Virus record (IMG/VR): IMGVR_UViG_3300034190_000422
Span: 1 to 33,630 of that record
From: a virus
Strand: one strand, 5' to 3'
Length of the DNA: 33,630 bases
Position 1 is the first letter of the stretch; each line of letters starts with the position of its first letter. A program made the translations under genes and the position numbers. This document shows positions 1-33,630 of this stretch, piece after piece. Below the pieces are notes generated by a model. That model searched no databases. It saw nothing but the letters and a program-made list of their open reading frames with translations, and was not told the origin of the DNA.

Positions 1-48
1 GAGGTTGCGGAGAGGGTTACACTCAAACGACTAGAGGAAATGGAATAA
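1..48 (+). CDS. C-terminal end of an unknown protein (partial)
   Basis: An open frame enters from the left edge and ends at a TAA at 46-48 after about 15 codons. The stop shares its last base with the next ATG (TAATG), the same coupling used throughout this strand, which supports it as the tail of a real gene. The visible residues are charged and helical (ending LEEME). Too little remains to name a family. Confidence 0.5.
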   Translation, partial: EVAERVTLKRLEEME

Positions 49-233
49 TGGATGACATCCATGGACAAGTATACCATAAGCTTGAGGAAGTTTTGATTAA
101 TACAATCAAGACTTGGGGACTTAGCGACCGAGATAGTAAGGCACATGCAGAACTAATTCTTGACTTTGGACATACTGGAGTGCATGATCTTGCTATGGAA
201 GTAAACGAAATTTTGGAGAACGAATATGCTTGA
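48..233 (+). CDS. small hypothetical protein, 61 aa
   Basis: A small acidic protein of no recognised family. The ATG overlaps the preceding stop as TAATG, and the purine-rich stretch GAGGAAATGGAA just upstream can act as ribosome binding site. The sequence is soluble and probably mostly helical, with no membrane segment or metal motif. It is the first complete member of a run of tiny coupled genes. In phages, genes in this position are often early host-takeover factors, but nothing in this protein shows that role. Confidence 0.6.
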   Translation: MDDIHGQVYHKLEEVLINTIKTWGLSDRDSKAHAELILDFGHTGVHDLAMEVNEILENEYA

Positions 234-408
234 AGTTGAAGTGAGTGATACCGGAACTGGAACCGTCTACCTTAGAGACGGTGATAACTTAATTATTGTA
301 AGCCCTAATGAGATTCCAAAACTTATTGCAAAACTTACCAAAGGCATAGATGACTTTAGATCGAACATCACATGGGAATGGCGAGAAGATTTTGGAGACA
401 AGGCATGA
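226..408 (+). CDS. small hypothetical protein, 60 aa
   Basis: A short protein with an N-terminal half that looks like beta strands (LEVEVSDTG, then a YLRDGDNLIIVS stretch) and a helical C-terminal half. No family is recognised. The start overlaps the preceding gene by 8 bases (ATGCTTGA) and its stop overlaps the next start (ATGA), so it is flanked by coupling junctions on both sides, the best evidence that it is translated. Confidence 0.55.
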   Translation: MLEVEVSDTGTGTVYLRDGDNLIIVSPNEIPKLIAKLTKGIDDFRSNITWEWREDFGDKA

Positions 409-563
409 CCATTAATGAACCATACTATAGGTATTCTCAAATCGACAATGATACTGCCTCGTACATTTGCATGGTTGCAGGTGTCGAGGACGTAAGAGAC
501 TTGGCCTTGATGGAAATCAATTCGTTTATGACTGACATGGAAGAGTGGTACAAAGATGTATAG
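405..563 (+). CDS. small hypothetical protein, 52 aa
   Basis: An unrecognised acidic protein beginning MTINEPYYRYSQ. The frame is open further upstream to an ATG at 372, but the ATG at 405 is preferred because it forms an ATGA overlap with the stop of the preceding gene. The C-terminal half is predicted helical and amphipathic (DVRDLALMEINSF). There are no catalytic motifs. Its stop lies just after the start of a tiny membrane peptide gene at 556. Confidence 0.5.
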   Translation: MTINEPYYRYSQIDNDTASYICMVAGVEDVRDLALMEINSFMTDMEEWYKDV

Positions 564-645
564 ATATTTACCTATAGCGGTGCTACTAGCTGTTACAGTA
601 GCAGCATTCATGACATACACCTCACAACTAGTGGGACTAGACTAA
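556..645 (+). CDS. tiny single-span membrane peptide, 29 aa
   Basis: This reading frame encodes 29 residues starting MYRYLPIAVLLAVTVAAF, with a hydrophobic run of about 14-16 residues that would form one membrane span and a short polar tail ending GLD. The start overlaps the previous gene by 8 bases (ATGTATAG) and the stop overlaps the next start (TAATG). Such double coupling is unlikely by chance. Function is unknown; tiny single-span phage peptides can be lysis modulators, superinfection-exclusion factors or inhibitors of host membrane proteins. Nothing distinguishes these options here. Confidence 0.5.
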   Translation: MYRYLPIAVLLAVTVAAFMTYTSQLVGLD

Positions 646-836
646 TGGACGAGACAGAAGGCTATTGCGAAGTCTATGACTTTAATTCAATCCGATCTTT
701 TATTCTTGAAGAGAAAGGCGAATGGTCTTTGGAAGATCAAGTACGAATAGATATGTTAAAAGATGGACTGAATCCACACTGCGTCGAAGATGTCCACACA
801 CATTGGTTTGGTATCATTAACAACTACGGGGTATAA
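645..836 (+). CDS. small acidic hypothetical protein, 63 aa
   Basis: An acidic soluble protein (start MDETEGYCEVYDF) with no recognised domain. Its ATG overlaps the stop of the tiny membrane peptide gene as TAATG. The C-terminal part holds two histidines close together (DVHTHWFG), but no complete metal-binding motif. It is followed after four bases by the next gene. Confidence 0.5.
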   Translation: MDETEGYCEVYDFNSIRSFILEEKGEWSLEDQVRIDMLKDGLNPHCVEDVHTHWFGIINNYGV

Positions 837-840
837 TTCT

Positions 841-1041
841 ATGAAAGTAGAATATAGTCGCCGCATTGACGGCAAGGTAAACAAGTGGAAGCAGGTTATG
901 GCTTCCGCTATCGATAATGATCTCTATGAAGAGATCATGGAAGGTGGGAACAAGTTCCTCGATTGTCCGGTGTGGGTGATCGAGGACGTTCTCACAGAGA
1001 ACGAGTACCGTTTCGGTATTAAAAAGAAAAATAAAAGATGA
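841..1041 (+). CDS. small basic-tailed hypothetical protein, 66 aa
   Basis: An unrecognised protein starting MKVEYSRRIDGKVNKW and ending in a strongly basic tail (GIKKKNKR). The frame extends upstream to an ATG at 790, but that would overlap the previous gene by 47 bases. The ATG at 841 follows the previous stop by four bases, with GGGG about ten bases upstream, so it is preferred. The stop forms ATGA with the start of the candidate lipoprotein gene, and lies at the left edge of a terminator-like hairpin. Confidence 0.55.
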   Translation: MKVEYSRRIDGKVNKWKQVMASAIDNDLYEEIMEGGNKFLDCPVWVIEDVLTENEYRFGIKKKNKR

Positions 1042-1208
1042 AAGCCTTGTGCTTTCTTTTTATAATAACTATATTAAATGGATGCATCCCGCTGACTATT
1101 ATGTCAGTGGGCGGCTCCATTTTTGATAGGTATGAAAAGAAAAAGATAGAAGAAAGATTAGAGCAACTTGAAAAGGAAGAGAAAGAAAATGCTAGACCAA
1201 TTCTATAG
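1038..1208 (+). CDS. candidate small lipoprotein with coiled-coil tail, 56 aa
   Basis: This frame encodes a hydrophobic N-terminus ending in a lipobox-like LNGC (Cys16) followed by a charged region of about 25 residues (starting RYEKKKIEERLEQLEK) that should form a coiled coil. If real, it would be lipid-anchored after signal peptidase II cleavage. The start forms ATGA with the previous stop, and the 3' end overlaps the DUF932 gene by 20 bases. Against it, the first codons coincide with a terminator-like hairpin and a second hairpin lies at 1088-1111. An outer-spanin-like role is conceivable but speculative. Confidence 0.45.
   Translation: MKALCFLFIITILNGCIPLTIMSVGGSIFDRYEKKKIEERLEQLEKEEKENARPIL
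1040..1061 (+). terminator. intrinsic-terminator-like hairpin with T-run
   Basis: GAAAGC (1040-1045) pairs with GCTTTC (1051-1056) around the loop CTTGT, followed at once by five T's and then ATAATAA. It starts at the stop of the 66-aa gene. The stem is short (6 bp, two G-C pairs), so termination would be partial at best. The same bases encode the start of a possible lipoprotein gene, so one of the two readings may be incidental. Confidence 0.4.
1088..1111 (+). other. 9-bp hairpin upstream of the DUF932 gene
   Basis: CCCGCTGAC (1088-1096) can pair with GTCAGTGGG (1103-1111), with one G-U wobble and the loop TATTAT. It lies about 80 bases before the DUF932 start, inside the candidate lipoprotein frame. 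It could be an RNA processing or stability element. No run of T's follows directly, so it is not called a terminator. Confidence 0.35.
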
Positions 1209-2058
1209 CACTGACCGAGAAATATTTTTCAAAGTAGATGAAGAGCCTGTTGTTGGTAGCTGGACTAGAACACCCGCTAAAGGTAAACGAATGCTGCGAA
1301 AGCAGGACACCGGAGAATACCTTAGTATTGTGGGTGATGGCTATCGGACGGTGGAGAACGAAGAAGTTCTCATGCCCTTGCAAAAAGCTATGATTAATTA
1401 CTTTGATCCGGCTGTACTTGAAAGCGTAGAGATCAAAGATACAATGGGCTATCGTAAAAGTGGGCTTATCACTTGGTCAGAGTATCGTTTTCCTAAACTT
1501 GCAAAGGCTATTAAAACATCCAGTGGTCATCGTACTAATCTGATGCTTCGATATATTTTTAAGAATGGATACGATGGTAAACATGGTATGACCTTGTATG
1601 CTGGAGAGATTGATGTATTCTGTACCAACGGAATGATCACTGGCAGCTATGATAAATTTACTAAGCGTCATACATCTAGCTTTGCTTCAGATGACTTTGT
1701 ATTGGCTTTTGAACAAAGCATGGCAAAGTATCATGAGATTGCCGACCAGTATCAGAAATGGGCAGACACTAAAATTGATCCTGAAAAAGTTGCAGAAGTT
1801 TTGGAAAAGTTTACTGGTTCAGAAGAGTACAAACCAAACCGACTAGCTACAAAGTTATGGTCACAGTTTATTGATGAAAGAAATGTCCGAGGTAATAATG
1901 TCTTTGCTTTTGTATCAGCACTAACGCATTACGCTAGTCATAACGATAGTCGTTTCCCAGTTACCCGGTCTGGGTCTGCCGATACTTTGTATAAGCGACA
2001 AGAAAAGGTTCAAGGTTGGTTACAATCTAAACACTTTAAAGAATTGGAGACTGTGTAA
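1189..2058 (+). CDS. DUF932 family phage/plasmid protein, 289 aa
   Basis: Length and pattern match the DUF932 family (TIGR03299-like) found in phages and plasmids. The strongest match is the mid-protein stretch DVFCTNGMITG followed by KRHTSSF, and an N-terminal region resembling LRKQDTGEYLSIVGDGYR. The molecular function of DUF932 is not established. The frame is open to an ATG at 1168, but the ATG at 1189 has a GGAAGAG-type ribosome binding site just upstream and begins MLDQFYS, so it is chosen. The stop shares a base with the next start (TAATG), coupling it to a nucleotide-metabolism gene. Confidence 0.75.
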   Translation: MLDQFYSTDREIFFKVDEEPVVGSWTRTPAKGKRMLRKQDTGEYLSIVGDGYRTVENEEVLMPLQKAMINYFDPAVLESVEIKDTMGYRKSGLITWSEYRFPKLAKAIKTSSGHRTNLMLRYIFKNGYDGKHGMTLYAGEIDVFCTNGMITGSYDKFTKRHTSSFASDDFVLAFEQSMAKYHEIADQYQKWADTKIDPEKVAEVLEKFTGSEEYKPNRLATKLWSQFIDERNVRGNNVFAFVSALTHYASHNDSRFPVTRSGSADTLYKRQEKVQGWLQSKHFKELETV

Positions 2059-2375
2059 TGAACATGAATGAATACCAAAGAAGGGCGTCCTTAACCGCTA
2101 TATATCCTAAAGAAAAAGCTTTTGAATACCTTGCTGCTGGGCTTGCGGCAGAGGCAGGAGAAGTGTCTAGCATTGTGTCCAAGTGGATTAGGGGAGACAG
2201 AGGGACTATACCTAATCTAAAGATGCAGAAAGAACTAGGAGATGTTCTTTGGTTTGTATCTGAAATGTCTAGGATGATTGGTACTAACCTTTCTATGGTG
2301 GCAGAGACTAACCTAAAGAAGCTGGAAGATAGGCAGCAGCGCCATGTCCTTCAGGGGGATGGGGATGAACGGTGA
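2058..2375 (+). CDS. MazG-like nucleotide pyrophosphohydrolase, 105 aa
   Basis: MazG-type all-alpha NTP pyrophosphohydrolases convert NTPs or dNTPs to NMPs and pyrophosphate in the cytoplasm, using two acidic motifs to bind magnesium. Both are visible: EAGE (Glu32, Glu35) and ELGDVLW (Glu59, Asp62), in a compact single-domain protein of usual length for phage versions. Phage MazG-like enzymes have been linked to dNTP supply or to altering host alarmone or nucleotide pools; which applies here cannot be told. The gene is coupled to DUF932 upstream (TAATG) and by GTGA to the next gene. Confidence 0.85.
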   Translation: MNMNEYQRRASLTAIYPKEKAFEYLAAGLAAEAGEVSSIVSKWIRGDRGTIPNLKMQKELGDVLWFVSEMSRMIGTNLSMVAETNLKKLEDRQQRHVLQGDGDER

Positions 2376-2563
2376 AAATATATACGTCAGACGATCAGTT
2401 TGATCTACTCCATAGAGCAGTAGACAAGGCAAGAAAGAACGCTAAAGATATTAAAGTTACAAGACAAGCTTTGTTAAATATGTTAATGGATCATGCTAAC
2501 TTTATCGCTACACTCAAACAACATGGAGAGAACATTGAGTATCCGAATGGAGAAGGCAACTGA
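2372..2563 (+). CDS. small helical hypothetical protein, 63 aa
   Basis: An unrecognised protein that appears mostly helical, with a basic N-terminal half (AVDKARKNAKDIKVTRQAL) and a histidine-containing C-terminal helix. A GTG start is used, overlapping the MazG-like stop as GTGA, with GGGGATG as likely ribosome binding site. The basic helix-loop-helix look could suit nucleic acid binding, but no family is recognised. Confidence 0.55.
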   Translation: MKIYTSDDQFDLLHRAVDKARKNAKDIKVTRQALLNMLMDHANFIATLKQHGENIEYPNGEGN

Positions 2564-2945
2564 TTTACTCTCAAGAGTAGCTCAAGATATTCCCGATCCA
2601 GTACGATGCTATCGTCTTGCGGCAGGTGTGTGGCATAAAAATACTTTGATTGGTTTAGGTGTCAACTCGTATAAGACTGACCCCTTTCAAGCAAGGTATG
2701 GTAAACATGAGCATGCTATACACCTGCATGCAGAGGTAGCAGCAATTAAAAATGCAGTTCGTAGTGCGGGAGATGATCTATCAAAGTGTACGATGGTTGT
2801 TGTTAGAGTAAAAAGAAAGAAGGATAGATCAAAATATTTTAAGTTAGCACTTGCTAAACCATGCAAAGGATGTTACAAATGTATTGTAGAGTTCGGTCTT
2901 AGGAAAGTATTCTATACAACAGAAGAAGGATTAATTCAATTATGA
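2547..2945 (+). CDS. cytidine/dCMP deaminase-like protein, 132 aa
   Basis: The zinc-site signature of the cytidine deaminase-like fold is present: HAE (His61, Glu63 from the chosen start) and PCKGC (Cys106, Cys109), with a third cysteine at 112. The glutamate is the usual proton shuttle. The product may be a dCMP deaminase making dUMP for ThyX, which lies 1.5 kb downstream; other substrates cannot be excluded because the rest diverges from textbook dCMP deaminases. The frame is open to 2493. The ATG at 2547 is preferred because it gives the smallest overlap and has GGAGAG upstream; 2523 is an alternative. Confidence 0.75.
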   Translation: MEKATDLLSRVAQDIPDPVRCYRLAAGVWHKNTLIGLGVNSYKTDPFQARYGKHEHAIHLHAEVAAIKNAVRSAGDDLSKCTMVVVRVKRKKDRSKYFKLALAKPCKGCYKCIVEFGLRKVFYTTEEGLIQL

Positions 2946-3241
2946 TCGAAGCTAAACTAAACTTAGGAAAACTTAATGGACAAATTGAAATTCATTCGGA
3001 TGGTTTATACATTGCTATTTATATCAATAGTAGTGATACTATTAAAGCTCTTTGTAAACTTTCACTCGATGATTTAGTATTAGATTATGTTAAAACTTCT
3101 ACACATAATAATTTAATATCAGAGAAAGATTTCTCAGAACTTTATGCAGAAATAAACGGAAGTTTATTAATGTTAGAAGAGCTAATCGATGATGACTTCC
3201 CAGACTCAGGATTTACAGATGACTTTTCAACTACTCACTAA
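2942..3241 (+). CDS. hypothetical protein, 99 aa
   Basis: No family recognised. The N-terminal half looks like a beta sheet (short alternating strands such as GQIEIHSDGLYIAIYIN) and the C-terminal half is acidic and helical, ending in a run of aspartates (IDDDFPDSGF). No membrane segment or catalytic motif. It starts as ATGA on the stop of the deaminase-like gene, so it is probably translated with it. Confidence 0.55.
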   Translation: MIEAKLNLGKLNGQIEIHSDGLYIAIYINSSDTIKALCKLSLDDLVLDYVKTSTHNNLISEKDFSELYAEINGSLLMLEELIDDDFPDSGFTDDFSTTH

Positions 3242-3527
3242 TTTAAAATTCTTGGTAAAAGAATTATCTAATCAAGAGATACAACATATCGATCCTTTGC
3301 GAATGAAAATAACATTACAAGGGTTAATTGATGCAGAGAAAGAGAGAAAAATGACCGAGTATAGAACAGGTGTAGTGCCAGAAATACTAAACGAAATCAA
3401 CGACTTAATAGACTTAGCTAATGATATTTCTATCAGTAAAAATGAAGAACAAATCTTTACATTAGCATTGTCTTTATCTTTATTAAAAGAGAAAGTAGCA
3501 AAGGAATTTATTGGAGATGTTGAGTGA
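3219..3527 (+). CDS. helical hypothetical protein, 102 aa
   Basis: An almost entirely helical, leucine- and isoleucine-rich protein of no known family. The frame is open to 3189, which would overlap the previous gene by 53 bases. The ATG at 3219 gives a 23-base overlap with a weak AGGA about eight bases upstream and is chosen tentatively. The C-terminal end overlaps the next gene, whose ATG is at 3517. Confidence 0.5.
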   Translation: MTFQLLTNLKFLVKELSNQEIQHIDPLRMKITLQGLIDAEKERKMTEYRTGVVPEILNEINDLIDLANDISISKNEEQIFTLALSLSLLKEKVAKEFIGDVE

Positions 3528-3687
3528 ATTAGAACTAGCTAAGAAAGAAATACAGCTACTAACTGAACAACTTTATACACAATATAAAATTAATAAAGAG
3601 TTGAGAAAAGAAATAGAGTACTGTAAAGTTAAGTTAGAAAGTTGTGAAAATGTTTTAGAACAATTGTCAGTAATTAAACTAAAGTAG
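3517..3687 (+). CDS. small coiled-coil protein, 56 aa
   Basis: A complete frame of 56 residues (start MLSELELAKKEIQLLTEQLY) with leucine/isoleucine heptad spacing over most of its length and two cysteines (CKVKLESC). It should form a coiled coil, probably a dimer. The start overlaps the end of the previous gene by 11 bases and has TTGGAG directly upstream; the stop TAG at 3685-3687 is followed at once by the cell-wall hydrolase region. Function unknown; a lysis accessory role is possible from position alone. Confidence 0.55.
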   Translation: MLSELELAKKEIQLLTEQLYTQYKINKELRKEIEYCKVKLESCENVLEQLSVIKLK

Positions 3688-3694
3688 ATGAACA

Positions 3695-3766
3695 ATGATA
3701 ATAGAACTTATAGTAATAAATGCAGTGATTGTAGGATGTTATTTAATATTAGGATTATTAGTATGA
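3695..3766 (+). CDS. tiny hydrophobic peptide before the SleB gene, 23 aa
   Basis: A 23-residue frame beginning MIIELIVINAVIVGCYL, which is hydrophobic along nearly its whole length and would form one membrane span. Its stop forms ATGA with the ATG at 3763 that begins a clear signal peptide of the SleB-type hydrolase, so it may act as a leader coupling translation, a small holin-like peptide, or both. No good ribosome binding site is seen. The chief support is the coupling and hydrophobicity. Confidence 0.4.
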   Translation: MIIELIVINAVIVGCYLILGLLV

Positions 3767-4248
3767 AAACATTAACAACAATTTTTATAGTTCTTTCAGT
3801 GTTGATGTGGACTACTGCATCAGCATCAAGTCAAACAGAATATAATAAACAACTAGATTGTTTAGCAGAAGCTATATACTTTGAGTCAAGAGGTGAAACA
3901 TTTTTAGGTATGTTAGCAGTTGGTACTGTTATCATGAATAGGGTAGAGCATAAAGAATTTCCAAATACTGTTTGTTCTGTTGTTTATGCAGGGAGACACC
4001 GTAACGGTAAACCATTAAGAAATAAATGTCAGTTTAGTTATTACTGTGATGGTAAACCTGAATATCTTAAAGATAGCTTTGCCAAAACAGAGTCTTATAA
4101 TATTGCTAACTTTGTTATGGAGGGTGCTAGGGTGGGACACCTTAGTAAAGCATTGTATTATCATGCCAGTTATGTTAATCCTTCTTGGCCTTATAAAAGG
4201 CTATTAGTATTAGGAACACATATATTTTATGGAGAAGAAGATGGTTAA
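3763..4248 (+). CDS. secreted SleB/CwlJ-type cell-wall hydrolase, 161 aa
   Basis: The mature part matches the Hydrolase_2 (SleB/CwlJ) peptidoglycan hydrolase family, which acts as lytic transglycosylase-type enzymes: LAEAIYFESRGE near residues 34-45, then AVGTVIMNRV, FPNTVCSVVY and a QFSYYCDG stretch. The N-terminus is a typical signal peptide (hydrophobic residues 5-16, likely cut after ASA at 19-21), so it should reach the periplasm by Sec. The frame is open to 3688, but starting at 3763 gives a proper signal peptide and an ATGA coupling. It lies among early genes, away from holin and late lysis genes, which suits a role other than timed lysis or a second lysin. Confidence 0.85.
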   Translation: MKTLTTIFIVLSVLMWTTASASSQTEYNKQLDCLAEAIYFESRGETFLGMLAVGTVIMNRVEHKEFPNTVCSVVYAGRHRNGKPLRNKCQFSYYCDGKPEYLKDSFAKTESYNIANFVMEGARVGHLSKALYYHASYVNPSWPYKRLLVLGTHIFYGEEDG

Positions 4249-4444
4249 GAATTTATGGGATAGAGATAGAAAAAGTATTTACAGAGGACTTGTAAAAGAA
4301 TATCAACAAGAAGGATATGACATAAAAGAAGCAAGACGTTTAGCCTCTCAAGAGACTGACGAGATTATGGCTGATAAAAAGTTTTTTGTAGACACACTTA
4401 TTGAAGTAGAGGAGGAAGAGGCTGGTGAAGATCGAACTTATTAA
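4241..4444 (+). CDS. small charged helical protein, 67 aa
   Basis: A highly charged, helical protein (start MVKNLWDRDRKSIYRG, acidic C-terminal EVEEEEAGED). No family recognised. The ATG at 4241 overlaps the hydrolase stop by 8 bases and has GGAGAAG at a suitable distance; an ATG at 4229 in frame is less well placed. The acidic end overlaps the start of thyX. Confidence 0.55.
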   Translation: MVKNLWDRDRKSIYRGLVKEYQQEGYDIKEARRLASQETDEIMADKKFFVDTLIEVEEEEAGEDRTY

Positions 4445-5111
4445 TTCTATGGGTGATGATCTAACTGTAGTTAATGCAGCTAGAGTTTCTTTTGATAAAG
4501 AAAGTGAATGGGAAAACATAACTCCCGCTGGACCTATAGACCATCTACTTACAGAAAAAGATACAAAGTTAATAAATTATCTTGCAAAACATAATCATTT
4601 TACACCGTTCACCCACTGTACTATTACAATGAGAGAGACTGTTCCCATCTTTGTTGCCCGACAAAGATTTAAACATACCATAGGATTTAGTTATAATGAG
4701 GTATCAAGGAGGTATGTATCTGATGATCCAGAGTTCTTTTATCCTGATGTGTGGAGAGAGAAAGCTGATAATGCAAAGCAAGGTAGTGGGAGAGGGCATA
4801 TAGATATAAACCCAGTAGGAAACAGACCTCCTCCTATGGTTGACGAATACCACCATACTATAAAGAAATGTATCTGGACTTATAAATATTTATTAGGTAA
4901 AGGGGTCTGTCCAGAACAGGCTAGGATGGTACTACCACAATCTATGTATACAAGTTACTATGTTACTGGTTCTTTATACGCATGGGCCAGAGCTTATAAT
5001 TTAAGGAGTGAACCACATGCACAGGAAGAAATACAATTCGTCGCAAAATACTGGGACACTATTATTAAAGAATTATTTCCTACTTCATGGGAGGCTTTGA
5101 CTAATGAATGA
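4425..5111 (+). CDS. thyX: FAD-dependent thymidylate synthase, 228 aa
   Basis: ThyX methylates dUMP to dTMP using methylenetetrahydrofolate with FAD and NADPH, in the cytoplasm. The family signature RHR-X7-S appears as RQR-X7-S (Arg79, Gln80, Arg81, Ser89), followed by NEVSRRY. The C-terminal substrate region shows RSEPHAQEEI. Length is normal. The Gln for His change within the signature is notable. A GTG start is used, preceded by GAGGAAGAG, and overlaps the previous gene. With ribonucleotide reductase and the deaminase-like protein it forms a phage dTTP supply route. Its arginines are coded by 7 AGA, 4 AGG and 1 CGA, matching the phage tRNA-Arg(UCU). Confidence 0.95.
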   Translation: MKIELINSMGDDLTVVNAARVSFDKESEWENITPAGPIDHLLTEKDTKLINYLAKHNHFTPFTHCTITMRETVPIFVARQRFKHTIGFSYNEVSRRYVSDDPEFFYPDVWREKADNAKQGSGRGHIDINPVGNRPPPMVDEYHHTIKKCIWTYKYLLGKGVCPEQARMVLPQSMYTSYYVTGSLYAWARAYNLRSEPHAQEEIQFVAKYWDTIIKELFPTSWEALTNE

Positions 5112-5271
5112 TAGATGGTTGGTACAAATTAACGACGAGAATGGAAGCGAAAAATGTTTAACATTTAAAACAAAAGAAAAAGCTGAAGAGTTTATTGAGG
5201 ATAGAGTTGAAATGGTTAGACACTTAGGGTATGATCCCGATGAGGTATACTATTTAATTCCTATACAGTAA
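5104..5271 (+). CDS. small hypothetical protein, 55 aa
   Basis: A complete frame starting MNDRWLVQINDENGSEKC, overlapping the thyX stop by 8 bases (ATGAATGA). The predicted pattern is two or three beta strands, a helix (KTKEKAEEFIEDRVEMV) and a final strand, like a compact one-domain protein. No family recognised. Its last seven codons form the left arm of the inverted repeat at 5250-5300, so any RNA structure there would touch its stop codon. Confidence 0.55.
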   Translation: MNDRWLVQINDENGSEKCLTFKTKEKAEEFIEDRVEMVRHLGYDPDEVYYLIPIQ

Positions 5272-5300
5272 GTTCTACGAACTGTATAGGGATTAAATAG
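5250..5300 (+). repeat. 20-bp inverted repeat ahead of the primase-helicase gene
   Basis: The arms 5250-5269 and 5281-5300 are reverse complements with one difference, which would be a G-U wobble in RNA. The 11-base spacer and adjoining bases hold an alternative inner hairpin (AGTTC, loop TAC, GAACT). The right arm abuts the ribosome binding site AGGAGAGA of the primase-helicase gene. There is no T-run, so it is not a standard terminator. It may be an RNase III-type processing site, an mRNA stability element or a protein-binding palindrome at the boundary between early and replication genes. Confidence 0.75.
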
Positions 5301-5310
5301 AGGAGAGATT

Positions 5311-6963
5311 ATGGAACAAGACAGCGGCAAATTTCTACGACACACATCATGTGATAAGTGCGGATCGTCAGATGCTAACGCAGTGTACGACGATGGTACT
5401 ACATGGTGCTTTTCTTGCGAAACATATGGAAGTGAGGATAACATGGAAGCGGCAGAATCGCCTATCAAGAATGTCTATACAACTAATTTATCTAGCGGTC
5501 AGGTAACCGCACTGCATGATCGTAAAATATCTACAGATACTTGCAAGTCATACGGTGTGACCACACTGAATAACAACGGCACTATCTTCAAACATATTTA
5601 TCCTTATCATGACGAGTCTGGTAATAAGATAGCCAATAAAATTAGAACAGTTCAGAACAAAGCTTTTCTTTCTGAGGGTAATATGTCTGGTGCTGTTTTG
5701 TTTGGACGTAAACATTTCTCTGCTAAAGGTAAATATATTACTATCACAGAGGGTGAGCTTGATGCTATGGCAGCTTACCAAATGTTTGGCAGTAAGTGGC
5801 CTTGTGTATCCGTCAAGTCTTCTAGCTCTGCCCTCGCAGACTGCAAGAAAAGTTTCGACTATCTTAATTCCTTTGAAAATATTATTATTTGTTTTGATAA
5901 TGATACACAGGGTCAGAAAGCATCTGAGAAAGTTGCTGGTTTGTTTGAACCACACAAATGTAAGATCGTAAAACTTACACAGTTCAAAGATGCCTCTGAC
6001 TATCTTCGTACTGGTCATCAAGAAACCTTTGTCCGTACATGGTGGTCAGCAGAACCTTACACACCAGCAGGTATCTTAAATCTTGATTCTCTTGGAGACT
6101 CTCTATACGACGAGGATTTCTGTGAGACAGTTCCCTATCCTTGGACGGGCCTAAATAAAAAGATATACGGTATGCGTACTGGAGAGTTGCTAACCTTTAC
6201 ATCAGGTTCTGGCATGGGTAAGAGCAGCATCATACGGGAACTTATGCACCACATCATGAAGAGTTCAGTGGACAACATTGGTGTACTTGCTTTAGAAGAA
6301 AGCATTCGTAACACTGCATTGAACATCATGTCTGTTGAGGCTAACCAACGTCTATACATCAAAGAGATACGAGATACTTTTTCTATCGACCAGCTACAAA
6401 AATGGCAGACTGATACCGTAGGTACAGGTAGGTTCTTTGCCTTCGATCACTTCGGTTCTATCTCCAACGACGAGATACTAAATCGAATACGCTTTATGGC
6501 AAAGGCTCTTGATTGTAAATGGATTATTCTTGATCACCTATCAATCCTTGTGTCTGGTCAGGAAGATGGAGATGAACGTCGATCTATTGATATACTAATG
6601 ACAAAGCTACGATCCCTTGTAGAGGAGACAGGAGTGGGCTTGCTGCTTGTGTCCCACTTACGACGGGCATCAGGTGACAAGGGTCATGAGGATGGACGAG
6701 AGGTATCCCTAGCACATCTCAGGGGTAGTCAAAGCATAGCCCATCTCTCAGATGGAGTGATAGCCTTGGAAAGAAACCAACAAGAAGAGGACGAGACACT
6801 GGCGAACACTACGGTTGTTCGTATCCTCAAGAACAGATACACAGGAGAGACAGGCATAGCAACCTACTTGTATTATGATAAGGAAACTGGTAGGATGTCA
6901 GAGATTTCTAATCCCTTTGAAGTAAACGATGACGATGAGGAGACAGATTTTGACAGCATCTAA
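5311..6963 (+). CDS. T7 gp4-like primase-helicase, 550 aa
   Basis: A bifunctional replication enzyme: it makes RNA primers and unwinds DNA as a ring helicase at the fork. Domains in order are a zinc-binding primase module (Cys14, Cys17, Cys33, Cys36); a TOPRIM core with Glu147 (TEGELDAM) and Asp196/Asp198 (CFDNDTQG); and a RecA-type helicase domain with Walker A GSGMGKS (299-305), Walker B-like WIILDHLSIL and downstream SHLRR and HLRGSQSIAH motifs. The full zinc module means it should prime as well as unwind. The start has AGGAGAG seven bases upstream. It precedes a nuclease-like gene and DNA polymerase in a tight operon. Confidence 0.95.
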   Translation: MEQDSGKFLRHTSCDKCGSSDANAVYDDGTTWCFSCETYGSEDNMEAAESPIKNVYTTNLSSGQVTALHDRKISTDTCKSYGVTTLNNNGTIFKHIYPYHDESGNKIANKIRTVQNKAFLSEGNMSGAVLFGRKHFSAKGKYITITEGELDAMAAYQMFGSKWPCVSVKSSSSALADCKKSFDYLNSFENIIICFDNDTQGQKASEKVAGLFEPHKCKIVKLTQFKDASDYLRTGHQETFVRTWWSAEPYTPAGILNLDSLGDSLYDEDFCETVPYPWTGLNKKIYGMRTGELLTFTSGSGMGKSSIIRELMHHIMKSSVDNIGVLALEESIRNTALNIMSVEANQRLYIKEIRDTFSIDQLQKWQTDTVGTGRFFAFDHFGSISNDEILNRIRFMAKALDCKWIILDHLSILVSGQEDGDERRSIDILMTKLRSLVEETGVGLLLVSHLRRASGDKGHEDGREVSLAHLRGSQSIAHLSDGVIALERNQQEEDETLANTTVVRILKNRYTGETGIATYLYYDKETGRMSEISNPFEVNDDDEETDFDSI

Positions 6964-7402
6964 AGTTAAGAAAAAGTTTGACCGTAACCTGTACAACATG
7001 GTTAATAAAAAGAGTGTTGATGCAGGTAAAAAATATTTAAAATCTATAGGGCATAAGATTACATCTACAAAAGAAGACTTTAAAGTAGACATCCGTAGCT
7101 CTAAGGATGGTGAGCAGTACCTTACAGAAGTAGAGGTGAAGCTAGTATGGGATGGTAAGTGGCCTGATCATTGGAAAGATATTCAACTAAGTGAACGTAA
7201 GAAAAGACTTATTGAATATGCAAAGAACAATGAAAAAGATTTATGCTTCCTTATCTTTAATAAAAGCTTTACATCTGCTTGGAAAATTGATAGTAATATA
7301 CTGGATGACTGTGAACTAAAGGAGGTTCCCAATAGGTTTGTATCTAAAGGAGAATACTTCTTTATTATTCCAACTGAAAAGGCTGAATTTATTACATTAT
7401 GA
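6950..7402 (+). CDS. hypothetical protein, possible PD-(D/E)XK nuclease fold, 150 aa
   Basis: A basic protein with a pattern reminiscent of restriction-type nucleases: an Asp in FKVDIRSS, then TEVEVKLVW (E-x-E-x-K) about 14 residues later, followed by a helix and a strand (CFLIFNK). This is a fold-level guess. The frame is open to an ATG at 6929 that lacks a ribosome binding site. TTG at 6950 has AGGAGA six bases upstream and yields MTASKVKKKFDRNLY; it is chosen tentatively. The gene overlaps the primase-helicase end and couples to DNA polymerase by ATGA, so a role in replication, recombination or host DNA breakdown is likely. Confidence 0.55.
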   Translation: MTASKVKKKFDRNLYNMVNKKSVDAGKKYLKSIGHKITSTKEDFKVDIRSSKDGEQYLTEVEVKLVWDGKWPDHWKDIQLSERKKRLIEYAKNNEKDLCFLIFNKSFTSAWKIDSNILDDCELKEVPNRFVSKGEYFFIIPTEKAEFITL

Positions 7403-9063
7403 GATGTATCCTTGACATAGAAACGAACGGGCTTCTAGACGAAGCAACTACTGTCCACTGTATAGTGGCTTATGACATCGACGGTAAGAAGCCCTACGTT
7501 TTCAAGGGCGAGGAATGTCGAGCAAAGTTTCCTAGCTTTGCAAAAAGTGTATCGCAGTTTATTATGCACAACGGTCTATCTTTTGATGCACCTGTGCTTA
7601 ATAAGCTATGTGGTACAGAGATTAAAGACAATACTATTTTAGATACCTTAATCCTATCACAGTTGTTTAATCCCATGAGAGATGGTGGACACTCACTAGA
7701 GTCATGGGGTGAACGGTTTAAGCTTCCGAAAGGAAGTGTAGAGAGCTTTGTTTATTACACTGAAGATATGTTAGAGTATTGTAAACAAGACGTTAATATC
7801 ACATACAAACTGTACAACTATCTAAAGGATGAAGGCTCTAAGTTTTCTAAAAGAAGTATTGATTTAGAACACCGGATAAGAAAGATTATAAATGATCAAG
7901 AAGACTTTGGTTTTTATCTAAACATTCCCTATGCAACAACCTTTATGGCTACGTTACAAGACAGGTCAGGAGATATTTACAATCAATTACAAGATGTATT
8001 TCCTCCTGTTGTAACGTCTGGCAGGGTACACAAGAGAAGTGGTAAACCTTTAAAAGATATTATTGAACCTTTCAATCCTGCATCTCGAAAGCAGATCAGT
8101 GAGAGACTAATGGAGTTAGGATGGGAACCTACAAAGAAAACTGATAAGGGTAATGTGATTGTAGATGAAGATGTATTAAGTACGATTAATATGGATGAAG
8201 CTAAATTAATATCTGAATATCTACTACTACAGAAACGACACACTCAGATAGCTTCATGGGTAGAAGCTGTTAAGACTGATGGAAGGGTACATGGTAGGGT
8301 ACTAACGCTACGGACTGTTACAGGTCGAATGGCACACACCTCACCTAACATGGCTCAAGTACCTGCAGTGTACTCTCCCTTTGGAAAGGAATGTCGTTCC
8401 TGCTGGACTGTAGAAAACTCAGAGACACATAGTCTTGTAGGGACTGATGCCTCTGGGTTAGAGTTAAGAGGACTTGCTCACTTCATGGATGATCAAAGGT
8501 TTACCGATGAGATTTTAACAGGTGATGTACATACAGCTAATCAAAAGATGGCTGGACTTGAAACGAGAGATCAAGCAAAGACATTTATTTATGCATTGAT
8601 GTATGGAGCAGGTGCCGCTAAGATTGGTTCTATTGTAGGAGGAGATGCAAAGACAGGAGAAAGATTAATCAATAAGTTCATGGGTAACATGCCTAAGTTT
8701 GGTTTATTAAAAAATAAATTGACAGAAGCTTCAGAGTCTGGCATTATCCGAGGACTAGACGGAAGGCTATTGCATATCAGATCACCGCATGCTTCTCTTA
8801 ATACTTTGATACAGGGATCAGGTGCGGTGATATGTAAACAATGGCTTGTTCAAATGACAGATAAAATAAAAGAGTCAGGAGTAGATGCAAAACTTGTAGC
8901 CAGTGTTCATGACGAATACCAATTCGAGGTCGCTAATGCCGACACAGAAAAGTTTGGTGAGATTACGAACGCTGCAATTAAAGAGACTGAAGAGATACAC
9001 AATCTAAAGTGTCCATTAGATTCTGAATTTAAAGTAGGAAAAAATTGGTCAGAAACGCATTAA
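7399..9063 (+). CDS. T7-like family A DNA polymerase with 3'-5' exonuclease, 554 aa
   Basis: The replicative polymerase. The N-terminal proofreading domain begins LDIETNG (Asp6, Glu8), followed by FIMHNGLSFDAPVL. The polymerase domain shows RTVTGRMAHTSPN, motif A GTDASGLELRGLAHFM (Asp350), O-helix RDQAKTFIYALMYG (Arg390, Lys394, Tyr398) and motif C VASVHDEY (His504, Asp505, Glu506). Tyr398 lies at the position of E. coli Phe762, as in T7 polymerase. There is no 5'-3' nuclease domain and no inserted DnaJ-like region as reported in HMO-2011-type phages. A processivity partner is not identifiable; host thioredoxin is used by T7 but cannot be assumed. Confidence 0.96.
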   Translation: MRCILDIETNGLLDEATTVHCIVAYDIDGKKPYVFKGEECRAKFPSFAKSVSQFIMHNGLSFDAPVLNKLCGTEIKDNTILDTLILSQLFNPMRDGGHSLESWGERFKLPKGSVESFVYYTEDMLEYCKQDVNITYKLYNYLKDEGSKFSKRSIDLEHRIRKIINDQEDFGFYLNIPYATTFMATLQDRSGDIYNQLQDVFPPVVTSGRVHKRSGKPLKDIIEPFNPASRKQISERLMELGWEPTKKTDKGNVIVDEDVLSTINMDEAKLISEYLLLQKRHTQIASWVEAVKTDGRVHGRVLTLRTVTGRMAHTSPNMAQVPAVYSPFGKECRSCWTVENSETHSLVGTDASGLELRGLAHFMDDQRFTDEILTGDVHTANQKMAGLETRDQAKTFIYALMYGAGAAKIGSIVGGDAKTGERLINKFMGNMPKFGLLKNKLTEASESGIIRGLDGRLLHIRSPHASLNTLIQGSGAVICKQWLVQMTDKIKESGVDAKLVASVHDEYQFEVANADTEKFGEITNAAIKETEEIHNLKCPLDSEFKVGKNWSETH

Positions 9064-9067
9064 GTTC

Positions 9068-9096
9068 TTGACATTCTAAATTAGTTATGGTAAAAC
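9068..9096 (+). promoter_or_regulatory. possible sigma70-type promoter after DNA polymerase
   Basis: A perfect -35 TTGACA (9068-9073) is followed after 17 bases by TAAAAC (9091-9096), which matches the -10 consensus at four of six positions. It lies in the 70-base gap between DNA polymerase and the HTH protein, one of the few true gaps on this strand. It would drive the HTH and SSB genes, which probably need higher output. The weak -10 limits confidence; TATTAT and TATACT nearby are wrongly spaced. Confidence 0.4.
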
Positions 9097-9133
9097 TATT
9101 ATACTGAAACAGACATGAAAGGAAAATATATTT

Positions 9134-9346
9134 ATGTCCAAGTGTGAATCTAAAGTATTAGCTGCCCTTCGTAAGGGCATGAGAGTAACTCGTAAGACTG
9201 CTATTGAACGAGGTTGGTGTGAGAATTTAACAGCAACCATTTCTAAACTAAGGCAAAAAGGTTTCTTAATTGAAACTATCAAGGCCAAGCTACCTGAAGG
9301 TGGTAGCTATACTCGTTATCGTTTACATGAAACAGCAGGAAGCTAA
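9134..9346 (+). CDS. small winged-helix/HTH protein, 70 aa
   Basis: A basic protein resembling small phage helix-turn-helix domains (HTH_39-like pattern): a first helix SKVLAALRKGMRVTRKTAI, a recognition-type helix around ENLTATISKLRQKGF, and a C-terminal wing (ETIKAKLPEGGSYTRYRL). It may be a DNA-binding regulator or a replication accessory factor. It follows a candidate promoter and sits immediately before SSB (AAGGAG site in the gap), so an autoregulatory role is possible. The start ATG at 9134 has AAAGGAAAA upstream. Confidence 0.7.
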   Translation: MSKCESKVLAALRKGMRVTRKTAIERGWCENLTATISKLRQKGFLIETIKAKLPEGGSYTRYRLHETAGS

Positions 9347-9357
9347 AGGAGTTTAAC

Positions 9358-9843
9358 ATGGTTGATCGTAAATATAATATTGTTTCTGGTACTGCTTATT
9401 GGGCGTCTGTTGTCGCACCTAACACCACATTCGATAGTGATGGTGTTTGGGAAGTTAATGTTTGTAACCTAGACGATGATGCTAAAGCAACCCTAGAAGC
9501 AGACGGTGTACTCATCCGAAACAAAGGTGATGAGAAAGGAGATTACGTCCAGATCAAACGTAAGGTCCGGCGTAGTGATGGTGGAGTTAATACTGCACCA
9601 AAGGTCGTTGATTCCAATAATTCCCCCATGCATAATACCCTTATTGGAAACGGCTCCCTCGTTAATGTTAAGTATCGTCCTTATGATTGGAAGTTCGGTA
9701 ACAAAACAGGAGTCGGTGCTGACCTAGTAGCTCTTCAAGTAGTAGACTTGGTAGAGTACCAACAGGCAGGAGGTTCGGATTTTGCTCCTGTCGATGGCGG
9801 GTTTACATCTTCGGAAGAAGATATCCCGTTCCCCTCTAACTAA
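9358..9843 (+). CDS. single-stranded DNA-binding protein, T7 gp2.5-like, 161 aa
   Basis: Position within the replication module, length and composition fit a phage ssDNA-binding protein that coats the lagging strand and organises the replisome. The body is beta-rich (VSGTAYWASVVAPNTTFD, later LVNVKYRPYDWKFG), as expected for an OB fold. The C-terminus is an acidic tail, SSEEDIPFPSN, which includes the DIPF motif typical of bacterial SSB tails. Phage and bacterial SSBs use such tails to recruit partner proteins. The start has AAGGAG at ideal spacing, and a strong hairpin follows the stop, both consistent with high expression. Confidence 0.8.
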   Translation: MVDRKYNIVSGTAYWASVVAPNTTFDSDGVWEVNVCNLDDDAKATLEADGVLIRNKGDEKGDYVQIKRKVRRSDGGVNTAPKVVDSNNSPMHNTLIGNGSLVNVKYRPYDWKFGNKTGVGADLVALQVVDLVEYQQAGGSDFAPVDGGFTSSEEDIPFPSN

Positions 9844-9850
9844 TGGTAAT

Positions 9851-9876
9851 GGGCAGGGCTTTTCGGAGTCCTGCCC
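9851..9876 (+). other. 11-bp hairpin with TTCG loop after the SSB gene
   Basis: GGGCAGGGCTT (9851-9861) pairs with GAGTCCTGCCC (9866-9876), including two G-U wobbles, around a TTCG loop. It begins eight bases after the SSB stop codon and ends eight bases before the preferred start of the next gene. No T-run follows. It could protect the SSB transcript 3' end after processing, or lower translation of the downstream gene. Confidence 0.6.
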
Positions 9877-9884
9877 TACCCATC

Positions 9885-10745
9885 ATGGAAAACATACACA
9901 CTCTTATAGAAGATATCTATTCATTATTTATGGAGGATAGTGATGCTCGTAGATCAAAAGATGATCTAAATAAAGCGGCAAAGAAAGCCGGAAGGAATAT
10001 AGCTACTGCTTTAGTTACAGCTATAGAAGAAAGAAAAGAAAAGAGACCCAATACATTACGTCTATCAAACATAGGAAGACCAAAGAGACAGCTATGGTAT
10101 CAGCTTAATGAAGTGTCTGGAGAGTCAACACTAAACCCAAGTGACTACATTAAATTTATTTATGGTCATATGCTTGAAGAGTTAGTTTTGTTTCTTTCCT
10201 ATGCTTCTGGACATCATGTATCAGAGCAACAGAAAAAAGTTAAGATAGGAGGTGTTGTAGGGCATAAGGATTGTAAGATTGATGGAGTCACAGTAGATGT
10301 AAAGAGTGCATCAGCTTATGCCTTTAAGAAATTTAAAGAAGGCACACTTTCAGAAGATGATCCCTTTGGTTACGTCAGTCAGCTATCTGCTTATGCTAAA
10401 GCAAACAATGAAAAGGAGGCAGCTTTCTTAGCTATTGATAAGTCCAGTGGCGAACTAACATTATTACCCTTACATCAGATGGAGTTCGATGATGTTGAAA
10501 CAAAGATTAAAGACATTAAAAAATCCTTGGAGCAACCAGAGCCGCCGTCTAAATGTTACGAAGACGTTCCCTTCGGTAAGTCTGGTAATCGCCACCTTGC
10601 CGTTGGTTGTAGGTACTGTGATTATAAGCGCCTGTGTTGGGCTGATGCTAACAATGGGGAAGGGCTTCGGGAGTTTAAGTATGCATCTGGTCCTGTATAT
10701 CTCACAGAAGTTAGATCAGTTCCTAATGTGGAAGAAGTTAAGTGA
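9885..10745 (+). CDS. RecB/Cas4-like PD-(D/E)XK exonuclease with cysteine cluster, 286 aa
   Basis: A nuclease of the PDDEXK_1 type. Visible motifs are GHKDCKIDG with an Asp, VDVKS (the D-x-K pair) and YVSQLSAYAKA (QxxxY). Near the C-terminus Cys242, Cys245 and Cys251 form CRYCDYKRLCW (C-x2-C-x5-C), with a further cysteine upstream (KCYED), suggesting an iron-sulphur cluster as in AddB and Cas4. It probably degrades host DNA or processes ends for recombination, like T7 gp6 functionally. The frame is open to 9843 (TAATG with SSB stop), but those codons lie in the hairpin. The ATG at 9885 (MENIHTLIEDIYSLF) looks more natural; 9843 is a real alternative. Confidence 0.8.
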   Translation: MENIHTLIEDIYSLFMEDSDARRSKDDLNKAAKKAGRNIATALVTAIEERKEKRPNTLRLSNIGRPKRQLWYQLNEVSGESTLNPSDYIKFIYGHMLEELVLFLSYASGHHVSEQQKKVKIGGVVGHKDCKIDGVTVDVKSASAYAFKKFKEGTLSEDDPFGYVSQLSAYAKANNEKEAAFLAIDKSSGELTLLPLHQMEFDDVETKIKDIKKSLEQPEPPSKCYEDVPFGKSGNRHLAVGCRYCDYKRLCWADANNGEGLREFKYASGPVYLTEVRSVPNVEEVK

Positions 10746-11074
10746 AAACCCAAAGTGCAAAAGCAAAGGGTAGGAGATTTCAACAGTGGGTCAGAGACAA
10801 GCTGATTGAGATACTCTCTATAAATGAAGAAGACGTAGAGAGTAGAAGTATGGGAGCCTCTGGAGAGGATTTAATAATGGCACAGGCGGCTCGTCAGAGG
10901 TTCCCCTTCTCCATTGAGTGTAAGAATCAAGAGAAGATAAATATATGGAATTCTTACAGTCAAGCAGAAACAAATTCAGGTAAGTATGAGCCTATACTAT
11001 TTATAAAAAAGAATAACAAGAAACCATTGGTGGTTATAGATGCGGAATATTTTATTAACTTATATAGAAAATAA
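10742..11074 (+). CDS. PD-(D/E)XK endonuclease, possible Holliday junction resolvase, 110 aa
   Basis: A short nuclease with the motif layout of phage junction-resolving enzymes: an N-terminal helix (KGRRFQQWVRDKLIEIL), Ser/Gly-rich GASGEDLIM with an Asp, and FPFSIECKNQ giving E-x-K, followed by helix and strand (PILFIKKNN). Functionally it may replace T7 endonuclease I, clearing branched DNA before packaging and breaking host DNA. It uses a GTG start overlapping the exonuclease stop (GTGA). The nuclease fold is well supported; the junction-resolving role is inferred from size and context. Confidence 0.75.
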   Translation: MKTQSAKAKGRRFQQWVRDKLIEILSINEEDVESRSMGASGEDLIMAQAARQRFPFSIECKNQEKINIWNSYSQAETNSGKYEPILFIKKNNKKPLVVIDAEYFINLYRK

Positions 11075-11390
11075 TCAAAAGCTTCATGTATACGATCCCA
11101 TTGAAAAGTCTACTGATCCTAATGTAGAACTTTTTAATGGAGTAATTCTGCAAGCTTTAGTTGACATATGTAGTGAAGAAGAGTATGTTACGAAACACCA
11201 TAAAGGAGCTAAAGAAGAAGCTATGGCTTGGTTCTTTTCTACTGTAGTATCTGTTGTGGATAACTTCGATATGGTATGTGACCTAGCAGGTATTAATTCT
11301 AGTAAAGTGAGAGACTTTGCTAGACGTATTACATTATCAGATAACAAAGAAGTATTGAGGCAACAAATGTTGAAACATTTTCATGACTGA
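11040..11390 (+). CDS. conserved-looking hypothetical phage protein, 116 aa
   Basis: No named family is recognised with confidence. The protein is helical, with an alanine- and aromatic-rich centre (AKEEAMAWFFSTVVSVVDNF) followed by DMVCDLAGINSSKVRDFARR, which resembles a small phage protein type often found near recombination genes. The final part could be a DNA-binding helix pair, but that is a guess. The ATG overlaps the nuclease gene by 35 bases, with no better start downstream. Confidence 0.55.
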   Translation: MRNILLTYIENNQKLHVYDPIEKSTDPNVELFNGVILQALVDICSEEEYVTKHHKGAKEEAMAWFFSTVVSVVDNFDMVCDLAGINSSKVRDFARRITLSDNKEVLRQQMLKHFHD

Positions 11391-11667
11391 ATCTAGAGAA
11401 GATTTTACATCTTACATTGTAAGGAGGCATAAAGAATTGGATTTTGATACGAGTGCTAAATCTACACAGGTAGGTGGTAATCATTATAAAGATTGTAAGA
11501 TACAACCTGTTGACTATATCCATGCTAATGAATTAGATTTCTTTGAGGGTAACATTGTTAAATATACTACTCGACATAGAAAGAAAGGTTCTGGCTCACA
11601 AGATATTAGAAAGGTTATCCATTACGCAGAGCTTATTTTGGACCTAGTGTACAACGAAAAACCATAG
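11383..11667 (+). CDS. DUF3310 family protein, 94 aa
   Basis: The sequence matches the DUF3310 (SaV-like) family of small phage proteins: VGGNHYKDCKIQPVDYI, LDFFEGNIVKYTTRHRKKG and DIRKVIHYAELILDL in the expected order. Some databases label relatives nucleotide kinases, but no P-loop is present and the function is unknown. It overlaps the previous gene by 8 bases (ATGACTGA) and precedes ribonucleotide reductase, a neighbourhood that suggests nucleotide metabolism. Confidence 0.85.
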   Translation: MTESREDFTSYIVRRHKELDFDTSAKSTQVGGNHYKDCKIQPVDYIHANELDFFEGNIVKYTTRHRKKGSGSQDIRKVIHYAELILDLVYNEKP

Positions 11668-11676
11668 GGGAAATAA

Positions 11677-13377
11677 ATGTTTAAGTCTAACAAAAATCCA
11701 CAATTTAGATCAAAGTTTTCAGAAGATATTTTCTATACAAAGTACTCTCATGAAGGTGCAGAGACTATGCATGAGTTGGCATCCACTCTTGTAGAAGATG
11801 TATGTCAAAGCCATATGAGTAAGTCTGAGAAGGACGAACTTGTAAGTCACATTGCGGACCTACGTTTTCTGCCGGGAGGACGCTATCTTTATTATGCAGG
11901 TAGAGATAAAAAGTTTTTTAATAATTGTTATCTATTAGATTGTGAAGAAGACACAAGAGAAGATTGGGCTAACCTGTCATGGAAAGCAGAGAGTTGCCTT
12001 ATGACAGGCGGTGGTATAGGTGCAGACTATTCTGTGTATCGACCAGAGGGTAAAACACTTGGAGGCACAGGAGGCATCTCCAGTGGTCCTCTACCTAAGA
12101 TGCAGATGATCAATGAAATTGGTCGAAGGGTCATGCAGGGTGGTAGCCGTAGGTCTGCTATCTATGCAAGTCTTAATTGGAAGCATGAAGATATCTATAA
12201 GTTTCTTGGATCAAAGAACTGGAAAGAGATGCCTATAGGTACAACAGGTCAGACGTTGTTCGATGTTAAACAGGATGATTTTAATTTTCCTGCTCCACTT
12301 GATATGACTAATGTCTCTGTTAATTATGATACAGAGTGGCTGTTAAACTACTGGAATACAGGAGAACTTGGAGATGTCTTTATCACTAATGTACGGCAAG
12401 CTTTATCAACCGCAGAACCCGGCTTCAGCTTCAACTTCTTTGACAAAGAACATGAGACACTTAGAAACGCCTGTACAGAAGTTACAGCAAACAACAGGAA
12501 TGCACAGGACGGAGGTGATGATTCCGATGTATGTAATCTGGGTAGTCTTAATTTTGCTAGGATTGATGGCGTTCAGCAACTTCGTTCGGTGGTCGAACTG
12601 GCTACCAAGTTCTTAATCTGTGGTACACTACGAGCGCAACTACCTTATGATAAAGTTTATAGAACAAGGGAAAAGAACCGTCGCCTTGGGCTAGGTTTAA
12701 TGGGATTACATGAGTGGCTTATCCAACGAGGAAGCCGCTATGAAACAACAGAAGAGATGCATCGTTGGTTAAAAATTTATAAGTCAGAATCAGATAAAGT
12801 TTCTAGAGACTTTTCTAATAAACTAAATATCTCTAGCCCTGTTGCTATAAGGGCGGTAGCCCCAACAGGAACTATTGGTATTATTGCTGGTACGTCAACA
12901 GGTGTAGAACCTATCTTTGCTGTAGCCTACAAGAGAAGGTATCTAAAGAATCGGCGGTGGCATTACCAATACGTTGTTGATAGTGCAGCACAGGAGATGA
13001 TTGAGTTGTATGATACTGATCCAGATAAGATTGAGTCAGCTATAGACTTAGCTACAGACTACGAACGTAGACTTTCTTTTCAGGCAAACATTCAAGAGTA
13101 TGTGGATATGTCAATCTCCAGTACGATTAATCTTCCTGCTTGGGGATCAAAAGAAAACAATGAAGACCTTGTTGTTCCCTTTGCTAATACCCTTGCTAAG
13201 TATGCACACAGACTTAGAGGATTTACCTGCTACCCTGACGGTAGTCGAGGAGGACAACCTCTAACTGTTGTACCATATAAAGAAGCTGTAGATAAACTTG
13301 GCGAAGAGTTTGAAGAGAACATCCAGACACATGATATCTGTGAGATAGCTGGTACAGGAGGGGTCTGTGGGGTATAA
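11677..13377 (+). CDS. nrdJ: class II (B12-dependent) ribonucleotide reductase, 566 aa
   Basis: Reduces ribonucleotides to deoxyribonucleotides using adenosylcobalamin to make a cysteine radical. Visible active-site parts are Cys84 (NNCYLLDC), the thiyl motif N-A-C-T-E with Cys266 and Glu268, the redox partner Cys286 in VCNLGSLNF, and a C-terminal shuttle pair Cys555/Cys564. PTGTIGIIAGTSTGVEP is the phosphate-binding region. No separate radical-generating subunit gene lies nearby, which fits class II. The distance Cys266-Cys286 is longer than usual, implying a small insertion, and the enzyme is short for the family. Cobalamin must come from the host or medium. A GGGGA site precedes the start. 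Confidence 0.93.
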   Translation: MFKSNKNPQFRSKFSEDIFYTKYSHEGAETMHELASTLVEDVCQSHMSKSEKDELVSHIADLRFLPGGRYLYYAGRDKKFFNNCYLLDCEEDTREDWANLSWKAESCLMTGGGIGADYSVYRPEGKTLGGTGGISSGPLPKMQMINEIGRRVMQGGSRRSAIYASLNWKHEDIYKFLGSKNWKEMPIGTTGQTLFDVKQDDFNFPAPLDMTNVSVNYDTEWLLNYWNTGELGDVFITNVRQALSTAEPGFSFNFFDKEHETLRNACTEVTANNRNAQDGGDDSDVCNLGSLNFARIDGVQQLRSVVELATKFLICGTLRAQLPYDKVYRTREKNRRLGLGLMGLHEWLIQRGSRYETTEEMHRWLKIYKSESDKVSRDFSNKLNISSPVAIRAVAPTGTIGIIAGTSTGVEPIFAVAYKRRYLKNRRWHYQYVVDSAAQEMIELYDTDPDKIESAIDLATDYERRLSFQANIQEYVDMSISSTINLPAWGSKENNEDLVVPFANTLAKYAHRLRGFTCYPDGSRGGQPLTVVPYKEAVDKLGEEFEENIQTHDICEIAGTGGVCGV

Positions 13378-13831
13378 AAACAAAGAGGATCAGAAAGAGT
13401 ATTGGGAAAAATGGTATGAAAAAAATAAAGAAAGTGTATTAAAAAGGATGAAAGAGTACAACTCAAAAGAAGAAAATAAATTAAAAAAACAGAAGTCCCA
13501 AGCTAATCTACACTTTCGCTATGTGGATATAAAGGGTAGAAGTAGAAAAAATAATATAGAATTTAATTTAACGGAAGAATACTTAGAAAGTATTTATCCG
13601 GCTGACGGCATATGTCCATTGCTAAATATAGCATTAGATTGGGATAGCCCTCCAAGACATGACAGTACTCCTTCATTAGACAGAATTGATAATAATAAAG
13701 GATATATAAAAGGAAACGTACAATGGGTAAGTTGGAGAGCTAATAGACTTATGAGTAATATGCAACCAGATGAAATTCTTATGCTTGCCCAAAACTACAA
13801 AAAGATATATGACAAAGTTCAACTCTCGTAG
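13367..13831 (+). CDS. free-standing HNH homing-type endonuclease, 154 aa
   Basis: The C-terminal half carries the phage HNH pattern: ICPLLNIALDW, then RHDSTPSLDRIDNNKGYIKG and NVQWVSWRANRLMSN. The N-terminal half is lysine-rich and probably binds DNA. Such genes spread by cutting alleles that lack them and commonly settle next to ribonucleotide reductase or DNA polymerase genes. It starts at a GTG inside the end of nrdJ, with AGGAGGGG five bases upstream, and its TAG stop lies inside the tRNA-Arg gene. It looks more A-rich than its neighbours, consistent with recent arrival. Confidence 0.85.
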   Translation: MGYKNKEDQKEYWEKWYEKNKESVLKRMKEYNSKEENKLKKQKSQANLHFRYVDIKGRSRKNNIEFNLTEEYLESIYPADGICPLLNIALDWDSPPRHDSTPSLDRIDNNKGYIKGNVQWVSWRANRLMSNMQPDEILMLAQNYKKIYDKVQLS

Positions 13832-13897
13832 CTCAATGGATAGAGCAACAGACTTCTAATCTGTAGGTTGCAGGTTCGAGTCCTGCCGAGAGTGCCA
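13822..13897 (+). tRNA. tRNA-Arg (anticodon TCT), CCA encoded
   Basis: A full cloverleaf can be drawn: acceptor ACTCTCG/CGAGAGT (13822-13828 with 13887-13893), D stem GCTC/GAGC, anticodon stem ACAGA/TCTGT with anticodon TCT at 13855-13857, variable AGGTT, T stem GCAGG/CCTGC with loop TTCGAGT, discriminator G and encoded CCA at 13895-13897. All four stems are perfect. It reads AGA and by wobble AGG, the dominant arginine codons in the phage genes checked. The HNH stop codon overlaps tRNA positions 8-10. Confidence 0.97.
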
Positions 13898-13906
13898 AAT
13901 AAATAC

Positions 13907-13935
13907 TTGACAATAATAATAAACTATGATATACA
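13907..13935 (+). promoter_or_regulatory. strong sigma70-type promoter for the Hsp20 gene
   Basis: TTGACA (13907-13912) is a perfect -35 box. A 17-base spacer leads to TATACA (13930-13935), which matches the -10 consensus at four of six positions. It lies in the gap between the tRNA and the Hsp20 gene, and predicts a transcript starting near 13942, exactly where a stem-loop begins. It implies use of host RNA polymerase; no phage RNA polymerase gene is seen in the window. Confidence 0.75.
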
Positions 13936-13942
13936 CTAAGAA

Positions 13943-13964
13943 GGGAACGCCACAATGGGTTCCC
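13943..13964 (+). promoter_or_regulatory. 5' UTR hairpin of the Hsp20 transcript
   Basis: GGGAAC (13943-13948) pairs with GTTCCC (13959-13964). Inside, CCA pairs with TGG around a CAA loop, with one bulged G. Placed at the predicted transcription start, such a stem-loop can shield the mRNA 5' end from decay. It lies 27 bases before the Hsp20 start, so it should not block the ribosome binding site. Confidence 0.55.
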
Positions 13965-13990
13965 AAACATCTTGCTTAAAGGAGATAAAA

Positions 13991-14431
13991 ATGTTTACAG
14001 AGTTTATGAACAACCATGTTGTAGGTTTAAATGTTTTATTTGACGAGTTAAAAACAATGCAGGGAAATGCTGAGAAGGGGAACTTTCCTCCTCACAGAAT
14101 AACTAATTATAAAAATGAAAAGTACTACTTAGAATTTGCAGTGGCCGGGTACTCTAAAGAGGAGTTAAACGTAGAGCTAACAGAATCAGATATTCTTGAG
14201 ATTAGTTCTAATGGATCAGAGCAAATGTACAACAAACTCATTGGTGCTAATGGCGATACAGATTGGAAATGTACATATGATGGTCTTGCTTCTAGAGCTT
14301 TTAAGAAAGAGTTTAAGTTGTCTCCCTTTATGGAAATCAAAGAGGTAACATATACGAATGGTATTCTTACAATAGCTATCTACAAAAAAGTTGTAGACGA
14401 GAAAGAAACAAAAACATTTGAAATTAATTAA
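13991..14431 (+). CDS. Hsp20/alpha-crystallin-like small heat shock protein, 146 aa
   Basis: Small heat shock proteins form oligomers that hold unfolded proteins. The core resembles an alpha-crystallin domain: YYLEFAVAGYSKEELNVEL is the characteristic early strand-loop region, followed by RAFKKEFKLSPFMEIKEVTY and the NGILTIAIYKK strand; the protein then ends in a short charged tail. The frame is open to 13955, but AAAGGAGAT directly before the ATG at 13991 decides the start. It has its own promoter and 5' hairpin. Hsp20 genes are known in marine T4-like cyanophages; the role in a podovirus-like phage is unknown, perhaps virion assembly or stress protection. Confidence 0.85.
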   Translation: MFTEFMNNHVVGLNVLFDELKTMQGNAEKGNFPPHRITNYKNEKYYLEFAVAGYSKEELNVELTESDILEISSNGSEQMYNKLIGANGDTDWKCTYDGLASRAFKKEFKLSPFMEIKEVTYTNGILTIAIYKKVVDEKETKTFEIN

Positions 14432-14437
14432 CAGGAG

Positions 14438-14459
14438 GGGGAGGCAGAAATGTCTCCCC
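14438..14459 (+). other. 9-bp GAAA-tetraloop hairpin after the Hsp20 gene
   Basis: GGGGAGGCA (14438-14446) pairs with TGTCTCCCC (14451-14459), with one G-U wobble, closed by a GAAA tetraloop, a very stable combination. It starts seven bases after the Hsp20 stop and lies nine bases before the next ATG. No T-run follows, so it is more likely a 3' stability or processing element than a full terminator. Confidence 0.6.
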
Positions 14460-14467
14460 TATAACCT

Positions 14468-14608
14468 ATGTCAAAAGAAGTAAATAAAAAAATCTTAGAA
14501 ACCTATCCAGTAAAAAAGAAAACAAGTATTGGTATGTCGGTTCTTTCCAGACCAACTAACAAATCAAAACGTAAAGCTTGGAAACCTTACAAAGGACAAG
14601 GAAAGTAA
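14468..14608 (+). CDS. very small basic protein, 46 aa
   Basis: A lysine-rich 46-residue frame ending in a proline/lysine/glycine tail (KAWKPYKGQGK). Its stop shares a base with the next start (TAATG), as elsewhere in this genome. The C-terminal GMSVLSRPTNKSKRK then KPYKGQGK pattern is similar to tiny proteins seen in other marine phages, by recollection only. It probably binds nucleic acid given its charge. No ribosome binding site is obvious because the hairpin sits just upstream. Confidence 0.6.
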   Translation: MSKEVNKKILETYPVKKKTSIGMSVLSRPTNKSKRKAWKPYKGQGK

Positions 14609-15066
14609 TGAGTAAATTCTTAAAGTTAGACAATGAAGTATTTAATATTTTTTGGCCTGACTTGAGTAAACTTTTTATAAAGGTTATTAAAACTCAAGCA
14701 TCAGGAAGAGATAGCCTTGAGCTACTACACACAAAGATTTCTAATAATCTATTAGATGTGTGGGTCTACAGAGGAGAAGATGGTGTATACAATGATGATG
14801 GCGTTATTGAGGCTGCATTCTGCACAACCATCACAGAGTATCCCGATAAACGTAGTCTCTTCTGGGGATATATGTCAGCAGATAATAATACTATGAATAA
14901 CTGGAAAGAATCTTTATGGACTACTCTTAGAAACTATGGCAATCAAAATCAATGTGACTGCATAGAATATTTTTCAAACAGAACAGGATGGACTAGAGTG
15001 TTAGAAGAAAACGATGACGTTGAAAACATTGAGCCGATAGGGACTATATTTGAGATTAAATTATAA
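14608..15066 (+). CDS. GNAT-like hypothetical phage protein, 152 aa
   Basis: The layout resembles small phage proteins with an acetyltransferase-like (GNAT) fold: an N-terminal helix pair with FWPDLSKLFIKV, a strand region LDVWVYRGEDG, IEAAFCTTITEYP, a LFWGYMSADN segment, and a final GWTRVLEEN region. The acetyl-CoA loop is not clear, so enzymatic activity is uncertain. The frame is open to 14578, but the TAATG overlap at 14608 is preferred. It is coupled to the glycosyltransferase gene that follows (TAATG). Confidence 0.55.
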   Translation: MSKFLKLDNEVFNIFWPDLSKLFIKVIKTQASGRDSLELLHTKISNNLLDVWVYRGEDGVYNDDGVIEAAFCTTITEYPDKRSLFWGYMSADNNTMNNWKESLWTTLRNYGNQNQCDCIEYFSNRTGWTRVLEENDDVENIEPIGTIFEIKL

Positions 15067-15866
15067 TGACAACAGATAACACCATACCTAATATTTATAT
15101 TGGTTATGACTCTAGAGAGGACCAAGCTTATAGAGTTTTAAGAGAGTCAATCTTGGATCATACAAGCGCACCTGTAAATATTATTCCCTTGAAACAGGGG
15201 CGACTTAGAGATATTAATTTTTACAGACGAAGCTATTATGTATCGGGTGACGGTACTAAGTTAGATGACACAGACAGGAAACCATTCTCTACAGAATTTA
15301 GTTTTACCAGATTTCTTGTACCGTTTCTAAATATGCATAGAGGTACTGCTCTTTTTATGGACTGTGACATGCTGGTGAGATCAGATATTATGGAAGTTTT
15401 CGATATTCCTAAACACTCAGAGAGGAAAGCTCTCTGGTGTGTCAAACATGACTATAATCCTAAGTCTTCTATCAAGATGGATGGACAGGTACAGCAGCAG
15501 TATAGTAGAAAGAACTGGTCTTCTTTTATGTTGTGGTCCTGTAGCCACCCCGATCATAAAAATCTTACTATAGATGATGTCAATTTAAAAACTGGTTGGT
15601 ACTTACATAACTTTCAGTGGTTAGATGACAAAGATATTGGAGAGATTGATCAAGCATGGAACTGGTTAGACGGGCATTCGGATGATACCCTTAATGCAAA
15701 GAATGTACACTTTACAAGTGGTGGTCCTTGGTTTAAAGAATGGGAACCAAAGCAAAGATCAGATGCTAAGTATGCTTTAGAGTGGGAAGTTTTATCAGAC
15801 AGTATTGAAGTAGAGGAAGTTCTCGGAAAGGAGAAACAATTAAAATGGAAAAAATCTTATGTTTAA
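15066..15866 (+). CDS. GT-A-fold glycosyltransferase, 266 aa
   Basis: Transfers a sugar from a nucleotide-sugar donor. The N-terminus PNIYIGYDSREDQAYRVL and the metal-binding D-x-D in LFMDCDMLV (Asp99, Asp101) follow the GT8-like pattern. Later segments such as TGWYLHNFQWL and HFTSGGPW fit the acceptor side. No membrane segment, so cytoplasmic. The acceptor is unknown: possibilities are host surface polysaccharide, phage DNA or a virion protein. It overlaps the next glycosyltransferase gene by 8 bases, suggesting the two work together. Confidence 0.75.
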   Translation: MTTDNTIPNIYIGYDSREDQAYRVLRESILDHTSAPVNIIPLKQGRLRDINFYRRSYYVSGDGTKLDDTDRKPFSTEFSFTRFLVPFLNMHRGTALFMDCDMLVRSDIMEVFDIPKHSERKALWCVKHDYNPKSSIKMDGQVQQQYSRKNWSSFMLWSCSHPDHKNLTIDDVNLKTGWYLHNFQWLDDKDIGEIDQAWNWLDGHSDDTLNAKNVHFTSGGPWFKEWEPKQRSDAKYALEWEVLSDSIEVEEVLGKEKQLKWKKSYV

Positions 15867-17571
15867 AAATGTAACTGTAGTAACTTCCTTTTCAGAGGAT
15901 GGCTGGGAAACATATGCTAAAGATATGGTCTGGTCTATTGCGGAACATTGGGACCCAGCCATTAAAGTTATTGCTTATTATCATGACTTTGATATTAACA
16001 CAAAGGACCTACCTAAATCTAAAAGTATTGAATACAGAAACTTAAATGATTTGAATGAGCTTATTGAATTTAGAGAACGGTTTAAGGAATACGATGGCAC
16101 CATGGGTGGTAAAACATCCTACACCTTTAGGCTAGACGCTATAAAATTTTGCCATAAGGTTTTTGCTATCACAGACTGTGCATTTAATTTATCAGAGACG
16201 ATGGAAAAGCCGGGATGGCTTGTGTGGTTGGACGCAGATACGGTAGCTGTTCGACCACTTAATAGACACCAATTATTACAGAGCCTTCCAAAAAATTCTG
16301 ATATAGTACATCTGGGAAGAAAAAATTTTACATATAGTGAAACATCTTTTATTGGTTTTAATTTAGAAAGCCAACCACCCGTAGACTTCTTGGGAGATTT
16401 TCTGGGAGCATACTTATCAGGAGAACTCTTTCATTACAGAGAATGGCATGATGGTTTTATTTTTGAGAGACTTATAACAATCTATAAGGCTCATGGATTA
16501 AAGTTCCATGATTGGACAGGTAGCCTTGACATTAAAAGTATGACGGAGGGTAAGCAAGCTTTTGATTTATTTCCGCTATCAGATTATGTAAAACACAAAA
16601 AGGGTGCAAAGAAAAAGAAAAGCTTAAAGCTGCCACTTAGTGTAGACCCATCAGTACATGTATCAGTGGCAGAAGCAAAACCAATACCAATCGTAATTCA
16701 ACCTAGAGACTGTATGCCAAAGGAAGACATTCAGAATAATGTAAAACAAAACACTAAGATTATTAAGAAGTGGGTTGGTAGAGCAAGTCCTAACGACGAG
16801 GTTGCTCTTATCGTTTCTGGTGGATCAAGCACTGACTTTGATAAGGTTAGGTCTATCATTAAAATGGAAGGTGAGGAAAGAACAAAGGTGGTATGTGTTA
16901 AACATTCTTATCCTACTCTCCTTAAAGAAGGTATCTCTCCTTGGGCATGTGTAATCCTAGACCCTAGACCTATTGAAGGTATAAGTACACATGGTGTTGT
17001 ACGAAAAGATTTGTTTAAAACGATTGATAAGAAGACAATCTTTATGCCAGCATCTATGACTGATCCCTCTATTACCAAACTTATTAAAAAGAAAACAAAT
17101 AATATTATTGGATGGCATGCATTCACACAATCACTTCAAGAAAATCAAAAAGATAAGCTTGTTAATAATGCAGTAAAGGTAAATGAAGAGCTTGGTATTG
17201 CAGAAGGGGCTACCATGATTACCGGAGGAACCTGTGCTGCTATGAGATCGATAGGCATTATGCACACACTAGGGTTTAGAAAGTTCCATCTGTTTGGTTA
17301 TGACTGTTCTTTCCCAGAGCCATCCGAAGAAGAAAAAGAAAAACTATTAGAGGATGGAAAGCCTAAGTATCTAAAGGTAGGTATTAAAGATAAAGAATAC
17401 TGGACAACGGGAGAACTTATTGCTATGGCACAAGATTGTGAAAAGCTTTTTTCAAAAGAAGATGTTGACATGAAGATTAATTTTCATGGAGAGGATACCC
17501 TTGTTGCTTCTTGTTGGGAACTATCTCCAGTACATCAACTAAAACACTATCATCAAGTACTAGATTTATAG
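15859..17571 (+). CDS. two-domain protein: glycosyltransferase fused to a DUF115/Maf-like domain, 570 aa
   Basis: The N-terminal part (about 1-240) looks like a second GT-A glycosyltransferase, with WLVWLDADTVAV (Asp125, Asp127). A lysine-rich linker (KHKKGAKKKKSLKL) leads to a C-terminal Rossmann-like domain resembling DUF115/MAF motility accessory factors: ALIVSGGSS, SPWACVILDPRP, ITGGTCAAMRSIGIMHTLGF and FHLFGYDCSF. Maf-type proteins put nonulosonic acid sugars on flagellin, so this fusion may glycosylate a protein or handle sialic-acid-like sugars. That link is inferred. An AGGAGG ribosome binding site for the holin gene follows at once. Confidence 0.7.
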   Translation: MFKNVTVVTSFSEDGWETYAKDMVWSIAEHWDPAIKVIAYYHDFDINTKDLPKSKSIEYRNLNDLNELIEFRERFKEYDGTMGGKTSYTFRLDAIKFCHKVFAITDCAFNLSETMEKPGWLVWLDADTVAVRPLNRHQLLQSLPKNSDIVHLGRKNFTYSETSFIGFNLESQPPVDFLGDFLGAYLSGELFHYREWHDGFIFERLITIYKAHGLKFHDWTGSLDIKSMTEGKQAFDLFPLSDYVKHKKGAKKKKSLKLPLSVDPSVHVSVAEAKPIPIVIQPRDCMPKEDIQNNVKQNTKIIKKWVGRASPNDEVALIVSGGSSTDFDKVRSIIKMEGEERTKVVCVKHSYPTLLKEGISPWACVILDPRPIEGISTHGVVRKDLFKTIDKKTIFMPASMTDPSITKLIKKKTNNIIGWHAFTQSLQENQKDKLVNNAVKVNEELGIAEGATMITGGTCAAMRSIGIMHTLGFRKFHLFGYDCSFPEPSEEEKEKLLEDGKPKYLKVGIKDKEYWTTGELIAMAQDCEKLFSKEDVDMKINFHGEDTLVASCWELSPVHQLKHYHQVLDL

Positions 17572-17580
17572 GAGGATATT

Positions 17581-17985
17581 ATGTTAGGAATTGCAGAGAG
17601 TGTTATTGGAGTAGCTGGTAAAGTCCTTGATAAATTTGTAGAGGATAAAGATTTAAAAACTAAACTTGACGCAGAACTTAGATCACAATTAATTAATCTA
17701 GATACTCTTCAAGCACAAACAAATATGGAACAAGCCAAACATGATTCTATTTTCGTTGCTGGGGCAAGGCCAGCTATCATGTGGATATGTGCCTTTGCTT
17801 TGGCTTGGCAGTACATCCTAGCCCCTATGGGAGCATGGGCATTAGCTGTATGGTATCCTGTTGTAACACTCCCAGAGCTAGGCACTGAGGAGCTTACAGG
17901 GCTTATCATGGCATTACTCGGATTGGGAGCAGCTAGGTCATACGAAAAATCTAAGGGCGTAGCAAGGAACAGTATGAATAGGTAG
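17581..17985 (+). CDS. holin, GTA 3-TM type, 134 aa
   Basis: Resembles the holin family linked to gene transfer agent release in alphaproteobacteria. An N-terminal amphipathic helical region (GKVLDKFVEDKDLKTKLDAE) is followed by hydrophobic spans around FVAGARPAIMWICAFALAW, ILAPMGAWALAVWYPV and LTGLIMALLGLGAARSYEK. It would make the inner-membrane hole that starts lysis. It is encoded on the early/middle strand, whereas the M15 endolysin lies in the late operon on the other strand. AGGAGG precedes the start. The family is the best host clue in the window. Confidence 0.85.
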   Translation: MLGIAESVIGVAGKVLDKFVEDKDLKTKLDAELRSQLINLDTLQAQTNMEQAKHDSIFVAGARPAIMWICAFALAWQYILAPMGAWALAVWYPVVTLPELGTEELTGLIMALLGLGAARSYEKSKGVARNSMNR

Positions 17986-17990
17986 TTAAT

Positions 17991-18398
17991 ATGTTAAATG
18001 AAAAACAAGAGAAGTTTGCACAAGCGTATGTCTTAAATCATAATGCTACTGATGCAGCAAAAACAGCAGGGTACTCTGATAGATCAGCTTATAACCAAGG
18101 TTATAGGCTTCTACAAGAAGAGGCTGTAAAGGAAAGGATTGAAGAGTTATCAAGAGACTTAACAACTAATGTAGATGTTGTGTCTGAGATTGAAAAACAA
18201 TATGAGTATGCTAAAGGTCAAGGACATATCAATAGTGCTATTAAGGCTCTTGAACTTTTGTCAAGAGTAAGAGGTAATACCGTTGATATAGGGAAGAATG
18301 TAGAAAAGGATGAGCTTGTAAACATGGTGGTAGGTTGTCTACAAGTTTTAGGTAAGGAAGAAGTAGATAAGATTATATCGAAGTGTACCTTTGATTAA
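17991..18398 (+). CDS. terS: terminase small subunit, 135 aa
   Basis: The Terminase_2 pattern is clear: LNEKQEKFAQAYVLNHNATDAA, KTAGYSDRSAYNQGYRLL and VKERIEEL, the N-terminal helix-turn-helix used to recognise phage DNA for packaging. The C-terminal half is helical and should mediate ring assembly and contact with the large subunit. No large subunit follows; the gene is the last on this strand and meets the late genes head-on. The large subunit therefore must be encoded elsewhere, probably beyond the right edge. Confidence 0.88.
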   Translation: MLNEKQEKFAQAYVLNHNATDAAKTAGYSDRSAYNQGYRLLQEEAVKERIEELSRDLTTNVDVVSEIEKQYEYAKGQGHINSAIKALELLSRVRGNTVDIGKNVEKDELVNMVVGCLQVLGKEEVDKIISKCTFD

Positions 18399-18428
18399 GG
18401 CGGCATAGCCTGTTGAGAAATCATTTTT
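18392..18428 (+). terminator. weak terminator-like structure at the convergent junction
   Basis: TGATT (18392-18396) can pair with AATCA (18419-18423), enclosing a small GGC/GCC stem, and is followed by five T's. It lies where the plus- and minus-strand transcription units meet, where a terminator is expected. The stem is interrupted and weak, so this is a tentative call. Nothing stronger is seen in the 72-base gap on either strand. Confidence 0.25.
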
Positions 18429-18470
18429 GAGAAGAAGAACCAAGTTGTTTCAAAAAGCTCATAAATAATT

Positions 18471-18818
18471 TTACATCTCCTCTTTTATTATTGGATGTTT
18501 ACCATTATGCATGTGCGACAATTTGTCTACACCAGCCTCTAAAACTTCTATTCTAGTTTCCATGCGTTCTAAACTTCTATGAAGTTTCTCCCTATTATCA
18601 GGAGATAGTATACCCGATAGTGTATTAATTTTATTTTCAGTCACCTGTGTACTAATATTATTTTTTTCTAGATTCTCAAATAGTTCATTTATATTTTTTT
18701 GAATACTTTTTACATCGTCTTCTAACTCAATACATTTCTGCCGAGTCACAACAAAGCTTGTAATTACAGAGATTAACATACCACCCAATGTGATCAGCAG
18801 TCTAGCGTCCAACTCCAT
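18471..18818 (-). CDS. membrane-anchored coiled-coil protein, possible inner spanin, 115 aa
   Basis: The N-terminus has one hydrophobic span (LLITLGGMLISVITSFVV) followed by a long charged coiled coil (CIELEDDVKSIQKNINELFENL, later LERMETRIEVLEAGVDKL). That layout matches inner-membrane spanins, which help disrupt the outer membrane after endolysin action, and also unclassified phage membrane proteins. No paired outer-membrane lipoprotein overlaps it. The frame is open to 18836, but the ATG at 18818 overlaps the endolysin stop (TGATG) with GGAG upstream. It is the last gene of the late operon. Confidence 0.6.
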   Translation of the reverse strand: MELDARLLITLGGMLISVITSFVVTRQKCIELEDDVKSIQKNINELFENLEKNNISTQVTENKINTLSGILSPDNREKLHRSLERMETRIEVLEAGVDKLSHMHNGKHPIIKEEM

Positions 18819-19195
18819 CAGTAGCTCCACACCCAAGGCCGAGAATGACTATCCTCATTCATATTATCAAGATGTATAAACCTATTTTCTGCCGGACCTT
18901 TTTGAGAAATACCTATTCCGCTCATACCATGTTTAATAGCAATCTGAATTAACTTGTAAGCAACGGTTCCCATACACACTATGTCAACTGCTCTACCATA
19001 AGTATGTGGAGAGTTTGCAGCGCCACCTATTTTAGCATTATGTTCAGGGCTTCTATATCCTGAAGATACAATTAAAGGTCTATCTATTTCCCTTCTAATA
19101 TTAACAAGCATAGACATAAAGTCTTCCTGCATATTACATGCACCAGTACCTCTACACTCAAGCTCATTGACAGTAAAGTATTCCCAATTAAGCAT
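18818..19195 (-). CDS. M15-type peptidase endolysin, 125 aa
   Basis: Resembles zinc D,D- or L,D-carboxypeptidases of the Peptidase_M15_3 type, which cut peptidoglycan stem peptides. The zinc-site pattern is complete: SSGYRSPEHN near 44-53, SPHTYGRAVDI with His64 and Asp71, and RFIHLD with His108. It is short, with no cell-wall-binding domain and no signal peptide, so release would depend on the holin. It is the second peptidoglycan hydrolase in the window, besides the secreted SleB-type enzyme. Confidence 0.88.
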   Translation of the reverse strand: MLNWEYFTVNELECRGTGACNMQEDFMSMLVNIRREIDRPLIVSSGYRSPEHNAKIGGAANSPHTYGRAVDIVCMGTVAYKLIQIAIKHGMSGIGISQKGPAENRFIHLDNMNEDSHSRPWVWSY

Positions 19196-19207
19196 ATTAA
19201 ACTCCTA

Positions 19208-19987
19208 TTATGATTCATTCTTAATATAGACAACAGAAAAGTCAGCAGACACAAGATTGTTTGATCCTGAACTAGATGCTCTCATCTCAAGGTCAGTCTT
19301 TTCCTGTACTTCAATTGGATACTTGAGAACAAAATCTGCTACACCACCAGCCCCAATAGTTTGTTTAATCATAGTTCTAAATACACCGCCAAAATTTCTT
19401 TGTATTGCTCTAATAGCGACGTACTGGTTAGCATTTGTTGTTCCTGTTGCTACGGTAAAGTGATCAAAGTATCCTGTATATCCTGCAGGTACTGTCCATA
19501 TTCCCATAAGAGTTTGGTTCTCTCCCAGTGTAATCTTGGCATAGATAGTGGCAGGAACACCAGCAGTTACAGTACCTACACCTACATAGATATCACCCGC
19601 TGCTGTACCTCCTGATCCTGCTGTCAGAACATATGCTCTGGTTACTCTAAGAAAAGAGACGGTAGTATTTACTGCTGTCTGACCATTGAGAGTTACAATT
19701 TCCTCTGCCTCGTTGTAGTCTGCATCAAGACCTTGAACAAGAATAGTCCTTGCTCCTGTACCTGCAGCAGTATCATTAGTAGAACTAGATGAAACTTTCA
19801 TTACAGTAGCTGCAGACGGGTAGGCATAGATACCACCAGCATCCCAGACAGTTTCTTCAGTACCATTAATATCTGGATTAAATCCAAATTTAAAGATGAC
19901 CTTGTGATCATATATTTGATTACGAGATACCTGTAAATTAAACGGTTCTACTCGTCCGTTCTTTGTTATACTTGGAATAACACTCAT
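19208..19987 (-). CDS. virion structural protein of the marine phage type, 259 aa
   Basis: A beta-rich protein low in cysteine, with many Thr, Ser, Gly and Val residues. The start SVIPSITKNGRVEPFNLQ, TNDTAAGTGARTILVQGLDA and the VPAGYTGYFDHFTVATG region resemble a virion protein type common in marine tailed phages. Its exact location in the particle is unknown; tail or capsid decoration are both possible. It sits between the largest ejection-type protein and the endolysin in the late operon. Confidence 0.65.
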   Translation of the reverse strand: MSVIPSITKNGRVEPFNLQVSRNQIYDHKVIFKFGFNPDINGTEETVWDAGGIYAYPSAATVMKVSSSSTNDTAAGTGARTILVQGLDADYNEAEEIVTLNGQTAVNTTVSFLRVTRAYVLTAGSGGTAAGDIYVGVGTVTAGVPATIYAKITLGENQTLMGIWTVPAGYTGYFDHFTVATGTTNANQYVAIRAIQRNFGGVFRTMIKQTIGAGGVADFVLKYPIEVQEKTDLEMRASSSGSNNLVSADFSVVYIKNES

Positions 19988-19998
19988 ATTTTATTCCT

Positions 19999-22900
19999 CT
20001 ATTTTAGTAAAGGCTTACCAGCATATTCAGATACAACTTTAGTTAAGCCATCAGTTAAATAATCTTGAAGTTCACTAGAAACTCCCCTCTCTCTTAAAGA
20101 CTTCATAAGAGAACCATAATTCGGGGAGTCTGGTATAAACGCACTAGGACTTTCAATTATATCATTTTTAATAGTAGCTGCTGTAGCTAATACTAAATTA
20201 TCATCTGCACTATACCAAAAATTATTTGTAGCTGCAGCTAATACACCATCTAATTCAAGCTTCTTAGGTTCTTCTTTAATCTTACCTTTTTCTTTAAATC
20301 TTCTAACGTAATCAATATCTTTATACACATTAGCTTTTTTAGCTAACTTTTGCATACCAACATACTTACGCTCTTGCAGTGTTTTAAATTTTTCTATAAG
20401 ATTATCTGCAGCTTCTTTGCTAATAACTTCAAAAGGTAATTTATAAATTTCAGTTTTAAAATTATTTTTAGTTTGAGCTATAGCTTTTATATCTTTTGAT
20501 AGATCAAATCCTATAGCTTTATTTACATTAGTTGTTACGGGACGGACACCTGATCTTAAAAGAAAAACTAAATCATCTGGATTTAGTGGAAACCCTGAGT
20601 TTCTTTGAGCATTGCCCTCACCTAAAAGCTCTTCAGAAGACTTAGCTTTAAAATAATCTGTAGCAAGTTTAACTGTACCACCCGGCATTCCTTTTAATAC
20701 AGCCTCAGTAAAATTAATTGCTTTATCTTTAAATGTAGCACCAACTGCTTGATCATAAAAAGGTCTTCCGGTATCTGGATTAACACCAGTAAGTGCATTT
20801 AATACAGACCTAGTTAAAAATGTAGGACTGTAAAATTGTGCTAATGCTCCTTTAGCTGCATTACCAAAAGCATTATCAATTTCTTGATCTGATATGTCAC
20901 CACTACCTAAAATTTTACCAAGCACTAATCTAGTGGGAGCTTTTAAATAATCAAATGTATCCCCTGCTGTCGATCCAACATACCTAGTTCTTATGTATGG
21001 TTTAAAAACTTTCTTCTGTTCTTTAGTCAAACCTTCACCAGTTTCATCTAAAACAAAAGGCTCTAAATAATAATTAATTGATCCTTTAGTCCATTCAGGT
21101 GACAACATATTTATAGCTTTCCTATTGTTTTCACCCACACCCATAGTATCATTATTGCTATTAACAGCAAGACTTGGAGCGCCAAGAGCAGTAGCTATTC
21201 CTGTAAGTCTGCTCAATCCTCTAGCCATTTGTCTACCGTTAGCTTGAGCATAACCTTCCCTTAAATCTCTAACTCCTATTTTAACAGCATTTTTAGTAGT
21301 TCTTACTAGTTCAGTAGGAAACAAAACATAGTTACCAACAATAGGTGTTCTAGCTATATATCTAGCAGCGCCGGGAGCCATACCATAAGTAGGGAAGGTA
21401 TCTCTTACGTTTCTAGCTGCCATTTCAAATACTTCATCAAGCCTAGCTTGTTCAGAGTTAGTTAGTCTACCAGTATCTTTTACCTTTAAAGCTTTTTTAA
21501 GTCCATTAAATTCACTTTGAAAAGCAATAAGTTTAGCATAGCTATCAGGTGTTCCATAAGCATTACCTACCTTAGTCATAAAATTACCAAATGCTTTTGA
21601 AAAACCTTTTTGTCCACCTTGACCATATAGATTAGCATTTCGAGCTATCATCTCACCAGTAATATCTTGATCAAGAACACCTAATGATTTAAGCCTATTT
21701 ACAGTTTCTACCGCTTCTTTATTTTTTTTCAATCCTACAGCATCAAAAGCTTTCTCTCCTACTTTAAGTTGTTCAGCTAATGTCTTAACTTGTTTAACAG
21801 ATTGTGCATAATTTCTAGGATTTAAAAAATGTCCATTTAATACAAGGCTACTACCAGCACCATATAAGTTTAATAGGTATGCAGGAGCATCTAAAGATGT
21901 TTCTACAGACTGAATAATAGAAGATGTTTTACCTAAGAAACTAGACAAGCCACCGGGTTGACCAGCTATTTCTAATCCTTGATTAATATACTTACCCATT
22001 TGTGGACTTGTATAAATATCTTGTAAAATTTTAACTTTATTACCACCAAACTTACCTATACTTTCATCTGCAATACGACCAAGATTATCTACTCCATCTA
22101 CAAATGCTGCAGTATCAAATTTAGTTTTAACACTAGGAAGTTTAGGAACTAATCCGGGTAAAGTAACCTCTTCTCCTTTAGCTATACTAGCTTTAGCAAA
22201 CTTTTCAACATCAGTTAAAAACTCTAACTCACTAATTAATTTATTTTGATTATAAAATGTTGTAGATAATTTTTTATAAGGGTCTTTAAGTTCACCTAAT
22301 AAATCTAAAATAGGTTCATCTAAATCTTTTCTACCAGCTAAAACTCTAGAACCTACTGTTGGACTAGAAGAAGATTTTAAAGTTCCCTCTAATATATTAT
22401 CAATAATAGTTTTATCATCTTTAGCTAGTTTAGTAACAGCAGCTTCTATGACTCCATCGACCTCATTTTCTGGTACACCTTTTTGTAAAAAATAAGTTCT
22501 AGCATTATTTACTTTATTTAAAAATTCAGCGTCAACCTTCTCACCTTTTAAAGCTTTTTTAATCTTTTTCAAATATGATGGATTAAGACTTGATTCAAAA
22601 CTTCTAGTAAAATAAATACCATCTGGTCCCTGACCAATACCTATACGAGCATCTCCCTTTAAACCTAATAGATCATTAATTTTATCTTCATTTTGTTTTA
22701 TATTAAGTTTAAGTTTATCAACAGCTTCTTTTACTGGCTGAGTTAATCCTGTATCATCACCATTATTTATATAAGACGCTAAAGAATCATCGGATACTTT
22801 TTCCTTCTTTTGAATTTTTTGTAAATCATTTAAATCATTTCTAATTTGACCAGCAAAACCTTTAGAGGCAAACTGTCTTTTTGCTGCAAGCTCTGCTAAC

Positions 22901-24255
22901 TCATCAGGCAAAGCAGCTTTACTTGTAAAGCCTCTTCCTAAAGTTGTGTTAATTTTTCCAATAATTTCTGTTACTTTATTTTGTTGTTTAATCTCACCTG
23001 TAGGAGTTTCAACTAATTTAGATTCAGTAACAGCAGTGTTAGGTGTAGGTGGAGGAACTTCTAAACCACCATCATCTACAGCTTCAATAGTCTTTTTAGT
23101 TTTTTTAATAGCTTTATTTATTAATTGACCAGTGCCTTTAACACCATATTTTCCTATTAAAAGGATAGGATTAATAACGGCTGAACCAAGTGCTAAAAAA
23201 GCACTACTATCAAGATACTGTTTAGTTTTTGCTTTTGCAGCACTATCATTAGGATTAATTTGTAAAGCTTTAAAAGCATTTTTAATTACATCAGGCACAT
23301 TTTCTTCATAGATATTACCCATTTTTAATGCAGTTGATTCTGCAAATCCAAGCTCTTCTAGTTGTTCAACAGATAATGATTTATAAGCTTCTGATAGGTC
23401 TTTAGAAGAGTTAAGAATATCTGCAAGTATCTGTTCATCAGCATCTCTTAGTTGAACATCCATTTGTGTAGCACCAGCAGTGCCACCAGTAATCGCTGTT
23501 ATTTTTCTAGCTCTGTCTATTCCTTTTCCTGCAGGTATATAATCTTTAGGTTTAACCTTTAATCCAGTTTGCTTACTCATTCTTTCAGCAATTTTTTTAG
23601 CTTTTACCTGACCATATTTTTTTACAAGCTCATCAAATCCAAGTTTAAATGCTTTGGCACCAAGACCAACGCCAGTCAATATTGTTAGAAGATCAGCAGC
23701 AATCTGGCCCTCATCTGTTAATTTAGGATCAAGAATATCAACAGCTTTACTAATAGTTTTACCAACATCAGATTCTCTTATAGCCGTTCCAGTTTCAGGA
23801 CTTACAACATCAACAGCAAATAAAGCTAATTCAGGCGGTAACTTTACAGTTTCTTGAATAACTTGTGATACAATAGCTCCCGCCTGTCTTTGACCTTCTG
23901 CTTCTACCTTTTTTGCTTGAGCAATAGGTTGAAATATATTTTCTTTAGCAAATTCAAGTGGGTCTTCAAAAAAACCTACAGGTTTAGGTCTTTCTTCGGC
24001 AACAGTAAACTGTTCAGGTAAACCTGTTCCAATATCTACTGGTTCTATGGTTTCAGAAACTACTTTACTTTCTATATCTGATTGAGGAGTTTCTAATGAT
24101 TTTAAAAAATTATTATATTTATCTTCATCAGATTTTTCTGAGTCAATTTCATTATCTATATTTACTTTAGGTGCATCTTGACTTCCTACATTTACTTGAG
24201 AAGTTTCCAATGCATTTAAAAAATTGGTATAGTTAGTATTAAATTGTTCAGACAT
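19999..24255 (-). CDS. very large virion protein, probable DNA-ejection (internal virion) protein, 1418 aa
   Basis: The largest protein in the window; no enzymatic domain is recognised. It is lysine- and alanine-rich and mostly helical, with hydrophobic stretches (AFLALGSAVINPILLIGKYG near 350) and segments like FGNFMTKVGNAYGTPDSYAKL in the middle. Size, position and composition fit the large ejection proteins of short-tailed phages (T7 gp16-like role), which leave the virion to form a conduit across the cell envelope. No lytic transglycosylase motif is seen, in contrast to T7 gp16. The N-terminus carries a repeated short motif at residues 9-20 and 47-58. Confidence 0.6.
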   Translation of the reverse strand: MSEQFNTNYTNFLNALETSQVNVGSQDAPKVNIDNEIDSEKSDEDKYNNFLKSLETPQSDIESKVVSETIEPVDIGTGLPEQFTVAEERPKPVGFFEDPLEFAKENIFQPIAQAKKVEAEGQRQAGAIVSQVIQETVKLPPELALFAVDVVSPETGTAIRESDVGKTISKAVDILDPKLTDEGQIAADLLTILTGVGLGAKAFKLGFDELVKKYGQVKAKKIAERMSKQTGLKVKPKDYIPAGKGIDRARKITAITGGTAGATQMDVQLRDADEQILADILNSSKDLSEAYKSLSVEQLEELGFAESTALKMGNIYEENVPDVIKNAFKALQINPNDSAAKAKTKQYLDSSAFLALGSAVINPILLIGKYGVKGTGQLINKAIKKTKKTIEAVDDGGLEVPPPTPNTAVTESKLVETPTGEIKQQNKVTEIIGKINTTLGRGFTSKAALPDELAELAAKRQFASKGFAGQIRNDLNDLQKIQKKEKVSDDSLASYINNGDDTGLTQPVKEAVDKLKLNIKQNEDKINDLLGLKGDARIGIGQGPDGIYFTRSFESSLNPSYLKKIKKALKGEKVDAEFLNKVNNARTYFLQKGVPENEVDGVIEAAVTKLAKDDKTIIDNILEGTLKSSSSPTVGSRVLAGRKDLDEPILDLLGELKDPYKKLSTTFYNQNKLISELEFLTDVEKFAKASIAKGEEVTLPGLVPKLPSVKTKFDTAAFVDGVDNLGRIADESIGKFGGNKVKILQDIYTSPQMGKYINQGLEIAGQPGGLSSFLGKTSSIIQSVETSLDAPAYLLNLYGAGSSLVLNGHFLNPRNYAQSVKQVKTLAEQLKVGEKAFDAVGLKKNKEAVETVNRLKSLGVLDQDITGEMIARNANLYGQGGQKGFSKAFGNFMTKVGNAYGTPDSYAKLIAFQSEFNGLKKALKVKDTGRLTNSEQARLDEVFEMAARNVRDTFPTYGMAPGAARYIARTPIVGNYVLFPTELVRTTKNAVKIGVRDLREGYAQANGRQMARGLSRLTGIATALGAPSLAVNSNNDTMGVGENNRKAINMLSPEWTKGSINYYLEPFVLDETGEGLTKEQKKVFKPYIRTRYVGSTAGDTFDYLKAPTRLVLGKILGSGDISDQEIDNAFGNAAKGALAQFYSPTFLTRSVLNALTGVNPDTGRPFYDQAVGATFKDKAINFTEAVLKGMPGGTVKLATDYFKAKSSEELLGEGNAQRNSGFPLNPDDLVFLLRSGVRPVTTNVNKAIGFDLSKDIKAIAQTKNNFKTEIYKLPFEVISKEAADNLIEKFKTLQERKYVGMQKLAKKANVYKDIDYVRRFKEKGKIKEEPKKLELDGVLAAATNNFWYSADDNLVLATAATIKNDIIESPSAFIPDSPNYGSLMKSLRERGVSSELQDYLTDGLTKVVSEYAGKPLLK

Positions 24256-24266
24256 TTAAATATATC

Positions 24267-26549
24267 CTAATTGCCCATCTCTAATATTTCTGAAATTATT
24301 TTATCTTTAGTTCGCTCTGTAGAAACTCTAATTACTTTATTACTAATTGCTGCATTAACAAATTGAGTAACTTGAGTTACAGGGTCACTGCTCGTTAATC
24401 TATTAACTAGATTAAATATCTCACTTTGTTTAAAGGGCTTTAATTCTTTTACTGATGTTTTAATAGCTTGTTCCATATTCTTTTTCTGAGAATCAGGGAA
24501 CTTACCACTAGCTGCACTACCACCTAGTTGTTTATATACATCTATTTCTAAGTTAGCAGAAGCTGCACTTCCCGGTTTCAGAGCGACACCCTTTACTTTA
24601 ACTTGTCCGGTATCTGGATCAACAGTAAAGGCATTAGCTGTTGCTGCAGCTTTTCTTATAGCATTATAGTCTCCTGAAGTAAGCTTGTCCTTGTCTTTTA
24701 AATCAGCAAGTGCTTGTAGATAATCATTATTAGCATCTTGCTGTTTAAGTAATAACTCAGCAAGCGATCTTTCATCTTGAAGACGCTCTCTATTATAACC
24801 ACTAATTTTTTCAGATACTTTAAGAGCCGTATCAGCTTCTGACATATCTGCTTCTAAGCCAGCAATCGTAGCATCTATTTGACTTCTTTGATCAGCCTTT
24901 GATATGTTAGCAACATTAGCTAAATTAGAAAGCTCTTGGTCATCTATTTTTAATAAATTATCTCGTTGTTTTTTAGCTGCATTTCTTTCAGCTTTAGCAT
25001 CATCTAATAATCCCTCAACAAAATTAGTTTCTTGAGAGGCTTTACCAACTGCCTGTAATCCGCTTACACCTCCCTCTTGTCCTAAAGTTGCTAAACCAAG
25101 ATTCATAATACGAAGCCATTTATTTTGACTAATATCTTCTATTTCACTTTCACTACTTTCTTTTATATCTTCTCGTCTTTTAGCAAAATCAATATCTTTT
25201 AGTTCACTTCTATATAATTCTTCTTCTGGAGTTAGTTTAGCTGCATCAAGCCTAGCTCGTTTAAGTTGATCTACAAGAGGTGCAGTTGCTTCTTGATATT
25301 TTTGTATAGCAGCAATTCTAGGGTCTGGTCCTCTAGGTGCCACAGCACCCCTTAATGCAGTAGGCAAAGATATATCTGCTTGAGTTGAACTCGGAACCAC
25401 ATTAGAACCTAATATAGTTTTACTAAGAGCGGTACCGGGTGGTTTTCTAAAAGTTGGATTATAAGCAGGTCTTACAGGAACATTACTTTGATGTCTTTCT
25501 AAACCTGCTAGTCCACCTCTAACCTGTCCACCAGATTGACGAGGCACTACTTGACCACCTGTTTTATTCTTAAAGCCACCCAAAGCACCAAAGAGACCAA
25601 CACCTGTACCAAGTGTACCAAGAAGTTGTTGACCAAAGCTAGGCTGTGGTTGTTGTTGAGTTGTAACCTGATACGTTGATGGGGTGAATGGGAAACCCCG
25701 TACAAGAGATTGATACTCTTGTAATTGACGTAATGGAAATTCTCTTTGTTCAATAAAGTCTTTTTCAGCTAAGTTTAATGCTGCTTGTTCCTGTGCCTGT
25801 TTAGCTTCCCCTGTGCTAGAAAGCAATGCAAGCTCTCTTGCAGCTTGTGCAGGAGCAGCTTCACCAAGACCAGAGAATAGTGCAGAAGATTGTAACTGCC
25901 TACCTCTCTCAGACTCAAAACCTCTCTGAGCTTGTTCAAAGGCTGTAGCCAATCCTCTTTCTTCAATATCACTTAACTGTTGTTGTAAATTTCTTTGTGC
26001 TTCTGCCTCAAGGATAGCTGCCCTTGATCCACCAAAAGAGCCAGCTTGAACTGCTGATGCATCTAACTTCGGTTGAATAGTTCCTTCATATTGCCTAATA
26101 GCTTCTCGTTTAGCTGTATCAGTTACGCCCCGTAAGAATGGGTTCATCAAACGATCAGCATCAGCTTCAGTAAAAGCTAATGAGCCTAGACCAGCCTGTT
26201 GTTTAGCTTGTTGAAAATAAGGAGCAGAGCTACTTAAATCAGGAGTGGTAGCCAAACCTTGCCTACCTAAAGCTGCTAAACCAGTAAGAGCTTCCTGTTG
26301 CTCACTAGAAAAGTCAGCAAGTCTTGGACCTGTAAACTGTTCAAAGGGAGCTAGTTGTTGTATAGTATCCCCTGTCTCTGGGTCTGTAGTGTCCTCAAAG
26401 AACTGCGCTCTTCCAGCTTCTAACACATCTTGGATAAAAGGTTTCGTTAAATCAAAACCTTCATTTGTTAGTGATTGAGCCGTTACAGCAGTAGGTCCAC
26501 CTCCGAACTGTCCTGTTGAACCACCAAAAACATTTGCTAATACACCCAT
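24267..26549 (-). CDS. large helical virion protein, probable ejection protein, 760 aa
   Basis: The N-terminal half is rich in Gln, Ala and Gly. It includes PKLDASAVQAGSFGGSRAA followed by a Glu/Ala-rich helix, a pattern common in podovirus internal virion proteins. The middle has glycine-rich GGQV repeats (KTGGQVVPRQSGGQVRGG). The C-terminal third is a long coiled coil (around residues 440-640). No enzyme domain is seen. By position before the 1418-aa protein it may be the second ejection protein. The start has GGAGAAAT upstream. Confidence 0.6.
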   Translation of the reverse strand: MGVLANVFGGSTGQFGGGPTAVTAQSLTNEGFDLTKPFIQDVLEAGRAQFFEDTTDPETGDTIQQLAPFEQFTGPRLADFSSEQQEALTGLAALGRQGLATTPDLSSSAPYFQQAKQQAGLGSLAFTEADADRLMNPFLRGVTDTAKREAIRQYEGTIQPKLDASAVQAGSFGGSRAAILEAEAQRNLQQQLSDIEERGLATAFEQAQRGFESERGRQLQSSALFSGLGEAAPAQAARELALLSSTGEAKQAQEQAALNLAEKDFIEQREFPLRQLQEYQSLVRGFPFTPSTYQVTTQQQPQPSFGQQLLGTLGTGVGLFGALGGFKNKTGGQVVPRQSGGQVRGGLAGLERHQSNVPVRPAYNPTFRKPPGTALSKTILGSNVVPSSTQADISLPTALRGAVAPRGPDPRIAAIQKYQEATAPLVDQLKRARLDAAKLTPEEELYRSELKDIDFAKRREDIKESSESEIEDISQNKWLRIMNLGLATLGQEGGVSGLQAVGKASQETNFVEGLLDDAKAERNAAKKQRDNLLKIDDQELSNLANVANISKADQRSQIDATIAGLEADMSEADTALKVSEKISGYNRERLQDERSLAELLLKQQDANNDYLQALADLKDKDKLTSGDYNAIRKAAATANAFTVDPDTGQVKVKGVALKPGSAASANLEIDVYKQLGGSAASGKFPDSQKKNMEQAIKTSVKELKPFKQSEIFNLVNRLTSSDPVTQVTQFVNAAISNKVIRVSTERTKDKIISEILEMGN

Positions 26550-26561
26550 TCTATTTCTCCA

Positions 26562-28166
26562 TTAACTCATTAATGATTGAAGAGCTTTACCACCATCTAT
26601 CTCTGGTGGTTGCTTATCTCTACCATATTTCTTTTGTCTAAAGTCTGCAATAAATTTATCCATATCATCTGCACCATCATCAGGATTACCATTCCCAAGC
26701 ATAGCCATAACATCAGCAGGTACAACATATTCTTTAGGTGACACCGCCAAAAGACCACCACCTTTAATTCCCATTATTTGATTGTCTTCCATACCATGAC
26801 CATCACCACCCACTATACCTTCAAAGTCTGGCTGACCTCCATGCCCAAGAGATACAAGACCTCCCTGTGCAGCAGCTACAAACTGTGTGGGACCAAAGAA
26901 CTCAAAGCCACCACCCTCAATAGCTCTACGTTTAGCCTCTGCTGCTGTAAGACCAGCACCACCTGTACCAAACTCACCAGATGCTCTACGTCTTGATACT
27001 CGTCTACGAGCAATAGGTTCAGGTACACCACTCTCAATAAGTCTCTGTGCTTCCCGTTCCTGTGCAAGACGTTGAAGTTCAACAGCATCTACAAGACCTG
27101 TAGCTTCAACAGAAGATAGTGACTGTTTAAGCATATCTCCATAAGGAAGTTCTTTTACTGCTTCATAAGCTCCCTCAAAACCACCACCACTCTTAGTATA
27201 AGCTTGTTCAGCAGGTGCAAAAATATTAGGATATATATCTTTACCTCCCCCACTAAAAGCTGTTTCAGGAACAAAACGCTCAAGTCGATCAGACGATGCT
27301 TGTTGTTGAGCTAGTCCAGCTACTTGCTCAGAAGATAAACCTCTTGATCCAAGAGCCTTTTCTAGGAGACCTATATCAGGACTACTACTACTAAGGTCTT
27401 CAAATCTTTTAGCAGAAAGTTGGTTTATCTCATTACCTGTTAAAGGTGTCACTTGTGGTGAGCCATCTATTCTTGGAAACGCAGCAGCTAGTTCTGCAGA
27501 TGTAATATCTGAAAGCCTATTTAAAGGAGATATAAATTCAGGCTTTATAACCTCCCCTTCAAAACTACTATCAAAATCATCAAATGCCAGACTGGGCGGC
27601 CCTTCAACAATATCTTCCTTCCCGCTAAAGTTTTGAAGCTCCTTTGCCAGTCTTCGACGCTGTGCTAATCTTTGATCTTGAGGACTTTTAATATTTAAAT
27701 CCGCATTAGATGGACCCATAAATTCAGCTAATTTACCACCACCATATTGTAATCCACCAGAAACAATACCAGCAGATATTGAATCTTCAACACTTCTAAA
27801 GGGTAATGAACCCAATGCTGTACCAGCACCAGATAAAATTGACTGAGTGACTAGGGGGCTAAAATTTGTAAAGCCAGCAACGGTAGGACCAGCAATAGCA
27901 GGTAACGCAACAGAAGCAATTGCAGGAATTAAGTTTTCTGGTTTAAAATAATTTTTAACAGAAGCTTTAACCGTATCATATATATCACCTAAGAAATACT
28001 CAGGCAATCCAGTATCAGGATTAATAGACATTAATCCAGAGTTCTGAAGCCTATTAACTTCTGGCTTTGTCATATGTACAAGTTCTGTATCTCCTCCTCT
28101 ACCCTGTAGAGCAAGAAGAGAAGCTATCCCACTTTGGGGTGCTTGTCTATTAATAAATACTGCCAT
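26562..28166 (-). CDS. virion-associated protein with C-terminal glycine-rich motif, 534 aa
   Basis: No fold is recognised for most of the protein. A hydrophobic, glycine/alanine-rich stretch lies near residues 80-150 (LIPAIASVALPAIAGPTVAG). The C-terminal region carries GGLVSLGHGG, GGGLLAVSPKEYVVPADVMA and MLGNGNPDDGADDMDKFI, a module found at the ends of many phage large tail or ejection proteins, where an S-x-G/K-E-Y-V-x-P-A-D core is typical. The function of that module is unknown. The gene overlaps the end of the preceding one by 17 bases. Confidence 0.6.
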   Translation of the reverse strand: MAVFINRQAPQSGIASLLALQGRGGDTELVHMTKPEVNRLQNSGLMSINPDTGLPEYFLGDIYDTVKASVKNYFKPENLIPAIASVALPAIAGPTVAGFTNFSPLVTQSILSGAGTALGSLPFRSVEDSISAGIVSGGLQYGGGKLAEFMGPSNADLNIKSPQDQRLAQRRRLAKELQNFSGKEDIVEGPPSLAFDDFDSSFEGEVIKPEFISPLNRLSDITSAELAAAFPRIDGSPQVTPLTGNEINQLSAKRFEDLSSSSPDIGLLEKALGSRGLSSEQVAGLAQQQASSDRLERFVPETAFSGGGKDIYPNIFAPAEQAYTKSGGGFEGAYEAVKELPYGDMLKQSLSSVEATGLVDAVELQRLAQEREAQRLIESGVPEPIARRRVSRRRASGEFGTGGAGLTAAEAKRRAIEGGGFEFFGPTQFVAAAQGGLVSLGHGGQPDFEGIVGGDGHGMEDNQIMGIKGGGLLAVSPKEYVVPADVMAMLGNGNPDDGADDMDKFIADFRQKKYGRDKQPPEIDGGKALQSLMS

Positions 28167-29340
28167 AGTTCTTTACCTGCTGTGGTTGTGCGTAAAAAGA
28201 TGCTGGTTGCATTGCATTAGTATAATAATTAGTTGATCTTAATCCACCGGGTTGCTGCTGTCCTGAGATAAACTGTTGTGGTCTTTGAGCAGGAATAGTC
28301 TCTTCCGGCATAGCCATTCCCTGATTTACCACATCAAGAAGTGTTGGTTCTTTGTTAATTAAATCTTGAATACCACCACCTGTTTGTGCAAAAATCCTAC
28401 CGGGTGTAAAGTTAAAAGGTCTTCTTGTTATTCTAGATGTACCAGATGCTGAAGACTGTACCTCATCCTGTGGTCTAACCTCAAGAGGATTTTGTTGTAC
28501 AACAGATGCAAGTCCCGTTAATCCACCTGATCCATCAATCTCTCCAAAGTCTGACGTATCAGGTGTACTTGAAACAGGAGACGATGTTGGTGTTGAAGAT
28601 ATACCCTTACCTGCTGTATCAGTACCAGTAAGTGAACCAGTTATAGCATCTACTACGGCTGATTTACCAGTATCAATTCCCTTACCTAGTGGTCCTAAAT
28701 TTTCTTGAACTAGGTTCATGTCTAAACCAACCAGTTCTGAAAATGGAGAGAAAGCTTGAACTATCTCAGATATAGGATTCTGTGTGTTTAAACCAAGAGT
28801 ATTATCTTTATCTATTAACCCAAGAGCCTGTCTACCTAATAAACCAACTAGAGGATTGACAATGTCTACTACATCTGCTGCAAATTCGCCGGGACTAAAT
28901 GAAAATCCTAGATTACTATATGCTGGCGCTCCGAATAGTCCTGCAGCTTTAGGAGCAGCAGTAAATTGAAGACCAAGGAACTCAATAGTCGGCTTATCTA
29001 ATCCTAATGGTATTGGGTCCATTTTTAAAATATCTTGGATAGTTTTATTACGGGCCGCTGTTTCAGCGTCTGCAATACCAGCTAACCCTCCAACAGCATC
29101 AGCAGCAGTCGTAGCCGAAATAGCTTCGGCAGTTGTCATGTCTGCAGTAGGTTCACCAAATTCGACATCTGTCTCATCATCTCCATCACCAGCGCCATCA
29201 CCAGCGCCACCACTATCGCCACCTTCACCAAAACAAATAAACTTACGCAAAGGTTTTTCTAATTCATCCCAAGGATTATCTAAGCCTAAAGCACTAGATA
29301 AACTATCAGACCACATTTTATTTTGTTTTAACTCAATCAT
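28150..29340 (-). CDS. probable virion protein with acidic Gly/Asp-rich region, 396 aa
   Basis: No family is recognised. An acidic glycine/aspartate-rich segment near residues 39-57 (GEGGDSGGAGDGAGDGDDE) is followed by Ala/Thr-rich and low-complexity Ser/Thr/Pro stretches. The C-terminus is Gln/Pro/Tyr-rich (QQPGGLRSTNYYTNAMQP). This looks like a structural rather than catalytic protein. Its ATG overlaps the desaturase stop (ATGA), so it is translated just after the acyl module. The Asp-rich stretch could bind calcium, but no regular repeat is seen. Confidence 0.55.
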   Translation of the reverse strand: MIELKQNKMWSDSLSSALGLDNPWDELEKPLRKFICFGEGGDSGGAGDGAGDGDDETDVEFGEPTADMTTAEAISATTAADAVGGLAGIADAETAARNKTIQDILKMDPIPLGLDKPTIEFLGLQFTAAPKAAGLFGAPAYSNLGFSFSPGEFAADVVDIVNPLVGLLGRQALGLIDKDNTLGLNTQNPISEIVQAFSPFSELVGLDMNLVQENLGPLGKGIDTGKSAVVDAITGSLTGTDTAGKGISSTPTSSPVSSTPDTSDFGEIDGSGGLTGLASVVQQNPLEVRPQDEVQSSASGTSRITRRPFNFTPGRIFAQTGGGIQDLINKEPTLLDVVNQGMAMPEETIPAQRPQQFISGQQQPGGLRSTNYYTNAMQPASFYAQPQQVKNYGSIY

Positions 29341-30092
29341 TTCTTAATCCCATTAATTAAGTTACCAGCTAAATCAAGTTCCCACCACTTAATTTTGTTA
29401 GTATATTTACTAGGTTGACAGTGGTGATTATTATGCCAACCTTCTCCAAAGTTTAAAAATGCTAACCACCAAATATTTTTAGACTTATCATCAGAAACAA
29501 AGTTTTTATAACCTATATCTCTATGGCAGAAATAATTTGTGAAAGCTTGTAAGATCATCGTTACCATTGATGGAATAATAAACATAAAATATAAAGCCTC
29601 TAAACTTATAAAACTTAAAAGACTTATATAACTAAGAATGCAGGGCAACCAGTACTTATGGGTAAACCTCATAAATTTATTCTTGGCTACATCAGTACAT
29701 TTTTTTAATAAATCACTAGCTGTAATGCGATATCTTAAAAAAACCATATCAAATAAATTTAAATATAAAGGAGAGTGTGGATCATTAAAGGCATCAACCT
29801 TATTATGATGGTTTCTGTGAATACCCACCCAACCAATAGTACTGCCTGTACCAGATATAACACTACACAATCCACAAAGATACTTCATCCAAGAATATTT
29901 AAACTCAAAAGATTTGTGCGTCCAATATCTATGATTGCCGACAATAATTCCTAAACCATTCATACAAGAATACATAAAGATGGACATTAAAATCCATAAC
30001 CAACTAAAATCTATTAAAGAAATAAGGGCTACAGATGCTATCATATTCATAGCTAGTAGTATTCTAATTGATGTAAATCTACTTGTTAGCAT
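29337..30092 (-). CDS. membrane fatty acid (acyl-CoA type) desaturase, 251 aa
   Basis: Introduces a double bond into a fatty acyl chain using a di-iron centre in the membrane. All three histidine boxes are intact: HRYWTH (54-59), HRNHH (92-96) followed by DPHSPLY, and HNNHH (220-224) in FGEGWHNNHH; His190 is a further conserved-type ligand. Hydrophobic spans lie around 10-50, 72-90 and 150-185. Length fits short bacterial enzymes. No electron-donor gene is seen, so host ferredoxin or similar would be needed. The start overlaps the acyltransferase stop (ATGCTAA) and the stop overlaps the next virion gene (ATGA), so it is firmly embedded in the late operon. Confidence 0.93.
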   Translation of the reverse strand: MLTSRFTSIRILLAMNMIASVALISLIDFSWLWILMSIFMYSCMNGLGIIVGNHRYWTHKSFEFKYSWMKYLCGLCSVISGTGSTIGWVGIHRNHHNKVDAFNDPHSPLYLNLFDMVFLRYRITASDLLKKCTDVAKNKFMRFTHKYWLPCILSYISLLSFISLEALYFMFIIPSMVTMILQAFTNYFCHRDIGYKNFVSDDKSKNIWWLAFLNFGEGWHNNHHCQPSKYTNKIKWWELDLAGNLINGIKK

Positions 30093-30484
30093 ATTGAAGG
30101 ATTCTCCACAACGTATCTATGTTTATTCTTTCTAAATGTTCTCATGTATTTTCTATTCAAATGTCCAAAATGTTTTAAGTTTTCTTTCTTAACTTTCTTA
30201 ATTGCCGCTGGACCACCTAAACAAACAAAGTGCATATACCAAAAAATATCTCCACAATTCCACTCATCAGGTTGTAATCTACGATTTGAATCTACAAAAT
30301 CTTTTTCAATCTTTTCATTTATAAACGCATACGTTAAAAATCCTGAATCAAAAATTTTATACTGATTTAATTCCATCGGTGGTAAAATAAATCTTTTTAA
30401 ATCTTTTAGTGTATAGTGTTTATGATTCTCTGATTTTGCTAAGTAGTCACATATAGTAATAAAGTCTTTATTCTTATCTCTCAT
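30086..30484 (-). CDS. HlyC-like (RTX toxin-activating type) lysine acyltransferase, 132 aa
   Basis: Resembles the HlyC family, which moves a fatty acyl chain from acyl-carrier protein to lysines of a protein. Recalled E. coli HlyC aligns over most of the length: ILPPMELNQYKIF with its LPAIQANQY region, LTYAFINEKIE with its AYCSWANLS, and DEWNCGDIFWYMHFVCLGG with its DWTSGDRKWFIDWIAPFG. HlyC's catalytic His23 aligns without gaps to His21 here. Its catalytic Asp92 aligns to His85, a missing key residue. The C-terminus is basic (RKYMRTFRKNKHR). The gene is TAATG-coupled to the virion gene upstream and overlaps the desaturase gene. No RTX toxin is encoded in the window, so the target is unknown. 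Confidence 0.75.
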   Translation of the reverse strand: MRDKNKDFITICDYLAKSENHKHYTLKDLKRFILPPMELNQYKIFDSGFLTYAFINEKIEKDFVDSNRRLQPDEWNCGDIFWYMHFVCLGGPAAIKKVKKENLKHFGHLNRKYMRTFRKNKHRYVVENPSIC

Positions 30485-30768
30485 TAGTTTAAATCATGCC
30501 AAGAAGTTTCTGCCCCTAAACTAACATAACCTACAAACTTCCCTCTACTTGCTGCATATGCAATGTTACCTGCTTGTGGTCTACCAATCTCTGTTACAGT
30601 AACAACAGTAAAAATATTTGTTGTAGGTCTAGTTTCTTCCTGTACATCCCTTGTCTGTAAATCTAATATTAATTTTGCTCCCCATTCAGATAAAGTGTCA
30701 TAAAGATTATCTACTTCTGAATCTATAAAGCGAACAAACTTAGGTAATTCTGGATAACGTACTGGCAT
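30484..30768 (-). CDS. small probable virion-associated protein, 94 aa
   Basis: No family is recognised. The N-terminus PVRYPELPKFVRFIDSEVDN is followed by a mixed alpha/beta segment and a C-terminal strand-rich part (TNIFTVVTVTEIGRP then GYVSLGAETSWHDLN). Both ends are coupled: TAATG with the gp10-like gene before it and TAATG with the acyltransferase gene after it. Its place in the late operon suggests a structural or assembly role, perhaps as a partner of the tail protein upstream. Confidence 0.5.
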   Translation of the reverse strand: MPVRYPELPKFVRFIDSEVDNLYDTLSEWGAKLILDLQTRDVQEETRPTTNIFTVVTVTEIGRPQAGNIAYAASRGKFVGYVSLGAETSWHDLN

Positions 30769-32621
30769 TACCTAAGTCCGTCCTCTTGTAAAGAAAGTCT
30801 TAAAGAGCCATATCTCCATTCAGTCCCGCCAGTACCTTCAGAAGAAACTAGAATGATTGCTTGCCTTCCTCTTGCCCTTAGATCAACCTTCTTTGTAGCT
30901 GGTGTAATTGTGAATGGTCCTTTTGTAACTGCATCATTAACTGGAAAGTTTTGTGCAATAATACTAAAATTAAGATTACCATTGTTTAATGTAAAGTCAG
31001 GGATAAGTCTATCCATAAACATCATTTCATTTCCATCTTCAATATCAAATGCTGCCGACTCAATAAACGATGCTTGGGGCTGTCCATTAGCTGTAAAGAT
31101 TTGTGGAGGTTCGTTATCAATAAGATAAGAAGAAACATCCGTTGTAATTGTATTTCCAAATACATCCTTATCGTCATATGTTGTATATATAGTTGTACCA
31201 AACGACCATGTTTTTTCTAATGGATTATAGATAACATATTTATCTGGTTCTTCAGCCTCTGAAGAACAGTAGAGCCATATGATTTCTTTAAACTCAGAAT
31301 TAATTCCAGCATAAACTTTATCTTCAGCGTTACGATTAAAGTTATCAAAAATATATCTACGAACTGTGCAATCTAAATTTCTAACCTGACCATCGAAAGC
31401 GTAGAAATTATCCTTACCCATCCATATTGAGATACCATCAAAGTCAACTGCAGCATGCGGACCAATCAAACCACAGTTTGTACCACCCTGTTGAAAACTA
31501 AATACAAAAGGTGGTCCAGTAAATGTCATTAACCAAATAGAATTGTCAGTCCATATATTAACAGCATTTCTAGAACGAACCGCCCCAACAATCTCAGTAC
31601 CATCTGTTAAAATATTTTCACCTGATGTACTACTAACAGAAGGAGTAAAGTTATTAAAATTGTTTTGATCTGACCAACGAACAAGCATAGGATTGAATGT
31701 ACCTGTTCCAAACTCTGTTGATCCAAAAGCTACAACATGCCTATCATTAGGAGATACTAAAATATAATTATTAACAGAAGGTGAAGCACTAATAATTACA
31801 GCCCTATCAGGAGTAGATTCAATAGTAGTATCCCATTTAAATATTCGACTACCTCTTCTACAAGCTATAATGTCTTCTCCGAAGGTATCTAAACTCCACT
31901 GTGTATTTCTAGTAATAATATTAGAAGCAGAGGCTGGTTGATTCCATGCCCGTACACCTGTTACAGAAGCACCAGCATTATAAACATCTGCACCATAACC
32001 TAAGTTAGTGATAGCTGTATTTGTACCAGTAGGTAAAAGATATTTTAGTGTAGCAGTACCTACCCTATTCTGTGTCGATTCTGCAGCTACGGTTGTTTCA
32101 AAATGAAATCTATTACTGTTAATAACTGATACATTAAAAGTTCTACCACTTAAATCTTGATTACCACCTATTGAGGTTGAAGATGTAAATGTAACAAAAT
32201 CTCCGGTTGCTGCACCATGTGATGAAACAGAAACAATAATCGTTGTTTCAGTAGCTACGGTATAAAAACCATTATTAGTTCCATCAATAGTAACGATAGC
32301 TAAAACATTAGTACCTACACTAACTTCTTTAATAGGAGTTATATCAATATTTTCATCGTTGTTATATTCATATAACTTCTTCTCTGTTCCAAAAGAAGCA
32401 AACTTATATGCATCATTATCAGACCATGTAATTATGTCTCTAGCAGTACCATCAAAAGGAGTTGAAACTCTTTTTACATACCCTCTTAAATTTTCAGGTC
32501 GGCCTTGACGAAACCTAACCTTATCACCGTTATACCAAGAACCCTCTTCTGCATACTCAGTAGATTCCCTATTAATACCGGGTTTAAAATTTAATTTTAC
32601 AAGTCTTGAATTAGTTGACAT
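30768..32621 (-). CDS. P22 gp10-like tail accessory/stabilisation protein, 617 aa
   Basis: A beta-rich protein with repeated strand-turn units, probably a propeller-like fold. The start LVKLNFKPGINRESTEYAEE, WYNGDKVRFRQGRPENLRGY and later DGISIWMGKDNFYAFDGQV and YVIYNPLEKTWSFGT resemble the layout of P22 gp10-type proteins, which plug and stabilise the portal-tail junction. An inserted region near 105-215 is Thr/Ser-rich. This supports a short-tailed virion. The remaining tail tube genes are not in the window. Confidence 0.65.
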   Translation of the reverse strand: MSTNSRLVKLNFKPGINRESTEYAEEGSWYNGDKVRFRQGRPENLRGYVKRVSTPFDGTARDIITWSDNDAYKFASFGTEKKLYEYNNDENIDITPIKEVSVGTNVLAIVTIDGTNNGFYTVATETTIIVSVSSHGAATGDFVTFTSSTSIGGNQDLSGRTFNVSVINSNRFHFETTVAAESTQNRVGTATLKYLLPTGTNTAITNLGYGADVYNAGASVTGVRAWNQPASASNIITRNTQWSLDTFGEDIIACRRGSRIFKWDTTIESTPDRAVIISASPSVNNYILVSPNDRHVVAFGSTEFGTGTFNPMLVRWSDQNNFNNFTPSVSSTSGENILTDGTEIVGAVRSRNAVNIWTDNSIWLMTFTGPPFVFSFQQGGTNCGLIGPHAAVDFDGISIWMGKDNFYAFDGQVRNLDCTVRRYIFDNFNRNAEDKVYAGINSEFKEIIWLYCSSEAEEPDKYVIYNPLEKTWSFGTTIYTTYDDKDVFGNTITTDVSSYLIDNEPPQIFTANGQPQASFIESAAFDIEDGNEMMFMDRLIPDFTLNNGNLNFSIIAQNFPVNDAVTKGPFTITPATKKVDLRARGRQAIILVSSEGTGGTEWRYGSLRLSLQEDGLR

Positions 32622-32627
32622 ATGTTC

Positions 32628-33530
32628 TTACCCAAATGAAGAAACAAAAACTGTATCAATAGCCGATACGTCTCTAGCATTGTACACAAGTAAGTCTACA
32701 GAGTTTATAGATGTAGACATTGTAGGAGCAGTTCCTCCTGAAAAGTTATAGGCATCTCCAAAAGCTAATGTTCTACTTCCAGTGCCATCTTGAATAACGT
32801 AGATATGTCCTGTTTGCCCAGCAACAGCATTAGACGGATTCTCTAATGTTCTATTACCTCCTAGACTTACAACAAAGTGTGTGCCTGTAGCAAAATCAAC
32901 AGCAATAGAAGCTGCATCAGTTAAAGTTACGGGAGTACCAGCTACTTGTTTTTTAAATGTAGCACTATTAATTGTTGCTGCTGAAACAGACACAGTACCT
33001 ATATAAGCGTCTGTTGCAGAAATACTTGTAGCAAAACCTACAGCAGATGTAAAAGTATTAAGTTGAGTGAAAATATTAGTAGCTGACAGTTGAGCAAAAG
33101 TGGCAGATAAATCAAATCCCGCAGCATTAAGAGGATAAACAGATACTGAATCTGAAAAATATACTCCTGCAACCGATGCGTTAATCGTTGATCCTGAACC
33201 GCTTCCTGTCTTGAGTGTAATGGATGAATCATTTTGTCTAACAGTTTGATCATTAACTATATAAAATTTAGATTTTACAGGTATAGTAATATTAATATCA
33301 GCAGAAACAGTACCCACAAATTCTAACATAGCTGAACGAGATTGGTCTTCTGCACCATTAGCTTCGGTTAAAGTAATATTAGCCGCACTACAGGATATAG
33401 TAGTGTATCCTGCAATAGCAGAATCAACCAGATTAATAACCTCGTTATTAAGAATCAATCCCCAACTATTAGGATTATCCCCATCCCCCTGTTTTGTAAG
33501 GCGTATATTAGTTGTATAAGTACTCGCCAT
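32628..33530 (-). CDS. tail fibre-like protein, 300 aa
   Basis: The N-terminus (NIRLTKQGDGDNPNSWGLIL then NNEVINLVDSAIAGYTTI) is a typical phage tail fibre or spike start that attaches to the virion. The rest is strongly beta, rich in Ser, Thr, Ala and Ile with many short repeats, and ends in VFVSSFG. It probably binds the host surface or a tail component; no enzymatic or chaperone domain is visible. It is short for a full receptor-binding fibre. Confidence 0.7.
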   Translation of the reverse strand: MASTYTTNIRLTKQGDGDNPNSWGLILNNEVINLVDSAIAGYTTISCSAANITLTEANGAEDQSRSAMLEFVGTVSADINITIPVKSKFYIVNDQTVRQNDSSITLKTGSGSGSTINASVAGVYFSDSVSVYPLNAAGFDLSATFAQLSATNIFTQLNTFTSAVGFATSISATDAYIGTVSVSAATINSATFKKQVAGTPVTLTDAASIAVDFATGTHFVVSLGGNRTLENPSNAVAGQTGHIYVIQDGTGSRTLAFGDAYNFSGGTAPTMSTSINSVDLLVYNARDVSAIDTVFVSSFG

Positions 33531-33532
33531 TA

Positions 33533-33630
33533 TTATATTCCTTTATCTTTTGCTGGTGTTCCAGCAGCTACTATGTAACCTGCTACCATTTTATTAGGTG
33601 TAACTATCTTCATTATAGAAGTTTCTATCT
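33533..33630 (-). CDS. C-terminal end of an unknown protein (partial)
   Basis: An open frame enters from the right edge on this strand and ends at a TAA (33535-33533) three bases before the tail fibre ATG. At least 31 codons are visible, including KIVTPNKMVAGYIVAAG and a final KDKGI. An internal ATG at 33613 could instead start a 26-aa peptide. Spacing and strand fit another late gene. Confidence 0.5.
   Translation of the reverse strand, partial: IETSIMKIVTPNKMVAGYIVAAGTPAKDKGI

What the first reader, a model, noticed from the sequence alone, without database searches (positions are those of the whole stretch)
15066..17571. Overlapping glycosyltransferase pair, one fused to a DUF115/Maf-like domain
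Two GT-A enzymes (D-x-D at 99-101 and 125-127) overlap by 8 bases. The second continues through a lysine-rich linker into a Rossmann-like domain similar to motility accessory factors, which glycosylate flagellin. With the acyl module this phage encodes two possible kinds of macromolecule modification. Targets could be host surface sugars (blocking superinfection), phage DNA, or virion proteins.
Basis: partly seen in the sequence, partly recalled or inferred. Interest (0 to 1): 0.55.

Follow-up and report, generated by a model that had tools for sequence, protein, structure and literature searches.

The report
Phage glycan-building enzyme pair, domain-swapped
A marine-type phage carries two side-by-side sugar-attaching enzymes, the second a fusion whose relatives usually contain an extra methyl-adding domain that this phage lacks, perhaps through an exchange with a relative; such enzymes may decorate the phage particle or its host's surface.

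Summary
ORF1 (15066-15866) and ORF2 (15859-17571) overlap by 8 bases and carry D-x-D at 99-101 and 125-127. Predicted structures are GT-A: ORF1 resembles GT8 enzymes (GlyE Z 16.6), ORF2 residues 1-254 GT6/GT8/PBCV-1 A064R enzymes (Z 13-14). ORF2 residues 287-556 match the flagellin transferase Maf (Z 19.5) ahead of archaeal HPPK/MptE (Z 14.7); Pfam gives PF01973. Neither proposed refutation occurred.

The window with one relative, and a second lineage of seven contigs, lack it; the GT-A tree needs two changes. An ~800-bp tract of the window (about 15,906-16,703: most of the GT-A domain and the linker) resembles contig L002, both flanks L003: domain exchange at the seam, seen on one contig. ORF1 is upstream in 75 of 75 loci, terminase small subunit downstream in 64 of 64. 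In other phages ORF1 relatives lie near separate methyltransferase, sialyltransferase-like or CMP-Kdo genes.

Best reading: a glycan-assembly pair using host-supplied sugars, probably acting on virion protein (0.45); host surface glycan is nearly as likely, DNA unlikely. New variant of a known kind.

The parts
15066..15866 (+). ORF1: GT8-like GT-A glycosyltransferase, 266 aa
   Evidence: phrog_28018, function unknown, E 3.5e-49; profile of 40 sequences to WbbM 6u4b E 2.6e-4, DxD aligned; GlyE 5gvv Z 16.6, rmsd 3.3, 205 aligned
15360..15368 (+). D-C-D (residues 99-101), the DxD motif of ORF1
   Evidence: D99 and D101 invariant in 35 sequences
15859..17571 (+). ORF2: two-domain protein, GT-A + Maf-like DUF115, 570 aa; overlaps ORF1 by 8 bases
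15859..16608 (+). ORF2 residues 1-250: GT-A domain
   Evidence: 1g8o Z 13.8; PBCV-1 A064R domain 1, 2p73, Z 13.7; LARGE1 Z 13.6
16231..16239 (+). D-A-D (residues 125-127), the DxD motif of ORF2
   Evidence: invariant
16609..16686 (+). linker (residues 251-276), disordered in the model; about 200 residues of SAM-methyltransferase stand here in most relatives
16735..17319 (+). PF01973 match (residues 293-487): Maf/DUF115-like domain; the structural match spans residues 287-556
   Evidence: (5mu5 Z 19.5, rmsd 3.3, 224 aligned)
15904..16709 (+). recombination tract: L002-like inside, L003-like on both sides; breakpoints lie between 15903 and 15909 and between 16695 and 16710
   Evidence: 195 of 205 diagnostic sites in 15870-16700 L002-like; 1159 of 1240 outside L003-like
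14578..15066 (+). context: 162-aa protein of unknown function directly upstream, 1-base overlap with ORF1; found by tblastn in close relatives only
17581..17985 (+). context: holin (GTA_holin_3TM)
17991..18398 (+). context: terminase small subunit, downstream of ORF2 in 64 of 64 loci with flank

Best explanation
The pair is a phage-encoded glycan-assembly unit of soluble enzymes. ORF1 (GT8-like, DxD, probably using a nucleotide sugar and a metal) and the N-terminal half of ORF2 (GT-A, DxD) each add a sugar; the C-terminal half of ORF2, built like the central domain of Maf, adds an acidic sugar from a CMP-activated donor, most plausibly CMP-Kdo or another ulosonate made by the host. In most relatives a methyltransferase domain between the two halves would methylate the product; the window's copy lacks it, so its glycan would be unmethylated. 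The most likely acceptor is a protein of the phage particle, so that domain exchange inside ORF2 changes the sugar coat of the virion. Shown by sequence and predicted fold: domain content, fixed pair, presence or absence of the methyltransferase; the mosaic is shown on one contig. Inferred: activities, donors, order of reactions, acceptor. The glycan-enzyme reading without the acceptor I hold at about 0.85.
For: Folds and motifs. Closest fold of the C-terminal half is Maf, a protein O-glycosyltransferase (Z 19.5 against 14.7 for HPPK/MptE); NCBIfam's nearest model is flagellin-modifying PseD (E 1.6e-5, 23.7 bits, far under its cut-off). A Maf uses CMP-Neu5Ac and CMP-KDO as donors, and the Maf central domain resembles the sialyltransferase Cst-II (PMC11339370, abstract and passages). 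Methyltransferase domain: PF13578 above cut-off in the 4 three-domain relatives scanned. Fixed pair: ORF1 relative upstream in 75 of 75 loci with over 500 bases of flank, terminase small subunit downstream in 64 of 64 with over 1000 bases; a pair kept throughout a lineage beside packaging genes suggests a role in the virion. The same ingredients as separate genes near ORF1 relatives in other phages: a GT29 sialyltransferase-like gene overlapping by 8 bases and a methyltransferase (Stenotrophomonas DLP_6), a weak PF01973 gene just after a tail-protein gene (CcrColossus), KdsA/KdsB, the CMP-Kdo pathway (S-SCSM2R). Precedent: PBCV-1 A064R, one protein with GT, GT and methyltransferase domains that builds the capsid glycan; a spontaneous variant truncated in the methyltransferase domain has an unmethylated glycan, and truncation of that domain defines an antigenic class (PMC9614988, passages). 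No strongly hydrophobic stretch in either protein.
Against: Nothing identifies the acceptor. The ORF1-like folds LgtC and WbbM, and the GT9 heptosyltransferase-like genes near ORF1 relatives in two Caulobacter phages, are types usual in lipopolysaccharide synthesis. The pair lies on the strand of the replication genes; the structural genes are on the other strand. Maf's C-terminal domain, which gives acceptor specificity in one Maf (PMC13317340 passages), is absent. No CMP-sugar gene showed among the scanned window ORFs. The junction that shows the exchange was found on no other viral contig by exact match, so an assembly chimera is possible for this copy. PF01973 is named for a pterin enzyme and HPPK is the second-best fold.
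Confidence: 0.45

Rival explanations
1. The pair modifies the host's lipopolysaccharide or other surface glycan during infection, blocking adsorption of other phages or re-adsorption of progeny to debris.
For: GT8-like and GT9-like enzymes, and KdsA/KdsB near one ORF1 relative, are usual lipopolysaccharide chemistry; donors would come from the host; soluble enzymes can act on the inner face of the membrane. Glycosyltransferases of myovirus pelagiphages have been filed under lipopolysaccharide modification (PMC9599517, passages).
Against: The pair is fixed in the loci examined, beside packaging genes, unlike a dispensable cargo gene; neither protein has a membrane-like stretch; the closest fold of the Maf-like domain is a protein glycosyltransferase.
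Confidence: 0.33
2. The enzymes glycosylate phage DNA bases.
For: Phage glycosyltransferases are known to do this, and hypermodification genes occur in HTVC023P-type pelagiphages (PMC9599517, passages).
Against: ThyA family, the usual source of hydroxymethylated bases (own knowledge), in 0 of 12 records; only ThyX, in 8 of 12; ADDT in 0 of 12 with a silent control. The records may be incomplete. A Maf-like domain has no DNA role that I know of.
Confidence: 0.06
3. The C-terminal domain is a true MptE-type pyrophosphokinase (pterin or nucleotide metabolism) fused by accident to a glycosyltransferase.
For: Same Pfam family; HPPK of Methanocaldococcus is the second-best structural match (Z 14.7).
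Against: Maf fits better (Z 19.5); fusion to a GT-A domain and, in relatives, a methyltransferase of a type found in sugar pathways, and linkage to a second GT, point to glycan chemistry.
Confidence: 0.05
4. A separate question: the mosaic of this copy is an assembly chimera, not biology.
For: The window's downstream junction was found on no other viral contig by exact match.
Against: The domain-less form itself is on another contig (L002) and in a second lineage of 7 contigs; reading frames are open and under purifying selection. Whether the window and L002 come from one sample is not known to me.
Confidence: 0.2

Closest known systems
Maf flagellin glycosyltransferases (central domain pfam01973; Magnetospirillum Maf 5mu5, Clostridium botulinum Maf)
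   Same: Fold of ORF2 residues 287-556 (Z 19.5), Pfam family
   Different: No Maf N- or C-terminal domain; fused to a GT-A domain (and a methyltransferase in relatives); phage; sequence identity 12% over the structural match
PBCV-1 A064R (chlorovirus capsid-glycan enzyme)
   Same: One viral protein carrying GT-A, a second transferase and a methyltransferase; loss of the methyltransferase domain changes the glycan in a spontaneous variant; GT-A domains match at Z 13.7
   Different: The methyltransferase is at the end, not in the middle; its second transferase is described as a new GT family, not compared here with PF01973; infects algae; acceptor shown there, not here
GT8-type glycosyltransferases (GlyE, LgtC, glycogenin, WbbM GT8-type domain)
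   Same: ORF1 fold (Z 16.6 to 16.1) and DxD position
   Different: No Pfam match for ORF1 up to E 1; donor and acceptor unknown
Sugar-modification clusters of phages Mosig, S-SCSM2R, CcrColossus, Caulobacter C1, DLP_6, ctDrO704
   Same: ORF1 relative (33-42% identity) near methyltransferase, sialyltransferase-like, sulfotransferase or CMP-Kdo genes
   Different: Separate genes rather than one fused protein; different phage groups
Uncultured-phage proteins in BFVD such as A0A6J7X5Q0 (714 aa) and A0A6J5PVH5 (700 aa)
   Same: Similar length and predicted fold, annotated as methyltransferase-domain or MptE-like
   Different: 21% and 13% identity; no function assigned
Mycobacteriophage virion glycosylation (Freeman et al. 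2023)
   Same: Glycans on capsid and tail-tube proteins of a phage (seen only as cited in PMC12619734, passages)
   Different: Enzymes not compared here

Membership tests
Maf (motility-associated factor) | Central pfam01973 domain with Maf fold | tested here: met
Maf (motility-associated factor) | N-terminal and C-terminal Maf domains flanking the central one (three-domain layout) | tested here: not met
   The match covers 5mu5 residues 244-500 of a 632-residue chain; ORF2 ends 14 residues after it and has a GT-A domain before it; Pfam found only PF01973 above cut-off. So not filed as a Maf.
Maf (motility-associated factor) | Transfers a nonulosonic acid to flagellin | not testable with these tools
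   needs enzymology
MptE / archaeal HPPK | Fold and PF01973 | tested here: inconclusive
   PF01973 shared; structural match weaker than to Maf (14.7 against 19.5)
GT-A glycosyltransferases | GT-A fold with DxD | tested here: met
   ORF1; ORF2
GT8 | Sequence profile of the family | tested here: inconclusive
   No Pfam hit for ORF1; profile search finds WbbM at E 2.6e-4 and GlyE at 0.017, and folds agree
A064R-type capsid glycosylation enzyme | Several transferase domains and a methyltransferase in one viral protein | tested here: met
   in 72 of 80 relatives by motif, length and alignment, Pfam-checked in 4 and 10 records; the window itself lacks the methyltransferase
A064R-type capsid glycosylation enzyme | Acceptor is the major capsid protein's glycan | not testable with these tools
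   needs glycoproteomics
DNA-modifying phage glycosyltransferases | Phage makes a hydroxymethylated base (ThyA-family gene) | tested here: not met
   0 of 12 records (control rang in 9 of 14); records may be incomplete

The most novel reading that the evidence does not exclude
A widespread phage lineage varies the sugar coat of its own particles by swapping domains inside one fused enzyme: recombination at the seam between the glycosyltransferase and Maf-like halves exchanges the transferase and adds or removes the methylating domain, a phage counterpart of capsid-glycan antigenic variation in chloroviruses.
Probability: 0.3. Interest if true: 0.72.

Novelty: new variant of a known kind. Interest (0 to 1): 0.5.

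Why it matters
Few enzymes are known that put sugars on phage particles. A fused glycosyltransferase/methyltransferase/Maf-like enzyme, kept throughout an uncultivated phage lineage and with natural variants that differ by one whole domain, gives ready-made pairs for asking what the glycan is, where it sits and what the methyl group does. If the Maf-like domain is active, it would extend Maf-type catalysis beyond flagellin.

Tried and rejected
Sequence searches of the PDB with ORF2 profiles found nothing useful. PHROGs gave no family for ORF2. No relative was confirmed in bacterial or archaeal genomes (11 stretches matched a pattern, 0 confirmed); the patterns were two short peptides, so distant cellular relatives are not excluded. 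Named phages: 2 of 50,697 records match ORF2, and only its GT-A part; a three-domain relative as query gave the same two. A stand-alone copy of the methyltransferase was sought by tblastn in the window and in 6 of the 8 two-domain loci (not L026, L027) and not found (two short matches at E 0.26-0.28); PF13578 was absent from the two 2-domain records searched and from Mosig, present in all 10 three-domain records searched. The records may be fragments.

Promoter- and terminator-like sites showed no excess over shuffles. The ADDT search had a silent control and is weak. From the rows for Hsp20 and the 162-aa protein were dropped: they aligned badly (minimum identity 4% and 3%). One search kept 80 of 102 confirmed relatives, and its two patterns both lie in the GT-A part, so relatives with another N-terminal half would be missed; the 80 include near-copies, and 13 of the 14 contigs recur among them, so searches are not independent. 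Trees use 65 rows (57 different for the GT-A part, 55 for DUF115) after leaving out identical proteins and 5 truncated ones; long branches were flagged (L039, L070, L099; L070, L087, L098). In one search, sites where the window matches neither contig, and gapped columns, were left out.

Literature: no paper on this fused enzyme was found (0 papers; DUF115 with phage: 4 papers listed; the one opened, matched DUF1156; the other three not opened; 15 of 19 listed; MptE-like, phage, viral; set too loosely at two of three terms, none of the 15 listed held MptE-like; 1 unrelated paper). Freeman et al. 2023 is not held. PMC9599517, PMC11339370, PMC13317340, PMC9614988, PMC12619734 and PMC12839542 were seen as passages (some also as the start of the abstract); others as listings only.
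Full report
What is there. ORF1 (15066-15866, 266 aa) and ORF2 (15859-17571, 570 aa) are on the + strand and overlap by 8 bases. ORF1 begins on the last base of the stop of a 162-aa ORF, and ORF2 is followed by a holin and the terminase small subunit. The window is a viral record of 33,630 bases, 36.9% G+C, with a primase-helicase, DNA polymerase, Cas4-type exonuclease, ribonucleotide reductase and ThyX. Its polymerase is nearest to pelagiphages HTVC103P/104P/115P (44-48% identity), and a virion protein to phage DSL-LC04 and HTVC023P (36% and 32%); the host is not known.

ORF1. No Pfam family, but PHROG 28018 (function unknown) at E 3.5e-49. A profile of 40 sequences reaches WbbM (6u4b) at E 2.6e-4 with DxD aligned to DxD. 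The AlphaFold2 model (35 sequences, mean pLDDT 85.2) matches GlyE Z 16.6, LARGE1 16.5, LgtC 16.4, WbbM 16.2, glycogenin 16.1 (tied). It is a GT-A enzyme of GT8 type.

ORF2. The model (37 sequences, pLDDT 83.7, residues 250-275 below 50) has two parts. Residues 1-254 match GT-A enzymes: GT6 galactosyltransferase 1g8o Z 13.8 (rmsd 3.2, 190 aligned), PBCV-1 A064R domain 1 Z 13.7 (rmsd 3.1, 182 aligned), LARGE1 13.6, glycogenin 13.3 (tied). Residues 287-556 match Magnetospirillum Maf at Z 19.5 (rmsd 3.3, 224 aligned), ahead of archaeal HPPK/MptE at 14.7 (rmsd 3.4, 197 aligned). Pfam gives PF01973 above cut-off; NCBIfam's nearest is PseD, E 1.6e-5, far under its cut-off. Conserved motifs include SGGxS and F-G-x-D-C; in the seven-contig lineage the first reads SGGPSL, which I recall as a Maf/GT42-type motif (recalled, from no call).

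The third domain of the relatives. A search with ORF2 found 14 viral loci: 12 encode a protein about 195 residues longer (one of them cut by a contig end), L002 does not, L015 is too short to tell. The extra stretch is a class I SAM-methyltransferase: PF13578 above cut-off in the 4 three-domain proteins scanned, absent from the L002 protein. With an alignment as query, 102 relatives were confirmed and 80 kept. Of the 80, 72 have the domain by motif, length and alignment (5 of them truncated) and 8 do not: L022 (same contig as L002), L025-L030 and L083. With the window, 9 of 65 aligned proteins lack it. On the GT-A tree these need two changes, and well-supported branches force two; on the DUF115 tree they need three, because the window's DUF115 part groups with three-domain L023/L024. 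The window's line is nested among three-domain relatives, so loss there is the simplest account; the direction in the other line was not tested.

This copy is a mosaic. Against L003 (three-domain) and L002 (two-domain), the window is 93-100% identical to L003 in 100-base bins from 13.9 to 15.9 kb and 97-100% from 16.7 to 18.4 kb, but in the bins between it is 96-99% identical to L002 and 56-86% to L003. Of sites that tell the two apart, 195 of 205 in 15870-16700 follow L002 and 1159 of 1240 outside follow L003. Breakpoints fall between 15903 and 15909 (codons 15-17 of ORF2) and between 16695 and 16710, at the seam before the Maf-like domain. So a three-domain gene appears to have received a GT-A-plus-linker piece and lost its methyltransferase in one exchange. 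The junction was found on no other viral contig by exact match, while a stretch of the linker was found on L002's contig alone; an assembly chimera cannot be ruled out for this one copy.

A fixed gene pair. ORF1's relative lies directly upstream in 75 of 75 loci with more than 500 bases of upstream flank; the overlap is 8 bases in 29, 1 base in 37, other values (up to a 55-base gap) in 9. The terminase small subunit lies downstream in 64 of 64 loci with more than 1000 bases, at most 1,595 bases away. Hsp20, the 162-aa ORF and the holin were found only in part of the relatives. Selection is purifying (median dN/dS 0.12 ORF1, 0.04 GT-A part, 0.01 methyltransferase, 0.07 DUF115, from 8, 6, 3 and 5 usable pairs of 28, 28, 15 and 28). 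In this close clade of 8, ORF1 (76% mean identity), GT-A part (81%), methyltransferase (82%, 6 sequences) and DUF115 (83%) vary more than ribonucleotide reductase (94%), terminase (91%) and holin (90%).

Elsewhere the parts are separate genes. ORF1 relatives occur in 18 phage records; I looked at six regions. Stenotrophomonas DLP_6: the next gene overlaps by 8 bases and matches PF00777, GT29 sialyltransferase (31.8 bits, cut-off 23); upstream are one methyltransferase and one weak match. CcrColossus and Caulobacter C1: a gene just after a very large gene (annotated as tail protein in CcrColossus) matches PF01973 below cut-off and over about 33 residues (31.8 and 23.9 bits against 34.6), with GT9 genes in both and a methyltransferase in C1. 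S-SCSM2R: KdsB and KdsA, the CMP-Kdo pathway, within 3 kb. Mosig: relatives of both glycosyltransferases adjacent in reverse order, two FkbM methyltransferases and a sulfotransferase; no PF01973 or PF13578 match in its record. ctDrO704: a methyltransferase and an SU10-type adaptor gene. So a methyltransferase is near in 4 of 6 and a sialyltransferase- or Maf-like gene in 3 of 6 (two of these below cut-off). The fused protein joins parts that keep company elsewhere.

Mechanism. Shown: domain content, predicted folds, conserved DxD motifs, fixed pairing, presence or absence of the methyltransferase; the mosaic on one contig. Inferred: two GT-A steps with nucleotide sugars; one step by the Maf-like domain with a CMP-ulosonate, because Maf of Clostridium botulinum takes CMP-Neu5Ac and CMP-KDO and the Maf central domain resembles Cst-II (PMC11339370), and Kdo is common in Gram-negative hosts (own knowledge); methylation in relatives. 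The acceptor is the weak link. For a virion protein: a pair kept beside packaging genes, Maf's protein acceptor, and the precedent of PBCV-1 A064R, where one protein with GT, GT and methyltransferase domains builds the end of the capsid glycan and a variant truncated in the methyltransferase has an unmethylated glycan (PMC9614988). For host surface: GT8, GT9 and Kdo are lipopolysaccharide chemistry. I put virion at 0.45, host surface 0.33. DNA is unlikely: ThyA family in 0 of 12 records, ThyX in 8 of 12.

Known or new. Proteins of similar size and fold already stand in public data as 'MptE-like' or 'methyltransferase domain' proteins of uncultured phages, without function; the searches named in Tried and rejected found no paper on this fused enzyme. 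It may work like known viral glycan-assembly enzymes, but it is not a Maf by membership. New variant of a known kind.

Recounting against the calls changed wording and some figures (identity ranges, the DLP_6 methyltransferases, the sample of L002) and raised the odds of an assembly chimera for this one copy from 0.11 to 0.2, because the sample of the window is not known to me.

Noticed in passing
   Followed up: no
L042 / record G002 (106,894 bp): Two copies of the DUF115 and methyltransferase domains (about 45 and 100 kb) and two ThyX genes on one contig: joined phages or a chimera.
   Followed up: no
record G010 (behind L083): Two ThyX genes on one 37-kb record, about 13 kb apart.
   Followed up: no
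window 13822-13897: tRNA-Arg (tct) overlapping the end of an endonuclease VII-like gene; the bin 13401-13500 is only 38-40% identical to both L003 and L002.
   Followed up: no
L025 4450-5016: An ORF that looks like a 2OG-Fe(II) oxygenase (my reading, no family search) between the ribonucleotide reductase and ORF1 relative.
   Followed up: no
window 14578-15066: 162-aa protein with no Pfam family, directly upstream of ORF1, found in close relatives only.
   Followed up: partly
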